This document shows, one piece after another, positions 1 to 64,000 of a stretch of DNA of 64,000 bases; position 1 is the stretch's first letter, and every line of letters begins with the position of its first letter. Origin of the DNA: Alphaproteobacteria bacterium. Its GTDB lineage: Bacteria; Pseudomonadota; Alphaproteobacteria; Caulobacterales; Hyphomonadaceae. Where the stretch lies: assembly GCA_018969425.1 (NCBI GenBank), contig JAGWYJ010000006.1, positions 1 to 64,000 of the forward strand, read 5' to 3'. Under the pieces are notes generated by a model. It had not been told where the DNA came from, made no database searches, and was given only the letters and a program-made list of their open reading frames with translations. Made by a program: the position numbers and the translations under genes.

Positions 1-128
1 TGGTCGATGCGGACCTTGCGAAGGAAAGCGCCCGCCTCCAGTCGCTGCAGATCAAGCAGCAGCTGGGCGCCCAGGCGCTCTCGATCGCCAACCAGTCGCC
101 GCAGCTCATCCTGTCCTTCTTCCGTTAA
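1..128 (+). CDS. Flagellin, C-terminal end only (cut by window edge)
   Basis: Only the last 41 codons of a flagellin gene are in the window, ending in a TAA stop at 126-128. They encode the conserved C-terminal D0 helix that packs in the filament core, with the motifs [10 protein letters not shown] and IANQSPQ. The DNA from 3 to 104 is almost the same as 1439-1540 in the next flagellin gene, with about three differences in 102 bases, so the two genes are recent paralogues or are kept alike by gene conversion. The last residues (LILSFFR) differ from the neighbour (VIMSLFRN). The start lies upstream of the window. Confidence 0.93.
3..104 (+). repeat. Near-identical flagellin 3' end repeat, copy 1
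   Basis: This 102-base stretch matches 1439-1540 at a constant offset of 1436 bases. I see only three substitutions, all synonymous (GAC/GAT, GCC/GCT, CTG/TTG). It codes for the flagellin C-terminal helix and is long enough to support recombination between the copies. Confidence 0.9.
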
Positions 129-165
129 GACTAACGGTCGGCTTGATGGGGCCATGGCGGCACTT

Positions 166-186
166 GCCCGGCATATCTTGCCGGGC
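166..186. promoter_or_regulatory. Perfect inverted repeat GCCCGGCA-N5-TGCCGGGC, possible FlbD-type enhancer or terminator
   Basis: Two perfect 8-base arms are separated by TATCT. The element lies 38 bases after the upstream flagellin stop and about 105 bases before the sigma-54-like promoter of the next flagellin. No T-run follows, which argues against a simple intrinsic terminator. The core CGGCA-N5-TGCCG recurs at 15334-15350 between flgF and fliL, which suggests a protein-binding site. In Caulobacter, sigma-54 flagellar promoters are activated by FlbD bound at upstream ftr elements; assigning this repeat to FlbD is inference. Confidence 0.5.
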
Positions 187-288
187 TGTGCGGTTGATGC
201 CGGGTGGCATTGTCTGTGTATATTCGTGCTATTAATAAATCGACCCTGAAATCATACATTAAAATTCTCCCGGATTAAGGTTACCGGG

Positions 289-304
289 TTGGCACGCTCT
301 TTGA
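289..304 (+). promoter_or_regulatory. Sigma-54 (RpoN) promoter of flagellin gene
   Basis: The sequence TTGGCACG-CTCT-TTGA matches the -24/-12 consensus TTGGCACG-N4-TTGC at all but the last base, where the usual -12 GC is GA. It lies about 65 bases before the flagellin start codon at 371. Late flagellar genes of Caulobacter-type bacteria use RpoN, so context and sequence agree. Confidence 0.75.
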
Positions 305-370
305 AACGATGGGTTCTGGAAACGCCTGCACCCGGGCGTAATCTAGAAGTCGCGGTGAGGAGCAGTTGCG

Positions 371-1567
371 ATGCTGAGCGTCAACACCAATTACAGCGCC
401 ATGGTTGCGCTGCAGAATCTGGGCAACACCAATAAGGAACTGGAAGAGGTCCAGGGTCGCATCAATACCGGTCTTAAGGTCGCTGGCGCCAAAGACAACG
501 GCGCGGTCTATGCGATTGCAGAGGGTCAGCGGTCGAGGGTTTCGGCGCTTGCCGCCGTCGCCGACGGCATTTCCAGAGCTACCTCCTCGATCGATGTGGC
601 GCTCGCTGCGGGAAAGTCGATTGGCGACATTCTTCAACAGCTCAAGTCCCGCGCCGTGTCCGCTCAGATGGAGGATCTCACGGCCGAACAGAGGTCTGCT
701 ATTCAGGCCGACTATGACGCCTATCGATCCCAGATTAATCAAATTGCAGGCTCTGCGGAATTCAACGGCTTCAATCTGGTCGGCGCCGGCGGGCTCAATC
801 TCAACGTTCTGATGTCCGATCTTTCGTCAGGCACTGCTGGTCGGCAGGTGACCTCTACCCCAGTCGCCGGCCTCGTGCCGGGGCTTTCCGCCTATGTGGT
901 GGGAAATGGCGGCGTCACCGCAGCCGACGATACGACATTCAACCTCAACGGCGCGGCGATCGGAACGGTCAATATCACGGCGACCATGACGATCCAGCAG
1001 TATCTCGACGAGGTCACCACGCAGACTGGCGGTCGAATTTCCGCCTCCTACGATCAGACAACCGGGACATTCACCTATGTGGCGGTTGAAGCGGTTGCGG
1101 GAACCAACGAGCTGACCGTGACGACCGCCGGCACGGCGCGCGCGTGGCTTGGCCAGGGTGTTGCGGCAGGAGCCGTGTCGGGGGCTTCGCCTACGCTGAC
1201 CGTCACGGACCTTGATTTCTCCGTTGCAGGCTCCGGCGCGCTTTCCACCGTTTCGGGGGCGGCCAATACTCTCGCATCGTCAAGCGCCGCCCGAACGACC
1301 AGCGCCGGCATCGATTCGGCGATTGTCGCCCTGAACCGCCAGATGGCGTCGCTCGGCTCCCAGGCTAAAGGGCTTGAGATACAGAAGAATTTCCTGACTT
1401 CACTATCAGATACCGTCAGCAAGGGTATCGGGAACCTCGTCGATGCGGATCTTGCGAAGGAAAGCGCTCGCCTCCAGTCGCTGCAGATCAAGCAGCAGTT
1501 GGGCGCCCAGGCGCTCTCGATCGCCAACCAGTCGCCGCAGGTCATCATGAGCCTCTTCAGGAACTGA
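371..1567 (+). CDS. Flagellin with a central insertion (398 aa)
   Basis: This is a filament subunit, exported by the flagellar type III system. The N-terminal D0/D1 region (about residues 1-150) has the typical heptad-rich pattern, with MLSVNTNYSAM at the start. The C-terminal D1/D0 region (about 300-398) includes [10 protein letters not shown] and IANQSPQ. Between them is roughly 130 residues rich in Thr, Ala, Gly and Val, with NLNGAAIGTVNITATMTI followed by a GGRISASYD stretch, resembling the flagellin IN motif. Caulobacter-type flagellins are near 275 residues, so this copy carries an extra surface domain. The start is supported by GAGGAG 8 bases upstream. A sigma-54-like promoter at 289-304 should drive it. 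Confidence 0.96.
   Translation: MLSVNTNYSAMVALQNLGNTNKELEEVQGRINTGLKVAGAKDNGAVYAIAEGQRSRVSALAAVADGISRATSSIDVALAAGKSIGDILQQLKSRAVSAQMEDLTAEQRSAIQADYDAYRSQINQIAGSAEFNGFNLVGAGGLNLNVLMSDLSSGTAGRQVTSTPVAGLVPGLSAYVVGNGGVTAADDTTFNLNGAAIGTVNITATMTIQQYLDEVTTQTGGRISASYDQTTGTFTYVAVEAVAGTNELTVTTAGTARAWLGQGVAAGAVSGASPTLTVTDLDFSVAGSGALSTVSGAANTLASSSAARTTSAGIDSAIVALNRQMASLGSQAKGLEIQKNFLTSLSDTVSKGIGNLVDADLAKESARLQSLQIKQQLGAQALSIANQSPQVIMSLFRN
1439..1540 (+). repeat. Near-identical flagellin 3' end repeat, copy 2
   Basis: Partner of the stretch at 3-104. Similarity ends abruptly after the CCGCAG codons, beyond which the two flagellin tails differ. Confidence 0.9.
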
Positions 1568-1770
1568 TCGATATCGATCCGGCCTGACCCTCAAAGGCGC
1601 AAAGAACCGGCGCGTTCCCCGTATGCGGCTCTTCGGCCACAGCGGGGGCCTCGGACGCAGCGACCGGGCGGGCGGGGCATTGATGGAAACCTTCTGTTAA
1701 CGAACGCGGCCCATGGCTGAACGCCTGTAGACGAATCGTTTACCAATGATTTCGTCCGGAGGATTAGGTC

Positions 1771-2604
1771 ATGGTTGAGAACGTCAACAATGCGGGCGGG
1801 GCGGTTGTCGCGCTTCGCAGCATGCAGACCGCTCGTGAGCAGCTGGTCGCCTCTGAGAAGCGACTGTCATCGGGCCTGAAAGTCGATAACGCACGAGATG
1901 ATGCGGTGTCCTTTCAGGCGGCTTCCGCGATGAGGGGGCAGACCGCGTCATTGCGGTCAGTCAGTCAGAGCCTCGGGCGCGCCGAGGGCGTGGTGGACGT
2001 TGCGCTGGCGGCAGGCGAACAGATCTCCCGTCTTCTCGTGGAGATGAGGGGAGCTGCCGCGACAGCCATGGCCGGCGATTTCACGGATGACCAGAGGGCG
2101 GCTCAGAACGCCGCCTTCCAGGAGCAGAAGGCGCAACTCGTCCAGCTGGTGCGAAATGCGACTTTTGACGATGCGAACCTTCTTGACGGTTCAAATCCCA
2201 ACGGCGTCAGCTTTATTGCTGATGCCGATGCCTCTCAGCCGATCGTTTTGGCGGGGCGAAATCTCCTTCCGGGCGGGGCTGTCGTCACTCTGGGTCCGCA
2301 GAACGATCTGTCCTCTCCAAGCGCAGCGGCGCAGGCGTTTGAGCAGATAGGGGTTTCTTTGGGGAATGTCGGACAAGTCCTTGCCGACATGGGGGATGAA
2401 AGCAAGAAAATCGGGGCTCAGATCAGTTTCGTTTCAAGGCTTGCGGATGTTCTCGCCTCGGGGATCGGCCGCATGGTTGATGCCGACCTTGCGGAGGAAA
2501 GCGCTCTTATTCAGGCGCTGCAGGTCCGCCAGACGCTGAGCGCTCAGGCGATCAGTATTGCGAACTCTGCTCCCAGGGCCTTGCTCAGTCTGTTCCGAGG
2601 CTAG
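1771..2604 (+). CDS. Flagellin paralogue (277 aa)
   Basis: A shorter, more divergent flagellin of the usual alphaproteobacterial length. The N-terminal D0/D1 part includes LRSMQTAREQL and SSGLKVDNARDDA. The C-terminal part has GRMVDADLAEESALIQALQV and ends ANSAPRALLSLFRG. The central loop is short, so no outer domain is present. The N-terminus (MVENVNNAGGAVVAL) differs from the typical MLSVNTN, as in Caulobacter FljJ-like minor flagellins that sit near the hook; that specific equivalence is inference. GGAGG lies 8 bases before the ATG. I found no convincing sigma-54 promoter in the 203-base gap before it, so it may be cotranscribed with the preceding gene or use another promoter type. Confidence 0.93.
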   Translation: MVENVNNAGGAVVALRSMQTAREQLVASEKRLSSGLKVDNARDDAVSFQAASAMRGQTASLRSVSQSLGRAEGVVDVALAAGEQISRLLVEMRGAAATAMAGDFTDDQRAAQNAAFQEQKAQLVQLVRNATFDDANLLDGSNPNGVSFIADADASQPIVLAGRNLLPGGAVVTLGPQNDLSSPSAAAQAFEQIGVSLGNVGQVLADMGDESKKIGAQISFVSRLADVLASGIGRMVDADLAEESALIQALQVRQTLSAQAISIANSAPRALLSLFRG

Positions 2605-2739
2605 CGCAACCTGCCATCGACATTACGTCTCAGCGAGGCTCGAAATTGGAACGAATTCTGAAGGCTTTCCAAGTCTTCATTTCTTTGTCGTGTCATTCGT
2701 CGATAAAGATCTGGTCGTCTCAGGATCTGGAGCGGGCGC

Positions 2740-3390
2740 ATGCAGTCGGATCAGATTGAACTGCTCATCGCCACATTCGTGACCTTCTTCGTCGTCATCG
2801 ACGCCGTCGGCGTGGCGCCTATATTTGCGTCTCTAACCCAGCCCGGGGGGCAGGCCTATGCGAGGCGCATGGCCGTTAAATCCTCGATCGTGGCCGGGGT
2901 CATTCTGTTTTTCTTCGCCTTTGTCGGTCCCTGGTTGCTGGATCATCTCGGCATCTCGCTGGATGCATTTCGCGCCGCCGGAGGGGTTTTGCTGTTCATG
3001 ATCGCACTCGACATGGTGTTCGAAACCCGAGGTATGAGACGGAAGAACCGCGCCGAGCAGGTTCTCGCCGAGGAGGAGCAGGCCGGGCGTCTGGAGGACA
3101 TCTCCGTTTTTCCCATCGGCATGCCTATGATTGCGGGTCCAGGTTCGATCGCTACGGCCATGCTCTACATGCAGAATGCCGGGGGAGAGCCCCTGGGAAT
3201 TGCGATCGTTTCGGCTGCTATCGCTGCGAATCTCGTCCTTACCGCCGGCATTTTTCTGGCCGCTGGGCCTTTGATTAAGGTGATGGGTGAAAGCGTTGCC
3301 GGCGCGGTGACGCGAATCTTCGGCGTCATTCTCGCCGCTCTCGCCGTTCAGCTGGTGATCGACGGGATCAAAGGCGCCTTCTCTCTGTGA
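2740..3390 (+). CDS. MarC family integral membrane protein
   Basis: A 216-residue inner-membrane protein of the MarC/UPF0056 family, with about six hydrophobic segments. Family hallmarks visible are the N-terminal VTFFVVIDAVGVAPIF, the central PIGMPMIAGPGSIATAM, and a hydrophobic C-terminal pair ending VIDGIKGAF. The length is normal for the family. The physiological role of MarC proteins is not established; early links to multiple antibiotic resistance were not confirmed. GGAG stands 7 bases before the ATG. The downstream gene is convergent and ends 20 bases away. Confidence 0.9.
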   Translation: MQSDQIELLIATFVTFFVVIDAVGVAPIFASLTQPGGQAYARRMAVKSSIVAGVILFFFAFVGPWLLDHLGISLDAFRAAGGVLLFMIALDMVFETRGMRRKNRAEQVLAEEEQAGRLEDISVFPIGMPMIAGPGSIATAMLYMQNAGGEPLGIAIVSAAIAANLVLTAGIFLAAGPLIKVMGESVAGAVTRIFGVILAALAVQLVIDGIKGAFSL

Positions 3391-3392
3391 TT

Positions 3393-3413
3393 CTGAAAAC
3401 GGTCCTTTTTCAG
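3393..3413. terminator. Weak bidirectional terminator candidate
   Basis: A 7-base AT-rich stem, CTGAAAA with TTTTCAG and a 7-base loop, lies between two convergent genes. The stem itself supplies a short T-run in both directions. The stability would be low. Confidence 0.3.
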
Positions 3414-4753
3414 AGGGCCGGGGTTTCCTGAAGAGCGTATATGGCGCTTCGTCTCACGGGCCGCGTTCTCATGAAAGAGCGCCACAGAACATTAAGCGCG
3501 AGCACTGTCATTAGACACAGGCTTGCTGCGATGCCCGCCAACTGGAGGCGGAGCGCGTTGCTCCAGGGAATGATCGTTCGCGCTGATTCCAGGAAGTGAG
3601 TCTGGTCATATCGGGCCAGTGCGACAGCCCGGTCTCCGCCCGCCATGGCGATCAGCCGCGCACGGTGCAAATCCGCCGAGCTCCGGACGCTGGACAAGAT
3701 CGTCACAGCGGACATCGCTGACGTTTGTTCGACAATGTCCTGTATGATTCTCAAATCCTCGTTGAGACCCTTCAAAGCCCCAGGGTCAGCGACTGCCCGG
3801 AAGGCGGCGCCTATGACTTCAGAGTTTGAAACGAACTCGAAAGAATCACGAAGGCGGCCAGCCAGTTCGTTCCTGAGGCGTTCCGGCGGGGCTGCTCGGA
3901 AGATCCGGCGTTCCATGTAGGCTTCGAACCGCTCGTTCAGTCTGTCGGCACGGCGGCTCGAGAGCACGACGGATGCTCCTTCCTGCGCCTGAGGATCCAA
4001 AAGGGTCAGGCCAATCCCAGACAGAATGAAGCTGACTTCATCGACGTCGTCATTCAGGGCGGAGGAAGCTGTCGCGGGCCGGCTCCAGCGAGCCGCCTGC
4101 ATCGCAAGATCTCTCATATCGCCCAGAACCCTGAATTCGCCTCTGTCCTGAGCTTCGCCTGCCAGGCTTGCCGCCGGAGACTCCATCGTCAGGTACTCCG
4201 GGTCTGGGGCGACAGATGGGCTAGCCTCCGCCGTCTCCGGCTGAATGTCATCCGGTTGTCCGATGTCTGCCGGAACGGCGAGGGCGTAGCGCTCGCTTAT
4301 AGGCGTGTTGAGATCCTCATAGCGCATCTGAACGTCCTCAGGGAGATAGACGAGGGCTGCGTTCAGGATGGCTTCCTCCCCGTCGTCTTCCGAGACCTCA
4401 AGTCTCGCCCTGAGCGCCTGTCCGTCGAGGCCGTTACCGAGCATCGCCGGAGCGGCCAGCAGCAGCCCGCGCACAGTCGTCATGTCGCCAGCATCAAGCT
4501 CTTCCCGCACAAAACGTGACCAGGTCTCCCTCGGGCCCTGGTCTCCCTGCGTTGAGAGACGAGCGAAACGCTTGTCGATTTCCCTGCGTGTGGCGGAAAT
4601 GGCTTCAGACGAGGCTTCGTACTGCGGGCGATCCCGCCCGTAAGCGTTGTTTACGGCGTGGGCTCCCACATAGGCTGTCAGCCCCAGAGACGCGTTGAAC
4701 GCGAGGGCCGTCAGCGCCGCAAAGGGCAGACGATGCTTGCGTCGGCGACTCAT
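3410..4753 (-). CDS. Unrecognised bitopic envelope protein (447 aa)
   Basis: I do not recognise a family. The protein begins with a basic stretch (MSRRRKHR) and a hydrophobic segment at about residues 9-30. A long, mostly helical and charged region of roughly 370 residues follows. A second hydrophobic segment near 405-428 is followed by a basic tail (RTRPVRR). This predicts both termini in the cytoplasm and a large periplasmic domain. Pro- and Ala-rich linker sequence appears near 165-195. It lies on the same strand as flgI-rod-binding-flbY, 186 bases after flbY, so it could belong to that transcript. Codon use looks like the neighbours. A role in the flagellar region is a guess from position only. 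Confidence 0.75.
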   Translation of the reverse strand: MSRRRKHRLPFAALTALAFNASLGLTAYVGAHAVNNAYGRDRPQYEASSEAISATRREIDKRFARLSTQGDQGPRETWSRFVREELDAGDMTTVRGLLLAAPAMLGNGLDGQALRARLEVSEDDGEEAILNAALVYLPEDVQMRYEDLNTPISERYALAVPADIGQPDDIQPETAEASPSVAPDPEYLTMESPAASLAGEAQDRGEFRVLGDMRDLAMQAARWSRPATASSALNDDVDEVSFILSGIGLTLLDPQAQEGASVVLSSRRADRLNERFEAYMERRIFRAAPPERLRNELAGRLRDSFEFVSNSEVIGAAFRAVADPGALKGLNEDLRIIQDIVEQTSAMSAVTILSSVRSSADLHRARLIAMAGGDRAVALARYDQTHFLESARTIIPWSNALRLQLAGIAASLCLMTVLALNVLWRSFMRTRPVRRSAIYALQETPAL

Positions 4754-4939
4754 AATCCCGTTCCGCCCGATACTCAGCCGCTATTCAGCTCTTTGGACCC
4801 GAGAGCTTACGCTCCCCGCCCTTCTTGTTGAGACTCATGTGGGGAAGATCAAGAGGCTTGGGCGCCTGCCCGGCCTAATTTCCGACCCCTGGGCGTTCAT
4901 TCAACGCCGTTGTAGGGCGGGTATGCAGATTTCAGACCG

Positions 4940-5389
4940 TCAGGCCCTTGCGTTGATCGTCACGCCGGACGAATCGGGCCGCGCTCCTGACTGGAGGGCG
5001 CCAGATCGTCCGTAGCCGGCCGGGCCGCTGCGCGCTGAGGCGATTTCTCCAGCGATGCTGCGAACCAGCCCTTCCGATACCTCTTTCATGGCGGACAGAG
5101 CGGTCTGATGTCCGGACAGGGCCGCCTCCAGGCCCGAGGAGAGTTCGCGAAGATCGTGTTTCTGATCCGGTCGTACCCCGTTGAGCAGGGTCGGATCGGC
5201 CTTGATATGGGTGATTTCGAGGCGGTAGGCGTGCGCCAGACGTTCTTTCTCCTCAAAATCTATACTTGCGCCGTCGAGACGGCGTTCCCTGAGGGCGACG
5301 ATTTCCGCCTGTATCAGCTGCAGAAGCCGTCGGCCCATCGTCAGCAGGCGATCGGCTCGCTCTTCAGCGCTGCACGGAGACTGTGTCAT
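4940..5389 (-). CDS. FlbY/FlgN-like flagellar protein
   Basis: A 149-residue, almost wholly helical protein with a heptad-like N-terminal half (RADRLLTMGRRLLQLIQAE) and a disordered Gly/Ser/Arg-rich tail from about residue 120. Its place at the end of the flgI operon, after the rod-binding protein, matches Caulobacter flbY. The size and helical character resemble FlgN-type export chaperones, which bind hook-associated proteins. The start codon overlaps the stop of the preceding gene by four bases (ATGA), so translation is probably coupled. The family call rests on position and general pattern rather than a diagnostic motif. Confidence 0.65.
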   Translation of the reverse strand: MTQSPCSAEERADRLLTMGRRLLQLIQAEIVALRERRLDGASIDFEEKERLAHAYRLEITHIKADPTLLNGVRPDQKHDLRELSSGLEAALSGHQTALSAMKEVSEGLVRSIAGEIASARSGPAGYGRSGALQSGARPDSSGVTINARA

Positions 5390-5712
5390 TCGAGCCCCTG
5401 AAGCTTGAGAATTTCCTTCAGAACAGCGTCCGCGACCCCAATGCCGCCGCCAGCCGCCACCGACTGCGCGTAGTGATCGATCAGCATGGGACGAAAGGCT
5501 TCTTCAGCCGAACCGCCTCCGAAGGGGCCATCCGTTTCAAGGCCGGCGAACATCGGCTGCAACATTTCGGCGATGAACATCCGTTCGAAGTCGCGTGCGA
5601 CCTCTTCAGCCTGCTGGCGTGTGGCAACGCCAGCCGCCCGAGCCTCGAGCGAAGGTCGAGCGGCTTTCATCGCGTCCATTGATGGGAGCGGAAGACTGAG
5701 ATCAGCCATCAC
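5386..5712 (-). CDS. Rod-binding protein (FlgJ N-terminal domain, CheL-like)
   Basis: A 108-residue stand-alone version of the FlgJ N-terminal domain, which caps the growing flagellar rod in the periplasm. The characteristic ARDFERMFIAEMLQPMFAG and the later EAFRPMLIDHYAQSVAAGGGIGVAD are both present. The muramidase domain of enterobacterial FlgJ is absent, as is usual in alphaproteobacteria, where the protein was once called CheL. It overlaps flgI upstream and the flbY-like gene downstream by four bases each (ATGA), giving a tightly coupled three-gene operon. Confidence 0.9.
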   Translation of the reverse strand: MMADLSLPLPSMDAMKAARPSLEARAAGVATRQQAEEVARDFERMFIAEMLQPMFAGLETDGPFGGGSAEEAFRPMLIDHYAQSVAAGGGIGVADAVLKEILKLQGLE

Positions 5713-6815
5713 ATGACCTCGATTTCGGCCTGCAGGGCTCCTGAGGCCTTGAGAGCCTGAAGAATGACTATCATGTCTCGTGGCGAAACGCCGAGGGCGT
5801 TCAGCCCGTTCACAAGATCTCTTAACGGGACTCCCCCTTCGATCACCGCGAGATCCGCAATGTCCTCGGTGGCGGTAATATCGGATTGCGGCACGACCAC
5901 AGTCTGGCCGCCGCCGAGAGGAGCCGGCTGACTGACGGCCGGCGTTTCGGTCACCTGGATTGTGAGGTTCCCCTGAGCGATGGCGACTGTCGAGATCCGG
6001 ACGTTGTCACCCATCACGATCACCCCGGAGTTCTCATCGATGACGATTTTGGCCGCCTGATCCGGTTCAATCTGAAGAAGTTCAATTTCTGAAATCAGCG
6101 CGGCCATGTCGCGATAGCCCGGCGGCTTCTGCAGGCGGACCGTTGCGGGATCAGCGGCAATTGCAGCGGTCGCTCCGACAAACGAGTTTATGGCGCCGGC
6201 TATTCGGGTGGCTGTCGTGAAGTCCGGGTTGCGAAGAGCGAGACGAAGCTGATTCTGCGTCGACAGGTCGAATTGTATCTCTTTCTCGATCAGCGCCCCA
6301 CTGGTGATGCGCCCGGTTGTGGGAATGTTGCGTGTGATGGATGAGCCCGAGTCGCCTCCTGCAGCGAAGCCGCCCACTGCGACTGATCCCTGGGCTACGG
6401 CGTAGACCTGACCATCGGCCCCCTGAAGCGGGGTGGCGATCAATTGTCCGCCTTCGAGGCTCTCCGAATCGCACAAGGCCGAGACGGTTACGTCAATTCG
6501 TGTGCCGCTGGTTGAGAAGGCTGGCAGATTAGCCGTCACCACAACGGCGGCCGTGTTGGCTGTGTTGAGCGTGGAATTTCGAGTGTTGATGCCCAGGCGC
6601 TCCATCATCGATTCCAGGCTCTGGCGGGTCATTGCGCAGTTTCTGAGACTGTCGCCAGTGCCTTTGACGCCCACCACGATGCCATAACCGAGAAGCTGGT
6701 TCTCCCTGACGCCTTCAATGTCGATGATGTCTTTGAGTCTCGTCGCCGAAAACGCAGGCGCTGCCGTGACGGCGGCGAGAGCGACGACAGATATGAGACG
6801 TACGAGCACGCGCAT
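5709..6815 (-). CDS. flgI: Flagellar P-ring protein FlgI
   Basis: FlgI forms the P ring in the peptidoglycan layer around the flagellar rod. The 368-residue product starts with a signal peptide (MRVLVRLISVVALAAVTAAPAFSA). Mature FlgI features follow: RLKDIIDIEGVRENQLLGYG, then GTGDS, and the C-terminal LVNGLNALGVSPRDMIVILQ. I chose the ATG at 6815 because it gives a clean signal peptide and has AAAGG upstream; the frame stays open for 27 more codons without a plausible start. It is the first gene of an operon with the rod-binding protein and a FlbY-like protein, and diverges from fliX across an intergenic region holding a CtrA box. Confidence 0.96.
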   Translation of the reverse strand: MRVLVRLISVVALAAVTAAPAFSATRLKDIIDIEGVRENQLLGYGIVVGVKGTGDSLRNCAMTRQSLESMMERLGINTRNSTLNTANTAAVVVTANLPAFSTSGTRIDVTVSALCDSESLEGGQLIATPLQGADGQVYAVAQGSVAVGGFAAGGDSGSSITRNIPTTGRITSGALIEKEIQFDLSTQNQLRLALRNPDFTTATRIAGAINSFVGATAAIAADPATVRLQKPPGYRDMAALISEIELLQIEPDQAAKIVIDENSGVIVMGDNVRISTVAIAQGNLTIQVTETPAVSQPAPLGGGQTVVVPQSDITATEDIADLAVIEGGVPLRDLVNGLNALGVSPRDMIVILQALKASGALQAEIEVM

Positions 6816-6930
6816 GGCGACCTTTGGGGACAGGAATGGATCCAGCCGTTCTGGCCGCACATTTCGACTGCCACCCTGAGGGCAATTTGAGAACAAACCC
6901 TTAACCGCGTTGACGACCGGTAAAGGTCTA

Positions 6931-6945
6931 TTAATCGATCGTTAA
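6931..6945. promoter_or_regulatory. CtrA box between flgI and fliX
   Basis: TTAA-TCGATCG-TTAA is a perfect match to the CtrA consensus TTAA-N7-TTAA, followed by a C as often seen. It lies 46 bases before the fliX ATG and 116 bases before flgI. CtrA is the response regulator fed by CckA, whose gene is also in this window. Confidence 0.75.
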
Positions 6946-6990
6946 CCGATGTCCGGAAGGTTGAGACCGTCGAGGAGGCTTATCGACGCC

Positions 6991-7419
6991 ATGAAAGTCA
7001 CATCCGCATCCGGATCCACGGCCGCCAGCGGTTCGGGAGGCGCTCGCCCGGCCGCGGAGGGTTTTCGCCTGGACCTCGGGCAGGGGAACGGGGCGACCGT
7101 TAAGGCCGTCTCTTCGGCTCTCGGGGTCGGAGGCGTCGGCGGAGTGTCCGCGCTGATGGCCTTGCAAGGCGTAGGAGGCGTTGAGGCTCGAGCACGCGCT
7201 TTACGGAAAGGCCGCCGTCTGCTTGACGCTCTGGATCGCCTGCAGGTCGCTCTTCTGTCGGAGGGGCCGACACGCGCTCATCTTGGTATCCTGCAGCGCG
7301 CGCTGGGCGAACAGCGTGAGGCCACGGACGATCCCGAACTGGATGAGACGCTGCAATGGGCCGAGGTTCGAGCCGCGGTTGAAGCGGCTAAGCTGGAGCG
7401 GGCGACCCAGGGACGTTAA
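6991..7419 (+). CDS. fliX: Flagellar assembly regulator FliX
   Basis: FliX is an alphaproteobacterial regulator that couples early basal body assembly to FlbD activity and thus to late flagellar transcription. The 142-residue product starts MKVTSASGS, like other FliX proteins, has a Gly/Ala-rich N-terminal part with FRLDLG and VSALMALQGV, and a helical C-terminal half with RALRKGRRLLDALDRLQVAL and DETLQWAEVRAAVE. I chose the ATG at 6991 (GAGGAGG about 12 bases upstream) over one at 6949 because the extra residues do not look conserved. It diverges from flgI as in Caulobacter, and a CtrA box lies just upstream. Confidence 0.93.
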   Translation: MKVTSASGSTAASGSGGARPAAEGFRLDLGQGNGATVKAVSSALGVGGVGGVSALMALQGVGGVEARARALRKGRRLLDALDRLQVALLSEGPTRAHLGILQRALGEQREATDDPELDETLQWAEVRAAVEAAKLERATQGR

Positions 7420-7435
7420 GTCCGATCGGGTTTTT
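7405..7435 (+). terminator. Intrinsic terminator after fliX
   Basis: The inner stem GGAC-GTTAA-GTCC is flanked by an outer ACCC/GGGT pair and followed directly by five T residues. It overlaps the last codons and stop of fliX. Confidence 0.5.
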
Positions 7436-7608
7436 CGTGTCATTTTGGGGCGCGTTGCTTCCTGTCTTTCGTATATCTCTGAATTTTCTATGAAAAATGC
7501 CCTATGCGCCGTCCGTTTAAGACCGTGGACGCTTGAGCCTGAAACGGTTATACGACCCCCGCGCGAGTCCGCGCGCCGGGCGCTTATTCCGTAGCAGGGA
7601 GCAGGAGC

Positions 7609-8208
7609 ATGAGTCCGATCAAGACCGGATCGTCGAGGACGGCGCCGGCGAAGTCCACGCCTAAGAAGGCGGCGGTTCAGAAGTCAGTGGTCGCGAAGAC
7701 TCCGTCAGCAAAGGCCCCTTCGGCGAAGACCGTCTCGGCCAAAGCCCCCGCGGTGAAAGAGGCTTCCGTTTCTCCCCCAGCGGCGCCGCCGCGGTCTTCC
7801 TCGGGCAAAGCGGCTTATCGGCCGACCGAGAGCGAACCCTACATGAGTAAGCGGCAGCTATCCTATTTCCGCGAGAAGCTGATCGCGTGGAAGGAAGAGA
7901 TACTCCTGGGCAATCGTGAAACGATCAACGGGATGCAGGAGAATGTCGCGCCGATCCCGGATCTGGTGGATCGAGCCGCTTCTGAGGCTGATCGCGCTCT
8001 TGAGCTTCGGACCCGTGATCGCCAACGCAAGCTAATCAACAAGATTGATTCCGCGTTGAGGCGGATTGAAATCGGTGAGTACGGGTATTGCGAGGAAACG
8101 GGAGAGCCGATCGGCGTGAAGCGCCTCGAGGCGAGGCCGACCGCGACCCTGTGCCTTGAGGCGCAGGAGCGTCACGAACGCAAGGAGCGGACAGTTCGCG
8201 ACGATTGA
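7609..8208 (+). CDS. dksA: RNA polymerase-binding transcription factor DksA
   Basis: DksA enters the RNA polymerase secondary channel and acts with ppGpp. Residues 1-75 are a low-complexity Lys/Ala/Ser/Pro/Val-rich extension with repeated AKxP units. The core starts near PYMSKRQLSYFREKL. The coiled-coil tip aspartates fall near DLVDRAASEADRALELRTRD. The zinc region reads YGYCEETGEPIG and ATLCLEAQE, so two of the four classical cysteines are replaced (Thr and Ala), as is common for alphaproteobacterial DksA. AGGAGC lies directly before the ATG. dksA near fliX is also seen in Caulobacter. Confidence 0.94.
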   Translation: MSPIKTGSSRTAPAKSTPKKAAVQKSVVAKTPSAKAPSAKTVSAKAPAVKEASVSPPAAPPRSSSGKAAYRPTESEPYMSKRQLSYFREKLIAWKEEILLGNRETINGMQENVAPIPDLVDRAASEADRALELRTRDRQRKLINKIDSALRRIEIGEYGYCEETGEPIGVKRLEARPTATLCLEAQERHERKERTVRDD

Positions 8209-8276
8209 ACTTGGTCTGCCGGCGATGAACTCTCCTACCAAGCGCGGTCTCGTGAGGGTACTGGGGAAATCGACTT

Positions 8277-8777
8277 ATGGACACCGCTGAGACGCCCCTT
8301 CTTCTTTGGTCTGAACTGGCCCGAAACTGGGCTTCCGCCTTCACGTTCATGGCCGCCCTTGGCGCCGGTCTTTTCGGTCTTGTGAGATATCTCCGCTCCG
8401 AGAGACTGAGGCAGACTGAGCAGGTCCGGGAACTCTACCGGATGTTTTTCGAGTCCTCGCGTTACAGGAGGATCCGGTTCATCATCGGCGACAAGTCCAG
8501 TCCGGAATTCGAGACGCTTCGGGCGGAGATCGCCGCGGGCGGGCTTCCGGGCGAACTTGAGGGCGAGCTTATCGACCTCCTCAATTTTTTTGAATTCGTC
8601 TCGGGTCTGACCCGGAGGGGGCTGGTCGCCCGTTCTGACGTAGACTGGATGTTCCGCAGTTTTATCGACCGTCTCGCAGGGGTCGACTTCATCCGTGATT
8701 ATGTCTTTGGCGGCGACTACGAAGAACTTGCAGGGATCTTCAGGAAGGCGGCTCGGATCAGGAAGTCGTCTCGCTGA
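8277..8777 (+). CDS. Hypothetical protein with one N-terminal membrane segment, DUF4760-like
   Basis: A 166-residue protein with one hydrophobic segment at about residues 17-39 followed by a helical cytoplasmic part. The stretch LIDLLNFFEFVSGLTRRGL followed by DVDWMFRSFID resembles the pattern of DUF4760-type proteins, but I cannot confirm this by eye. GGGGAAA precedes the ATG. It lies between dksA and recR on the same strand. No function can be assigned. Confidence 0.7.
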   Translation: MDTAETPLLLWSELARNWASAFTFMAALGAGLFGLVRYLRSERLRQTEQVRELYRMFFESSRYRRIRFIIGDKSSPEFETLRAEIAAGGLPGELEGELIDLLNFFEFVSGLTRRGLVARSDVDWMFRSFIDRLAGVDFIRDYVFGGDYEELAGIFRKAARIRKSSR

Positions 8778-8968
8778 CCGGGCCGACGGATCGGGCGTCC
8801 CCATGAGGGGACTCCCTTGGCGTCGGGCGCCGTCTCAGATCCGGCGGAGACATGGTCTTAGTCTTCCGAATCAGGCGAGGTCAGATCCTTCGGCGTCGAG
8901 AGAGAAGGGGTGGCGGCTCCCTGGGGCCGAACGGCTCTCCCGGGACACTGAAAGGGTGACGTGATCTC

Positions 8969-9568
8969 ATGAACCAGCGTTCGGCGGGCCCCGAAGTCCA
9001 GAGACTGATCGACCTGCTTTCGAAACTGCCCGGACTGGGGCCTCGGTCGGCCAGGCGAGCGGCCCTGCATCTTCTCAAAAAACCGGATCAGCTGCTGACC
9101 TGGCTGGCTGCAGCTTTTGCGGATGCGGCTGACAAGGTTCAGTCCTGCCGTGTCTGCGGAAACTTCGATACGGTGAACCCATGTTCTGTCTGCGCGGCGC
9201 CCGGACGTGACGCCTCGGTGATCTGCGCTGTCGAGGAGGTGGGAGATCTTTGGGCCATGGAGCGTTCCGGGGTCTTCAAGGGGCGGTATCATGTGATCGG
9301 AGGCGCGTTATCGGCTTTGGAGGGGATCGGACCTGACGATCTGAACATCCGCCCGCTTATCGCTAGGGTGGCGTCTGGCGAGGTCAGAGAGGTCATCCTC
9401 GCCCTGAACGCCACCGTGGATGGGCAAACGACAGCGCATTACATCACGGATCGTCTTGCTGGCCTGGATGTTCGGGTCACTCGCCTGGCCCAGGGGTTGC
9501 CGTTCGGCGGCGAGCTGGATCATCTCGATGACGGCACGATCGCCGCCGCTATGGCGTCTCGTCGATAG
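8969..9568 (+). CDS. recR: Recombination mediator protein RecR
   Basis: RecR works with RecO and RecF to load RecA on single-stranded gaps. The 199-residue product has the N-terminal helix-hairpin-helix ([20 protein letters not shown]), the four-Cys zinc motif [16 protein letters not shown] at about residues 57-72, and the Toprim domain with [14 protein letters not shown] and a C-terminal [18 protein letters not shown]. The length is normal. In many genomes dnaX and the YbaB gene precede recR; neither is found here. Confidence 0.96.
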
Positions 9569-9614
9569 ATCGCGCTCGCTTGCCCGGAACAAAAATGGAA
9601 CATAAGGTTGTCTG

Positions 9615-11066
9615 ATGATCCTCGATGTTCTTCATGTCTGTCTGACCGTTCTTCTTTTCCTCGCCGGCGGCGCCGCGTTGTGGTTCCGTCAAGGCGCAGG
9701 GCCTCGTATCGCGACGCTTGAAACCGCCCTGTCGCTGGAAAAGACGGAACGCGCCCGGGATGATCTCGCATCCAGATCGGCTCTGGAGGCATTGCGGGCT
9801 GATTGCGAGACCCTGAGATCGCGCGCCGAGGCCGCCGAACAGGCCCAGAGCGCCTCATCAGCCAGGATCGCGGAACGCGAGCAGGCTCTGGAACGCGAGC
9901 GCGAGCATGTCGCCCGATTGCTTCAGGAAAGCGAGCAGCGTTTTCAAGCCCTCGCGGATGCGGCTCTGCGTCGTTCTCAGGAGCAATTCATTCAGGTTGC
10001 GGACGAGACATTCAAGAAACACAAGGAGGGCGCTCAGGGTGAGCTGGGCGCCATGCTGAAGCCAATCCATGACGCATTCGGTCAGTTTCGGGACAAGGTC
10101 GCGGAGATCGAAAAAGTCCGGTCGGAGGATCGCGCGCGTCTGGATGAGCAGATCCGCAACGTGGGCGACAGCGCCCGCGAAACGCAGCTTGTCGCCGGGC
10201 GTCTTGCGACCGCTCTTTCAGCCCCTCGCGGCGGAGGGCGATGGGGAGAAGAGACCCTCCGTAACGTTCTTGAGATGGCGGGTCTCTCGCCCTACGCGGA
10301 TTTTCTGGAGCAGACGTCCTCGGAGACCGAGAAGGGCCGGCAGAGACCCGATGTCATTATTCGCATGCCTGGCGGCCGCGAGCTGGTGATCGACTCGAAA
10401 GTCTCTCTTGATGACTATCTTGCCGCCATGGACGAGACCGATCCGGCTGCGCGCAAACAAAGGATGGCGGCGCATGCCGGACGCGTCCGCGCGCACGTCG
10501 CCGGTTTGTCGCGGAAGGATTACTGGAAGGACTTTTCCGAGCGCGTCGACTTTGTGGCGATGTTTATTCCCGGAGAGAATTTCTATGCAGCGGTCCTTGA
10601 ACATGACCGCGACATCTTTGATTACGCCGCCAGAAGCAATGTCATCATTGTGACGCCTTCTACGCTTATCGCTCTCGCGAAGTCGGTCGCCTATGGCTGG
10701 CGGCAGGAACAGATGGCCAAGAACGCTGAGGAAGCCGCTCGCCTGGGTCGTGAGCTTTATGAGCGGCTTGGCAAAATGACAGATCATATGGGCCGTGTCG
10801 GCAACGGTCTTCTTGGCGCTATCAAGTCGTTTAACGAGATGGTCGGTTCCATGGAGGCCCGGGTGCTGCCTGCGGCTCGTCGTTTTGAAGAGCTTCAGTT
10901 CGCTGATCCCACCCGGAGCATTGAGGACCCTCAACGAATTGAACTTCTCCCCCGCCAACCGATGAAGGATTCGGGAGGCGAAGAGGAGGCGGTGGCTGAA
11001 GAGGCTTTATCCTCGCACCCCACGTCCTCCCCAGCCCGAGGTCGCTCCGGGAAGTCCAAGGCCTGA
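9615..11066 (+). CDS. rmuC: DNA recombination protein RmuC
   Basis: RmuC is a membrane-anchored, nuclease-like protein linked to limiting recombination at inverted repeats. The product has an N-terminal membrane segment (about residues 5-25) and a long coiled coil to about 190. The RmuC domain follows with GGRWGEETLRNVLEMAG, VIDSKVSLDDYLAA and VDFVAMFIPGENFYAA, plus VIIVTPSTLIALAKSVAYGW. The C-terminal 50 residues are acidic and disordered. AAGG lies 7 bases before the ATG. The 46-base gap after recR suggests cotranscription. Confidence 0.94.
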   Translation: MILDVLHVCLTVLLFLAGGAALWFRQGAGPRIATLETALSLEKTERARDDLASRSALEALRADCETLRSRAEAAEQAQSASSARIAEREQALEREREHVARLLQESEQRFQALADAALRRSQEQFIQVADETFKKHKEGAQGELGAMLKPIHDAFGQFRDKVAEIEKVRSEDRARLDEQIRNVGDSARETQLVAGRLATALSAPRGGGRWGEETLRNVLEMAGLSPYADFLEQTSSETEKGRQRPDVIIRMPGGRELVIDSKVSLDDYLAAMDETDPAARKQRMAAHAGRVRAHVAGLSRKDYWKDFSERVDFVAMFIPGENFYAAVLEHDRDIFDYAARSNVIIVTPSTLIALAKSVAYGWRQEQMAKNAEEAARLGRELYERLGKMTDHMGRVGNGLLGAIKSFNEMVGSMEARVLPAARRFEELQFADPTRSIEDPQRIELLPRQPMKDSGGEEEAVAEEALSSHPTSSPARGRSGKSKA

Positions 11067-11136
11067 GCATGCTCGCAGTGTGTTCTCTGCGTCTGATCGT
11101 CTTGACGCGGAGCTGGGCCGCTCCTAGCTAGCGAGT

Positions 11137-11652
11137 ATGGCCATCCGTCCTATCCTTACCGTTCCTGATCCGATCCTGAAGCAGGTCTCGAAGCCTGTGG
11201 AAGCGGTCACTGATGAGGTGCGCGCGTTGATGGATGACATGCTTGAAACGATGTACGACGCCCCCGGAATTGGTCTTGCCGCCATTCAGATCGGGGTGCC
11301 GCAGCGTGTGATCGTGATGGATCTTTCCAGCGGTGATCAGCCGAGGGCTCCCCGGTATTTCGTCAATCCTGAAATTCTGGAAACTGTTGAGGACACTTTG
11401 CCCTATGAGGAGGGCTGCCTGTCTGTGCCGGACTTTTTTGATACGGTCGAACGTCCGGCTCGTGTCCGGCTTCGGTATCTGAACTATGAGGGCAAGAGTG
11501 TCGAAGAGTGGGCGGACGGGATGTTTGCGGTCTGCATCCAGCATGAGATGGATCATCTCGAGGGAACACTGTTCATTGATCACCTCTCGCGATTGAAGCG
11601 GAACTATGCCGTGAGCAAGGTCAAGAAGGCCAAGAGAACAGCCGCTGCCTGA
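11137..11652 (+). CDS. def: Peptide deformylase
   Basis: Removes the formyl group from the N-terminus of nascent proteins. All three active-site motifs are present: [10 protein letters not shown] near residue 46, [11 protein letters not shown] with the metal-binding Cys near 93, and HEMDHLEG with the two metal-binding His and catalytic Glu near 136. The 171-residue length is typical. The gene usually paired with it, fmt, does not follow; the next gene is convergent. Confidence 0.96.
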
Positions 11653-11658
11653 TGTTGT

Positions 11659-12114
11659 TTAACCCGGCGTTGCTCCTAGGTCTGTCCTCTGTCGAGCGGA
11701 CTCGCTTGTGTGCGTCATGTCTGAGATCAGTTGCGGCAGGAACGCGAGGGGCCAGAGCACCAGCGCCAGGTTGGGCAAAAACCAGAGCCAGTTGAACTCC
11801 TGAAGGAGTGTCCAGTAACCCACCGCCATTGTTCCTGCGACCATTGTCAGGACAAGTGAAATCAGCGCCCAGGGTCGCCAGGCGGAATGTTGAAAACTGG
11901 CGTAACGCACTGCCAGAATGCCTGCTACGGAAAATGCGATATCCAGCGGGAGGAATGACCAGTTCCAAGCGACGACCTTCGGGTTGTCCGCTTCCGCATA
12001 GAGCCAGGCGTCAGGAATACTCACCCAACCCAGGACCGATAGGGCTGCCAATGTCCAATAGGCGATGAAGAGCCCGTCGGTGAGGGTCAGGGCGATCCGC
12101 AGGGCGCTCGACAC
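11659..12114 (-). CDS. DUF5360 (YvaD-like) membrane protein
   Basis: A 151-residue protein with four hydrophobic segments, rich in Trp. The pattern DGLFIAYWTLAAL near the N-terminus, NPKVVAWNWSFLPLDIAFS in the middle and WLWFLPNLALVLWPLAFLP near the end fits the DUF5360/YvaD family of uncharacterised membrane proteins. It ends 7 bases from the convergent def gene and is on the same strand as flgF-flgG-flgA-flgH, starting before flgH ends its transcript side, so it could be the tail of that operon. Function unknown. Confidence 0.75.
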   Translation of the reverse strand: MSSALRIALTLTDGLFIAYWTLAALSVLGWVSIPDAWLYAEADNPKVVAWNWSFLPLDIAFSVAGILAVRYASFQHSAWRPWALISLVLTMVAGTMAVGYWTLLQEFNWLWFLPNLALVLWPLAFLPQLISDMTHTSESARQRTDLGATPG

Positions 12115-12123
12115 TGAATGGGC

Positions 12124-12864
12124 CTAGAAGGGGGCAACCGTGTCGTAGATCCGCCGACCGAAGCGGTCGCGCTGAACTGCGGAGATATCGCCTCTGCCCC
12201 CATACGAGATGCGTGCTTCCGCGATTTTCGTATGCGCGATCGTATTGTCGGCAGCGATGTCCTCAGGTCGGATAACTCCTGAGATCAAGAGCTCTCTCAA
12301 TTCGTTGTTGATCCGAACTTCCTGGCTGCCTCCGATCACAAGATTTCCGTTCGGCAGCCTGTCGGTTACAACGGCGGCAACCGTCAGACTGACGGTTTCT
12401 GCACGGTTGACCGTGCCTGATCCGTTTGAGGCCGAGCTTGAGTCGAAGCCGACCGCAGGATCAAGCGACGGTGAGCCAGGCAGCGCCCTGGTGATGTTCG
12501 CTTCCAGTCCCAGAAGGGCCTGGATGCCGGCTTCCTCCGATGTGGTTCGGCTGCGCTGGGTCGAATTGTTGACCTGTGCGCTGTCAGCAATTTCGATGTT
12601 GACGGTGAGAATGTCGCCGATTTTGGCTGCACGCTGATCGCCGAAAAAAGAACGTGCCCCAGCCCGCCACAGGGAGTTAGCGCCAGCAGGCTCTGATTGT
12701 GGTGCGGGGTAGGGCATAGAGACTCTTTGTCCTCCCGAGATGCTCGCCGGGTTTGAGATCGGAGACAGGGAGGGAGCAGCCGCCCGCTCCGCCATGCTTG
12801 CGCAACCGCCTGCAATCAGGACTCCGACTGCCAGGGTCGCCAGGCGAGGAGATGTCGTTGACAT
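12124..12864 (-). CDS. flgH: Flagellar L-ring lipoprotein FlgH
   Basis: FlgH forms the L ring in the outer membrane around the rod. The 246-residue product has a lipoprotein signal ending at AGGCAS near residue 21. The conserved core has SLWRAGARSFFGDQRAAKIGD, LTVNIEIADSAQ and the C-terminal GVIRPEDIAADNTI with AEARISYGGRG. Members of this family usually end shortly after that motif, as here. It follows flgA by 11 bases in the flgF-flgG-flgA-flgH operon. Confidence 0.96.
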   Translation of the reverse strand: MSTTSPRLATLAVGVLIAGGCASMAERAAAPSLSPISNPASISGGQRVSMPYPAPQSEPAGANSLWRAGARSFFGDQRAAKIGDILTVNIEIADSAQVNNSTQRSRTTSEEAGIQALLGLEANITRALPGSPSLDPAVGFDSSSASNGSGTVNRAETVSLTVAAVVTDRLPNGNLVIGGSQEVRINNELRELLISGVIRPEDIAADNTIAHTKIAEARISYGGRGDISAVQRDRFGRRIYDTVAPF

Positions 12865-12875
12865 GACTGTTTATC

Positions 12876-13634
12876 CTATCTCTGGTTGACGCGGGCTTCC
12901 CCCGCGGCGATCGCAACAGCATCCACCGAGCGACGCGAATAGCTGTTGAGAACCCTTACACTGTCGCCGGCGGCCGCATCGTTCTGGGCGAGTCCGTCGA
13001 CCGACAGACGTAAGCCGGCCGCCGTGTAGTAAAGTTTGACGGGTTCGCCTTTGCGAATAAGGGACGGTGATTTCAGGTCGCCCTCGAGGACCGGGAGACC
13101 CGCTCTGACCGATCGTTTGAGCTCGAGGCCCACTACGTCTTCAACTCTCGTGGCGGCGCCTCGAATGGGTCTCGCCGCGTCCCCGGGGGCCCAGTCCAGA
13201 TCGTCTGCCGTAAGTCGAGCGCCTCTGGGCAAATCCCGGATCAGAACCAGCACTCCTATGTTAGGCGTATCTCGCTTCTGGAGTGTCGTCTGGGCGATCT
13301 GTGTCGCCTTCGGCGCCAGCGGAGCGACGGGGGCCTTCGGCGCGACGCGTGGAGCGGGCGCTATTTCCCGAATGACCAGGACAGGTTCGTCGAGCGGTAT
13401 CGCGAGATGCACGCCGGAACGACGAGCCACAGACACGAGGAATTCCGGATCTAGCGCCAATGTCTGACCAGGGGGGGGCGCGGGTCCGATCAGGACCTGA
13501 GCCGCCTCGCCTGTGACCGGCGCGACGTCGCCAAGGGAGATCCAGTCTCCCCGCACCGGTGTTTGCGCCATGGCGGTCGAAAACGAGATCGTTGCGAGGA
13601 TCAGGCAGAGGAGGGTGTGGAGCGGACGGATCAT
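12876..13634 (-). CDS. flgA: Flagellar P-ring assembly chaperone FlgA
   Basis: FlgA is a periplasmic chaperone for P-ring assembly by FlgI. The 252-residue product begins with a signal peptide ending AMAQ near residue 23. The middle (about 95-125) is an Ala/Pro linker. The C-terminal half has the SAF-type domain: VLIRDLPRGARLTADDLDW, VVGLELKRSVRAGLPV, KGEPVKLYYTAAGLRLSVDG and a terminal DSVRVLNSYSRR. It begins 3 bases after flgG ends. Confidence 0.94.
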   Translation of the reverse strand: MIRPLHTLLCLILATISFSTAMAQTPVRGDWISLGDVAPVTGEAAQVLIGPAPPPGQTLALDPEFLVSVARRSGVHLAIPLDEPVLVIREIAPAPRVAPKAPVAPLAPKATQIAQTTLQKRDTPNIGVLVLIRDLPRGARLTADDLDWAPGDAARPIRGAATRVEDVVGLELKRSVRAGLPVLEGDLKSPSLIRKGEPVKLYYTAAGLRLSVDGLAQNDAAAGDSVRVLNSYSRRSVDAVAIAAGEARVNQR

Positions 13635-13637
13635 GAC

Positions 13638-14423
13638 TTAGCGAAGGTTGCTGGCGGAACGGAGCATTTCATCGGTCGCCGTGATGACCTTGGAGTTCAT
13701 TTCATAGGCCCGCTGCGCTGTGATGAGGGCTGATATCTCTGTGACGGCGTTCACGTTGGAGCTCTCGAGAAACCTCTGCATCAGCGTACCGAAGCCGACG
13801 GATCCGGCCTGACCCCGATTTGCGGTTCCGGAGGCTGCGGTCTCGAGGAACAAATTGTCCCCGAAGGCTTCGAGACCGGCGGGGTTTACAAACCGTGCGA
13901 GCTCCAGAGCGCCAATGTCCTGCGGGGCGCTGCCGTCAGCCATGATGGCCTGAACAATCCCCTCTCGATTGATCGAGATATCGATTGCATCTGAAGGTAC
14001 GGAGATTCCCGGAGCCACGATAAAGCCGTCCTCCGTGACGACCTGACCGTCAGCGTTTCTAGAAAAATTCCCTGCTCGGGTGTAGCTGTCGCGTCCATCC
14101 GGCAGCTGAACGATGAAGTATCCTTCACCCTGAATCGCCACGTCGTAGGCGTTTCCTGACTGGCTCACGCCGCCTTGTTCGGTAATCCGGTAGACTGAAC
14201 CGGCTTTGACACCTGCGCCTACCTGAACGCCAGTCGGAACGATCGTACCTGCTTCGGACGAGGTGACACCCATTCTCTCGACATTCTGGTAGAGCAGGTC
14301 CTGAAATTCTGCACGCTGGCGCTTGAACCCTGTCGTGTTCATGTTCGCGATGTTGTTCGCGATCACCTCGACATTGAGCTGTTGGGCCTGCATTCCGGTT
14401 GCGGCGGTGTTCAGAGCTCGCAT
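13638..14423 (-). CDS. flgG: Flagellar distal rod protein FlgG
   Basis: FlgG forms the distal rod that crosses the P and L rings. The 261-residue length is typical. It has the N-terminal rod signature AATGMQAQQLNVEVIANNIA followed by NMNTTGFKRQRAEFQDLLYQ, the central GEGYFIVQLPDGRDSYTRAG and the C-terminal LESSNVNAVTEISALITAQR. These match FlgG rather than FlgF. It lies 22 bases after flgF. Confidence 0.97.
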   Translation of the reverse strand: MRALNTAATGMQAQQLNVEVIANNIANMNTTGFKRQRAEFQDLLYQNVERMGVTSSEAGTIVPTGVQVGAGVKAGSVYRITEQGGVSQSGNAYDVAIQGEGYFIVQLPDGRDSYTRAGNFSRNADGQVVTEDGFIVAPGISVPSDAIDISINREGIVQAIMADGSAPQDIGALELARFVNPAGLEAFGDNLFLETAASGTANRGQAGSVGFGTLMQRFLESSNVNAVTEISALITAQRAYEMNSKVITATDEMLRSASNLR

Positions 14424-14445
14424 GAGCGATCGTCCTCTTCAGCGT

Positions 14446-15177
14446 TTACCCGACCCGGGCAAGTTTCTCTATGGAGGTGGCGCGCAGTTCATCCGCCTGG
14501 CTGATCATCTTACTGACGGACTGATAGGTGCGACTAATCTCGATCATCTGAGTGATCTGCTCGATCGCATTTACGTTTGACCCTTCGATGAAGCCTGACG
14601 CCACGCGTAAGGCTTGCGGTGGGCGTGGCGCCTCGTCCGTCGCGCGCCACAGATTGTCGCCCAGCTTCTCGAGAGCTGCAGGCGTGTCGAATGCGACGAT
14701 ATCGAGTGCGCCGACTAGAAGCCCATTCTGACTGACCGAGCCGTCGCGTGCCACAGCCACGTTTCCTGCGGTCGGATCAAGTATCAGCGGCCCGCCCCCT
14801 GAGAGGACTGGCTGTCCTGCTCTGGTTACAAGTTGTCCGGCCGCGTCCAGAGAAAAACGGCCGTCCCGAGTGTAGGCTGGGCCTGCGGGTGTCTGGACTG
14901 AAAAGAAACCCTCTCCCTCGATTGCGAGATCCAGCGGATTGCCTGTGCGCTCCATTTCCCCGGCTGAGAAGTCGCGCTGAAGCGTCCAAGCGTCGGCGAA
15001 TGCAATATCATTGGGGGTATCTGAAGCGGTGGCCGGCGCTTCCGAAAGAGGGCGTGTAATGACGCTTTCGGCCTTGAACCCGGCCGTGGTCATGTTCGCG
15101 AGATTGTTGGCGGTCACGTCCATCCGCTGCCGCAGAATCTGCTGCGCGGACAGGCCGACCATGAATGAATTGTCCAT
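14446..15177 (-). CDS. flgF: Flagellar proximal rod protein FlgF
   Basis: FlgF is a proximal rod subunit. The 243-residue product has the N-terminal ILRQRMDVTANNLANMTTAG motif, the central GNPLDLAIEGEGFFSVQTPA and PAYTRDGRFSLDAAGQLV, and the C-terminal GFIEGSNVNAIEQITQMIEI. It heads the flgF-flgG-flgA-flgH operon, which diverges from fliL. The 258-base intergenic region holds an inverted repeat of the type also found before a flagellin gene. Confidence 0.96.
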   Translation of the reverse strand: MDNSFMVGLSAQQILRQRMDVTANNLANMTTAGFKAESVITRPLSEAPATASDTPNDIAFADAWTLQRDFSAGEMERTGNPLDLAIEGEGFFSVQTPAGPAYTRDGRFSLDAAGQLVTRAGQPVLSGGGPLILDPTAGNVAVARDGSVSQNGLLVGALDIVAFDTPAALEKLGDNLWRATDEAPRPPQALRVASGFIEGSNVNAIEQITQMIEISRTYQSVSKMISQADELRATSIEKLARVG

Positions 15178-15333
15178 CGGTCGCCGATCGGGCCTGCTCC
15201 GTGCGCTTCGGCACGAAGTGGCTTGTCATCTGACGGCGCGTTTTCTGCTGCTGCCGCAAACCAAGAAGACCTTCATCATCGGTCGAGGGGGTTAACAGGA
15301 TGTTGCCAGCGGTCAGTCTTCTCCCCCTCAGGG

Positions 15334-15350
15334 TCGGCAAAAGTTGCCGA
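15334..15350. promoter_or_regulatory. Inverted repeat TCGGCA-N5-TGCCGA between flgF and fliL
   Basis: Perfect 6-base arms separated by AAAGT, in the divergent region between two flagellar operons. It shares the core CGGCA-N5-TGCCG with the repeat at 166-186 upstream of a flagellin, at the same spacing. A common regulator such as FlbD is plausible but unproven. Confidence 0.45.
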
Positions 15351-15363
15351 TCTCCACGAATCC

Positions 15364-15391
15364 TTAACCAAAGCAGGACGATTTTGCCGGG
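15364..15391 (+). promoter_or_regulatory. Candidate fliL promoter element: TTAACC half-site plus GATTTTGCCGGG
   Basis: A single CtrA-like half-site TTAACC at 15364 is followed, 15 bases on, by CGATTTTGCCGGG at 15379-15391. The same 13 bases occur before flgB at 24334-24346, also 14 bases after a TTAA. Both lie shortly before an early flagellar operon. The second CtrA half-site is not recognisable here. Confidence 0.4.
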
Positions 15392-15435
15392 CAGATCGCC
15401 GCGAGGTGGCGGTCATTGGATGAGGCGCGCGGGTC

Positions 15436-16134
15436 GTGGCAAAGAAAGAAAAGAAAAAAAACAAGGCTGAAGAGCCGGATTCGGAAGCTGTGAACGCAGG
15501 CGGAGCTGAGGGTGACGAGGCGTCCGCGCCCGAGAAAAAGAAGTTATCCGGAAAGACTTTGGTCCTCTTCGTGATTCTCCCGGCGCTTTTGGTAATCGGC
15601 GGCGGCGGCGCGGCAGCCTTTATGCTCCTCGGCGGAGCGAAGCCGTCCGCGGAGGTCGCAGAAGCTGGCGCTGACGGTGAAAAAAAGCCTGAGGCCGAGA
15701 AGAAAGCGAAGAAAGATGAAGGCAAGAAGGACGCTCACGGGGGCGCCGCAGGGGAGGGCGCAGAAGGAGAAACGACGGCGGTTGCGGCGAGCGAGGTCGG
15801 TCTGCTGACAGTCGGTGAGCCCGGCGATCCTTCGTATTACAAGATGCCGAAGATGATCGTGAACCTCGCTTCGGGATCCGGGGGTCGCGCCATTGTCATG
15901 CAGCTCGATCTTGTTCTCGAATCGGCCGATGCGAAGAACTTTGATGAAATGACGGTTCTTATGCCGCGGCTGACGGACCAGTTTCAGACTTTTTTGCGTG
16001 AACTTCGCGTAGAGGATCTGGAGGGGTCAGCGGGATCCTACAGACTGAGGCTTGAGCTCCTCAGGCGTTTCAACATCGTCATGGCCCCGGCCAAGATCGA
16101 TGCGGTGCTTATCGAGGGCATGCTGATCAACTAG
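15436..16134 (+). CDS. fliL: Flagellar basal body-associated protein FliL
   Basis: FliL is an inner-membrane protein that surrounds or supports the stator units. The 232-residue product starts with a highly charged cytoplasmic region (AKKEKKKNKAEEPD). One membrane segment follows at about residues 44-66, then a Lys/Glu/Ala-rich linker near 75-115. The conserved FliL domain comes last, with YYKMPKMIVNLAS near 135 and the ending APAKIDAVLIEGMLIN. The start is a GTG at 15436; no ATG fits as well. It leads the fliL-fliM operon. Confidence 0.95.
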   Translation: MAKKEKKKNKAEEPDSEAVNAGGAEGDEASAPEKKKLSGKTLVLFVILPALLVIGGGGAAAFMLLGGAKPSAEVAEAGADGEKKPEAEKKAKKDEGKKDAHGGAAGEGAEGETTAVAASEVGLLTVGEPGDPSYYKMPKMIVNLASGSGGRAIVMQLDLVLESADAKNFDEMTVLMPRLTDQFQTFLRELRVEDLEGSAGSYRLRLELLRRFNIVMAPAKIDAVLIEGMLIN

Positions 16135-16144
16135 GGGACGTCCT

Positions 16145-17284
16145 TTGGCTGCGGAAGATGACGATGACATGGCTGCGGCCTGGGAAGCGAGCGTCGCCTC
16201 GGAGGCGGGCTCCCAGGACGATGACCTTGCCGCTTCATGGGAAGCGGAGACCGCTGACGCTTCTTCCGGCTCCGTCATTGCCGGGATCGGCGCTCAGACC
16301 TCCGAGCGCATTCTCAACCAGGACGAGATCGACAACCTCCTCGGTTTCACGATGGAGGAAGAGACCAACGTTAAGCGTAACGGTGTTCGCGCGCTTATCA
16401 ATTCGTCTCTTGTCTCCTACGAGCGTCTGCCGATGCTCGAAGTCGTGTTCGATCGTCTAGTTCGTCTGATGACCACCAGCCTTAGGAACTTCACTTCCGA
16501 CAACGTGGAGGTGAACCTCGATTCCATGCAGTCCATGCGCTTCGGGGATTATCTTAATTCAATTTCGCTCCCGGCGATTCTTTCCGTTTTCAGGGCGAAG
16601 CAGCTGGATAATTTCGGGTTGCTGACGGTTGATTCAAATCTGATCTATTCGATTGTGGACGTTCTTCTTGGCGGACGCCGCGGGACGCTTGCGATGCGTG
16701 TTGAGGGGCGCCCTTACACCACGATTGAGCGGGTGCTGGTGACACGCCTGGTGGAGGTCATTCTTGCTGACGCCAAGAAGGCGTTCGATCCGTTGACCGA
16801 GGTGGATTTCGAGCTTGATCGGATTGAGACCAATCCCCGATTTGCGGCCATCGCGCAGCCTGCGAACGCCGGAATACTGGTCAAACTTCGTATCGAGATG
16901 GAGGATCGTGGAGGGCGTCTAGAGCTAATGCTTCCTTACGCGACCCTTGAGCCAATACGAAAACTGCTCCTTCAGAACTTCATGGGGGAGAAGTTTGGCC
17001 GCGACAATATCTGGGAAGGCCATCTGGCGACTGAGTTATGGTCGGCGCCGGCGACATTGAAGGTTGTCCTGGCCGAGTTCCAGGAATCCCTGGGGCGGAT
17101 GAAGAATCTTCAGGTCGGCGACACGCTGATCATGAACGCTACCCCTGACGCCAAGGCGCAACTGATGTGCGGCGATATCCCTCTCACCCATGGGCAGGTC
17201 GGGCGTATCGGTCAGAATGTGGCGATGCGGGTCGAGGCTCCGATTGCAAACTCAGCCAAGCGACGTGTTCTGGAGTCGAGATGA
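16145..17284 (+). CDS. fliM: Flagellar motor switch protein FliM
   Basis: FliM is a C-ring subunit that binds phosphorylated CheY and transmits the switching signal. The start is probably the TTG at 16145, with AGGGGAC 6 bases upstream; an in-frame ATG lies at 16169. The first 55 residues are acidic and contain an imperfect duplication (DDDDMAAAWEAS and DDDLAASWEAE). The CheY-binding type motif LNQDEIDNLLGF follows near residue 60. The middle domain contains RLPMLEVVFDRLVRLMTTSLR and the C-terminal SpoA domain contains LQVGDTLIMN. The length, 379, is normal for alphaproteobacteria. Its stop overlaps the next start by four bases. Confidence 0.96.
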   Translation: MAAEDDDDMAAAWEASVASEAGSQDDDLAASWEAETADASSGSVIAGIGAQTSERILNQDEIDNLLGFTMEEETNVKRNGVRALINSSLVSYERLPMLEVVFDRLVRLMTTSLRNFTSDNVEVNLDSMQSMRFGDYLNSISLPAILSVFRAKQLDNFGLLTVDSNLIYSIVDVLLGGRRGTLAMRVEGRPYTTIERVLVTRLVEVILADAKKAFDPLTEVDFELDRIETNPRFAAIAQPANAGILVKLRIEMEDRGGRLELMLPYATLEPIRKLLLQNFMGEKFGRDNIWEGHLATELWSAPATLKVVLAEFQESLGRMKNLQVGDTLIMNATPDAKAQLMCGDIPLTHGQVGRIGQNVAMRVEAPIANSAKRRVLESR

Positions 17285-17586
17285 ATATCTTTTCCCTCAC
17301 GATCGAAATCATTCTGATCAGTCTTCTGCTGATCGCGATCATTTATTGCTGGCGCCTCGACCAGAGGCTCAAGACGCTGAGGTCCGGAAAGGACGGCATG
17401 CTGGCCGCCGCGCGCGAGCTTCAGACCTCCGTCGCCGATGCGCAGAGGGCGGTCGAGATGCTCAGACGGTCTGCTGAGGCCTCTGGGCGGGATCTGCAGG
17501 CGAAAATTGATGAGGCGAGGGCTGTCGCTGCGGTCGTGCCGCGCGAGGGGCCCGATGCGTCGCTCCGCCGACGAAATGTTTACTAG
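17281..17586 (+). CDS. DUF6468 protein, candidate flagellar positioning protein PflI
   Basis: A 101-residue bitopic protein: a membrane segment at about residues 4-22 (SLTIEIILISLLLIAIIYCW), then a cytoplasmic helical region with RLDQRLKTLRSGKDGM and a coiled coil (AARELQTSVADAQRAVEML). This is the DUF6468 pattern. In Caulobacter the polar flagellum placement protein PflI is, as I recall, a small bitopic protein encoded near early flagellar genes, so it may be the equivalent; that link is inference. The ATG at 17281 overlaps the fliM stop (ATGA), which fixes the start and implies coupling. Confidence 0.75.
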   Translation: MNIFSLTIEIILISLLLIAIIYCWRLDQRLKTLRSGKDGMLAAARELQTSVADAQRAVEMLRRSAEASGRDLQAKIDEARAVAAVVPREGPDASLRRRNVY

Positions 17587-17595
17587 GAGATCGAC

Positions 17596-18291
17596 ATGAG
17601 TGCGACTGTCCGAGTTCTACCCGCTCTCATCGCCGTATCGATCGGCGCCCTGGCGTTCAAAGGGGTAGATGTCGCTCAGGCTTTCGCGGAGGCCAATGAA
17701 GCTGCGGACCAGGCGACGTCTGTTAAGCCTGAGACCCAGCTTACGTCCGGTATCGCAGACGCTGCATTCCAGAAGGCAGGGGCTGCGGCAGAGGCCGGGG
17801 CTGAGGACGCGGCGAAATGTGTTCCTGCCATCGATTACGCCTCTGAAACGGGAATTTCCGAACAGGAGGTGCTTGTTTTGCGCAGCTTGTCTGAAAGACG
17901 TCAGGCGTTAGATGACAGAGAGGCGGGTCTGGAGACGCGCGAGCAGATGGCCGCCGCCGCTGAGCAGAGGCTGGATGATCAGATTGCCAAACTCAAGTCG
18001 CTTGAGGGTGATGTCCAGAAGCTGCTGGCTGCAATGGAGGCCAAGCGTGACGAGCGGATGGTCGCTCTGGTGAAGACCTATGAGGCGATGAAGGCAAAGG
18101 ATGCGGCGCGCATCTTTGATGGGATGGACGACAAAGTTCTCCTTGAGCTGGCGAAGTCCATGAAGCCGGCCAATCTCGCTGCGGTGATGGCGGCCATGGA
18201 TTCCAAGCGAGCGGAAAGCCTTACCCGTATGCTGGCATCCCTTGCGCAGCCGCCTCAAAGTCTGGATGAACTGCAGAAATCAGAAGGATGA
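17596..18291 (+). CDS. MotE-family flagellar protein (MgtE N-domain-like)
   Basis: A 231-residue exported protein with an N-terminal hydrophobic signal (about residues 5-20), a low-complexity Ala/Glu/Gln stretch to about 75, a coiled coil (100-155) and a C-terminal helical domain. The C-terminal KDAARIFDGMDDKVLLELAK followed by SMKPANLAAVMAAMD is the MgtE N-domain-like signature of MotE. In Sinorhizobium, MotE is a periplasmic chaperone for MotC, a stator-associated protein. It lies between the DUF6468 gene and the TPR protein, whose start overlaps its stop (ATGA). Confidence 0.85.
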   Translation: MSATVRVLPALIAVSIGALAFKGVDVAQAFAEANEAADQATSVKPETQLTSGIADAAFQKAGAAAEAGAEDAAKCVPAIDYASETGISEQEVLVLRSLSERRQALDDREAGLETREQMAAAAEQRLDDQIAKLKSLEGDVQKLLAAMEAKRDERMVALVKTYEAMKAKDAARIFDGMDDKVLLELAKSMKPANLAAVMAAMDSKRAESLTRMLASLAQPPQSLDELQKSEG

Positions 18292-21200
18292 CGTTTCGAC
18301 CTCTCCATCTGAAAGCGGCTATCGGGCTGACGCTTGCGAGCGTCTCGGTCTTGGGAGGCGCTTTGCCCGCCTGGGCGCAAAGGGCGGTGACGATTTCAGT
18401 TCAGGATCAGCCGACCCACGCGCGGCTGACGGCGAAGTGGGCTGACGGGGATCTCAAGGCGCCCCGAGTCTCTGCGTCGATCTCGTCTCAGGTCCTGTTG
18501 CTGCGCTTCGATCAGAAGGTGAAGCTCGACGCTGAGGCCCTCAAGAAGGATCTTGGAGGATGGGCGGCTCTGGTTCGTCTCGATCCGGACGGGATGACGG
18601 CCCGTATCGGCCTGACCAAAGCGCCTCGTCTTCACCTCTCCACATCCATGGACCTGACGGCCATTGATCTGGTTCGCCCCGGGGTTAACGAGGATCCCCC
18701 TGACGTCGTCTCGCCCCTCCTCATCAAGAAGGCCGAGGTCGCCGCCGCTCCGCCGCCTCCGCCTCCGCCTGCGCCTATCGTGCCTGTGGAGGTCAGGGGA
18801 AGCCACTATGGGGAGAATTCCAGGGTGGCTTTTTACTGGGCCGAAAAGGTCGCGTACAAAGTGGCGGAGCAGGGGCCGGACTTCATCACCCTGCAGTTCG
18901 CCAAGCGAGCGAAGCCAGACGTCGCTTACATGCGGATTTCACCGCCTGCCAATGTGGGCGGCTTCGAGACCGAGAACACAGACAAGGGTTATCGTGTCAC
19001 GATACGTTCAAAGGATAATCTTCCCATCCGGCACTATGTCGAGGAAGGAATCCCCATCGTCGATATCGGCATCCTGAAGGCGGAAACCCCCGATCCGAAT
19101 GAGGCGCCGCTTCCGCCTCCGCCTCCCCGTGCTCAGGGTCGCCCAATTCTTCTCACGCCGCCGAAGCAGGTGATCGGCGAGGGAGGGGCGGCGCCTTCGC
19201 CTCCGCCGCCTCCGACGGCGGCTCCGCCGGTAGTTGTCATTGGCGGGGAGGCTCGTGTGACGGCGCTCGGACCGCGATGGCGTGATCCTGCGCCTCGCGG
19301 AGCGTCGATACCGGTCGATGTCGGAGTTGTCGGCGATGGGGTGGAGTTCACGACGTCTTTTCCGAGTCCCGCCGCGGCTGCGGTCTTCTCGCGAGGAAGC
19401 GCTGTCTGGGTCGTGTTTGCATCGAACGCCGCGCTAAAGCTGGACCAGGCTGATCTCCCAGGGGGCTTCAAGGCTCGGGTGATCCGCGGCCAGAATGCGA
19501 CGATGATGCGTATTGAGCCGCCTAAAGGCCTCAAGGTATCGGCCGAAGCGGAAGGGTCTACCTGGACGGTGAGGTTCGCGGCGGTCCCGCTCAAGCCAAG
19601 TCGCTTTTTGAAGTCTGAGCGCAAGCCGTCCGATGACGGACGGATGCGCATTGAGACCATGCTCATAGGGGCCACAGGCCTGATCTGGTTCGACGATCCC
19701 GTTATTGGCGATCAGTTGGCGGTCGCCGTATCCTATGGTCCTTCGTCTTCGTCCCCGACGGCTCGTGATTTTGTGGAGGCCTCTTTACCAGCCACCGCTC
19801 ACGGCGTTGCGATTGCGCCCAAGTCGGATCAGGTGCTCGCCCTGATCGAGGGCGAACGCGTGGTGGTTGCTCTGGGTCGAGCGGCGGAGCAGTCGGCAAG
19901 CAATCCCAAGTCAGCTGTCGGGTCGCCCCCACCCCCGCCGCCTCCGCCCCCGCCGAGCACGCGATCCGCCTTCATTGATTTCGCCAAGTGGGGCGGAAAG
20001 TCCGGTGAGGATTGGCTTCGAGAGCGTCAGACGCTCGAATCCTACGCTTCCAGACTCGAACCGACCAAGCCGCAGACCGCCACGGCGATCATCGCGCTTG
20101 CGCGTTTCTACCTTGGCCATGAGATGGCCTTTGAGGCTCTCGGACTTCTCCGAGCCGCCTCGATCTCTCAGCCAGCCCTTGAACTTGATCCGAAGTTTCT
20201 CGGGTTAAGGGCTGCAGGAAATGTCATGGCGGGCCGTATGGCCGCTGCTGAGGCTGATCTGTCGCGAGAATTGCTTAAGGGCGACCGATCCGCCGCCCTC
20301 TGGCGTGCGATGGTTGCTGTGGACCGCCGGGAGTGGCCTCGTGCGGTGCAGTTCTTCGGAGAGGCTGACGGAGAGATTGAAAAATACCCTCCGCAATGGG
20401 CCGCCCGTTTTGAGGTGGCGGCGGCGGAAGCTCTTTTCAATACCAATGATTATGATGCAGCTCGTCGTCTCGCTCAGCATGTGGTGGATACCGGGCCTCG
20501 TCTCGAGGCGGACCGAGCGAGGCTTGTGCTGGCCAATCTCGCTGCGGTTATTGATGGTCCTGATGCGGGTTATGGAAAGTTCGCACAGCTCACTCGGTCG
20601 GCTCTCGAGCCGGTCGCCGTAAGAGCGGAGCTGCGTCGCATCGAGACTGGATCAGCTGCGGGAAAGATTGCAGTCAAGGACGCTGTCGAGGCTCTTGACG
20701 TTCTGAGATATCGCTGGCGGGGCGACACGCTGGAGCTTGAAACTGTCGCTGTTCTTGCTGACCAGCATATGAAAGCTGGGCGCTTCCGCGAGGCGCTTGT
20801 CGTTCTTCAATCGGCGGCGCTTCGTGATCCGGCCGCGATTGGCGCCCGCGAGGTGCGTGTGCGACTCAGCGATTACTTCCGACGTCTATATCTTGATGGC
20901 GAGGTTGACCGTCTGGATCCCATACAGGCGCTTGCTCTTTATTATGAGTTCGCTGACCTCACGCCCATAGGGTCAGACGGCGATCTGATGGTGAGAAAGC
21001 TGGCGCAGCGCCTGGTCGCATTCGATTTGCTGGAGCCTGCGGCTAGTTTGCTTCAGCATCAGGTTGATAATCGGATGCGGGGAATGGGTCGCTCGTCCAT
21101 CGCTGTCGACCTTGCAACTATCTATCTTCTCAATAAGCAGCCGGACCTTGCTTTGTCGGCGATCGACAGAACCCGGCAGCCGGGCATGCCGAGGGAGCTC

Positions 21201-21734
21201 ATGCTTGAGCGGCGCCTTCTTGAGGCGGCGGCTTATCGCGATATGGGCCGATACGATAATGTAATTGAGCTTGTCGAACCGCTTGAGACACCTGAGGCCC
21301 GATCATTCCTTGCTGACGCTTACTGGCGTGATCGGAGGTGGTCTGAGGCTGCGCGCGCCTATATGGCGATGCTTCCGCCTCCCACTGAGGCCGTTAAACC
21401 CTCCCATGCCGACATCGCTATGCGCGCGGCCATCTCTGGAAGGCTTGCTAGGGATATGAATCTTCTGGCAGATCTGCGTGCGCGCTACGGCCCTCTTTTC
21501 CAGGGCAACCCTAACCAGGCCAGCTTCGAACTGATGACGTCACAGGCGGAAGTCGGAGGCGCTGGTTTGTCGGAGGCTGCGCGCAGAATGGCCGACGCTC
21601 CCAGGGTCGATGCTTTCTCGGCTGCCATGAAGGCCCGGTTGCAGGGTCGCTCCGTTACCCCGCCCGCAGGCGCCGCCGCCCCCGCGCCGCGAGCTGCTGC
21701 GCCCAAACCGTCTGGCGCTCCCGCCTCAGGTTGA
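18288..21734 (+). CDS. Large periplasmic protein with beta domains, Pro-rich linkers and TPR repeats (1148 aa)
   Basis: A signal peptide ends at LPAWAQ (about residue 30). Three or four beta-rich segments follow, at about 31-130, 165-265, 315-440 and 450-540, resembling AMIN-type folds. They are separated by proline runs near 155, 273, 302 and 546. From about 570 to 1090 the protein is helical with TPR-like repeats (for example ATAIIALARFYLGHEMAFEA and LVARFEALVVLQ-type pairs). The last 30 residues are Pro/Ala-rich. The gene is coupled to motE by an ATGA overlap, so it belongs to the fliL-fliM operon and probably acts at the motor from the periplasm. I do not recognise a named family. Campylobacter PflA and PflB are TPR stator-scaffold proteins, which offers an analogy only. 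Confidence 0.85.
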   Translation: MTFRPLHLKAAIGLTLASVSVLGGALPAWAQRAVTISVQDQPTHARLTAKWADGDLKAPRVSASISSQVLLLRFDQKVKLDAEALKKDLGGWAALVRLDPDGMTARIGLTKAPRLHLSTSMDLTAIDLVRPGVNEDPPDVVSPLLIKKAEVAAAPPPPPPPAPIVPVEVRGSHYGENSRVAFYWAEKVAYKVAEQGPDFITLQFAKRAKPDVAYMRISPPANVGGFETENTDKGYRVTIRSKDNLPIRHYVEEGIPIVDIGILKAETPDPNEAPLPPPPPRAQGRPILLTPPKQVIGEGGAAPSPPPPPTAAPPVVVIGGEARVTALGPRWRDPAPRGASIPVDVGVVGDGVEFTTSFPSPAAAAVFSRGSAVWVVFASNAALKLDQADLPGGFKARVIRGQNATMMRIEPPKGLKVSAEAEGSTWTVRFAAVPLKPSRFLKSERKPSDDGRMRIETMLIGATGLIWFDDPVIGDQLAVAVSYGPSSSSPTARDFVEASLPATAHGVAIAPKSDQVLALIEGERVVVALGRAAEQSASNPKSAVGSPPPPPPPPPPSTRSAFIDFAKWGGKSGEDWLRERQTLESYASRLEPTKPQTATAIIALARFYLGHEMAFEALGLLRAASISQPALELDPKFLGLRAAGNVMAGRMAAAEADLSRELLKGDRSAALWRAMVAVDRREWPRAVQFFGEADGEIEKYPPQWAARFEVAAAEALFNTNDYDAARRLAQHVVDTGPRLEADRARLVLANLAAVIDGPDAGYGKFAQLTRSALEPVAVRAELRRIETGSAAGKIAVKDAVEALDVLRYRWRGDTLELETVAVLADQHMKAGRFREALVVLQSAALRDPAAIGAREVRVRLSDYFRRLYLDGEVDRLDPIQALALYYEFADLTPIGSDGDLMVRKLAQRLVAFDLLEPAASLLQHQVDNRMRGMGRSSIAVDLATIYLLNKQPDLALSAIDRTRQPGMPRELMLERRLLEAAAYRDMGRYDNVIELVEPLETPEARSFLADAYWRDRRWSEAARAYMAMLPPPTEAVKPSHADIAMRAAISGRLARDMNLLADLRARYGPLFQGNPNQASFELMTSQAEVGGAGLSEAARRMADAPRVDAFSAAMKARLQGRSVTPPAGAAAPAPRAAAPKPSGAPASG

Positions 21735-21794
21735 GGAGGTTGGAGGCAGGTACCGACAGAAGCATTGTATGACTCGCGTAGCTCAGAGGGATTT

Positions 21795-22037
21795 ATGGCG
21801 TCGAACTGCGATCCGAAATTGAAGTCAGCCATTGACTATTCGATGCTGTCGCCTGAGTTCTCACGCTTGAACCGCCCCGCTAAACGAGCGCTGATTGCAG
21901 AGGGTATCCTTGACTGCGCAGCGCTGTCTCGTCGAACGCGCGCAGAGATAGCAGCACTTCATGGTATAGGGCCCTCAGCCTTTTCGACCCTTGACGCGGT
22001 TCTTCTTGCGAGGGGCATGCGTTTCAAGGCGGACTGA
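21795..22037 (+). CDS. Small helix-hairpin-helix protein resembling the RNA polymerase alpha C-terminal domain
   Basis: An 80-residue protein. The stretch from FSRLNRPAKRALIAEGILDC through RTRAEIAALHGIGPSAF matches the pattern of RpoA C-terminal domain-like helix-hairpin-helix folds, which bind DNA or protein. I chose the ATG at 21795, with AGAGGG 4 bases upstream, over one at 21765. It lies 60 bases after the TPR protein, so it may be cotranscribed with the fliL operon. A role in flagellar gene control is only a possibility. Confidence 0.75.
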   Translation: MASNCDPKLKSAIDYSMLSPEFSRLNRPAKRALIAEGILDCAALSRRTRAEIAALHGIGPSAFSTLDAVLLARGMRFKAD

Positions 22038-22132
22038 AGCTTAAGCTTTTACGACTCGGAAATGGTCGGATCCCGCCTGTAGGCGCCGAGGCCTAGGACT
22101 TCGAGAGTATCTTGCAATACGACTGACCGAGC

Positions 22133-23047
22133 TCAGAGCCCATCGTCACGCTCTCCCGGGTTGCCGAGCTGCAAGCTGGCGAAGTCGAAAACTGACGGGT
22201 CCGTGAGATGCGACAACCTCACATTCGCCAGGGCTCTCGCCATCACCTGCCGTTTTCCGGGATTTTTCCGTTCCCATTCGTTCAGCATCGACTTGATCGC
22301 CATCCGCTGTAATCCGTCCTGAGATCCGCAAAGATTGCAGGGAATGATTGGGAACTGCATCGCAGATGCGAATCTGGCGATGTCAGCCTCTGCACACTGA
22401 ATCAACGGCCTCAGCACGAATACGTCTCCGACGTCATTGACCAGCTTGGGAGGCATGGCGGCCAGACGACCGCCGTGCAGCAGGTTTAGCATAAAGGTTT
22501 CAACAGAGTCGTCTCGATGATGTCCGAGGACTATTGCGTCGCATCCTTCTTCTCGCGCCACTCTGTAGAGAATGCCCCGTCTCAGGCGCGAGCACAGCGA
22601 GCAATACGTGCTCGTGGCGGGGAGTTTTTCTGTGACGATGGAATATGTGTCTTCGGTGATGATGCGAAAATCGACCCCCAGGGTTTTCAAGTAGTCGGGC
22701 AGCACATGCTTTGGAAATCCCGGCTGCCCCTGATCCAGGTTGCAGGCCAGAAGATCTACGGGCAGCGCGCCCTGCCATTTGAGGTCCAGCAGCAGGGCGA
22801 GGAGCGTGTAGCTGTCTTTTCCGCCTGACAGGCAGACCAGCCAGCGTGGTCGAGATCCGTCCTGTCGTGGCGAGCACATTCCATAGACGCGGATTGAGTC
22901 CTGAACCTGTCGCACGAGACGCTTCCGGAGCTTTGCGAATGTCACCCCTCCAGGCGCGACGGAGAAGACGGGATGCAGGCGTGGGGCCTCCCACGCGACC
23001 TCCACGTCGTCAGGCCCGTCGTCAGAATGGATAATGTCGTCCGCCAT
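22133..23047 (-). CDS. ttcA: tRNA 2-thiocytidine(32) synthetase TtcA
   Basis: TtcA thiolates cytidine 32 in tRNA using ATP and an iron-sulfur cluster. The PP-loop [16 protein letters not shown] lies near residue 70. The cysteine pairs that bind the cluster are in [11 protein letters not shown] near 148 and [12 protein letters not shown] near 238. [20 protein letters not shown] is typical of the family. The 304-residue length is slightly above average, with an acidic N-terminal extension. It is not obviously linked to the flagellar genes around it. Confidence 0.95.
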
Positions 23048-23145
23048 CAGCCGCTCGCATCCGTATGCCGAGAGATCTTTCTAGCGAGGTTTTCGCCTGG
23101 GAGAAGACGTTCGTGTGGAAAGCCCTTCGGCGGACGTACTGAACT

Positions 23146-23895
23146 TCAGACAGGGGGTCCCACGATGAAGCTCTCCACAAGGGAGCCTGCGAGAAGGCGC
23201 CATCCGTCGATCAGCACAAAAAAGATCAACTTAAATGGCAGGGAGATCGTCACTGGCGGCAGCATCATCATCCCCATGGCCATGAGTATCGACGCTACGA
23301 CGAGGTCTATCACCAGAAACGGCAGAAACACCATGAAGCCGATCTCGAACGCCCGCTTGAGTTCCGAAATCATGAAGGCCGGCGCCAGAACTTCAAAAGG
23401 CGCCGCCTGGGGACTCTCCAAATTTTCTATCTTCGCCATTCGGGCGAAGAGCGCGACGTCCTCACCCTCTGCGTGCTGAGCCATGAATGCCTTCACCGGA
23501 CCCAACGTCCGGGGGATGGCCTCCTCCAAGGTTATCGCCTCCGTCATGAACGGTTCGATCCCGGCCTCGTATGCCTGCGTGAATGTCGGCGCCATCACGA
23601 ATGCAGTCAGAAACAGAGACAGGGAAATGATGACGGAGTTCGGAGGCGCGTTCTGGAGGCCGATGGCCGTTCTGAGCAGGGAGAGGACGACCACGATCCG
23701 GACGAAGGATGTCGTCATCATAAGTATTGAGGGCGCCAGCGAAAGAACTGTGATGGCGGCGACAAGCTGAACGATCCCGCCCGTCATTCCCTGACCGGTG
23801 CCAAGATCGATCGATACTGTTTGCGGAAGTGCGGCTGGTGCGGTCACGCCGACCAGAAAGCACAGCGCCCCAAGGCGCCCCCAGACTCTTGTCAT
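23146..23895 (-). CDS. fliP: Flagellar type III export gate protein FliP
   Basis: FliP forms the core of the export gate with FliQ and FliR. The 249-residue product has an N-terminal signal sequence (typical for FliP) and four further membrane segments. Signature stretches are LAPSILMMTTSFVRIVVVLS, PNSVIISLSLFLTAFVM, PAFMISELKRAFEIGF and VDLVVASILMAMGMMMLPP. The start at 23895 is set by a four-base overlap (ATGA) with the fliO stop; the frame is open for 33 more codons but these lack family features. Confidence 0.96.
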   Translation of the reverse strand: MTRVWGRLGALCFLVGVTAPAALPQTVSIDLGTGQGMTGGIVQLVAAITVLSLAPSILMMTTSFVRIVVVLSLLRTAIGLQNAPPNSVIISLSLFLTAFVMAPTFTQAYEAGIEPFMTEAITLEEAIPRTLGPVKAFMAQHAEGEDVALFARMAKIENLESPQAAPFEVLAPAFMISELKRAFEIGFMVFLPFLVIDLVVASILMAMGMMMLPPVTISLPFKLIFFVLIDGWRLLAGSLVESFIVGPPV

Positions 23896-24206
23896 GTTTT
23901 CTCGCCCTGGCTCGTCTCCGCTGGGAATGAAGCCCCGAAAGGTGCTGACACGGTCCTCTCCGCGATCCGGATATCGCCCCCCGGTCCAAGACAAAGAAGG
24001 TGCTCACGGCCGTCCCATCGGACAACGGCTAGGCGCCTCCTAGCGTCGAGGGACTTCCATTCCACGATTCGAAGATCCGATGGGGGGGCGCCCGGCGTTC
24101 GTCCCAAACCGCTTCCGAAACGACGCAGCAGCCAAGTCAGGCCTAGAATGAGGCCGAGGACCAGAATCAAGGCGCCGAGAGCGCGAAGGGCGGAAAACGC
24201 GTCCAT
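23892..24206 (-). CDS. fliO: Flagellar biosynthesis protein FliO
   Basis: FliO assists assembly of the FliP ring. The 104-residue product has one N-terminal membrane segment (about residues 9-28, ALGALILVLGLILGLTWLLR) and a small cytoplasmic domain with SLDARRRLAVVRWDGREHLL and LCLGPGGD, the typical FliO pattern. It precedes fliP with an ATGA overlap and diverges from flgB. Confidence 0.9.
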   Translation of the reverse strand: MDAFSALRALGALILVLGLILGLTWLLRRFGSGLGRTPGAPPSDLRIVEWKSLDARRRLAVVRWDGREHLLCLGPGGDIRIAERTVSAPFGASFPAETSQGEKT

Positions 24207-24277
24207 GGATCGGGTCAGATATCCGCACTTCCGACCTTAAGTAGCCGGACGTTGCGTTAACCCATCAGACACATAGG

Positions 24278-24292
24278 TAAATGAGAAGTTAA
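24278..24292 (-). promoter_or_regulatory. Degenerate CtrA-type box upstream of fliO
   Basis: On the minus strand this reads TTAA-CTTCTCA-TTTA, one base off the TTAA-N7-TTAA consensus. It lies about 72 bases before the fliO start, within the divergent fliO-flgB region. Confidence 0.4.
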
Positions 24293-24308
24293 CAAAGCGC
24301 CTGCCGCC

Positions 24309-24323
24309 TTAATCAAAACTTAA
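24309..24323 (+). promoter_or_regulatory. CtrA box upstream of flgB
   Basis: TTAA-TCAAAAC-TTAA matches the CtrA consensus perfectly. It lies 40 bases before the flgB start and is followed by CGATTTTGCCGGG (24334-24346), also present before fliL. Confidence 0.75.
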
Positions 24324-24333
24324 GGAAACCGGT

Positions 24334-24346
24334 CGATTTTGCCGGG
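24334..24346 (+). promoter_or_regulatory. CGATTTTGCCGGG element before flgB
   Basis: Thirteen bases identical to 15379-15391 before fliL, and containing the TTGCCGGG half-site that also forms one arm of the inverted repeat at 166-186. It lies just downstream of the CtrA box, where a repressor or core promoter element would act. Confidence 0.4.
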
Positions 24347-24362
24347 TTGAGAGGGGATGATC

Positions 24363-24797
24363 ATGGCTGATCCGACGGACCTGACAGTTTTTTCCCTCAT
24401 GAAGTCGCGCATGCAGATGCTCAGCGCGCGGCAAAAGGTCATTTCGGAAAACGTGGCCAATGTGTCCACTCCGGGCTACACGCCCCGGGATGTTGACCAA
24501 AGGGAGTTCGAGCGGACACTTCAACGTGTGGCCGGGCGAGCGGAAGGCGGGCCGGAGCGTGTTCGCATGACTGTGACCCATGCCGGGCATCTGTCGGGCC
24601 CAGGCTCTGATCCGTCCCCCGGCGTCGCGCTTGTCAAACGCCCTGATTCTGAAACCACCCTCGATGGAAATTCAGTCGTGGTGGAAGAACAGATGATGAA
24701 AATCGCCGAAACCCGAATGGAGTTCGAAACCATGGTGGGCCTGTACCAGAAGAGTCTGGGCCTGCTGAGACTGGCCGCGCGTTCTCCGACGCGCTGA
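24363..24797 (+). CDS. flgB: Flagellar proximal rod protein FlgB
   Basis: FlgB is a proximal rod subunit exported early in assembly. The 144-residue product has the rod signature LSARQKVISENVANVSTPGY near the N-terminus with PRDVDQREFE after it, and the C-terminal EEQMMKIAETRMEFETMVG and LYQKSLGLLRLA. Two in-frame ATGs lie at 24357 and 24363; the second has GAGGGG at the better spacing (6 bases). It leads flgB-flgC-fliE. Confidence 0.95.
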   Translation: MADPTDLTVFSLMKSRMQMLSARQKVISENVANVSTPGYTPRDVDQREFERTLQRVAGRAEGGPERVRMTVTHAGHLSGPGSDPSPGVALVKRPDSETTLDGNSVVVEEQMMKIAETRMEFETMVGLYQKSLGLLRLAARSPTR

Positions 24798-24817
24798 GGG
24801 CCTGAAGGGAGGGACAG

Positions 24818-25234
24818 ATGTCCTCCGAGCTTATGTCGGCTATGTCCGCTGCTGCGAGCGGGTTACGTGCTCAAACGGTCAGGATCCGCATGTCCGCCGA
24901 AAATCTGGCCAATGCGGATTCAGCGGCGGCCACTCCCGGCGGCGATCCCTATCGTCGCAAGGCGCCGGTTTTCCGCGCTTATTTCGACCGTGAGGTCGGT
25001 GCGGAAAAGGTCAAGATTTCCGGTGTTCGAGAGGATAAGTCTCCTTTTCCCGAGAAGTACGATCCAACCCATCCAGGCGCGGATGCGCGAGGTTATGTGA
25101 AGATGTCCAACGTCTCATCCCTGATCGAGATGGCCGATCTTCGCGAGGCTCAGCGAGCGTACGAAGCGAATCTCAACGTGATCGAGTCCAGTCGGGCCAT
25201 GATGCTCGGCATTGTGCAGATTCTGAAAGCGTGA
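24818..25234 (+). CDS. flgC: Flagellar proximal rod protein FlgC
   Basis: FlgC is a proximal rod subunit. The 138-residue product has the N-terminal SAAASGLRAQTVRIRMSAEN with LANADSAA, the central DPTHPGADARGYVKMSNVS-type motif (here YDPTHPGADARGYVKMSNV), and the C-terminal EAQRAYEANLNVIESSRAMM. The gene is 20 bases after flgB with a GGAGGG ribosome site. Confidence 0.96.
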   Translation: MSSELMSAMSAAASGLRAQTVRIRMSAENLANADSAAATPGGDPYRRKAPVFRAYFDREVGAEKVKISGVREDKSPFPEKYDPTHPGADARGYVKMSNVSSLIEMADLREAQRAYEANLNVIESSRAMMLGIVQILKA

Positions 25235-25249
25235 GGGAGGCGAGCTTAA

Positions 25250-25561
25250 ATGTCAGATCTCGGAATCTCAGCCGCCCGCGCCTACATGCAGACGGCTCAG
25301 ACGCTTGCTGGCGTCCAGTCCAAGCCGACAGAGGGACTTCAAGGAGCCGGCTTCGGAGATATCCTCAATACTGCAGTCTCAACATTGACCAAGGCTGCGA
25401 GCGGCGCCGAGGGCGCTGTTTCCAATGCAGCATTGGGGCGCGGAGACCTGGTAGATGTGGTGACAGCTGTCGCTGCGGCCGAGGCTACCATGGAAACCGT
25501 GATCGCTGTTCGTGACGAGGTGATCAAGGCGTATCAGGACATCATGAGAATGCCGATCTGA
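25250..25561 (+). CDS. fliE: Flagellar hook-basal body protein FliE
   Basis: FliE joins the MS ring to the proximal rod. The 103-residue product ends with the diagnostic VVTAVAAAEATMETVIAVRD followed by EVIKAYQDIMRMPI. The N-terminal part is short and Ala/Gly-rich. It starts 15 bases after flgC with GGGAGG upstream, so it is in the same operon. Confidence 0.95.
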   Translation: MSDLGISAARAYMQTAQTLAGVQSKPTEGLQGAGFGDILNTAVSTLTKAASGAEGAVSNAALGRGDLVDVVTAVAAAEATMETVIAVRDEVIKAYQDIMRMPI

Positions 25562-26006
25562 GTCCTTCCCTGACATCACTTTATATGGTGCGAGGGAGTT
25601 GGAGAGGCGCGACTATGGAAATCAATCGCTCGGGTTGAGGATCCTCTGCGCTTAGCCGGTCGGCAGTCATTGGGGGTGGGCGGATCATTTTTCACGGCTG
25701 CGCTGGTCGCCGGAGCCGTGGCTTTTCATACGTATAGACGCCGCCAAATGTCAGGCCCACCGTCGGTCTCATTGATAACGTCGTCAGTCCTGGCTCATAC
25801 GTCTACCTCTGGACGCCCGCCTGGGTTGATGCCGGTGTCTGGCGGACAGCTGAAAACGGCCGCGATCAGACGGTCCTGAGGTCTGTCGTTTCGCCATGGT
25901 GGATCGCGCTTGTTTCTTCTCCGTCGCTCTTAAGGAAATGAAGCTGGGATTTGAAAGCGCCTCTATCGAGGAGGTCTGTCGGACGTCCCTAAAAGAGAAA
26001 CAAAGA
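25562..26006. other. 445-base stretch without a supported gene
   Basis: This lies between fliE and a convergent hypothetical gene. Imperfect dyad sequence follows the fliE stop (CACTTTATATGGTG and flanks). The only coding-like signal is a startless open frame at 25738-25941, listed separately. I see no promoter or RNA signal I would defend. Confidence 0.6.
25738..25941 (+). pseudogene. Startless coding-like fragment, possible gene remnant
   Basis: From the TAG at 25735 to the TGA at 25939 a frame stays open for 67 codons. It has no ATG, GTG or TTG near its beginning. The translation reads like protein, with SPGSYVYLWTPAWVDAGVW and NGRDQTVLRSVVSPWWIALV, and third positions favour C and G like real genes here. 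Another frame just upstream (from 25670) encodes a hydrophobic stretch GSFFTAALVAGAVAFHTYRR, so a frameshifted small membrane protein is possible. I cannot name a family. It may also be chance. Confidence 0.3.
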
Positions 26007-26873
26007 TCAGTTATCTGCAAGTCGGAGTCGCTCTGAGACATCTCTGGCCGAGGATGCGCCGATGGCATCTGCCGCTGCAAAACGTTGAAGCGCCAAACGC
26101 CAAAGCCACTTCGCACTGCCGATCCGACCTGCTGCCGCAGCGTGGTCTCCGGCAAGGCCGGTGAGCTCGGCCAAAGCCATTCTCTCCGCGTCGCCGGCCG
26201 CACTCAGCCTATTTCTTTCCTCGCCCAGCAGAAGCTCCGCTCGATCAAGGTCTCCGGCTGCAATCGCGTCACGAATGAGCCGCAGAGGAGACGCGCCCGA
26301 CGTGGCGGGCGGGATTGGCTCTTGGGTCTGAATGCCTGACGATGGAGATTGCGCTTTTACCGCATGATCCGGCTCTTGGCTTTTTTCGGTGAGCGTCGCT
26401 TGGGGAAAAGCGGCGGTTTCCGCTTGGATGGACGTCGACGGCGCGGTCTCGATATCGGGCAGGGCGGTTTCGGTCTCAACAGGAGTGGGGGGAGGAGGCG
26501 TCAGCCGCGCCTTCGAATTTTGATCATCTGCTGTCTGTCTCGGCGCTGGAGGCGGAAGGTCCCCTGAGCGCCAATCCCGGTTAGCTGCCCGTGTTTTTGA
26601 TGCGTAATAGGCGTCCGCCGCCTCGAGCGCCGCCTGACGCCGCGCCGCCTCCTCTATTTTCCTGCGCCGTTCCGCGGTGCGCGGCGACAGACCGTAGCCG
26701 AGCCATGAAAGACCTGCGGTGGTGAGCAGAAGGCTCAGAATTGCCGGCCAGGCGCTAACCCCTGATTCAGGGGGGAAGACGGGTGCTCTCAGGGTTCCCA
26801 TGATCCAAGCCAAGTAGCCGCCCGCCGTCGCCAAGATCGTTCCGGCGAGGATATGGACTGCGCGCATCAACAT
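26007..26873 (-). CDS. Unrecognised membrane protein with a Pro-rich linker and TPR-like tail (288 aa)
   Basis: Two membrane segments lie near residues 3-25 and 40-62. An Arg/Ala-rich helix follows (RTAERRRKIEEAARRQAALE), then a long Pro/Thr/Glu-rich disordered linker (about 115-200). The C-terminal 90 residues are helical and TPR-like (SPLRLIRDAIAAGDLDRAEL; AAAAGRIGSAKWLWRLALQRF). I placed the start at 26873, where GGGAACC precedes the ATG; the frame extends 74 codons further without convincing features. It sits alone on the minus strand between fliE and fliQ, so a flagellar role is possible but rests on position only. Confidence 0.7.
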   Translation of the reverse strand: MLMRAVHILAGTILATAGGYLAWIMGTLRAPVFPPESGVSAWPAILSLLLTTAGLSWLGYGLSPRTAERRRKIEEAARRQAALEAADAYYASKTRAANRDWRSGDLPPPAPRQTADDQNSKARLTPPPPTPVETETALPDIETAPSTSIQAETAAFPQATLTEKSQEPDHAVKAQSPSSGIQTQEPIPPATSGASPLRLIRDAIAAGDLDRAELLLGEERNRLSAAGDAERMALAELTGLAGDHAAAAGRIGSAKWLWRLALQRFAAADAIGASSARDVSERLRLADN

Positions 26874-27101
26874 GATTTGGTTCCCAATTGGTCTGCGTTC
26901 GACATAAGGGCCACGATATGTCCCTGCCTGGATTGTGGCTTTGGTCTCATGACTGACGCACCGCAGACGATTAACCTCTTCCCCGTTTCTCTCAACTGGA
27001 AACTTACAGCCGTTGTCAGGCGGACACATAGATTGACGTAGCGGCCATCGACGGATTTGGAGGACTTCACCTTCTGAAGCAGGTTGTTCAGGCACGCTTT
27101 G

Positions 27102-27140
27102 TTAACCATTCCTTTGAGAGAGTTAACGGCTGGCATTAAC
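27102..27140. promoter_or_regulatory. Three TTAAC half-sites upstream of fliQ
   Basis: TTAAC occurs at 27102, 27123 and 27136 within the 55 bases before the fliQ ATG. No pair has the exact 7-base spacing of a full CtrA box; each would need a degenerate partner. Caulobacter fliQ is a known CtrA target, so weak sites are plausible. Confidence 0.35.
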
Positions 27141-27156
27141 GATCCGGAGGCGACAG

Positions 27157-27420
27157 ATGAACGGTGGGGAGGTGCTTGATCTTGGACGCGACGCTCTCTG
27201 GGCGACTGTTCTTATGTGCGCGCCGGCGATGATCGCAGGACTTGTGGTGGGACTAATCATTGCGTTTTTTCAAGCGCTTACACAAATTCAGGAAATGACC
27301 TTGGTGTTTGTGCCCAAGATTCTGGCGATCTTTGCGGCCCTGCTCATTTTCCTGCCTTTCATGGGCGCGACTCTCGCGAGCTTCTCGAACGAGGTCTTCA
27401 CCCGGATCTCGAATTTCTGA
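27157..27420 (+). CDS. fliQ: Flagellar type III export gate protein FliQ
   Basis: FliQ is a small export gate subunit with two membrane segments. The 87-residue product has VLDLGRDALWATVLMCAPAM at the start, then IIAFFQALTQIQEMTLVFVP, the conserved cytoplasmic loop, and a final hydrophobic segment ending FSNEVFTRISNF. GGAGG lies 6 bases before the ATG. It begins the fliQ-fliR-flhB operon. Confidence 0.96.
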   Translation: MNGGEVLDLGRDALWATVLMCAPAMIAGLVVGLIIAFFQALTQIQEMTLVFVPKILAIFAALLIFLPFMGATLASFSNEVFTRISNF

Positions 27421-27432
27421 CGAGGAAACGGC

Positions 27433-28188
27433 GTGGATTGGTTGACGCAGTATGCATGGGTCGGGGCGCTACTGTTCGCGCGTCTTGGCAGCGTGCTTAT
27501 GCTCGCGCCCGGGTGGGGAGAACAGGCAACCCCCGCCACGATCCGTCTCGCCGCAGCCGTCCTCGTGACGGCCGCCCTTGCGCCCTCGCTGGCCGCGGTC
27601 GCACCGCCTCCGCCGACGTCCATAGGGGGAGGGTTTCCTCTCGTGTTGACTGAGATCGTGATCGGCCTGGTGATTGGCGGCGGGGCCCGTCTTATGATGA
27701 GCGCTCTTCAAGTCGCCGGGGCCGTCGTCGGTATCTCCTCCGGACTTGGCTTCGCACAACAGATCGATCCAATCGCTAGTCAGACGTCGGCAGTTTTTGC
27801 GGGATTTTTCTCTCTGATGGGGGTCGTTCTCATCATGGATGCGGGTCTGCATCGACTGATGATCGAGGCGGCCGCTGAGAGCTATGAAATGTTTCCGCCA
27901 GGGGCTCTTCCCCCTCTTGGAGATACGTCTGTCTTTGTCACGGACGCCGTGTCGGCGTCTTTTCGTCTCGGTCTGCAGATCGCCGCCCCAGTGCTCATTT
28001 TTTCGCTTATCTTCAACCTGTCGCTTGGCCTCGTTGCGCGCCTGATCCCGCAGGTTCAGGTGTTTATGATCGCCCTGCCGCTTTCCGTTCTGCTTGGGCT
28101 CGCGATCGCTGCTCTGGGCCTGGGCGGCGGGTTCCTGGTGTGGATTGAGGAGATGGAGCGCCAGGCGCAGCTCTTCTCCACTCGATAG
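27433..28188 (+). CDS. fliR: Flagellar type III export gate protein FliR
   Basis: FliR is the single-copy gate subunit. The 251-residue product has six hydrophobic segments, with LFARLGSVLMLAPGWGEQAT and IRLAAAVLVTAALAP near the start and LGFAQQIDPIASQTSAVFAG in the middle, all typical. The start is a GTG at 27433 with GAGGAAA upstream, 12 bases after fliQ. It lies 12 bases before flhB. Confidence 0.96.
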   Translation: MDWLTQYAWVGALLFARLGSVLMLAPGWGEQATPATIRLAAAVLVTAALAPSLAAVAPPPPTSIGGGFPLVLTEIVIGLVIGGGARLMMSALQVAGAVVGISSGLGFAQQIDPIASQTSAVFAGFFSLMGVVLIMDAGLHRLMIEAAAESYEMFPPGALPPLGDTSVFVTDAVSASFRLGLQIAAPVLIFSLIFNLSLGLVARLIPQVQVFMIALPLSVLLGLAIAALGLGGGFLVWIEEMERQAQLFSTR

Positions 28189-28200
28189 GGGGGCGTTCAA

Positions 28201-29277
28201 GTGGCTGAAGACCAGGACAACAGTCAAAAAACCGAGGAGCCTACTCAGAAGCGCCTTGAGGAGGCGCGCAAGAAGGGCGACCTGATCAAAAGTCAGGACG
28301 TTCCGATATGGTTTCTTTTTCTTGCAGCAACGGGCGTTCTGGCCGCTGCTGGACCCTTGGCGGGGGACATCGCCCGACCGCTTGAGAGGATTCTTGATCA
28401 TCCTCACGAGTTCCGTCTCTCGGATGGAGGGGCAGAGCAGATGCTCCGCGCGCTTGTAAGCGCGCTGCTGGTTCCTCTTGCAATTGTGTTCGGCGCACTA
28501 CTCGTCGCTTCGATCGTAGGCCACGTAATCCAGAGCCGCCCGGTCTGGACGTTCGAAAAGATGAAGCCGGATCTGAACAAGCTGTCGCCCGCCACCGGGC
28601 TTGCCCGCATGTTCGGCGCTCAGGGCTGGATGAACCTCCTTAAGGCCATTCTGAAGATGATCGCCGTGTCGGCGGCCATGATCTACACTGTCTGGCCGGA
28701 TCGCAACGCTCTCGCTGAGGCGGGGGCGCTCGACATGATCGGCGTTCTCATGATGCTCCAGTCTATGGCTGGACGCTTGTTTTTCGCGTCACTGATTGTG
28801 GTGGGGATTATCGCGGCGCTCGATTATTTCTTTCAACGGCAAAGCTTTATGCAGCGCATGCGTATGTCTAGGCGCGACCTGCAGGATGAGACCAAGCAGT
28901 CTGAAGGCGATCCGGCGATTCGGGCTCGTTTAAGGGCTATTCGCATGGAGCGATCCCGTCGCAGAATGCTTGCGGCAGTGCCGAATGCGACCGTGATTAT
29001 CAACAACCCGACCCATTACTCGATCGCGCTTCGCTACGATCCGGACAAGGATGCTGCCCCTATGTGTCTGGCAAAAGGGGTCGATGACGTTGCGTTGCGA
29101 ATTCGGGAGGTCGCCGCCGAAGCCGGTGTTCCCATGGTTGAAAACGTTCCGCTTGCGCGCGCTCTCTACGCCAGCGCCGAGATTGACGAATACATTCCCC
29201 GTGAGCACTTCGAGGCGGTCGCGAAGGTAATCGGCTTCGTCATGAACACGGCTCGGTCCAGGAACCGACCCCGATGA
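28201..29277 (+). CDS. flhB: Flagellar export switch protein FlhB
   Basis: FlhB controls the export specificity switch from rod/hook to filament substrates by self-cleavage. The N-terminal motif DNSQKTEEPTQKRLEEARKK and KGDLIKSQDVP are typical. Four membrane segments follow. The cytoplasmic domain has the NPTHY cleavage site at residues 269-273 (Asn269-Pro270), then SIALRYDPDKDAAPMCLAKG and ENVPLARALYASAEIDEYIP. The start is a GTG at 28201. cckA follows, as in Caulobacter. Confidence 0.97.
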   Translation: MAEDQDNSQKTEEPTQKRLEEARKKGDLIKSQDVPIWFLFLAATGVLAAAGPLAGDIARPLERILDHPHEFRLSDGGAEQMLRALVSALLVPLAIVFGALLVASIVGHVIQSRPVWTFEKMKPDLNKLSPATGLARMFGAQGWMNLLKAILKMIAVSAAMIYTVWPDRNALAEAGALDMIGVLMMLQSMAGRLFFASLIVVGIIAALDYFFQRQSFMQRMRMSRRDLQDETKQSEGDPAIRARLRAIRMERSRRRMLAAVPNATVIINNPTHYSIALRYDPDKDAAPMCLAKGVDDVALRIREVAAEAGVPMVENVPLARALYASAEIDEYIPREHFEAVAKVIGFVMNTARSRNRPR

Positions 29278-29406
29278 TATGCGTTCAGCCGCGGCTCTGC
29301 GTACGCTTCCCTCTGTCGCGGATAAACTCGCAGCCAGCTGGATGCCAGCCGCCCTTTTTACACCGAATCAGCGCATTAAGGCATGAAACGATCAGGAAGT
29401 TCGCCC

Positions 29407-31992
29407 ATGTCAGACCCTCGTGACACGCTGAACGATGAAGCGGCGGATCGACCTGCCGCCGCAGCGGGGGGGCGTGACTTCGACGTTCTCCAGATCGGTT
29501 TCTGGGCCGCCCTCGCAATCGCGGGCGGGGTTGCGGCAATGGCCGTCACCTGGCCTGGCGCCGTTGGGCCGGCCGGCCCAGTGCTTATTATCGCCTGCGG
29601 CGCCATGGGTCTGGTGCTTGTTCTTTGGTGGTTGCGGGGCGCAGGGCGCAGGCTGGGTGTGTTTCCTGAACGCGGCGCCGCCGAGGCGGCGGCGTTGTCC
29701 GCGCGTCGGCCCGTCTGGCTCGAAGCGCTCGGCGAGCCGGCTTTGATATCGGACAGGGGAGGGGCGAGCGTCGCCGCGAACGCGGCGTATCTTGAGCTGT
29801 CGCAGGTCGCTCGTGATCTGGGAGACGCCAGCCATGCCCCATCCGTGGATCGACTTTTCGGGGCTAATCCCGGCATGGCTGCGCCCATCTATCGCCTGTC
29901 GAAAGCCGCCAAGGCAGGGGTCAGCCGAACGGAAGTTCTTCCTGCCATACTTTTCGGTGACGCCCATGTTCCGGTTCAGTATGAGGCCAGCGTCGCGGCG
30001 TTGGGCAAATCCCGGGCGTTGTGGAGGCTCCGCAGGGTTGAAGCGGGAACGGGGTCCGGGGCGGTCGATCCGCGGGCGCTTTACGTCGAAGACGCCCCCG
30101 TTGGGTTTTTCTCCGCCCGCCGCGATGGGCGTATTGTTTATATCAACCAGACCCTGAGGGCGATGCTCGGGCTTCCGGATGATCCCGCAGGTCTGCGACT
30201 TGAGGATATCATGCGGCCTGAAGGCCTGAAGCTGATGCGGCGTGAAGTCCGCGGCGCGTCCAGTCAGCGCGCCGAGGTGGTGATGCGGGCCCGAGACGGG
30301 GTGGAGACGCCGGCCCAGTTGATTACGACTTGGTCTGCAAAGGGCCCCGACGCGCTGACGCGTTCAATCGTTTACCTGCCGAACGGCTCTGACGCTGCGT
30401 CCCGCAGATCGACCCCGACGATTGTTCCGGAAGGGGCGTTAGGCGCTTCCACTTCGAATGATCCCATGTTTGGCGACGCCCCATTCGGCGCCGTTCGTCT
30501 TGATGGGGAGAGCGTTGAGACGGCCGTGATGCTGGATGCGAACCGAGCCCTTCTGGATCTCACCGAGGGACGAGCTCAGCCCGGCGCCCGGTTTGCGGAC
30601 CTTTTCGTGGCGGATCAGGGGCCAACGCGCCTGGCGGAGCAGCTGGGACAGGCTCTTGATGGGGCCGTCAATCTGAAGCTTGCCGGCGAGAAGCAGAAGT
30701 CCGTCGATGTCTTCGTGGCTCTGGATCGGCAGGGCCGTCCCTCCGCCGCCTACGTAATCGACACCACCGAGAAGAAACACCTCGAGCAACGTGTGGCTCA
30801 GGGGGAGAAACTGCAGGCGATCGGTCAGCTCGCCGGAGGTCTGGCCCACGATTTCAACAATCTTCTTCAGGGTATCATTCTGAATGTGAACAAGCTCCAG
30901 GTTCGTCACCCGCCTGGAGACCCGACGTTCTTCGAACTGAAGTCTATCAACGAATTTGCGTCGCGTGGCGCTGAGCTTGTTCGAATGCTTCTGGCGTATT
31001 CCAGAAAGCAGGTGTTCCGACAGGATGTTTTCGACGTCTCGGACGTGCTGTCCGACTACTATGTGTTGCTGCGCGACATCATCGATGAGCGCATCAAGCT
31101 GGACATCGTACACGGGCGCGATCTTCCCCGCATCAAGGCGGACAAGCGACAGCTGGAGACAGCCCTGACGAACCTATGCACTAACGCCCGTGATGCGATG
31201 ATCGAGAAGAATGGCGGAGGCCGGCTTACGATCCGCACGTCCCGCGCTGATTCCGCCATGGCCAGGAAGGATGGTTTCACTCATGTCGCCGACGGCAGTT
31301 ACGTACTGATCGAAGTCATCGACGACGGCGCGGGCATTCCGCCTGAGCTCGTTCAGAAGATTTTTGAGCCATTCTTTACAACCAAGGAGGCTGGCCACGG
31401 CACCGGGCTTGGTCTTGCGACTGTGTATGGCATCGTGAAGCAGTCGGGCGGTTATATCTATCCTGTATCGAAGCTTGGCCGCGGCACCACATTCAAGATC
31501 TTTCTGCCGGTATGGACGGGCGAAGATGAGGAGGCTCCGGCTGACGCCGTATTTGAGCAGCCGGTCGCCCCAGCATCTTCTCCAGCCAAGGGCGCTGATC
31601 TGGCCGGGCGGGGCAGAATTCTTCTTGTGGAGGATGAGGAGGGGGTTCGAGGGATCGCCGCTCAGCTGCTGACATCTTGCGGCTATCAGGTGATGGAGGC
31701 AGGCGATGGCGAACAGGCTCTCGAGATTATCAGGGAGAACGCTGGCGGTTTCGACCTGCTGATTTCGGATGTGGTGATGCCCGGAATGGATGGTCCGGCC
31801 TTGCTGAAGGAAGCTCGTCAGTATCTAGGCAAGGCGCGGGTGATGTTTATTTCCGGTTATGCGGAACGGGATCTTGCTCGGACCCTCGAGGAGGAAAGAT
31901 CTATTTCGTTCCTGCCTAAGCCTTTCACTCTCCGTCAGCTGGCTGAGCGCGTGAAAACCGAGTTGCAGGCGCGAGACAAGGAAGCAGCCTAA
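29407..31992 (+). CDS. cckA: Hybrid histidine kinase CckA
   Basis: CckA phosphorylates ChpT, which passes phosphate to CtrA and CpdR, setting cell cycle and flagellar transcription. Two membrane segments lie near residues 20-70. PAS-like domains fill about 100-440. The HisKA motif [16 protein letters not shown] holds the phospho-acceptor His481. The ATPase domain has [35 protein letters not shown] and [20 protein letters not shown]-terminal receiver domain follows with [13 protein letters not shown] (Asp788). I chose the ATG at 29407, with AGGAAG upstream; another ATG lies at 29383. Its place after flhB matches Caulobacter. CtrA boxes in this window make it a likely regulator of its neighbours. 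Confidence 0.95.
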
Positions 31993-31998
31993 TTCTGA

Positions 31999-32937
31999 TT
32001 AACCCCATGGCCCTTGAGGGGGCTCCCATGGTCCTCGACGACGCGTTTGCTTTTGCGGCGCCGCCGCCTGACGTCCGCCGAATCTCTCGATAAGCGCGCT
32101 GACCCGATTTGAAGTTGACGGGTGGGTGGAAAAAAGGTTGTCCGCTCCGCGTCCTGCCAGCGGATTGATAATGAAAAGGTGAGCTGTGGCGGGGTTTCTC
32201 TCGGCGGCGAGGTTCACTGCCCCCCTTCGTGCGAACGTGTCGATCTTTTCCAGTGCTGAGGCGAGAGCTGGAGCATCGCCGCTTATCTCTGCTCCGACGC
32301 GATCGGCTTCATATTCGCGACTTCGGCTGATGGCCATCTGGACCAAGCTCGCCGCTAAAGGCGCCAGGATCATGAGAGCGATCGTTCCGATCACGCCGCC
32401 CGGGCGCTCCTGACGGTTATCCCCTCCGAAGAAAAATGCGAAATTGGCCAGTGCGGAAATGGCTCCCGCCAGTGTGGCGGTCACAGTCATTGTCAATGTG
32501 TCGCGGTTGCGAACGTGAGCCAGCTCGTGGGCCATAACAGCCCTGACTTCCCGTCGTTCCAGCATGCGGAGCAGGCCGGTCGTCGCTGCAACCGTTGCGT
32601 GGCGAGGGTCGCGACCCGTTGCGAACGCATTGGGCTGATCATTCGCCATTATGGTCACTTTCGGACGTGGCATCCCGGCAGCAGATGCGAGCTCCATCAC
32701 GTCCTCGACATATCTGCGCACAAGGGGGTCGGCGTCGCTGTCCGACACCTCTCGTGCGCCGTACATCGAGAGAACGATCCGATCGGCGTTCCAATAGCTG
32801 AGGAAATTGACGCCAGCGCCCAGAACGAGGGCGATCGCCATCCCTGTCGCACCGCCTATCAGATGGCCGACCAAAGCAAACAACGCCGTCATGGCGGCCA
32901 GCAATGCGAATGTCTTGAGGTGGTTCAGGCTCGTCAT
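31999..32937 (-). CDS. htpX: Membrane zinc metalloprotease HtpX
   Basis: HtpX is an inner-membrane protease for quality control of membrane proteins. The 312-residue product has two N-terminal membrane segments and the active site [13 protein letters not shown] (HExxH) near residue 140. Two more hydrophobic stretches follow, then [16 protein letters not shown] with the third zinc ligand. The C-terminal tail is basic and Pro/Trp-rich. The ATG at 32937 has GAGG five bases upstream and fits better than one 15 bases earlier. Confidence 0.95.
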
Positions 32938-33054
32938 AACGTCCTCGCACAAGACTTCTTTGCGGCGCTCAAGTTGATGGCGTCGCTGAGAAAAGAATGT
33001 GGTGAACGGCTGTCAGCTGCTCAAGACCCAATCGTCTTCCGAGACAACTGGCGC

Positions 33055-33603
33055 TTACTTAACGGTGATTTTGATCCGTTCAGACATCACTGGCGGATTG
33101 AAGGGTTCGTGATTTCTGTCAGCGAACACCAGCTGGAGGGTATGCTCTCCCGGAGGGAGTTCAATAACTGTTTCTGTTTGTCCGCCTCCAAAATGGAGAT
33201 GCTGGGCATCGTTTGGAATTGCGAATTCCTGTTCTTCCGGCGTCAGCTCTTCGTCGATGAGAAGATGATGATGACCCGTGTTGTCCTTCTCCACCAGCGC
33301 AGGTGCGACACCCTTGCCGTAGAGCCCGAACACCACCCGCAGCGGAGACGTAACGGTGTCGCCGTCACGAAGGTTGACAAAATAGACCCCTGGTCCGGCG
33401 TCCGGGTGCGGAACCGTGTCAGCAGACGCCGCCGCTCGAACCGCTTCGAGCTCAGCTTTGACCGCCTGAAGTTCATTGGCGATCTGCGTTTCGGCCTCGG
33501 TCATGCCCTCTGAGCTTGGTTCCGAGCAAGAGGTCGACAGAAGGAGGGCCGCGCAGCAGGCGGCCGAAAGGACGACACTTCTGTAGGATGAGGGGGTGCG
33601 CAT
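33055..33603 (-). CDS. DUF4399 lipoprotein
   Basis: A 182-residue predicted lipoprotein, with lipobox LLLSTSCSE near residue 26. After a short helical region comes a DUF4399-type beta domain: GPGVYFVNLRDGDTVTSPLR, then GHHHLLIDEE with its His cluster, and LPPGEHTLQLVFADRNHEPF near the end. Function is unknown; the His cluster suggests metal binding. The ATG at 33603 gives a proper signal peptide; the longer frame does not. Confidence 0.85.
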   Translation of the reverse strand: MRTPSSYRSVVLSAACCAALLLSTSCSEPSSEGMTEAETQIANELQAVKAELEAVRAAASADTVPHPDAGPGVYFVNLRDGDTVTSPLRVVFGLYGKGVAPALVEKDNTGHHHLLIDEELTPEEQEFAIPNDAQHLHFGGGQTETVIELPPGEHTLQLVFADRNHEPFNPPVMSERIKITVK

Positions 33604-33971
33604 GGGAGGACTCCGGTCTGATTGTGCTTTGGAAACTATATTGCTGCGCTCTTCTAGGCGAGCGACAAGCAAGCCTGGTTGACGCAGAATTGACGTGCTC
33701 GTTGTCCGCGCCGCGTGTTGCTGATGGCTTCGGCGGCAGGATAGGCCCGATTCGCGTGCACAATCCTCTACAAGGCGTTCACTCGCTCATCGCCGTGCGC
33801 CCGGGTCGAGCTGAAATGAACCACTCTTCTCTCTGAACGCGAGATTCTTTCCCCAATGGATTGATTTTCCCCCTTTGTTCTCGTGAACATTTGGTGTACA
33901 AATTGTCTTATGCGGGGGGAACGGTGTCAGTTTGCCCCGCCTGACCGCCCGTGGCAGATGAGGAGAACGAG
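33604..33971. other. 368-base recA upstream region without a gene
   Basis: I see no credible gene here. The last 100 bases before recA hold the operator-like sequences described at 33877-33899. The rest, up to about 33840, shows no clear structure. Confidence 0.6.
33877..33899. promoter_or_regulatory. Candidate LexA/SOS operator of recA
   Basis: On the minus strand, 33885-33899 reads GTAC-ACCAAAT-GTTC, one base off the alphaproteobacterial LexA consensus GTTC-N7-GTTC. Overlapping it, 33877-33888 is a dyad GTTC-TCGT-GAAC. Position, about 75-95 bases before the recA start, suits an operator. Confidence 0.5.
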
Positions 33972-35048
33972 ATGGTTAACAATGTAACGCTTCGGGTGGT
34001 GGAAAACACGGGAATGGACAAGCAAAAGGCTCTGGAAACAGCCCTCGGGCAAATCGAGCGCAATTTCGGCAAGGGCTCGATCATGCGTCTCGGCGATCAG
34101 AAGGCGCTCGATATTGAAGCGGTGTCGACCGGCTCACTGGGGCTGGATATCGCGCTGGGGATCGGCGGGCTGCCTAAGGGGCGCATCATTGAGATTTATG
34201 GGCCGGAAAGCTCGGGTAAAACGACCCTGGCCCTGCACGTGATTGCGGAAGCCCAAAAGAGCGGCGGCGTGGGCGCATTCCTCGACGCTGAGCATGCTCT
34301 TGATCCGGTTTATGCCGCGAAGCTAGGGGTGGATCTGGACGACTTGCTGGTCTCCCAGCCTGACACGGGCGAGCAGGCTCTGGAGATTGCGGATACGCTG
34401 GTGCGCTCCGGGGCAGTTGATGTCCTTGTCATCGACTCAGTGGCGGCGCTGACGCCGCGCGCTGAGCTCGAGGGAGAAATGGGCGATAGTCTTCCTGGTC
34501 TTCAGGCTCGATTGATGAGCCAGGCGCTGCGGAAGCTGACTGCTTCGATTTCCAAATCCAAAACTATGGTGATCTTCATCAACCAGATACGGATGAAAAT
34601 CGGCGTCATGTTCGGGTCGCCTGAGACCACGACGGGTGGAAACGCTCTTAAGTTCTACGCGTCTGTGCGTCTTGATATCCGTCGGATCGGCCAGATCAAG
34701 GATCGTGAAGAGGTCGTCGGCAACCAGACCCGGGTCAAGGTCGTCAAGAACAAGGTTGCGCCGCCCTTCCGTCAGGTTGAGTTCGACATCATTTACGGAG
34801 AGGGTGTTTCCAAGATGGGAGAGCTCGTCGATCTCGGGGTTAAGGCCAACGTGGTCGAGAAGTCGGGATCCTGGTTTTCCTTCCGGTCCCAGCGGATCGG
34901 CCAGGGGCGTGAGAACGCGAAGAAGTTTCTCCGGGATAATCCTGCTATGGCCCTCGAGATCGAGGATGCGATCCGCAAGAACGCCGGCCTGATATCCGAA
35001 AGTCTTCTTGCCACGGATGAGGGCGGAGACGAGGCGGCGGAGGCATAG
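33972..35048 (+). CDS. recA: Recombinase RecA
   Basis: RecA drives homologous recombination and SOS induction. The 358-residue product has Walker [10 protein letters not shown] at residues 77-85, the [13 protein letters not shown] stretch, [20 protein letters not shown] as Walker B, and the conserved [20 protein letters not shown] loop. The ATG at 33972 has AGGAG about 7 bases upstream, whereas a GTG 21 bases earlier has no ribosome site. Upstream is a candidate LexA operator; downstream a clear terminator. The recA-alaS-icd order is common in alphaproteobacteria. Confidence 0.98.
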
Positions 35049-35069
35049 ATCTGAGACGACAAAAGGTGG

Positions 35070-35107
35070 GACCCGCCGCTCTCGATGAAGCGGCGGGTCT
35101 TGCTTTT
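35070..35107 (+). terminator. Intrinsic terminator after recA
   Basis: A perfect 11-base stem, GACCCGCCGCT with AGCGGCGGGTC, has an 8-base loop and is followed by TTGCTTTT. It begins 21 bases after the recA stop. Confidence 0.9.
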
Positions 35108-35182
35108 CCAGTCATCACAGACTTGTCGAAGCTTCAGATTTGACCGTCTCGTTCCGTTCGGTCGATTGGCCGGTCGTTTTGC

Positions 35183-35211
35183 TTGGCGCCGCGGCGGGGG
35201 GGGCTTATATC
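35183..35211 (+). promoter_or_regulatory. Candidate sigma-70 promoter of alaS
   Basis: TTGGCG and TATATC are separated by exactly 17 bases. The pair lies about 95 bases before the alaS start and after the recA terminator. Alphaproteobacterial promoters are loose, so this is tentative. Confidence 0.3.
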
Positions 35212-35305
35212 GCGTTCATTCCCGAATATCGCCCGTATGCAAGGCGGGTGCAGGGGAAATGTTGTCGTCCCGGATCTGCCCGCCCCTCTCGGAGCTGTTT
35301 ATTCC

Positions 35306-37996
35306 ATGTCCACCCGTCGCTCCCCACGTTCCAAGGCCGGCAGGCCGACATCCGTCAACGCAATTCGATCGGCGTTCCTCGACTACTTCGCCGCAGCCGA
35401 TCATGTCATTCGTCCTTCTTCGCCGCTGGTGCCTCAGGGCGACGCGACTTTGCTGTTCACCAATGCGGGGATGGTTCAGTTCAAAAATATCTTTACGGGT
35501 GTCGAGAAGCCGTTTGCGCCGCGGGCCGCCACTTCGCAGAAATGCGTTCGAGCAGGCGGTAAACACAACGATCTTGATAATGTCGGCTACACCGCCCGCC
35601 ATCATACGTTCTTTGAGATGCTTGGAAATTTCTCCTTTGGAGACTACTTCAAGGAACAGGCCATTGAGCATGCTTGGAAGCTCGTCACTGAGGGTTTTGG
35701 CCTGTCTCCCAAGAAGCTTCTTGTGACCGTCTATCATGAGGATGAAGAGGCCGCGGGCTATTGGCGAAAGATTGCCGGTCTTTCCGATGATCGCATCATA
35801 CGTATAGCCACGTCGGATAACTTCTGGTCGATGGGAGATACGGGTCCTTGCGGGCCTTGCTCGGAAATCTTCTACGATCATGGAGACAAGATCTGGGGCG
35901 GACCGCCAGGGTCGGCTGAGCAGGACGGCGATCGCTTCATAGAGATCTGGAATCTTGTTTTCATGCAGTTCGAGCAAAGTGCGGACGGCGAGCGGAAGCT
36001 GTTGCCGAAGCCTTCAATCGACACCGGTATGGGGCTGGAGCGGATTTCAGCCATCTTGCAAGGCGTGCACAGCAATTATGAGATTGACCTGTTCCAGGCG
36101 CTGATAGCGGCTGAGGAAGAGGTATATTCGCGGCGCGCTGAGGGAGACGAGATCGCTTCCTTCCGTGTGATCGCAGACCATCTTCGCGCCACGTCATTCC
36201 TTATGGCTGACGGCGTCATGCCGTCTAATGAGGGGCGGGGGTATGTGCTTCGACGGATCATGCGCAGAGCCATGCGTCATGGTCATATGCTCGGCGCCCG
36301 GGAGCCTTCGATGCATCGACTTGTCGGTGCGCTCGTTGAGCAGATGGGTGAGGCTTATCCTGAACTGGCCCGCGCTCAGGCCTCCATTGAGAGCATCCTG
36401 GAGCAGGAGGAGGCGAGCTTCCAGCGTACCCTTGGCCGTGGTCTGCAGCTCTTGGATGAGGCGGTCGGAGGACTGCCGTCGGGCGGGGTGCTTCCGGGTG
36501 AGACCGCGTTTCGTCTCTATGACACCTATGGTTTTCCGCTCGATCTCACTCAGGACGTTCTGCGGGCCCGGGGTCTGTCCGTTGATGAATCCGGCTTTCA
36601 GTCCGCCATGGCGGAGCAACGTGCACGTTCGCAGGAGAGCTGGAAGGGCTCCGGCGAACAGGGGGGCGCTGAGGCCTGGTTCTCGCTGCGCGACGCTAGC
36701 GGACCGACAGCTTTCAAAGGGTATGAGGCCGGGAGCGGCTCCGCGCAGCTGGTGGCGATCGTGCGACAGGGTGAGCCGCGCGATGCTCTGGGACACGGCG
36801 AGGCTGCGGAACTCGTGTTTTCCCAGACTCCATTTTATGCGGAGTCTGGCGGACAGAGCGGCGACAGGGGCGAGATTCGCTTTGCCGGAGGAGCCGTGTT
36901 CCGCGTCGATGATGTCCAGAAGCGCGCTGGCGACTTGTTTGCGCATGTCGGGACTTTAGAGGCGGGCTCGGTCCGACCTGGCGATCTGGCCACCCTTCAG
37001 ATCGACACCCAAAGACGTGCGCGGATTCGGGCTAATCATTCGGCTACTCACCTGCTTCATGCGGCGCTTCGCAATCGTCTTGGCCGTCATGTGACCCAAA
37101 AGGGCTCCCTGGTTGAAGCTGATTATTTCCGGTTCGACTTTTCGCACAATGCGCCTTTGACCCGCGAGGATATTGACGCCGTCGAGGCCGAGGTGAATGC
37201 GGTCATTCGCCAGAATGCAGCCTCTGAGGTTCGTGAGATGTCGCCCGAGGCTGCGGTCAAGGCTGGAGCATTAGCGCTGTTCGGGGAAAAGTATGGAGAC
37301 ATCGTGCGCGTTCTCCGCCTTGGTGATTCTCTTGGCGAAGAAGGCGCTGCCTATTCGGTTGAGTTGTGCGGCGGTACCCACGTCGCGCGAACGGGAGACA
37401 TTGCCGTGTTCGTCGTCACTGGCGAAGGTGGCGTCTCGGCCGGAGTGCGACGCATCGAAGGTGCGACAGGCGCTCAGGCCCTCTCGTTTCTTAAAGCTCG
37501 AGCAGGTCTCGCCCGTGATGTCGCCGATCAGCTTAAGGCTCCGATCGTCGAAACCCCTGTTCGGGTTCAGGCGCTTCTCGAACAGAGGCGCAAGCTTGAG
37601 CAAGAGCTGGCTGATGCGCGCCGTAAGCTCGCTATGGGGGGGGCGGGCGGCGGTGCGGCTGCTCCTGAATATGTCGCGGGCGTTCAGTTTATCGGTAAGG
37701 TGGCCGAAGGCGTTCAGCCGCGCGACCTGAAATCGATGGTTGATGAGGCCAAGCAGAAAATGGGATCCGGCGTCGCCGTTTTTGTAGCCGTGACCGAAGG
37801 AAAGGCTGCTGTGGTGGTCGGCGTCACGGATGACTTGAAGGGGCGCTTCAGCGCGGTGGATCTGGTTCGGACGGCGGCGTCTGCTCTGGGCGGATCTGGG
37901 GGCGGCGGTCGGCCTGATCTGGCTCAGGCCGGCGGCCCTGACGGCTCTCGTGCGGATGACGCTATTGCGGCGGTCAAGGCGGCGCTTGGGGCCTAG
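35306..37996 (+). CDS. alaS: Alanyl-tRNA synthetase
   Basis: Charges tRNA-Ala. The 896-residue product has class II motif regions [15 protein letters not shown] and [19 protein letters not shown] near the N-terminus, and [20 protein letters not shown]. The editing domain has [16 protein letters not shown] and [12 protein letters not shown], which provide the zinc-binding His and Cys residues. The C-terminal C-Ala domain includes [20 protein letters not shown] and ends in the usual Gly-rich [10 protein letters not shown] chose the ATG at 35306 ([10 protein letters not shown]), since upstream codons do not look conserved. Confidence 0.97.
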
Positions 37997-38032
37997 CCGT
38001 TTTGGTCGGAATTGGTTCTCAATGGCCTACGC

Positions 38033-38422
38033 TCAATGGGCGATCGCTATATTGAGCGATATGAAGCGTTCTGCGATGCCGAGGCTCGAGGCCGTCGCCA
38101 GGGCGATCCATTCTCCTATATCGAGGCGCGGGGCTCGGTGACGAAGGGCCAGGATGACCCTGAGAAGGCTGGCGGAAAGGCCTAAACCGGACAGGGCGAA
38201 TACAAATGAGGCGGAGGACGCTGATCGAGAGGCGTGGGCGAAGGTCACCGCCAGCGCGAGGAGAAGGAGCGCTGTCACGTGCCGGCCGTAGTCGGCGTCC
38301 AGTCGGTTGAGCGCCGCGTGCGGAGATCCATCCTGCGCCTTGCCAGGTCGGCGCCCCAGGAGCAGGTGAAGGATCAAGCCGAACGCGCTCACTCCTCCGG
38401 CGAATAGGAATAGGTAGTTCAT
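38033..38422 (-). CDS. Hypothetical four-segment membrane protein (129 aa)
   Basis: A small membrane protein with hydrophobic segments near residues 2-20, 47-65, 70-90 and 105-125. I do not recognise a family. I placed the start at the ATG at 38422, with GGGGTCGG upstream; an ATG at 38434 and one at 38506 are in frame. It is convergent with alaS. Codon use is ordinary. Confidence 0.6.
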   Translation of the reverse strand: MNYLFLFAGGVSAFGLILHLLLGRRPGKAQDGSPHAALNRLDADYGRHVTALLLLALAVTFAHASRSASSASFVFALSGLGLSASLLRVILALRHRAPRLDIGEWIALATASSLGIAERFISLNIAIAH

Positions 38423-38591
38423 TACCGACCCCATACTTAGGCCGCGGAAACGTGACCTTGGCCCCAGCCGATCAAACACGCAATCCGGGGCGTAACGGCC
38501 TGACAACCGCCCTTATTCTCTGAGGGCGATTGTCAGGGCGGTCCGAATAGGCAGGTCAGGCGCGGACCCGATATCGGCGTCCGCAAAAGCT

Positions 38592-39809
38592 TCAACGCGC
38601 CATGGCTTCCTGGAAGTTCGCGGCGATCTTCTCGATGAAGCCCTCTGTCGTCAGCCACGATTGATTCTCTCCGACGAGCAGCGAGAGATCCTTGGTCATG
38701 AAGCCGGCCTCGACGGTTTCGATCGTCGTCTTTTCCAGCGTCTCGGCGAAGCGGGCGAGCTCCTTGTTTCCATCCAGCTTCGCGCGATGCGCAAGGCCTC
38801 GCGTCCAGGCGAAGATAGAGGCCACCGAGTTGGTCGAGGTGGGCTCTCCCTTCTGCCAGTTACGGTAGTGGCGCGTAACGGTTCCGTGGGCTGCTTCGGC
38901 CTCCACTGTCTTGCCATCGGGCGTCATCAAGACGGAGGTCATCAATCCCAGAGATCCGAAGCCTTGAGCCACAGTGTCGGACTGCACGTCGCCGTCGTAG
39001 TTCTTGCACGCCCAGACGTAGCCGCCCGACCATTTCATCGCTGAGGCGACCATGTCGTCGATCAGGCGGTGCTCGTACGTGCCTTTGAATTCGGCGAACT
39101 TCGCCTTGAACTCGGCGTCGAACACCTCCTGGAAGATGTCCTTGAAACGACCATCATAAGCTTTGAGGATCGTGTTCTTTGTGGACAGGTAAACGGGCCA
39201 TTTTCGCTCGAGCCCGAAGTTGAAGCACGCCCGTGCGAAGTCGCGGATCGACTCGTCGAGATTGTACATACCCATGGCGATCCCGGCGCCAGGGAAATCG
39301 AAGACCTCGTGTTCGATCGGCGCTCCGCCATCGGCGGGAGTGAATTTTATGGTGAGCTTTCCCTTGCCCGGGACCAGGAAGTCCGTCGCCTTGTACTGAT
39401 CGCCGAATGCATGACGGCCGATAACGATCGGCTGCGTCCAGCCGGGCACCAGGCGCGGGACGTTTCTCATGACGATCGGCTCGCGGAAGACCACGCCCCC
39501 AAGAATGTTCCTGATGGTTCCGTTGGGAGACTTCCACATCTTCTTGAGCTTGAATTCTTCGACGCGGGCTTCGTCGGGCGTGATTGTCGCGCACTTGACG
39601 GCCACCCCGTACTTCTGGGTCGCCAGCGCCGAGTCTATGGTGACCTGATCGTTGGTCGCGTCCCGGTTCTCGATCGAAAGATCGTAGTATTTCAGATCAA
39701 TGTCGAGGTAGGGGAGAATCAGCCTCTCCTTGATGAGCGCCCAGATGATCCGGGTCATTTCATCGCCATCCATTTCGACGACGGGGTTGGCGACCTTGAT
39801 GACAGCCAT
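38592..39809 (-). CDS. icd: NADP-dependent isocitrate dehydrogenase
   Basis: Oxidises isocitrate to 2-oxoglutarate in the TCA cycle. The 405-residue product is the eukaryote-like homodimeric type common in alphaproteobacteria: [20 protein letters not shown] at the start, [19 protein letters not shown] for substrate binding, and [20 protein letters not shown] plus [20 protein letters not shown] for cofactor and substrate contacts. GGGAG lies upstream of the ATG. Confidence 0.97.
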
Positions 39810-39994
39810 GCGGAGAGCTCCCTTGAGGCAGAGCGGGGCGGCCGTTGGGCCGCCGGTCTGGTGTTGAACTGCGTGGCCTATATCAGAGCCGTCTCTAGGA
39901 ACAAAGAGCGCCCGAGACCGGATCCAAGCCTCTTTCGGGTGGCGGGGCGACGGCGCTCTGGCCTTCCGCCCTTGAGCGTCGTAGGGGAGCGGTC

Positions 39995-40738
39995 ATGATC
40001 CCTCCCGCCATCATTCTGGTTGCGCCCCAGTTGGGCGAAAATATCGGGTCCGCAGCCCGAGTTATGGGCAATTTCGGTCTTTTCGATCTGCGACTCGTCG
40101 CGCCGAGGGACGGATGGCCGAACCCTGCAGCCGACACGATGAGCGCCGGGGCCTTTGAGGCCGGCGTGTCGGTGAAGGTGTTCGATGATGTTGAGGCGGC
40201 GGTCGCGGACTGTGTTCGAGTGCTCGCGACCACGGCCCGACCGCGCGGCATGATCAAGCCGGTGCTAGATCTTTCCGGCGCTCTTGAGGCCTGTCAGTCG
40301 GTCGTCGGGCGGACGGGAGTCCTTTTCGGAGCGGAGCGCACCGGATTGCCGAATGAGGCTGTCGCCCTTGCGGACGCCATAGTCTCCTTTCCCGTCAATC
40401 CGCAGTTCGCATCCCTCAATCTTGGTCAGGCTGTTGGGGTTTTCAGTTATGGCTGGGGCGCGGCTCGTTTCGTCGAGGCCTCGCCCCCTCAGGGCGATCT
40501 TGTTCGCGACCCTCCAGCCACGCGCGATGAACTGGTCGGGATGCTTGAACATTTTGAAGAGGAGCTGGACAGGGCCGGTTTCTTCTTTCCGCTCGTCAAG
40601 CGCCCGGTCATGCAGCTCAATCTCAGAAATGCGTTCACGCGCGCCGGGTGGACATCGCAGGAGGTGCGAACCTTTCGGGGGGCCATCAAGGCGTTAGCGC
40701 TTGGGCGAGGTAGGGCCCGGGTGGTCAGAGAAGACTAA
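39995..40738 (+). CDS. tRNA (cytidine/uridine-2'-O-)-methyltransferase, TrmJ family
   Basis: A SPOUT-class methyltransferase with a C-terminal helical extension, as in TrmJ, which 2'-O-methylates position 32 of tRNA. Motifs are VAPQLGENIGSAARVMGNFG near the start, VLFGAERTGLPNEAVALADA (motif 2) and VNPQFASLNLGQAVGVFSYG (motif 3, forming the trefoil knot). AGGGGAG lies 6 bases before the ATG. Function in tRNA rather than rRNA is inferred from the group 1 pattern. Confidence 0.9.
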   Translation: MIPPAIILVAPQLGENIGSAARVMGNFGLFDLRLVAPRDGWPNPAADTMSAGAFEAGVSVKVFDDVEAAVADCVRVLATTARPRGMIKPVLDLSGALEACQSVVGRTGVLFGAERTGLPNEAVALADAIVSFPVNPQFASLNLGQAVGVFSYGWGAARFVEASPPQGDLVRDPPATRDELVGMLEHFEEELDRAGFFFPLVKRPVMQLNLRNAFTRAGWTSQEVRTFRGAIKALALGRGRARVVRED

Positions 40739-40762
40739 CCTCTGATCCCAGGTCTTTGGCTG

Positions 40763-41452
40763 TCAGTGCGCGGGTGGGGCGAGGCAGATGTCTGGAACGG
40801 ATGCTCCGATCATGGGCAGGGCCTCTCCGCATACTTCGAGACTTCCATGCCACATCATCCTCAGTGCGACATAGAAGATGATCAGAAGGCCGACATAGGC
40901 GATCCATCGATGCTTATTGAGCAGGCGGGCGATAAAAGTCGCCGCCACGCCCATCAGAAGCACGGAGAGGCCCAGACCGAACACAAGGATCATCGGATGT
41001 TCATGCGCGGCTCCGGCTACGGCCAGCACGTTATCCAGCGACATTGAGACGTCAGCGATAACGATCTGAGTGATCGCCTGGCGAAGCGTCTTTACCTTTG
41101 CGCCAGCGATGAGACCGTCCGCGTTCAGATCCTGGCCCCGCAGCGCCTCGGTTTCGGTCTGATGACCGCCGGAGCGCAGCTCTCTCCACATTTTCCAGCA
41201 AACCCAGAGAAGCAGGACCCCTCCGGCAAACAGCAGGCCTACAATCGCCAACAGCTGGGTTGCGACCAGAGCGAATGCGATCCGGAGTACTGTGGCGGCG
41301 AGCACCCCCATGAGGATCGCCTTATTTCTCTGATCCTGCGGGAGACCGGCCGCCGCGAGGCCAATGACGACAGCGTTGTCGCCTGCGAGAACAAGATCGA
41401 TCATCACCACCGTGAGGAAGGCCTGGATCGCTTCGGGTGTCAGGAAGTCCAT
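40763..41452 (-). CDS. TerC family integral membrane protein (YjbE-like)
   Basis: A 229-residue protein with about seven membrane segments. The TerC signature appears at the start: VVMIDLVLAGDNAVVIGLAA, and again in the repeat QIVIADVSMSLDNVLAVAGA with the acidic residues thought to bind metal. Family members are linked to manganese export and to tellurite resistance. In some bacteria they are controlled by the yybP-ykoY manganese riboswitch; I looked for one upstream and did not find it. Two Cys lie near the C-terminus. Confidence 0.9.
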   Translation of the reverse strand: MDFLTPEAIQAFLTVVMIDLVLAGDNAVVIGLAAAGLPQDQRNKAILMGVLAATVLRIAFALVATQLLAIVGLLFAGGVLLLWVCWKMWRELRSGGHQTETEALRGQDLNADGLIAGAKVKTLRQAITQIVIADVSMSLDNVLAVAGAAHEHPMILVFGLGLSVLLMGVAATFIARLLNKHRWIAYVGLLIIFYVALRMMWHGSLEVCGEALPMIGASVPDICLAPPAH

Positions 41453-41741
41453 GTACGGCGACGCTCCAGATCACTTGGCGCAGAAAGGGTTAATCTCCTA
41501 TTCGCCCTTCGGACCGGCTTTTCAAGGGGCAGTGAGAGGAATCGGCTCCGAATGCCCCGCCGTGGGCGGCTTTGGCGTCTCAACACCCTTCCTGCGGCTT
41601 GACTTCCCCATGCTGATCCTGTTTGTGCGCGTCTTCCCCCGACTATCAGTCGGCCGGGGTCCATGACGGAAGGCGCGCCGCCGCCGTTGAAATCGCGCAC
41701 CCATGTGGGGTGCGCCGGAGCGCGCCGCAGATGAGGGTCTG

Positions 41742-42359
41742 ATGTCGAAACGCAGGAATGCGAAATATAAGCTTGACCGGCGGGTTGGAGAAAACGTCTG
41801 GGGTCGTCCTAAGAGCCCCGTGAACAGCCGCCAGAGCCGTCCTGGTCAGCATGGCGCCCGTCGCACCAGCAAACCGTCTGACTTCGGCCTTCAGCTCATG
41901 GCTAAGCAGAAACTGAAGGGTTTTTACGGCGACATCACCGAAAAGCAGTTCCGTAAGGTCTATGATGAGGCCGCGCGGCGTCGGGGCAACACGGCCGAGC
42001 TTCTGGTTGGCCTTCTCGAGTCCCGTCTCGACACGGTGGTCTATCGGGCGAAATTTGTTCCGACTGTTTTTGCGGCTCGTCAGTTCGTCAATCATGGCCA
42101 TGTCACTGTGAATGGCGTGAGGGCGAACATCGCCTCTATGATGATCCGGCCCGGGGATGTCATCGAAGTGCGTGAGCGGTCGCGCAACATGGCTCTGGTC
42201 ATCGAAGCCATGGGCTCGGCCGAGCGTGATATCCCCGACTATCTAGAGGTTGACGCGAAGGCGATGACGGCGAAATTCGTCCGTATGCCGGCTCTGGGTG
42301 AAATCCCCTATGCGGCGAAGATGGAGCCGAACCTCGTTGTCGAATACTACTCGTCGTAA
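41742..42359 (+). CDS. rpsD: 30S ribosomal protein S4
   Basis: Primary assembly protein of the 30S subunit. The 205-residue product starts [20 protein letters not shown], typical of the alphaproteobacterial form without zinc cysteines. The S4 RNA-binding domain has [20 protein letters not shown] and [25 protein letters not shown] lies 6 bases before the ATG. It stands apart from the main ribosomal protein operons, as usual in alphaproteobacteria. Confidence 0.98.
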
Positions 42360-42468
42360 CAGCGGCGTTTGATCTTCCGGTCTTTTATAGACTTTCTGCG
42401 GAGCGGCTCTGGCAACGGGGCCGCTCTCATGCTTTCAGAGGTTCTCAGAGATCGTTGGAGGAGGGGAT

Positions 42469-43305
42469 ATGGGCCGTTCACCCGCATTCTCGAAGGTGCG
42501 GTCCGCCACCCGCATTCCAGCCGGCGGACGCTCGAGGGTCGATCTTCGCAAGCGTGATACAGATGACCTCATCCTGTTTCCGGACAAGGAAGAGGCCCAC
42601 ATCAGTCTGGATGCTGACGCCCGACGCATAGATGTCCTGCAGGATGCCCTCTTTGCAGCGCAGGGCGGTTCGTTGCTGGTCGTTCTTCAGGGTATCGATA
42701 CGTCCGGTAAGGATGGGGTCACCAAGGCGGTTTTTCGATATACCAGCCCGCTCGGGGTCAGGGTTCACCCGTTTGGTCGTCCTAGCGAGATAGAACTCGC
42801 CCACGATTACTTATGGCGGATTCATCAGGCTGTTCCTCGCCGGGGTCATATCGCTGTGTTCAATCGTTCTCATTACGAAGATGTCCTCGTTGTTCGCGTC
42901 CGCAATCTGGCGCCGCGCGAGCGTGTGGATGAGCGGTATGAGCAGATCAATGAATTTGAGAAGCATCTTGTCGCAAACGGTACGCGGGTCCTGAAGCTCA
43001 TGCTTCATGTCTCACGCGAGGAGCAGGGACGCCGCCTCAGGGAGCGTCTGGAGCGACCGGAGAAACGCTGGAAATTCAACCCTGACGATCTCGCTGACCG
43101 GCGCTTGTGGGATGATTATCAGGATGCCTATGAGCTTATGCTTAAATCGTGTTCGACCAGGCATGCGCCCTGGCATGTTGTCCCTGCTGACAGCAAGGCG
43201 AGACGCGACGCCATCGCCGCCCGCTTAGTACTGGCGGAGCTCGAAGACATCGCGCCAAGATATCCTGACCCCGGATATCGTCCGGATCAGTTTCAGATCG
43301 ACTAG
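42469..43305 (+). CDS. PPK2-family polyphosphate kinase
   Basis: Transfers phosphate between polyphosphate and nucleotides. The 278-residue product has the Walker A-type LQGIDTSGKDG at about residues 75-85 and the Walker B-type FNRSHYEDVLVVRV. The lid region follows (LHVSREEQGRRLRERLERPE and KRWKFNPDDLADRRLWDDY). The C-terminal APWHVVPADSKARRDAIAA is also typical. The N-terminal 45 residues are an arginine-rich extension. Whether it prefers AMP, ADP or GDP cannot be read. GAGGAGGGG precedes the ATG. Confidence 0.93.
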   Translation: MGRSPAFSKVRSATRIPAGGRSRVDLRKRDTDDLILFPDKEEAHISLDADARRIDVLQDALFAAQGGSLLVVLQGIDTSGKDGVTKAVFRYTSPLGVRVHPFGRPSEIELAHDYLWRIHQAVPRRGHIAVFNRSHYEDVLVVRVRNLAPRERVDERYEQINEFEKHLVANGTRVLKLMLHVSREEQGRRLRERLERPEKRWKFNPDDLADRRLWDDYQDAYELMLKSCSTRHAPWHVVPADSKARRDAIAARLVLAELEDIAPRYPDPGYRPDQFQID

Positions 43306-43310
43306 GAGCC

Positions 43311-43955
43311 TCATCCCGAAGTTACTGATCCGCCGCTTGAGCTGGACATGTTGAGGCGAGACGGAGAGCCTATAATGCGAATGCTGGCGCCTGAGGAGGC
43401 GCTGGCTGTTGCGGCTTCTGATGCCCGCACGACGATTTCCGATCCTGAAGAGGCCTCCGTCCGGACAGACCTGCATGCAAGCTTGTCTCCAGTCAGCTGA
43501 GCGCCTGAAGAGGCTGTCGCCTGAAGACTTGAGCAGGTTCCGGTTAACTCGATGCTCGCGCCGCTGGAGACGACAAGCGTCAGGTCTTCCATGCGGAGCC
43601 CGGCGCCGTTGATTTCGCTTCCCGAGGCGGCCGAAATCGAAGACAGGGGAGGCGCTCGAACGGTCACCACATAATCGCGCCTGGGGCTGGTCACGATCGA
43701 AAAGTGGTTTTTACGATTGATTTCAAGGATTCCCTTGTTCACCTTCAGCGTGATCTCGTCGATGGGTTTGCTGTCGGCATCGACTGTTACGCTGAATGGA
43801 CCTTCCAGCAGCTTCACAGAGACGCCTGAAGCCACCGAAATCCCTGTAAAGCCGGTCAATGGATAGCTTCGCGTCTCGCCGGCGGCCGGATGTGGAAGCG
43901 CTGTCATACCAACTATCAGCGTCGCTGAGGCAAGAAACAGGGTGCGGCTCATCAT
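43311..43955 (-). CDS. GIN domain (DUF2807) secreted protein
   Basis: A 214-residue exported protein, signal peptide ending near AAGE (residue 26). The DUF2807/GIN pattern is clear: GFTGISVASGVSVKLLEG, then VTVDADSKPIDEITLKVNKG. After that come at least five imperfect repeats of about 18-20 residues containing SSGA or SSGS, expected to form beta-helix turns. Two Cys lie in the repeat region. The domain is described as adhesin-head-like, but its function in proteobacteria is unknown. GGGAG lies 5 bases before the first ATG. It ends 5 bases from the convergent PPK2 gene. Confidence 0.85.
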   Translation of the reverse strand: MMSRTLFLASATLIVGMTALPHPAAGETRSYPLTGFTGISVASGVSVKLLEGPFSVTVDADSKPIDEITLKVNKGILEINRKNHFSIVTSPRRDYVVTVRAPPLSSISAASGSEINGAGLRMEDLTLVVSSGASIELTGTCSSLQATASSGAQLTGDKLACRSVRTEASSGSEIVVRASEAATASASSGASIRIIGSPSRLNMSSSSGGSVTSG

Positions 43956-44071
43956 GAGGACTCCCGGCGCTTTAAACTGGACGTGCCCTGGACCGACATT
44001 CACTCCTACCGAGCCTTTTTCGTCAATCCTAGGGTCTTCCTGACTTAACGACTTCAGGGGGCGCCTTGGTG

Positions 44072-45397
44072 TCAGATATCTCCCCAGAGATCGTATTCGT
44101 CTGCGTCTGTAATACGGGCCGTCACGATATCTCCCGGCTTCAATTGCTGCCCGTTGTCTATGAAGACTGTTCCATCGATTTCCGGCGCGTCCGCCTTCGA
44201 TCGGCCGACGGCCCCTTCGTCGTCCACCTCATCGATGATCACATCGAGGGAGCGCCCAATCATTCCGCGCGAGCGTTCGTCGGATATCTGGGCCTGAAGT
44301 TCCATGAACCGCTTCCAGCGCTCGTCCTTGACGTCCTCCGGAACCTGCCCAGGCAGGTCGGCCGACGCAGCTCCGGTGACATTCTCGTATCGAAAACATC
44401 CTGCCCGATCGATTCTGGCTTCCTTCATCCAGTCCAGGAGATGGCTGAAATCCTCCTCCGTTTCACCAGGAAATCCGACGATAAATGATGATCGGATTGC
44501 AAGATCCGGTACGTCTCGTCGCCAAGCTTCGATACGCTTGAGCGTCCGCTCCTCGTTCGCCGGTCGCCGCATGGCCCTAAGGACATTCGGACTTGCGTGC
44601 TGAAACGGTATGTCGAGGTAGGGCAGTATGCGGCCGTCCGCCATCATCGGGATTACGTCATCCACGTGCGGGTAGGGATAGACGTAATGGAGCCGCACCC
44701 AGATTCCCAGCTCCCCCAATCCTTCGCAGAGGTCTTTAAAACGGGTCTCTCGCCTCCGTCCCTTCCATTCATACGGGGCGTACCGCACATCGAGACCGTA
44801 GGCTGACGTGTCTTGCGATATCACAAGAAGTTCCCGCACACCTGCATCACGAAGCTGCTCGGCTTCCCGCAGAACGGCGTCAATGCGTCGCGAGGCGAGA
44901 TCGCCTCTCAGGGACGGAATAATACAGAAGGAGCATCGATTGTTGCATCCCTCAGAAATTTTCAGGTACGCGTAGTGCCGCGGCGTCAGCCTTATACCTG
45001 CATCCGGAACCAGAGCTACGAACGGGTGATCCGGCGCTGGCAGGTGAGTGTGAACGGCTTCCATCACCTGCTCGTACTGATGCGGCCCGGTGACCGCCAG
45101 AACGCCCGGATGCTCCTGGGTGATAACATCCTTTTCGGCGCCGAGGCATCCGGTCACGATCACCTTGCCGTTCTCGTTCAGCGCCTCACCGATGGCGTCG
45201 AGACTTTCCTTTCGGGCGCTGTCGAGAAATCCGCAGGTGTTGACCAGAACGAGGTCGGCCCCGTGATAGTCTGGAGCGATCTGGTAACCTTCAGCGCGAA
45301 GCCTGGTGATGATCCGTTCGCTGTCGACCAGGGCCTTGGGGCATCCAAGGCTCACAATGCCGACCTTGGGCGCGTTCAGCGTCGTCGGCTTGGTCAT
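44072..45397 (-). CDS. rimO: Ribosomal protein S12 methylthiotransferase RimO
   Basis: A radical SAM enzyme that methylthiolates an aspartate of ribosomal protein S12. The 441-residue product has the N-terminal UPF0004 domain with [19 protein letters not shown] and [18 protein letters not shown]. The radical SAM motif [20 protein letters not shown] follows near residue 148. The C-terminal TRAM domain ends [17 protein letters not shown]. These point to RimO rather than MiaB. GGGGAA lies upstream of the ATG. Confidence 0.96.
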
Positions 45398-45572
45398 GTT
45401 ATCTGTTCCCCGTCTTCAGCCCGGCGGCGCGTCCTACCTGTTCGAGCCGTCTCGGATTCTGAGGGCCACGCGATCCCCTATCTCAATTTCCCCTCGGAAT
45501 AAAGCTGCGCAGCGGGGTCAGGGATTGTGAATTGCCGAAAGCGTCTTCGCCAGCGTGCGGCCTGCGGGCGTC

Positions 45573-45905
45573 CTAAGCGCCAGGCAGCACGCCCTTGTCG
45601 GTGAGGAATGGTTGTAATTCCCCAGACTGGAACATCTCTTTTACGATGTCGCAGCCGCCAATGAACTCGCCCTTTACATAGAGCTGGGGAATCGTGGGCC
45701 AGTTCGAGAACTCCTTGATGCCCTGACGCAGTTCGGCATCCTCAAGAACGTTGCTGGCCCCATATTCGACGCCGAGATGATCGAGGATCGATACGACTGT
45801 TGCGGAAAACCCGCACTGCGGAAAAGCCGGCGTTCCCTTCATGAACAGCATAACTGGATGGGTCTCTATGGAGTGCCGGATCCGATCTGAAATCGTTTCG
45901 CTCAT
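45573..45905 (-). CDS. grxD: Monothiol glutaredoxin Grx4 type
   Basis: Carries iron-sulfur clusters and pairs with BolA. The 110-residue product has PVMLFMKGTPAFPQCGFSAT with the monothiol CGFS site near residue 30, then NWPTIPQLYVKGEFIGGCDI. I chose the ATG at 45905; 11 earlier codons lack conservation. It lies two genes downstream of bolA on the same strand, as often seen in alphaproteobacteria, but an aldo/keto reductase gene is inserted between them. Confidence 0.95.
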   Translation of the reverse strand: MSETISDRIRHSIETHPVMLFMKGTPAFPQCGFSATVVSILDHLGVEYGASNVLEDAELRQGIKEFSNWPTIPQLYVKGEFIGGCDIVKEMFQSGELQPFLTDKGVLPGA

Positions 45906-45987
45906 GGTCGTTGGACTTTCCTGGCGAGGTGCGGGCAAGGGACACAGCCCTCTTTCAACTGTGAGCTAAGCGTTCAACGAAGTTCAA

Positions 45988-46875
45988 TCAAGCGTCTGCC
46001 GACAGAGTTTCATGCGCTTTCAGAATTTCATTCAGGTGCGAGAGGCTTGAAGTTGTGGTCAACGCATGGTCGGCGCGGCCTGGCGCAAGGGCCCAATTCA
46101 GGGCTTCTGCAAGGCTCATGCGAACCTGCGGATCGGGTCGCGATCGCATGGCGACGGCCCGCATCAGACGGAATACGCCGCCTGCGGTCGGCGGCGCTAT
46201 TCTTCCGCGGAGCGCCGGCGCCAGGGTTTCGATGCCGACAATCCGGGCGCCGCTCGCGCGCAGGCGACCAAGCGCACTGACGGACTCTGTCCCGAGGCCG
46301 GCGTTGACCGGGGTCATAGCCAACGACATGAGTCCCGTCGTTAGGGCCGCTTCCACCTCCGATCCGCGGCCCGCCACGCCAAGATGAAGGATGCGTCCAG
46401 CCCTGACCTCGGTCTCGAGCGTCTGCAACAGGGGATCGGTCAGCTCTTCGTGCGCGGGGCCGTGAAGAAACAGCCAGTCAATGTAGGGGGTCTTAAGTCG
46501 GGACAGAGACCGATCTATCGATCGGCGCACTCCGTCTGGTGAAAAATCCCGGATCATTCCGCCACCGGAGGCTCTTCTGTGGCCAACCTTTGAGGAGAGA
46601 ACACACTTATTTCTGGGCAAGTCCCGCAAGGCCTCTCCCAGTCGTCTTTCTGCTTCCCCGTCTCCATAAGATGGAGATGTATCGAACATTCGGATCCCGC
46701 CTTCAAAGGCTCTCCGCACCAGTTGGTTTGTCTGAACTGGAGAGAGCAAAGGGGTTGCGTGGGGACCGCTAACTCCGAAACCGATCCGACAGCCGGTTTC
46801 GGGCGCCTCTGGACAGGAGCTCGTCAAGTCTCGCTGCTCTTCACTCGGGGGGGCGGGTCGACAGGGCCAGGGCAT
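45988..46875 (-). CDS. Aldo/keto reductase family protein
   Basis: A 295-residue TIM-barrel oxidoreductase. The catalytic tetrad is visible: Asp and Tyr in MFDTSPSYGDGEAERRLGEA, Lys in VLSSKVGHR and His in WLFLHGPAHE. The C-terminal LAEALNWALAPGRADHALTT matches the cofactor-binding end. The start is uncertain: the ATG at 46875 makes a 35-base overlap with bolA in another frame; a TTG at 46827 would avoid it. Substrate unknown. It splits the usual bolA-grxD pair. Confidence 0.85.
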   Translation of the reverse strand: MPWPCRPAPPSEEQRDLTSSCPEAPETGCRIGFGVSGPHATPLLSPVQTNQLVRRAFEGGIRMFDTSPSYGDGEAERRLGEALRDLPRNKCVLSSKVGHRRASGGGMIRDFSPDGVRRSIDRSLSRLKTPYIDWLFLHGPAHEELTDPLLQTLETEVRAGRILHLGVAGRGSEVEAALTTGLMSLAMTPVNAGLGTESVSALGRLRASGARIVGIETLAPALRGRIAPPTAGGVFRLMRAVAMRSRPDPQVRMSLAEALNWALAPGRADHALTTTSSLSHLNEILKAHETLSADA

Positions 46876-47074
46876 GAAGCACTCCGCCCATCTTTCCTTT
46901 CAGGGCGGCGTAGACCATCTGGTGCTGTGCAACGCGGGTTTTGCCACGAAAGCTTTCCGATATAATTTCTGCGCTCCAGTGATCATTGTCGCCCGCCATA
47001 TCGACGAGCTTGATAGCCGCATCGGGGAACGCCTCCCTAAGGAAGGTCTCAAGTGTGGTTCTATCCATAGCCAT
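46841..47074 (-). CDS. BolA family protein
   Basis: A 77-residue BolA-fold protein, partner of monothiol glutaredoxins in iron-sulfur and redox control. It has LETFLREAFPDAAIKLVDMA near the start, then GDNDHWSAEIISESFRGKTR and VAQHQMVYAALKGKMGGVLH with the conserved His, which also gives HALAL near the end. GGAG lies 9 bases before the ATG. Its place between purL and grxD is typical of alphaproteobacteria. Confidence 0.94.
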   Translation of the reverse strand: MAMDRTTLETFLREAFPDAAIKLVDMAGDNDHWSAEIISESFRGKTRVAQHQMVYAALKGKMGGVLHALALSTRPPE

Positions 47075-47113
47075 GTCTTGAAACTCCGTGTTCGTCCGAT
47101 GACGCGGGTTCGA

Positions 47114-47683
47114 TCAACGTTTCGTCAGCACGTTCACTCGCGACTGAACATCCTTGATCTGGGGCAGCGCTTCAGACGCGAAAATCTTCAGCGGTTCGAT
47201 GGTGCCGTCACGAGAGTACGTCTCCAGCGGTCCCTGCGCTTCTGACAGGAGGTCGGACTGCAGCGCAAGGTAGAGGCGGTCGAAGTCTGCGCCGGGCGAT
47301 ACGGGCAGCGTTTCCAGACGTTCCGCCAGTGCGGGCGAGGGGACTGCCTGAGGCGGCGCCAGAACCGCCGCACCGGATGCTACAGTCAGCGCTTCTTCCA
47401 AGACGCGGTAGGCGCCGGCTGACCACTCCGCCAGCGCCCGAACGTCGGGGTCTACCGATCGTTCGAGGGCGGCTTCGCTGCTGAGCCTTCCCACCAGGGT
47501 GAGGTCTCCGGCAAGCGCCACGATCTCCTGCGCCTTGCCGATCTGCGCGTCGAGCTGGGCCACCGACTCGGGGAGTTCATTCTCGGGGATCGTCGCAGCA
47601 GGATCGACCCCGCCCGCCAGGCGGTCGCATGCGCTGGCCAGGCCGAGGGCCGTCAGTGAACTCAAGGCTACGGAGATGCGCAT
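47114..47683 (-). CDS. DUF4142-like lipoprotein
   Basis: A 189-residue predicted lipoprotein, signal ending LASACDR near residue 18. The mature part is helical, with DVRALAEWSAGAYRVLEEAL, then PGADFDRLYLALQSDLLSEA and LKIFASEALPQIKDVQSRVN. This fits the DUF4142 (ferritin-like fold) pattern, although the metal ligands are not evident. Function unknown. The ATG at 47683 has GAAGGA upstream. It separates purL from bolA, which are usually closer. Confidence 0.7.
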   Translation of the reverse strand: MRISVALSSLTALGLASACDRLAGGVDPAATIPENELPESVAQLDAQIGKAQEIVALAGDLTLVGRLSSEAALERSVDPDVRALAEWSAGAYRVLEEALTVASGAAVLAPPQAVPSPALAERLETLPVSPGADFDRLYLALQSDLLSEAQGPLETYSRDGTIEPLKIFASEALPQIKDVQSRVNVLTKR

Positions 47684-47777
47684 GAACCCGTCCTTCAGGA
47701 TCAATCGACTGACAGTCGTCATTTAGCCTCTTGCATTCGCTGCGTGAAGACAGGCAACGGCGAATGGAAGCCTGGTC

Positions 47778-50036
<2,259 letters not shown>

Positions 50037-50101
50037 GCTCGGTCTTTAGCTTCTCGCGGCGAGCTTCGCCAGTGATCTCGTGGCGAAACCGACAGGCGTG
50101 A

Positions 50102-50911
50102 TCACGTGTCCTGGCTTGTGGATAAGTCGACATTCCCGGCGCCGGGGCGGGCCATACTTATGACCGCCTCGCGTTCCTCCGACGTCAGTCCTCTCCAGCG
50201 ACCTTCAGGCAGGTCGCCAAGGTGAACGGGTCCGATCCTGACCCTGCACAGGTCTTCGACTTCAAGATCCGTCAGTTCGCACATTCGTCTAATCTGTCGG
50301 TTTCGCCCTTCCGTAAGAATGAAGCGGAGAAGCTGTTCGTCTTCCCTTGTGACGCGCGCGGGCCTGAGGCGTCGTCCGTCGAGCTCGAGGCCGTGCCGCA
50401 GCCGGAGTATCTTTTCACGCGTGATGCGTCCGCGGACCGTCACCAGGTATTCCTTGTCGATCGTAGAGGCGGGTCCGATGATCGCCTTGGCGAGGACCCC
50501 GTCATCGGAAAGAATCAAGAGCCCCCGACTGTCCATGTCGAGACGTCCAAGCGGGGCGAGGGCATTGTCCCGCTTCGGAGGCGGGGGTGCATCGCCCATC
50601 CGACCCTCTGTCTGGATCAGACGGATGGCCGGAACCTGATCGCGCTCAGGCTGAGCCGAGACGTAGCCGACCGGCTTATTGAGGACGACGCTCAGCTTCT
50701 GATCGAGCTGGGACTGTCCCCTGTCGCCGAGAACCAGGGTTTGGCCCGGGCGGATCTTCCGGCCCGGGTCCATGACCTTTTCGCCATCGATTCTGATGAG
50801 GCCGTCCGTGATGAGAGCCTCGGCTTCTCGACGCGAGCATACGCCCTCGTGTGCGAGCCAGCGGTTGACCCGTTGCGGTTCGGCTCCTGTGTAGATGCGT
50901 GTCCATGCCAT
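50102..50911 (-). CDS. Pseudouridine synthase, RsuA/RluF type
   Basis: A 269-residue 23S rRNA-type pseudouridine synthase. The N-terminal S4 domain has VNRWLAHEGVCSRREAEALI. The catalytic motif LGRLDMDSRGLLIL holds the conserved Asp. EKQY-like IDKEYLVTVRGRITREKIL and EGRNRQIRRMCELTDLEVED follow. The overall pattern, with VVLNKPVGYVSAQPE after the S4 domain and a single catalytic domain, is closest to RluF; the exact target uridine cannot be read. Confidence 0.9.
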   Translation of the reverse strand: MAWTRIYTGAEPQRVNRWLAHEGVCSRREAEALITDGLIRIDGEKVMDPGRKIRPGQTLVLGDRGQSQLDQKLSVVLNKPVGYVSAQPERDQVPAIRLIQTEGRMGDAPPPPKRDNALAPLGRLDMDSRGLLILSDDGVLAKAIIGPASTIDKEYLVTVRGRITREKILRLRHGLELDGRRLRPARVTREDEQLLRFILTEGRNRQIRRMCELTDLEVEDLCRVRIGPVHLGDLPEGRWRGLTSEEREAVISMARPGAGNVDLSTSQDT

Positions 50912-50929
50912 GGCGCGATCGCAGGCGGT

Positions 50930-51724
50930 TCAGCCGGTCTGTTCCCGACCTCGCTGCATGACCTCCCGACGGGAGGTCTCGGCAGCGTCCGGTGTGACAG
51001 ACCTGTTGTGGGCTGTTCCTCTTGCGATCTCCATGTCAAGCGCCTGGGGCAGGGGCAGGGCTGCGCCGTCGTCTATCAGGGCCTTCAGGGATTTCAGAAG
51101 ATTCGGCGGCAGCCCAGCCATGTCAGCCGCAAGGCGGCGGGCCGCCGGCAGAAGCTCGTCTGGCGCACAGACCCGATTGACGAGCCCCCAGCGTTCTGCC
51201 TGCTCCGCCCCCAGAAAATTTCCCGTCAGGGAAAGTTCTTTGGCTCGCGCCGCTCCGATCAATCGCGGAAGCTTCTGAGACAGTCCCCAGACCGGCATCA
51301 GGCCCACTCTGCCGTGGGTGTCTGCGAACTTGGCCTCGTTCGACGCGAGAAGAAAATCGCACATCAAGGCCAGTTCGAAGCCGCCTGTGATGGCGAAACC
51401 GTTGATCGCGCCAATCACCGGCCAGGGACAGGCGTTAAACGCCTTCGCCATGTCGATATCTGATCCAGTCGAGCTTCCGACACCTAGCGAAAATCCTTCG
51501 CGTCCAGCTTCCTTCAGGTCCACGCCTGCCGTGAATGCGCGACCTGCGCCGGTCAGAACGATCGCGCGTATCTCGTCCTGAGCTGACAGACGGCGGATCT
51601 CCGAGACAATCTCCCGACGAAGGGCTATCGACAAGGCATTGAGCTGTTTTGGCCGATTGAGCGTCAGGGTTATAATCGGTCCTTCGACCTCAGCCAGCAA
51701 CAGGGGTTCCGCGCTCTCTGTCAT
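50930..51724 (-). CDS. Enoyl-CoA hydratase/isomerase family protein
   Basis: A 264-residue crotonase-fold protein. It has LNRPKQLNALSIALRREIVS, the oxyanion-hole stretches AFTAGVDLKEAG and INGFAITGGFELALMCDF, and WGLVNRVCAPDELLPAARRL. The first catalytic Glu (GGFE) is present. The usual second Glu (PEI motif) is replaced in FADTHGRVGLMP, as in a known subgroup, so hydratase activity is uncertain. It ends 18 bases before the pseudouridine synthase gene and follows the CinA-like gene by 6 bases, suggesting one transcript. Confidence 0.88.
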   Translation of the reverse strand: MTESAEPLLLAEVEGPIITLTLNRPKQLNALSIALRREIVSEIRRLSAQDEIRAIVLTGAGRAFTAGVDLKEAGREGFSLGVGSSTGSDIDMAKAFNACPWPVIGAINGFAITGGFELALMCDFLLASNEAKFADTHGRVGLMPVWGLSQKLPRLIGAARAKELSLTGNFLGAEQAERWGLVNRVCAPDELLPAARRLAADMAGLPPNLLKSLKALIDDGAALPLPQALDMEIARGTAHNRSVTPDAAETSRREVMQRGREQTG

Positions 51725-51730
51725 ATCGTC

Positions 51731-52513
51731 TCAGTCCTGGGGATCGGTTTCGGGTTCGATGTTTTGGGATCGTACGAGGGCTATCAACTCGTTGAACGCT
51801 CCCGACAGGGCTTCCGCATTCCGGCTTCGGGCGACGAGATTGACCCCATAGTCGGGCCCGGCTGCTCCCCCGGGGCGCATCCAAGGGTAGGAGCCGATGG
51901 ACACTGTCGGCCAGCTTTTGGCGATTTCACCAAGGGCCGATGCGATATCGCCTTCCTTCATGGTCCTGCCGCGAACGGTCTTCGCAAGCACGACGCTCCC
52001 GCCGGCCAGCCGGTGACCTATATCCTGGAGCATGCCGCGCATGACCGACGGCACCCCGGCCATGACGAAGACATTTTCGATCTGGAAACCTGGCGCTCCC
52101 GAAACCGGATTAAGGATGAGACTGGCTCCTTCCGGAATTCGCGCCATTCTCAGTCGGCTCTCATTGATGTCCTGGCCCTGCGCCCTCTGGCCGTAATGCT
52201 TCCTGAGCTGATCGACCGCATCCTGACGCACGCTGATCGTCCGACGAAATGCTGCGGCCATGGCATCAGCCGTTATGTCGTCATGCGTGGGGCCGATGCC
52301 GCCCGTCGAGAACACGTAGCTCCAGGCGGCGCTGAGATGCCGCACGGTCGAAACTATGGTGTCGTGATCGTCAGGAACGACCCGCGCTTCGCAGATCTCC
52401 ACACCAATTGGCGCCAGAAACTCTGCGATCGAGCGCAGGTTCGTATCCTGGGTTCTCCCGGACAGAAGTTCGTCCCCGATCAGGAGGACAGCGGCGGTAA
52501 CGGCGTCTGACAT
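51731..52513 (-). CDS. CinA N-terminal (MoCF-type) domain protein
   Basis: A 260-residue competence/damage-inducible CinA N-terminal domain without the C-terminal amidase domain. The start has AAVLLIGDELLSGRTQDTNL and the middle VFSTGGIGPTHDDITADAMA, the molybdopterin-binding-like fold. PGFQIENVFVMAGVPSVMRG is typical. Stand-alone forms occur in alphaproteobacteria; the C-terminal NMN deamidase domain would be a separate gene. I chose the ATG at 52513; the frame extends 67 more codons without conserved features. Confidence 0.9.
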   Translation of the reverse strand: MSDAVTAAVLLIGDELLSGRTQDTNLRSIAEFLAPIGVEICEARVVPDDHDTIVSTVRHLSAAWSYVFSTGGIGPTHDDITADAMAAAFRRTISVRQDAVDQLRKHYGQRAQGQDINESRLRMARIPEGASLILNPVSGAPGFQIENVFVMAGVPSVMRGMLQDIGHRLAGGSVVLAKTVRGRTMKEGDIASALGEIAKSWPTVSIGSYPWMRPGGAAGPDYGVNLVARSRNAEALSGAFNELIALVRSQNIEPETDPQD

Positions 52514-52861
52514 TGAACGGACATAGGCAAATTCCTGCTTGAGGTCCAGATCACAGGGGTGAAGGCGAAAGCCGGAACCGGAAGGTGAAACCGGTCTTCG
52601 CTTCAAGATGGTCCGTGTGGGTTTCGGCGTGATTGACAGGAGGTCTCTCGACGCCGAGAGGGACTCCCTGGCGGAGAGCGATATCGAGGCGAGGCCATGA
52701 TCGTCCGATTTCACGCGCCATCGTCCGGCGCGCTGACCGTCCGGCTTGCAGAATGCGTCGCCTCTTTCGAGGATTGCCGGAGGGGCCGGTCCGAGGGTTG
52801 ACGATCAGGCGTATACGGGGTTCACAACACTTCAGCTCGGGGACTACCCTCAGGATCTGCT
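52514..52861. other. 348-base divergent region without a supported gene
   Basis: This lies between the CinA-like gene and map. It contains only short frames, including a 33-codon ATG frame from about 52697 with a weak ribosome site and no recognisable content. I see no clear promoter for map beyond AT-richer sequence after 52800. Confidence 0.5.
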
Positions 52862-53695
52862 ATGACCTTTGTCGACGCCTCCAACGCTCCTTCCCGTTAT
52901 ACGGGCGAAATCAAGCTTCACGGACAGGAGGCGTTCGACGGCATGCGGCGGGCCGGGCGGCTCGCAGCAGAGTGTCTAGACATGCTGACGGAGCATGTTC
53001 GCCCCGGCGTTCTGACCCAGGATATCGATGATCTGGCGCGAGAGTTCGTCACAGACCGTGGAGGGACGCCCGCTTGCATCTTTTACAAGGGGTATCGGCA
53101 CACGGTGTGCACCTCGGTCAACCATGTCGTCTGTCACGGCGTGCCTGCGAAGAAAGCCCTCAAGGACGGCGACATCGTCAATATCGATGTCACGGTGATC
53201 GTCGACGGATGGCATGGCGACACCTCCCGGATGTATTCGGTGGGCGGGGTGAAGCGTCGCGCGATGCGTCTGATGGACGTCACCTATGAGTGCCTCATGA
53301 AGGGTATTGAAGCGGTCAAGCCCGGGGCGCGCCTGGGCGATATCGGCGCCGCCATTCAGGAGCACGCAGAACGTCAGCGGTTTTCAGTGGTCGAAGCCTT
53401 CTGCGGCCATGGCCTTGGCCGTATCTTTCATGATGCTCCGAATATTCTTCACTTCGGCCGTCGCGGTCATGGGGAAAGGCTCGCCCCGGGAATGATTTTC
53501 ACCATCGAGCCCATGATCAATGCCGGCCGGAAGGATGTCTCGCTGATGGCTGATGGCTGGACTGCGGTCACACGCGACCGGACTTTGTCCGCTCAGTACG
53601 AGCATTCGATTGGCGTGACCGAAGAGGGCTGTGAAATCTTTACTCTATCCCCGGTCGGGCTCCATACCCCTCATGCTGACGCTCCGGTCGTTTAG
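52862..53695 (+). CDS. map: Methionine aminopeptidase, type I
   Basis: Removes the initiator methionine. The 277-residue product has the five metal ligands: two Asp in VNIDVTVIVDGWHGDTSRMY, His in CGHGLGRIFHDAPNILHFGR, Glu in FTIEPMINAGRKD and Glu in QYEHSIGVTEEG. CTSVNHVVCHGVPAKKALKD provides the conserved substrate His. The ATG at 52862 gives an N-terminal extension of about 20 residues compared with E. coli, normal for alphaproteobacteria. Confidence 0.97.
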   Translation: MTFVDASNAPSRYTGEIKLHGQEAFDGMRRAGRLAAECLDMLTEHVRPGVLTQDIDDLAREFVTDRGGTPACIFYKGYRHTVCTSVNHVVCHGVPAKKALKDGDIVNIDVTVIVDGWHGDTSRMYSVGGVKRRAMRLMDVTYECLMKGIEAVKPGARLGDIGAAIQEHAERQRFSVVEAFCGHGLGRIFHDAPNILHFGRRGHGERLAPGMIFTIEPMINAGRKDVSLMADGWTAVTRDRTLSAQYEHSIGVTEEGCEIFTLSPVGLHTPHADAPVV

Positions 53696-53969
53696 GGCCT
53701 GCTGACGCTGACTGCGCGGCCGTCCTGACGTCTCGACGCCCTCCGAGGCTTCTCCGGGGTCCCTTGTGCATCGCTTTGCGCGCGTGCCGCAGTGCAGCAA
53801 TCTGCGGGTTGCAGCTGTGTAAGCACCATGAGCGATGGAAAGCGCTTGCTCGGCCGTATTTCATGGCTAGCCTAGGGCGTCCCGGCGACCAGTCGTCAGC
53901 AGGACAAAAAGATCGGGCGCGTCTTCAGCCTCAGGGCTCGAGGCGACAGTCCCCAGGGGAGGTATCGAC

Positions 53970-55472
53970 GTGGCGAATGGTGTTGCAGAGCCGGCGGGAG
54001 AAGCGTCCGCCGGAGGACAAAACTACGGATCGGCTCCGTACAGGGCTTATGTCCTGTTGAGCCTGACTTTTGTCTACACGCTCAATTTCATCGACAGGAA
54101 TCTTCTGGGCGTCGTCGCCCAGCCCATCATCACGACTTTCGGTCTTAGCGACACGCAGTACGGTTTTCTCAACGGTCCTCCGTTCGCCCTTTTCTATGCT
54201 TTGATGGGCATACCTATCGCTATGGCGGCCGACAGGTTCAATCGCGTGGCGATCATGGCGATATGCATCGCCGTATGGTCTCTGATGACGGCGCTTTGCG
54301 GGTTCGCCACGAGCTTCCTTTTCCTGCTGATCGCCCGTGTCGGCGTGGCGATAGGGGAGGCTGGCGGAACCCCGCCGTCCAATTCGATCATCGGCGATTA
54401 CTTCAAGCCGAGAAGTCGCGCCAATGCGCTGGGGATCTTTGCGATGGGCGTGACGATCGGCGGGGCGCTCGCCAACGCATTCGGCGGGCCGATCGGCGGC
54501 ATGACCGATGAGACGGTGCTTTCACTTCTCGGATCGGTCGGTCTCAGCGGTCTGCCGGAGCAGCTGGGTTGGGGGGAATCCTTCGGCTGGCGCTTCGCAT
54601 TCATCGCTCTCGGAGTGCCGGGTCTGCTTGTCGCTCTGATCTTCTTCCTGACGGTCAAGGAGCCCCCTCGCGGGTTCTCGGATCCGCCTGGCGCCCAGCG
54701 GGTGGAAAAGGCCAGCTTCGCTGAGACGCTTCAGGAGCTCTTCTCCAAGCCGTCCTTCTGGACGATGGCGATGGGAGCGTCGCTGGTGGCGCTCGTCGGC
54801 TACGGCCTGTTCGGATTCCAGGCTCCTATGATGCAGAGGGTCTATGGGGTCAGTCCCGGAGACTTCGCCATTCGTTTCGGCGTACCTCTGGCGCTGGTGT
54901 CGGCTGTCGGAACATTTGTTGGAGGATTCCTCACAGAGAAGCTGAGCGCGCGTCATCCAGGCGCAGTCGCATGGCTGCCCGCGATCGGTCTCATCATCTC
55001 AATCCCGCTTTATATCGGCGCCTTCTATATGCCGCAGGACAACTATCTTCTCGTTCTTGTTGTCTGGGGTCTCGGCGCCGGGGCTCACTATGCCTATCTC
55101 AGCGCGCAATACACGATCGGTCAGGGGGTCGTCTCACAAAGGTCTCGCGCGTCCGCCATCGCGATTCTTCTCTTTCTGATTGCGCTGATCGGCAACGGGC
55201 TTGGACCGCAGATCGTGGGCATCCTCAGCGACATCTTCATGCGGATGCAGATCGAAGCTTCAGGGATGTCAGATGTTCTCACCAATGAGGCCTGCCGCGC
55301 CAAGGACCTCTCGGCGTTCACGCCTGAACAGCAGGATGTATGTCGGATGGCTTACGGAGAAGGGTTGCGTCAGTCGATGGCTGCGACCGTTCTGTTCTTC
55401 ATCCCTGCGGCCATCTTCTACGTCCTGTCGTCTCTGACGCTGAAGAAGGACCTGGTGGCCAAGATGAGCTGA
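53970..55472 (+). CDS. MFS transporter, spinster-like, copy 1
   Basis: A 500-residue major facilitator with about twelve membrane segments. After an Ala/Gly-rich N-terminus come YRAYVLLSLTFVYTLNFIDR (segment 1) and GLSDTQYGFLNG, then GVAIGEAGGTPPSNSIIGDY, the spinster-like pattern. A predicted periplasmic loop before the last segment has Cys-x15-Cys, also present in the next gene. The start is a GTG at 53970 with AGGGGAGG 7 bases upstream. Substrate unknown. It is about half identical to its downstream neighbour by eye, so the pair arose by tandem duplication. Confidence 0.9.
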   Translation: MANGVAEPAGEASAGGQNYGSAPYRAYVLLSLTFVYTLNFIDRNLLGVVAQPIITTFGLSDTQYGFLNGPPFALFYALMGIPIAMAADRFNRVAIMAICIAVWSLMTALCGFATSFLFLLIARVGVAIGEAGGTPPSNSIIGDYFKPRSRANALGIFAMGVTIGGALANAFGGPIGGMTDETVLSLLGSVGLSGLPEQLGWGESFGWRFAFIALGVPGLLVALIFFLTVKEPPRGFSDPPGAQRVEKASFAETLQELFSKPSFWTMAMGASLVALVGYGLFGFQAPMMQRVYGVSPGDFAIRFGVPLALVSAVGTFVGGFLTEKLSARHPGAVAWLPAIGLIISIPLYIGAFYMPQDNYLLVLVVWGLGAGAHYAYLSAQYTIGQGVVSQRSRASAIAILLFLIALIGNGLGPQIVGILSDIFMRMQIEASGMSDVLTNEACRAKDLSAFTPEQQDVCRMAYGEGLRQSMAATVLFFIPAAIFYVLSSLTLKKDLVAKMS

Positions 55473-55496
55473 CGCTCACGTCTTGTTGATCGCATG

Positions 55497-55530
55497 CGGC
55501 CGGCGTCTTTCCCAAGGCGCCGGCCGTTCG
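55497..55530 (+). terminator. Terminator after MFS copy 1
   Basis: A perfect 9-base stem, CGGCCGGCG with CGCCGGCCG, has a 12-base loop and is followed by TTCGCTTCT. The T-run is broken, so efficiency may be partial. Confidence 0.55.
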
Positions 55531-55630
55531 CTTCTGCAGCATAGAAAGTCCTGATCGGGAACGATATTCCCCTCTGGACAGACCGCATCCGCCTTCCCAT
55601 CTCCGCTGTCTCTGGGGCGGGGGAGCGTTC

Positions 55631-57094
55631 ATGACGCAGACGAGTGCGGCGGTCGAAACGAAGTCGGTTGATGCGCCAGCAGGATCCCCTGAAGGACATC
55701 TTACCGGTTTCGGAAGCCGGAGCTATCGCGCCTATGTGCTCAATGCGCTGCTCTTCGTCTACATTCTGAATTTTCTTGACCGGGGTCTTCTGAGCATTGT
55801 CTCAGAGCCGGTGATGAATGAGCTCAAGATTACGGACGGTCAGTTCGGGCTCCTGACCGGAATCGGCTTTGCGCTGTTCTATTCGATTGTCGGCATTCCT
55901 CTCGCGCATCTCTCCGAGACGCGCAATCGGGTGTGGATCATGACGATCTGTATCGCCCTCTGGTCCGGCGCGACTGCATTGAGCGGGCTCGCCGATGCGG
56001 TGAACTTCGGCGCTTTCGCGGTCAGCGGATTCGTTATGCTGCTTCTGTGCCGTGTTCTGGTAGGGGTTGGGGAGGCGGGATGCACGCCGCCGGCCAACTC
56101 GATTATCGCCGACTACTTTCCCCCGTCGCGCCGTTCCACCGCTCTCGGTTATTACGCCATGGGCGTCACGCTCGGCAGTCTGTCGGCTAACCTCGTCGGA
56201 GGGCCTGTCGCCGAGGCCTATGGCTGGCGTACGGCGTTCATCGTCATCGGTCTGGCCGGCGTTCTCGTGGCCCTCGTCTTCCGGCTGACGGTGCGTGAGC
56301 CGCCAAGGGGTTATAGCGATCCGCCGCAGACCGTTCGACCTCAAAAGGCCTCTTTCCGAGAGGCGTTGCGCGAACTGGCTTCCAAGCCCTCGTTCTGGCT
56401 CATGAGCGCCGGCGCCACCCTCGCGTCGTTCTGCGGATATGGAATGACGACTTTTCAGACGTCATTCCTTATTCGCACTCATGGTCTCAGCCTGACGGAG
56501 GCGACCCTCCAGTTCAATGCGCCCGCGGCCCTGGCGGGTTCGATAGGCGTTGTCGCGACAGGCTGGCTTGCCGAGAAGACCGTCAGAAAAAACCCCAACG
56601 CCATCGCATGGCTGCCCGCGATCGGCCTTGTGGCCTGCGTTCCTTTGTACCTGATCGGTTTCAGTTCGGACAATCGCTGGATCGCACTCGCGTTCATCAG
56701 TCTCGGAGCCTGCGTCAAGTATGGGTATATCGCCGCACAGTACACGATCGGTCAGGGAGTGGTGGGCGTGCGAACCCGCGCTACGGCCACAGCTATTCTT
56801 CTCTTCATCATCAATCTGATCGGCTATGGACTTGGGCCGCCGTTCATTGGCGTTCTGTCCGAGATCCTTTTCTCGATGCAGGCTGATGCTGAAGGGTTTG
56901 CGGGGCTCGCACGGGCTTCCTGCAAGGGCGCGCTGGTCGCCGGGCTATCGGAGGCCGAACAGGCCTTCTGCCGGGTTGCTGATGCTGACGCCCTGCAAAA
57001 GTCCCTGATCATTACTTCCGTTCTCTATCTTGCTCCGGCTGTCTTCTTTATGGCCACTGTCAGGACACTGCAGAAAGATCTTGTCGCGCGCTGA
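55631..57094 (+). CDS. MFS transporter, spinster-like, copy 2
   Basis: A 487-residue paralogue of the preceding transporter, also with about twelve segments. Matching signatures are YRAYVLNALLFVYILNFLDR, LKITDGQFGLLTGIGFALFY and VGVGEAGCTPPANSIIADYF. It keeps AWLPAIGL and the AQYTIGQGVV motif at corresponding places, and the Cys-x15-Cys loop. The two genes have their own leaders with a terminator between, so they may be expressed separately. Substrate unknown. Confidence 0.9.
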   Translation: MTQTSAAVETKSVDAPAGSPEGHLTGFGSRSYRAYVLNALLFVYILNFLDRGLLSIVSEPVMNELKITDGQFGLLTGIGFALFYSIVGIPLAHLSETRNRVWIMTICIALWSGATALSGLADAVNFGAFAVSGFVMLLLCRVLVGVGEAGCTPPANSIIADYFPPSRRSTALGYYAMGVTLGSLSANLVGGPVAEAYGWRTAFIVIGLAGVLVALVFRLTVREPPRGYSDPPQTVRPQKASFREALRELASKPSFWLMSAGATLASFCGYGMTTFQTSFLIRTHGLSLTEATLQFNAPAALAGSIGVVATGWLAEKTVRKNPNAIAWLPAIGLVACVPLYLIGFSSDNRWIALAFISLGACVKYGYIAAQYTIGQGVVGVRTRATATAILLFIINLIGYGLGPPFIGVLSEILFSMQADAEGFAGLARASCKGALVAGLSEAEQAFCRVADADALQKSLIITSVLYLAPAVFFMATVRTLQKDLVAR

Positions 57095-57096
57095 GT

Positions 57097-57123
57097 GTCC
57101 ATTGCGAACGTTCTGCGATGGAC
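57097..57123 (+). terminator. Hairpin after MFS copy 2
   Basis: GTCCAT pairs with ATGGAC, extended by TGC with GCG (one wobble), around the loop GAACGTTCT. It begins 3 bases after the stop codon. No T-run follows. Confidence 0.4.
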
Positions 57124-57227
57124 GAAGATCTGGGGTCGTGTTCTTTCGCCCATGACGTTATGATGAGTAACTTGCCGTCTTTTCTGAAAGCGCGGCGCGC
57201 GACGGCCGGTTCTGATGAGGACATGCA

Positions 57228-57308
57228 ATGGAGACGAGAGCTTTCTCTGTAAACGCCCTGCGTCATAAAGCTCTTATGAGGTTCGACGGTGCGGATTTGA
57301 CGAAATGA
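57228..57308 (+). CDS. Possible 26-residue small protein coupled to the next gene
   Basis: A short frame starts at an ATG with GAGG 7 bases upstream and ends in a TGA that overlaps the next start (ATGA). The product begins METRAFSVNALRHKALMRF and has no membrane segment. The ribosome site and the overlap favour real translation; the small size and unknown family keep this tentative. Confidence 0.35.
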   Translation: METRAFSVNALRHKALMRFDGADLTK

Positions 57309-57568
57309 TGCAGCGCGTCAGCCTTATAGTCGCTGTGGGTCTTATAGCCGCTGCGGTATACGCGTTTGGAGCGCAGTTCTCGCCCTTTCTGATCAAGGAA
57401 AGCGCTCGCCTCAATGCCGTTTTCGCCATTTTGCTCCTGGCGTTGGCTTTGGGCTGGGTAAGGGATATCGGACGTTTGCGGTTCAGCGCATTCTCTCGCT
57501 ATGGCCTGATCTGGCTTGTCATCATTGTTGCAATCGCTTTGGGATTTGAGGCGTGGTCCCGTTTCTGA
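57305..57568 (+). CDS. Small hypothetical membrane protein (87 aa)
   Basis: Three hydrophobic segments lie near residues 5-22, 38-52 and 66-82, the last being YGLIWLVIIVAIALGFEAW. The arrangement recalls the membrane-anchor region found at the start of some alphaproteobacterial aspartic proteases, but no protease sequence follows in any frame. Two in-frame ATGs open the gene. Function unknown. Confidence 0.5.
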   Translation: MMQRVSLIVAVGLIAAAVYAFGAQFSPFLIKESARLNAVFAILLLALALGWVRDIGRLRFSAFSRYGLIWLVIIVAIALGFEAWSRF

Positions 57569-57830
57569 GGTCGAGGTTGTTTTTGTGTCTGTCTCGGCGT
57601 GTTTTCGTTCAATGGGGTCGGACATCGGATCAGACCTGAGGCGTCTTTTGGTCTGAGTGGGTGTCCTAAGTCGTTTCGCCTGAAGATCTGGCGCGCGTTG
57701 TTGAGAATGCCTGACGGCCTGAACGTCCCTATCGCCTGTTCGCCGCACCAGGATGTCTGGAAGGGGGGGTCGTGTTCCCTCCAGCATTGTCGTAAACGGC
57801 TGGCCGGAGACGACCGCTGGAGGCTGTGAA

Positions 57831-59132
57831 ATGATTCCCCGTTATTCGCGTCCTGAGATGAGCGCCATCTGGACGCCGGAACAGCGGTATTCGATCTGGC
57901 TCGAGATTGAGACGCTGGCGGCAGAGGCCATGGCTGAGCTCGGTCTCATCCCGCAGGAAGCTGCCCGAGCTGTTCGGGAGCGAGGCGCGTTTGATGTGGC
58001 GCGGGTCGACGAGATCGAGCGAGAGGTCAAGCATGACGTGATCGCGTTTCTCACCAGCGTCACAGAGCATGTCGGCCCTGAGGCCCGGTTTCTGCATCTT
58101 GGGATGACGTCGTCGGATGTCCTGGATACCTGTCTCTCCGTCCAGCTTGTGAGGGCCAGCGAACTTCTACTCAAAGGCGTGGACCGCCTGCTTGCCGCCC
58201 TGAAAGTCAGGGCGCATGAGCACCGCATGACCCCGACTATCGGTCGCAGCCACGGGATCCATGCTGAGCCGACGACATTCGGGGTCAAGCTCGCCGGCTA
58301 TTACGCTGAAATGGCCCGTAATCGGCGCCGGCTGGAGGTCGCCCGAGAAGAGATCGCAACCTGTGCGATCTCGGGCGCGGTCGGAACATTCGCCAATGTC
58401 GATCCCCGGATCGAGCAGCGGGTCGCCGAGCGCCTTGGGCTGGCCGTAGAGCCTGTTTCGACCCAGGTCATTCCTCGTGATCGTCATGCTGCATTTTTTT
58501 CCGCTCTGGCTGTCACAGCTTCTTCGATTGAGCGGCTCGCAACCGAGATCCGGCACCTTCAGCGGACGGAGGTTCTTGAAGCTGAGGAGTACTTCTCGGC
58601 GGGGCAGAAGGGCTCCTCGGCCATGCCCCATAAGCGCAACCCTGTCCTGACCGAAAATCTGACGGGTCTCGCGCGGCTGGTTCGATCGGCTGTGGGGCCA
58701 GCTCTCGAAAATGTCGCCCTCTGGCACGAGCGGGATATCTCTCATTCTTCAGTTGAACGAGGTATTGCTCCGGACGCGACCATTCATCTCGATTTCGCCC
58801 TCCACCGCCTGGCGGGGGTGATAGAACAGCTTGTCGTCTATCCTGACGCCATGCTCGCGAACCTCAACCGGCTTGGCGGACTTCATAATTCTCAGCGCGT
58901 TCTGCTTAGTCTTGTGGAAGCCGGCGCCTCCCGGGAGGACGCTTATCGCCTTGTCCAGGACGCCGCCATGAAGACCTGGAGAGGAGAGGGGCCGTTCATC
59001 GATCATCTGAAAGCCTCTCCGGCCATCATGGCGCGACTCTCAGCCGCTCAGGTCGACGACCTCTTCGATCTCGGCTATCATTTCAAAGCTGTGGATACGA
59101 TTTTCGAGAGAGTGTTCGGACAGGCCGTCTGA
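57831..59132 (+). CDS. purB: Adenylosuccinate lyase
   Basis: Acts twice in purine synthesis, releasing fumarate from SAICAR and adenylosuccinate. The 433-residue product has RYSRPEMSAIWTPEQRYSIW at the start, TSSDVLDTCLSVQLVRASEL with GRSHGIHAEPTTFGVKLAGY (catalytic His), and the signature GSSAMPHKRNPVLTENLTGL. The ATG at 57831 has TGGAGG 7 bases upstream and matches the usual MIPRYSRP start. An ATPase inhibitor gene follows on the opposite strand. Confidence 0.97.
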   Translation: MIPRYSRPEMSAIWTPEQRYSIWLEIETLAAEAMAELGLIPQEAARAVRERGAFDVARVDEIEREVKHDVIAFLTSVTEHVGPEARFLHLGMTSSDVLDTCLSVQLVRASELLLKGVDRLLAALKVRAHEHRMTPTIGRSHGIHAEPTTFGVKLAGYYAEMARNRRRLEVAREEIATCAISGAVGTFANVDPRIEQRVAERLGLAVEPVSTQVIPRDRHAAFFSALAVTASSIERLATEIRHLQRTEVLEAEEYFSAGQKGSSAMPHKRNPVLTENLTGLARLVRSAVGPALENVALWHERDISHSSVERGIAPDATIHLDFALHRLAGVIEQLVVYPDAMLANLNRLGGLHNSQRVLLSLVEAGASREDAYRLVQDAAMKTWRGEGPFIDHLKASPAIMARLSAAQVDDLFDLGYHFKAVDTIFERVFGQAV

Positions 59133-59161
59133 CCCCGTCCAGTCCGAACCCTCTGATCCGT

Positions 59162-59500
59162 TCAACGTTTTTCGGCTTTGACCTGGTCTATAGCCGTGGC
59201 CATCAGCTCTTCCATCTGCCGGTGGATCTGATGGTCGGTCTGGCTGATCCCCCCCCGGTCGAAATCGGTCCGAATCTTGCGGAAGACGTCTTCGTCGCCA
59301 GGCGCTTCAAAATCTGACTTCACCACCTCGACAGCGTAGGCGCTGGCGGCGTCCCCGCTGAGGCCAAGCAGGTCGGCCGCCCAGAGCCCAAGGAGCTTGT
59401 TTCTGCGGGCGTTCGCCTTGAAGCGCAGCTCCTGATCCAGGGCAAAACGCGCTTCCTCACCCGACTTGCGTTTGTCGAACCCGGTCAACCTAGTCTCCAT
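59162..59500 (-). CDS. F1-ATPase inhibitor zeta subunit (DUF1476)
   Basis: A 112-residue helical protein of the alphaproteobacterial zeta family, which in Paracoccus blocks ATP hydrolysis by F1Fo. It has ARFALDQELRFKANARRNKL followed by LLGLWAADLLGLSG and DFEAPGDEDVFRKIRTDFDR. I chose the ATG at 59500; the N-terminal METRLTGFDKRKSGEE then holds the inhibitory region. A location between purB and purC is common in this class. Confidence 0.92.
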   Translation of the reverse strand: METRLTGFDKRKSGEEARFALDQELRFKANARRNKLLGLWAADLLGLSGDAASAYAVEVVKSDFEAPGDEDVFRKIRTDFDRGGISQTDHQIHRQMEELMATAIDQVKAEKR

Positions 59501-59694
59501 CCGTTCGCTTGCGCAGTATGCGTCTGAGGTCGATATAACGTCGCGCGAGGCGATTTGCACCCCCAGACCGCGTCAATGCGCAGGACGAAGCGTTTGGGAT
59601 GCTGTAAGGAGGCGTCGAAGTGTGCGAGTCGACCTTTCCGGACGCCCGGGCTCGGGCAAAGGATGGGGTCGTTCGATCGGGGAGACCAAGGACG

Positions 59695-60459
59695 ATGGCC
59701 AAGGGCCGGAAAATCTATGAGGGCAAAGCCAAGATCCTCTACGAAGGGCCTGAACCGGGCACGCTCATTCAGTATTTCAAGGATGACGCCACGGCCTTCA
59801 ATAACGAGAAGCGGGCCGTTCTTGACGGTAAGGGAGTCCTGAACAACCGGATCAGCGAGTTCGTGATGACCCAGCTGAATTCCATCGGTTTGCCGACTCA
59901 TTTTCTCAAGCGGCTCAACATGCGTGAGCAACTTATCAAAGAGGTCGAGATCATTCCGCTGGAGGTGATCTGCCGAAATGTCGCGGCTGGTTCAATCTCC
60001 AAGCGTCTCGGACTGGAGGAGGGCGCTCCTCTTCCCCGCTCCATAATCGAGTTTTGCTACAAGAAGGACGAGTTGGGCGACCCCCTAGTCTCGGAGGAAC
60101 ACATTACGGCATTTAACTGGGCGTCCAATCAGGAAATCGACGACATCATCGCCATGACGCTCCGGGTCAACGATTTCCTGACGGGATTGTTTGCAGCGGT
60201 CGGCATCAAGCTCGTCGATTTCAAGGTTGAGTATGGACGCCTGTATGAAGGCGAGATGGTTCGCACTGTTCTGGCCGATGAGATCAGCCCAGACAGTTGT
60301 CGGCTCTGGGACATGTCGACCGGTGAGAAACTCGACAAGGATCGGTTCAGACGAGATCTTGGAGGTGTGACCGAAGCCTATTCCGAGGTTGCCCGTCGAC
60401 TTGGGATTATCAAGGAAGATAAGGGCGGCGCCGAGATCCTGTCGTTCGGCGGCGAGTAG
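59695..60459 (+). CDS. purC: SAICAR synthetase
   Basis: Joins CAIR and aspartate using ATP, step 7 of purine synthesis (counting varies). The 254-residue product has [40 protein letters not shown] and [17 protein letters not shown], then the signature [20 protein letters not shown] with [14 protein letters not shown]. The ATG at 59695 matches the conserved [10 protein letters not shown] start; GGGGAGA lies 8-14 bases upstream. Confidence 0.97.
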
Positions 60460-60475
60460 ACGAAGGAGTCCGAAG

Positions 60476-60718
60476 ATGCGCGCCAGAGTTCATGTCAGCC
60501 TCAAGCCGGGTGTGCTCGATCCTCAGGGCAAGGCCGTCGGAGACGCTCTGGGTCGTCTGGGTTTCAGCGAGGTGGGCCAGGTGCGGGTCGGCAAGACGAT
60601 CGATCTTGAGCTTGCGGACACACTGAGCGCTGCGGACGCGGAAGCCCGCGTCCGCCAGATGTGCGAGGCCCTCCTCGCAAACACCGTGGTAGAGCGATAC
60701 AGCATCGAGATCAGCTGA
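60476..60718 (+). CDS. purS: FGAM synthase subunit PurS
   Basis: A small dimeric protein that links PurL and PurQ and passes ammonia. The 80-residue product starts MRARVHVSLKPGVLDPQGKA and includes GDALGRLGFSEVGQVRVGKT and a terminal ANTVVERYSIEIS, all typical. AAGGAG lies 7 bases before the ATG. It is 16 bases after purC, so the two are cotranscribed. Confidence 0.96.
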   Translation: MRARVHVSLKPGVLDPQGKAVGDALGRLGFSEVGQVRVGKTIDLELADTLSAADAEARVRQMCEALLANTVVERYSIEIS

Positions 60719-60734
60719 GACCCCGGCAGTTTTC

Positions 60735-60875
60735 TCAGTTGTCGGACTTGGCCTCGTCCGCGGCCTTCCGGATGGCCTCTCCGGCTTTGGAGAGGTCTTT
60801 GCCGACGCCCTCAAGGGTGTTGCATGCCGTCGTCAAGGGCGCGATCAGGCAAAGCATTAGGAGGATCTTGCGCAT
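60735..60875 (-). CDS. Entericidin A/B family small lipoprotein
   Basis: A 46-residue lipoprotein precursor: basic start MRKILL, hydrophobic segment, lipobox LTTACN near residue 18, then NTLEGVGKDLSKAGEAIRKA, the usual entericidin amphipathic stretch. I prefer the ATG at 60875, with GAGGA 9 bases upstream; the in-frame ATG at 60884 is directly against that ribosome site. The family is known from the E. coli ecnAB pair, but its role here is unknown. It is convergent with purS, interrupting the pur genes. Confidence 0.85.
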   Translation of the reverse strand: MRKILLMLCLIAPLTTACNTLEGVGKDLSKAGEAIRKAADEAKSDN

Positions 60876-61004
60876 CTTCGCCATTCCTCTGCGGGATATT
60901 CCAACACGGATCTTTACCGTCATTGTTCGTGGCGACAAGTCTTCGTCGCGGCTGCGAATCGGGGCTGGAGGGTGCATAAGCCGAATTCCTGAGGGAGGCC
61001 TGTC

Positions 61005-61346
61005 TTGACCATCGCCCATTGGGCGCCTGTCGCTCTTCTCGTCTGTTCAAACGTTTTCATGACCTTCGCCTGGTATGGGCATCTGAAGACCCCCTCAATG
61101 CCGCTGGTTGCGGCTGTTCTCGCGAGCTGGGGCATCGCCCTGTTCGAGTATTGTCTCGCCGTACCGGCCAATCGCATGGGGCATCAGATTTACTCGGCCG
61201 CCGAACTCAAGACGATGCAGGAGGTGATCACCCTATGTGTTTTCGCCATCTTCTCGGTGGTCGTGCTGAAGGAGCCCCTGACCCTCAGGCACGGTGTCGG
61301 ATTTGTTCTGATCGCTGTCGGCGCCGGGGTGATTTTCTACAAGTAG
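61005..61346 (+). CDS. DUF486 family membrane protein (DMT-like)
   Basis: A 113-residue protein with four membrane segments, matching the DUF486 pattern: [18 protein letters not shown], then [40 protein letters not shown] and [20 protein letters not shown]. It resembles half of a drug/metabolite transporter. The start is a TTG at 61005 with GAGGGAGG 6 bases upstream. It is 40 bases before purQ and may share its transcript. Confidence 0.9.
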
Positions 61347-61386
61347 ATTTTTGCCTGTCTCTTTCATGTCTGCTATGAGCTCGACC

Positions 61387-62046
61387 ATGAAGTGCGCTGT
61401 TATTGTCTTCCCTGGATCCAATTGCGACCGTGACGCGGCGGACGCGCTTACACATGTCACTGGCCGTCCTCCCGCAATGGTCTGGCACAAGGAAGGCGAA
61501 CTGCCTGATGGGCTGGATCTTGTCGTTCTTCCAGGCGGTTTTTCCTATGGCGATTATCTGCGGTCGGGGGCGATGGCTGCCGCATCTCCCGTCGCCTCGG
61601 CTCTGCGCCGCCATGCCGACCGCGGAGGATATGTCCTTGCGATTTGCAATGGCTTCCAGGTGGCGACCGAGCTTCGACTGCTTCCCGGAGCGCTTCTCAG
61701 GAATGCAGGATTAAACTTTGTCTGTCGGCCGCAGCCTCTGTCGATCGCTGCAGACTGCGCGTTTACCTCGGGCTATGGCTCCTCAGGGAATGTTGTCTTT
61801 CCGATCGCTCACCATGACGGAAATTTCTTCGCCGATACGGATATGCTCGATCGTCTCGAAGGCGAGGGACGGGTGGCGTTCCGGTATGTCGGAAACCCCA
61901 ACGGTTCTCAAAGGGACATCGCAGGTGTTCTCTCTGAAAATCGCCGCGTTCTCGGCCTCATGCCCCACCCTGAGCGAGTGATCGGAGGAGGGGAGAATGG
62001 GGCGGATGGGCTCAAGCTCTTTCAGGGGCTTATGGCGGCCGCCTGA
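61387..62046 (+). CDS. purQ: FGAM synthase glutaminase subunit PurQ
   Basis: Class I glutamine amidotransferase that supplies ammonia to PurL. The 219-residue product starts [20 protein letters not shown]. The nucleophile Cys is in [20 protein letters not shown] near residue 86, preceded by [20 protein letters not shown]. The His-Glu pair is in [18 protein letters not shown] near the C-terminus. The start could also be the ATG at 61375. It is separated from purS by an opposite-strand gene and a DUF486 gene. Confidence 0.96.
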
Positions 62047-62103
62047 TCAGGGGCATTGATCGGGCGTCCGACTTCAGGACAGGGTTTGCGTCGGGGAGAA
62101 CAG

Positions 62104-63048
62104 GTGACCACGTCCGAATCGATCCGCTCGGCGACTCCGTCCGACTTTTCTGGCCATGGCCTCAATGTCGACGCCGTCAGCCTTCTTGGAGAGAAGGCAT
62201 CTGGTCGTTTTGTGGAGGTCGAGGGAACGAAGGTTCACGTTGATCAGGAGGGAGATGGGCCTGACCTTTTCCTGATCCATGGCGCCTCCTCGGATATGGC
62301 GGTCTTCAGACCCTCTGTGGCCCCCAGACTTGCGCGCCGCTACCGCCTGTCAGCGTATGACCGACCTGGCCTTGGTCGGACAGCCTCACGTCCTGCAAGG
62401 GCTCATACTCTTGAGGTGCAGGCCAGGGTCGCTGCTGGCGTCATCGAGGCGCTCGAGCTCAGGCGTCCTCTTGTTCTCGCGCACTCCTGGGGCGGGGCCA
62501 TCGCTCTCAGGCTCGCTCTTGATCGCCCTGATCTTACGGCTGGACTGATTCTCGTTGCTCCAGTCGCCTATGAGTGGCCGGGAGGCGTCAGTTGGCACCT
62601 TTACTGGTCGGGGCATCCCCTCGTCGGACCCCTATTCAATCATGTCATAGCGCGCCCCTTCCTATCTTCGGCGATTCGGGCCGGAGTGGCGGGGACGTTT
62701 CACCCCCTCAGTCCGCCCGACACTTACGTTGAAACCGCCCGAGTCATGCGCGCCGCCAGACCGGGGGCGATGGCGGCTAATGGACGGGACCTTCTGGCGG
62801 CGAAGGCCGAGATCCGCGCGCAGCAGGGGCGGTATCCGGAGATCCAGCGCCCTGTCGCGGTTTTGTCGGGCGATCGCGATACGGTCGTGCGCACCTCGAT
62901 CCACACGTCTCAACTGTCGAAGTCGCTTCGGCTGGTCAGAGCGGAGGTGCTCGAAGGTGTTGGGCACGTCCCTCATGAAGCCGCGCCAGACCGGCTTGAG
63001 GCCCTTGTCGACTGGGTTCATTCCGAGGCCGCCGGCCTGTCGTCCTGA
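62104..63048 (+). CDS. Alpha/beta hydrolase
   Basis: A 314-residue alpha/beta hydrolase fold protein. The oxyanion region LFLIHGASSDMAVF, the nucleophile elbow AHSWGGAIALRLALDRPDLT (Ser), the acid in LSGDRDTVVRT and the catalytic His in EGVGHVPHEAAPDRLEALVD are all present. I chose the GTG at 62104 with GGGAGA upstream; a more upstream ATG at 62056 is possible. The substrate cannot be read. It follows purQ by 57 bases. Confidence 0.88.
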   Translation: MTTSESIRSATPSDFSGHGLNVDAVSLLGEKASGRFVEVEGTKVHVDQEGDGPDLFLIHGASSDMAVFRPSVAPRLARRYRLSAYDRPGLGRTASRPARAHTLEVQARVAAGVIEALELRRPLVLAHSWGGAIALRLALDRPDLTAGLILVAPVAYEWPGGVSWHLYWSGHPLVGPLFNHVIARPFLSSAIRAGVAGTFHPLSPPDTYVETARVMRAARPGAMAANGRDLLAAKAEIRAQQGRYPEIQRPVAVLSGDRDTVVRTSIHTSQLSKSLRLVRAEVLEGVGHVPHEAAPDRLEALVDWVHSEAAGLSS

Positions 63049-63200
63049 GCCTTTCGGACGCCGCGGCAGTCCGTCCGGCTCTTCTTTCATCACTCCAGAG
63101 CATCAGGCGCGACGGCTCTCAGGAGGTCCCCGCCGTCGCTGCATCCGTTGCCTGCGCACCCGCTCCGGCAAGGCCTCACGGCGCGGGAAGGGTGACGGGA

Positions 63201-64000
63201 TCAGTTATGGCCCGGCAGACCTTCAAGATACTTTTCGGCTTCGAGAGCCGCCATGCATCCAAGGCCTGCGGCCGTCACAGCCTGTCGATAGATGTCGTCC
63301 GCTACGTCCCCGGCGGCGAAGACGCCCGGGATATTGGTTGCTGTGGAGTTGGCCGCCGTTTTGAGGTAGCCGCCAGGCTTCATGTCGAGCTGCCCTTCGA
63401 AGAGTTGCGTCTGCGGAGCGTGGCCGATGGCGATGAATACGCCATGCACCGGCAGCGACGTGATCTCGCCGGTGGCGAGGTTTCGCAGTCGCGCGGAAGA
63501 AACGCTGAGGGGAGAGTCCTCTCCTGTGACTTCAGCCAATTCAGTGTTCCAGATCACTTCCACTTTGGGGTTCTTGAACAACCTGTCCTGAAGGATCTTC
63601 TCTGCCCGGAACCGATCCCGGCGGTGCACAACCACGACCTTCGAGGCGAAGTGCGTCAAGTGAAGGGCTTCCTCCACCGCCGTATTGCCGCCGCCGACGA
63701 CGAGCACGGTCCTATTTCTGTAGAAGGGAGCGTCGCAGGTGGCGCATGCTGAGACGCCGAAGCCCTTGAAACGATCTTCTGACGGCAATCCAAGCCATTT
63801 GGCCTGAGCTCCCGTGCAGACAATCAGGACATCGCACGTATAGACGCTGCCGCTATCGCCCGTGAGACGGAAGGGACGAACGGACAGATCTGCGGACATT
63901 ATATGGTCCTCGACCATTTCGGTTCCCATATGAATGGCCTGCGCTCTCATCTGCTCCATGAGCCAGGGACCCTGAATCACGTCGGCGAAACCCGGATAGT
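63201..64000 (-). CDS. trxB: Thioredoxin reductase, N-terminal end outside window
   Basis: Reduces thioredoxin using NADPH and FAD. About 266 residues are present; the reading frame continues past 64000, where it encodes the conserved YPGFADVIQGPWLMEQM. The redox-active pair is in SACATCDAPFYRNRT, followed by the NADPH-binding VLVVGGGNTAVEEALHL and VVVVHRRDRFRAEKILQ. The C-terminal FAD motif IPGVFAAGDVADDIYRQAVT is complete. The FAD-binding N-terminus is missing only because of the window edge. Confidence 0.96.
   Translation of the reverse strand, partial: YPGFADVIQGPWLMEQMRAQAIHMGTEMVEDHIMSADLSVRPFRLTGDSGSVYTCDVLIVCTGAQAKWLGLPSEDRFKGFGVSACATCDAPFYRNRTVLVVGGGNTAVEEALHLTHFASKVVVVHRRDRFRAEKILQDRLFKNPKVEVIWNTELAEVTGEDSPLSVSSARLRNLATGEITSLPVHGVFIAIGHAPQTQLFEGQLDMKPGGYLKTAANSTATNIPGVFAAGDVADDIYRQAVTAAGLGCMAALEAEKYLEGLPGHN

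Follow-up and report, generated by a model that had tools for sequence, protein, structure and literature searches.

The window, a 64,000-nucleotide stretch of DNA from an alphaproteobacterium of the Hyphomonadaceae, carries the genes fliL, fliM, a DUF6468 gene and motE in this order on one strand, followed directly by a gene for a large protein, which raises the question of what such a protein does beside the genes of the flagellar motor. Our analysis places it in the alphaproteobacterial CC_2058/FssB family, its homologue by gene position in Caulobacter being CC_2058 (FssB), and indicates that this secreted periplasmic protein is, with good probability, a stator-associated flagellar-motor scaffold, for which we propose a spoke mechanism.

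The open reading frame is intact from its ATG to the stop codon and encodes 1,148 amino acids (Table 1). Compared with its nearest homologue (locus L002, 94% identical), it carries 56, 23 and 429 changes at codon positions 1, 2 and 3 over 1,141 codons, with a dN/dS of 0.029/0.783 = 0.04, which rules out a chance reading frame. A signal peptide, beta-rich segments, proline runs and a TPR-like half, all part of the original prediction, were confirmed in it, as was the four-base overlap with motE inside the fliL-fliM operon, where the shared bases are ATGA. The strongest hydrophobic windows cover residues 6–30, ending PAWA-Q, and beyond residue 40 every 19-residue window stays at or below 1.24 (Kyte-Doolittle). 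Relatives of the protein were absent from the viral collection searched, and FliD, used as a marker, had no match in the window's genome. Promoter and terminator scans gave matches below the shuffle means and were left unused.

Table 1. Coordinates of the operon genes in the window and of the regions of the protein under study.
Feature	Position	Strand	Basis and remarks
fliL, opens the operon	15436..16134	+	PF03748 E 1.3e-15; same order in many related loci
fliM, motor switch protein	16145..17284	+	TIGR01397 E 9.3e-90, PF02154; start codon uncertain
DUF6468 protein	17281..17586	+	PF20072 E 3.1e-9; by eye, a single hydrophobic helix at the N-terminus
motE (FlgY/FlbB-like, candidate E-ring protein)	17596..18291	+	weak profile matches
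CC_2058/FssB homologue, MotK-related, probable periplasmic stator-scaffold protein	18288..21734	+	1,148 aa
Signal peptide	18288..18377	+	residues 1-30; hydropathy; expected cleavage after AWA by eye
Beta-rich domain D1	18375..18686	+	residues 30-133; hhalign and domain HMMs
Beta-rich domain D2	18783..19091	+	residues 166-268; copy closest to the MotK-like N-terminal domain
Beta-rich domain D3	19293..19607	+	residues 336-440; hhalign
Domain D4	19608..19895	+	residues 441-536
Ten-proline linker, D4 to TPR region	19926..19955	+	residues 547-556
TPR-like helical region	19965..21647	+	residues 560-1120; Pfam TPR matches and hhalign

Of the upstream frames, that of the DUF6468 protein was started by us where ATGA overlaps fliM. 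The motE product matches PF03448 (MgtE_N, E 2.1e-4) and the NCBIfam FlbB model (E 3.4e-5), neither of which reaches its curated cut-off. Judged with an alignment of 29 sequences, it has an N-terminal hydrophobic segment, an Arg/Glu/Ala-rich middle that looks coiled-coil-like by eye and an MgtE_N-like end, and its operon position fits MotE.

The beta half of the protein following motE consists of three diverged copies of one domain (D1, D2 and D3), with borders drawn by eye and a beta character judged from the sequence itself and from models that others have published for related proteins. Comparison by hhalign gave 97.6% for D1 with D2, 97.2% for D2 with D3 and 87.0% for D1 with D3, versus 0.4%, 7.0% and 0.4% for the respective reversed-profile controls, while D4 showed no profile likeness to D1–D3 (at most 8.2%, with the D4 profile taken from residue 438). 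The proline runs at residues 155–161, 276–280, 305–309 and 547–556 all lie in inter-domain linkers as drawn. A TPR profile search had been suggested as a check, and TPR_19 does match the protein just above its cut-off (E 2.2e-5, 25.2 bits against 25), with TPR_2 just below (E 5.7e-6, 26.5 bits against 27); all Pfam TPR matches, weaker ones included, fall within residues 699–1027. In the C. vibrioides homologue, TPR_2 reaches 36.2 bits against the cut-off of 27.

This homologue (L115 of C. vibrioides T5M6, taken as CC_2058 on gene position) aligns with the window protein by BLASTP at 34% identity over 815 positions (E 1e-117). In both proteins, D2, D3, D4 and the TPR region follow one another in this sequence, an order traced for D3, D4 and TPR with domain HMMs and BLASTP. 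The window gene stands in the position of the family, immediately after motE in fliL-fliM-DUF6468-motE, just as CC_2058 of Caulobacter crescentus (CCNA_02137, FssB) directly follows motE in the same operon. The window protein differs in its extra N-terminal beta domain, D1, for which no counterpart turned up in the C. vibrioides protein, and in its length (against 961 amino acids for L115 as read); its gene overlaps motE, whereas L115 has a gap of ~20. Three beta-domain copies, one more than in C. vibrioides, are a new finding. Two beta domains precede D3 in 25 of 27 proteins, counted among the best-scoring class hits only, and D1 is covered by 33 of 60 alignment rows. Our alignments comprised 30 of 40 fetched loci, the window's copy counted (A1), and 59 of 80 fetched loci plus the window (A2).

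For Caulobacter, PMC7885107 describes an fssB (CC_2058) deletion strain that is nonmotile though flagellated, which its authors call 'analogous to a motB mutant', and reports that FssB is needed for stator-dependent surface signalling. The original prediction knew of no described role, a statement that is outdated because this deletion, with a motility assay, was published in 2021; rather than retaining normal motility, the deleted strain was paralysed. By analogy with FssB, loss of the window gene is predicted to leave flagella assembled and paralysed.

A comparable phenotype, flagellated but paralysed, is reported in PMC10954123 for the mutant of Cereibacter sphaeroides MotK, an AMIN-like and TPR-like protein that binds MotE and MotB2. 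MotK resembles the window protein in being periplasmic, in its MotE partner and in its layout, and a signal peptide, an N-terminal beta domain and a TPR-like region are all found in the window protein. The two differ in that MotK has 652 residues and one N-terminal beta domain as described in PMC10954123, versus three here, and in that MotK-like genes follow motA in the clusters seen, whereas the window gene follows motE. We defined MotK-like proteins by gene position rather than from the published MotK sequence; motA lies directly upstream of all eight such genes, and a single one of the eight loci (L213) yielded no motE.

With sets of 4, 5 and 8 MotK-like sequences, hhalign gave 96.3%, 97.0% and 97.7% for D2 against their N-terminal domains and 97.6%, 98.3% and 98.8% for the TPR regions, while column-shuffled controls of the 8-sequence set stayed at or below 1.0% for D2 and 0.5% for TPR. 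Three of the eight (L213, L214 and L217) had been fetched via a match to the profile of the window family, making the full set partly circular, and the test was therefore repeated with the other five, which are the 5-sequence values above. In the 8-sequence comparison, D1 reached 49% and D3 only 4.6%; against six other families, D1–D3 and the MotK-like domain gave at most 0.4%. The family TPR profile gave only 0.2–56% with single MotK-like sequences, and a single MotK-like sequence used as query missed the window protein. That the link is mere TPR likeness was rejected on the controls E. coli LapB and BcsC, which reached 7.8% and 5.3% against the family TPR region. Judged by these profiles, the window family shares ancestry with MotK-like proteins, a link new to this work that holds for one beta domain and the TPR region, where published BLAST had failed. 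Sequence profiles in this way join the CC_2058/FssB and MotK-like groups, which the cited literature links only by structure models, and the profile link therefore makes PflA-like spokes on a MotE ring in Alphaproteobacteria testable.

Next, we considered how the family is distributed. Of 289 class genomes sampled, 158 have a member, a breadth reported here for the first time and at odds with the restriction to polar flagellates originally supposed. FliM was found in 160 of these genomes, in 147 together with the family (phi 0.83), leaving 11 with the family and no FliM and 13 with the reverse; MotE co-occurs with the family in 145 (phi 0.84). These tables were entered by hand from lists and cross-checked against totals only. 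Among the 81 best-scoring family rows, 78 had a MotE row, and in 73 of these 78 genomes motE lies on the contig of the family gene, at most 6.05 kb away. A neighbourhood survey beside motE, another check proposed at the outset, placed motE immediately upstream of the gene in 50 of 80 named loci, including L115, and not adjoining it in 20 of the 80, where over 1 kb of sequence lies upstream. The gene is linked to motE class-wide.

Among 61 genomes, the window's own counted, 40 carry a homologue, and 13 have a MotE match and no family match. Homologues are not widespread in non-flagellated relatives, as none of the six relatives lacking FlhA carries the gene. Absence of the gene cannot be equated with absence of flagella, since 15 of the 21 relatives without it still possess FlhA; in 13 of these 15 every FlhA match is a lower-scoring one (E 1e-197 to 1e-212), taken as a second flagellar type. 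In a phylum sample of 398 genomes, the window's own counted, 60 class genomes and 37 outside the class matched, the best outside match (E 4.1e-12) covering ~150 TPR positions, and we read the outside matches as probable general TPR likeness. One genome outside the class (G457) matches beta-region positions 129–320 with E 1.5e-4.

Taken with the published work, these data make a stator scaffold, with spokes on a MotE ring, the likely function. In this model, dimers of MotE would encircle the MS-ring as the E-ring, and the TPR region, bound to MotE, would form a spoke pointing outward. Held apart by proline linkers, the three beta domains at the N-terminus would reach peptidoglycan and/or MotB, and stator units would thereby be positioned or activated at the rotor. 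For the window protein, we infer the spoke geometry, the domain contacts and a behaviour like that of its relatives, and its binding to MotE or MotB is predicted from MotK of C. sphaeroides. The initial guess of a stator scaffold acting with MotE is well supported, because FssB is required for rotation (PMC7885107), MotK binds MotE and MotB2 (PMC10954123) and the occurrence of the family follows that of FliM and MotE throughout the class. The extra periplasmic ring proposed with it fares less well, as the ring is more likely formed by MotE (the E-ring), with the window protein probably forming spokes on it.

Better-known motors offer counterparts. CC_2059/CC_2058 have been likened to FlgY/PflA by predicted structure (PMC11870540, PMC13023049), and the spoke protein PflA of Campylobacter jejuni, likened to CC_2058 in this way in PMC11870540, has an N-terminal beta-sandwich, a linker and a TPR superhelix. 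Like the window protein, it partners a MotE homologue (FlgY, of the E-ring); it differs in having one beta-sandwich domain described and in working with PflB. PDB chain sequences searched with profile A2 returned TPR proteins, the best of them designed, and no PflA, which this copy may lack. In Borrelia burgdorferi, likened by description, the collar proteins FlcB (TPR-rich) and FlcA have the MotE homologue FlbB as their interaction partner, and the FlbB mutant is described as having neither collar nor stators (PMC13023049). The weak match of the window's MotE to the FlbB model parallels this likeness, whereas the periplasmic flagella and large collar set Borrelia apart. Sinorhizobium meliloti MotC, also likened by description, is a TPR-rich periplasmic MotE partner, described in PMC13023049 as lacking the additional AMIN domain of MotK.

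Other roles have to be weighed against a scaffold. The protein could be a stator activator that binds motor-docked MotB, unplugging it or reshaping the channel, and that plays no part in keeping the stator in place, a reading we regard as possible, if doubtful. MotK localisation depends on MotA2/MotB2, its authors proposing recruitment or activation (PMC10954123), and mutations that restore motility after deletion of fssA, a further Caulobacter gene serving stator activity, lie in the MotB plug and in MotA (PMC7885107); however, the size, repeated modules and TPR array of the window protein suit a structural element, and the PflA to which it is likened has been modelled as structural spokes in Campylobacter (PMC12222027). 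It is rather unlikely that the protein is instead a peptidoglycan or envelope anchor, whose beta domains bind the wall while the TPR region ties the motor frame, with stator loss being secondary. The Caulobacter mutant still builds filaments (PMC7885107), and the AMIN relation is weak by sequence, although the N-termini of MotK and CC_2058 were modelled as AMIN-like by others (PMC10954123) and three tandem domain copies would fit an anchor. Pfam AMIN (PF11741) weakly matches 3 of 38 family members (best E 0.0087), the window protein not among them, and gave no match in the five MotK-like or Azospirillum proteins scanned. Against AMIN, represented by 20 sequences from relatives and E. coli AmiC (21 in all) for D2, hhalign gave 43% for D2 across 39 columns (shuffles at most 6.1%) and 6.5% for the MotK-like N-terminal domain.

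The overlap of the gene with motE, and the description of MotE as a chaperone of MotC (PMC13023049), would also suit a protein that merely serves a MotE chaperone pathway as client or partner, of the kind originally suggested for Sinorhizobium MotE/MotC, with no structural place in the motor. We hold this to be improbable: PMC10954123 reports that both MotK and MotE are found at the flagellated pole and that MotE stability depends on MotK, not the reverse. Still more remote is a general envelope TPR protein that lies in a flagellar operon by chance, given the absence of the gene from all six relatives without FlhA, its association with FliM in the 289 genomes and the requirement of the Caulobacter homologue for motor rotation (PMC7885107). 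TPR proteins are common, and some class hits may be other TPR or beta proteins, because five of the 158 have weak E-values (G273 and G298 weaker than 1e-5; G170, G225 and G244 between 1e-7 and 1e-5).

With these results, a predicted gene takes its place in a motor module found across the class. How far the scaffold reaches, or how strong it is, might depend on how many beta domains it has (three in the window protein, two in C. vibrioides, one in MotK), which can now be tested. Additionally, in 16 of 19 loci from beyond the Caulobacterales, two MotB-like genes stand in tandem upstream of the homologue, a new observation; only the second of the pair keeps the transmembrane aspartate. No such pair adjoins the scaffold gene in the window, where it is coupled directly to motE. 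The pairs in other orders raise a question of stator assembly, and we suggest very tentatively that in many Alphaproteobacteria the scaffold might belong to a larger module with motE and the MotB-like pair, the Asp-less and Asp-bearing members forming an asymmetric MotB-type dimer, held round the rotor by the scaffold, that serves as an adaptor for docking ordinary stators or as a hybrid stator subunit. In Azospirillum brasilense, motA-motB lie directly downstream of the homologue.

The protein encoded by the window gene is a member of the CC_2058/FssB family of Alphaproteobacteria. This family already has published mutants (PMC7885107; for the related MotK, PMC10954123), which corrects the original prediction that no role had been described. 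The gene lies last in an operon of the order fliL, fliM, DUF6468, motE and family gene; it begins within the four bases, ATGA, that end motE, and from a reading of the sequence the DUF6468 gene could likewise start within the end of fliM. The nearest homologue is 94% identical to the window protein, with 429 of the 508 differences at third codon positions, a dN of 0.029 and a dS of 0.783. The intact open reading frame, the operon placement and this substitution pattern therefore confirm that the gene noted from sequence alone is real.

Coordinates of the genes in the window and of the modules of the window protein
Feature	Position	Strand	Description
Family gene	18288-21734	+	intact, 1,148 residues
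DUF6468 gene	17281-17586		
D1	residues 30-133		module of the window protein
D2	residues 166-268		module of the window protein
D3	residues 336-440		module of the window protein
D4	residues 441-536		module of the window protein
TPR-like region	residues 560-1120		

A scan of named genomes gave 80 homologous loci, with motE directly upstream of the family gene in 50, upstream DNA shorter than 1 kb in 10, and no motE upstream in 20. All 10 named Brevundimonas loci and four of the five testable Robiginitomaculum loci are without motE in the available 6.3-6.9 kb of upstream DNA (loci without motE: L088-L091, L094-L096, L100, L109, L116; L053, L054, L060, L080). The 50 motE-adjoining loci include that of Caulobacter vibrioides T5M6 (L115), whose product is 34% identical to the window protein over 815 positions and whose gene, from its position, we take to be CC_2058 (CCNA_02137, fssB). 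According to the available text of PMC7885107, fssB deletion mutants make filaments and are nonmotile, which the authors liken to a motB mutant, and stator-dependent surface signalling is suppressed by the deletion. In the accessible parts of PMC13023049 and PMC11870540, predicted structures assign CC_2058 with PflA and group MotE with FlgY and FlbB as an E-ring protein; Campylobacter PflA is described as forming spokes that help place stators (PMC12222027, available text).

The window protein begins with a signal peptide-like stretch (residues 1-30), after which hydropathy revealed no stretch sufficiently hydrophobic for a membrane helix. Using an alignment of 60 proteins, the N-terminal half was divided into four modules (D1-D4), with proline runs occupying the D1/D2, D2/D3 and D4/TPR-region linkers. 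Profile-profile comparison with hhalign gave probabilities of 97.6% for D1 with D2, 97.2% for D2 with D3 and 87.0% for D1 with D3, and at the level of sequence profiles these three modules are copies of one another. Over 60 column shuffles per pair the controls reached at most 3.3%, the values with reversed profiles were 0.4%, 7.0% and 0.4%, respectively, and six other families (five flagellar, one for tRNA modification) did not rise above 0.4%. Profile comparison showed no likeness of D4 to D1-D3 (at most 8.2%). Since two beta domains precede D3 in 25 of the 27 top-scoring homologues outside the window's order, and the C. vibrioides protein has D2 and D3 only, D1 may, judging from domain counts, be ancestral and have been lost towards Caulobacter.

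Cereibacter sphaeroides MotK is described in the available text of PMC10954123 as a periplasmic protein with, by modelling, an AMIN-like N-terminus and TPR-like helices; it binds MotE and MotB2, and a motK mutant is paralysed. The same text names CC_2058 a distant MotK homologue on structural grounds, BLAST similarity being absent. We tested this kinship on MotK-like proteins defined by gene position rather than on the published MotK sequence, namely proteins of 734-883 residues encoded directly 3' of motA in eight loci, one of them in a Paroceanicella profunda plasmid cluster; motE precedes motA in seven of the eight, the setting reported for motK. With all eight sequences, the MotK-like N-terminal domain matched D2 at 97.7% over 100 columns, D1 at only 49% and D3 at 4.6%, and the probability for their helical region with the family TPR region was 98.8% over 397 columns. 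Shuffled controls, 40 per comparison, gave no more than 1.0% (D2) and 0.5% (TPR). Three of the eight loci had been fetched through a family-profile match, and excluding them left 97.0% for D2 and 98.3% for the TPR region. The generic TPR proteins LapB and BcsC gave 7.8% and 5.3% against the family TPR region. Weakening the link, single MotK-like sequences gave only 0.2% to 56% against its profile. Searched against 289 genomes, one MotK-like query recovered three large members of the family by their N-terminal region (E 4.5e-7, 6.7e-7 and 1.3e-4), together with another MotK-like gene; it did not recover the window protein. Pfam AMIN matched 3 of 38 family members and no scanned MotK-like protein, and the Pfam AMIN-like family gave a short match (22 residues, E 5.8e-4) in one distant member. 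Compared with 21 AMIN domains, D2 reached 43% over 39 columns only, and the MotK-like domain reached 6.5% against AMIN.

The original prediction of a stator scaffold acting with MotE was a good one. From published results and the modelled structures of relatives, MotE would assemble into a ring seated on the MS-ring. The TPR half of the family protein would bind MotE, by analogy with MotK, for which alone such binding is known, and would point outward. The beta domains may contact peptidoglycan, MotB or both, and stators could thereby be held or activated. To this picture the present analysis adds a link to MotK-like proteins by profile comparison, beta domains in tandem, an association that holds across the class and a MotB-like pair.

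Across 61 genomes, including the window's own, the family gene and FliM each occur in 40 and together in 39. Two genomes depart from this pattern: G003, which is fragmentary and carries the gene on a 4-kb contig, and G048, a divergent species whose 563-residue TPR protein matches the family profile and is encoded beside a motA-like gene. A profile search found no family gene in any of the six relatives without FlhA. FlhA is present in 15 of the 21 relatives without the family gene, 13 of which carry only a lower-scoring FlhA, which we take as a second flagellar type; the other two are G001 (78% complete) and the divergent G048. In a class-wide sample of 289 genomes, the family was found in 158, FliM in 160 and MotE in 155, with family and FliM together in 147 and family and MotE in 145. 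However, 11 genomes with the family and without FliM (6 of them less than 90% complete) and 13 with FliM and without the family run against a linkage. The family gene and motE share a contig, at most 6.05 kb apart, in 73 of 78 genomes compared. A phylum sample gave 37 matches outside the class, mostly at TPR positions (best E 4.1e-12); one genome outside the class showed a weak beta-region match (G457, C136:11889-12479, profile positions 129-320, E 1.5e-4).

Relatives with the lower-scoring FlhA carry a flagellar cluster of a different kind, which contains fliL, DUF6468 and a motE-like gene, with no PF02154 FliM match genome-wide; no scaffold (family) gene was detected beside motE in these clusters (L121, L122, L124, L126, L133 and other relatives). 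The window's own genome carries a second, divergent FliM on a 3.4-kb contig (C57:1794-2888, L130), reflecting either a second flagellar system or contamination.

On an Azospirillum brasilense plasmid, a homologue whose TPR region scored 99.7% against that of the family directly precedes motA and motB. Of 19 loci in other orders (L170-L188), 16 have two MotB-like genes in tandem upstream of the family gene, the second separated from it by anything from a 25-base overlap to a 47-base gap in 15 of the 16; in the remaining locus, L180, the start of the family ORF is in our view overcalled. In all 16 pairs, the MotB-like protein encoded beside the family gene carries an aspartate within its membrane helix or bordering it (in L184 just ahead of the scored core), and the outer member has none in the scored core. 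A Pfam scan of 10 proteins from these loci matched MotB_plug in eight, seven above cut-off; of the remaining two, one was a receiver protein and one matched nothing. Among the 80 named loci from the window's order and the 40 from relatives, of which some are short, no such MotB-like gene was found. A literature search for such a tandem pair returned nothing among the matches listed, which does not prove it unpublished, and no paper naming DUF6468 was found. Of the 19 distant loci, 18 encode a DUF6468 protein together with MotE. A CheY-like receiver gene lies between motE and the MotB-like pair in L177, L179, L180 and L183, where one was identified with Pfam (Response_reg, E 5e-29) and the rest by similarity of their first residues.
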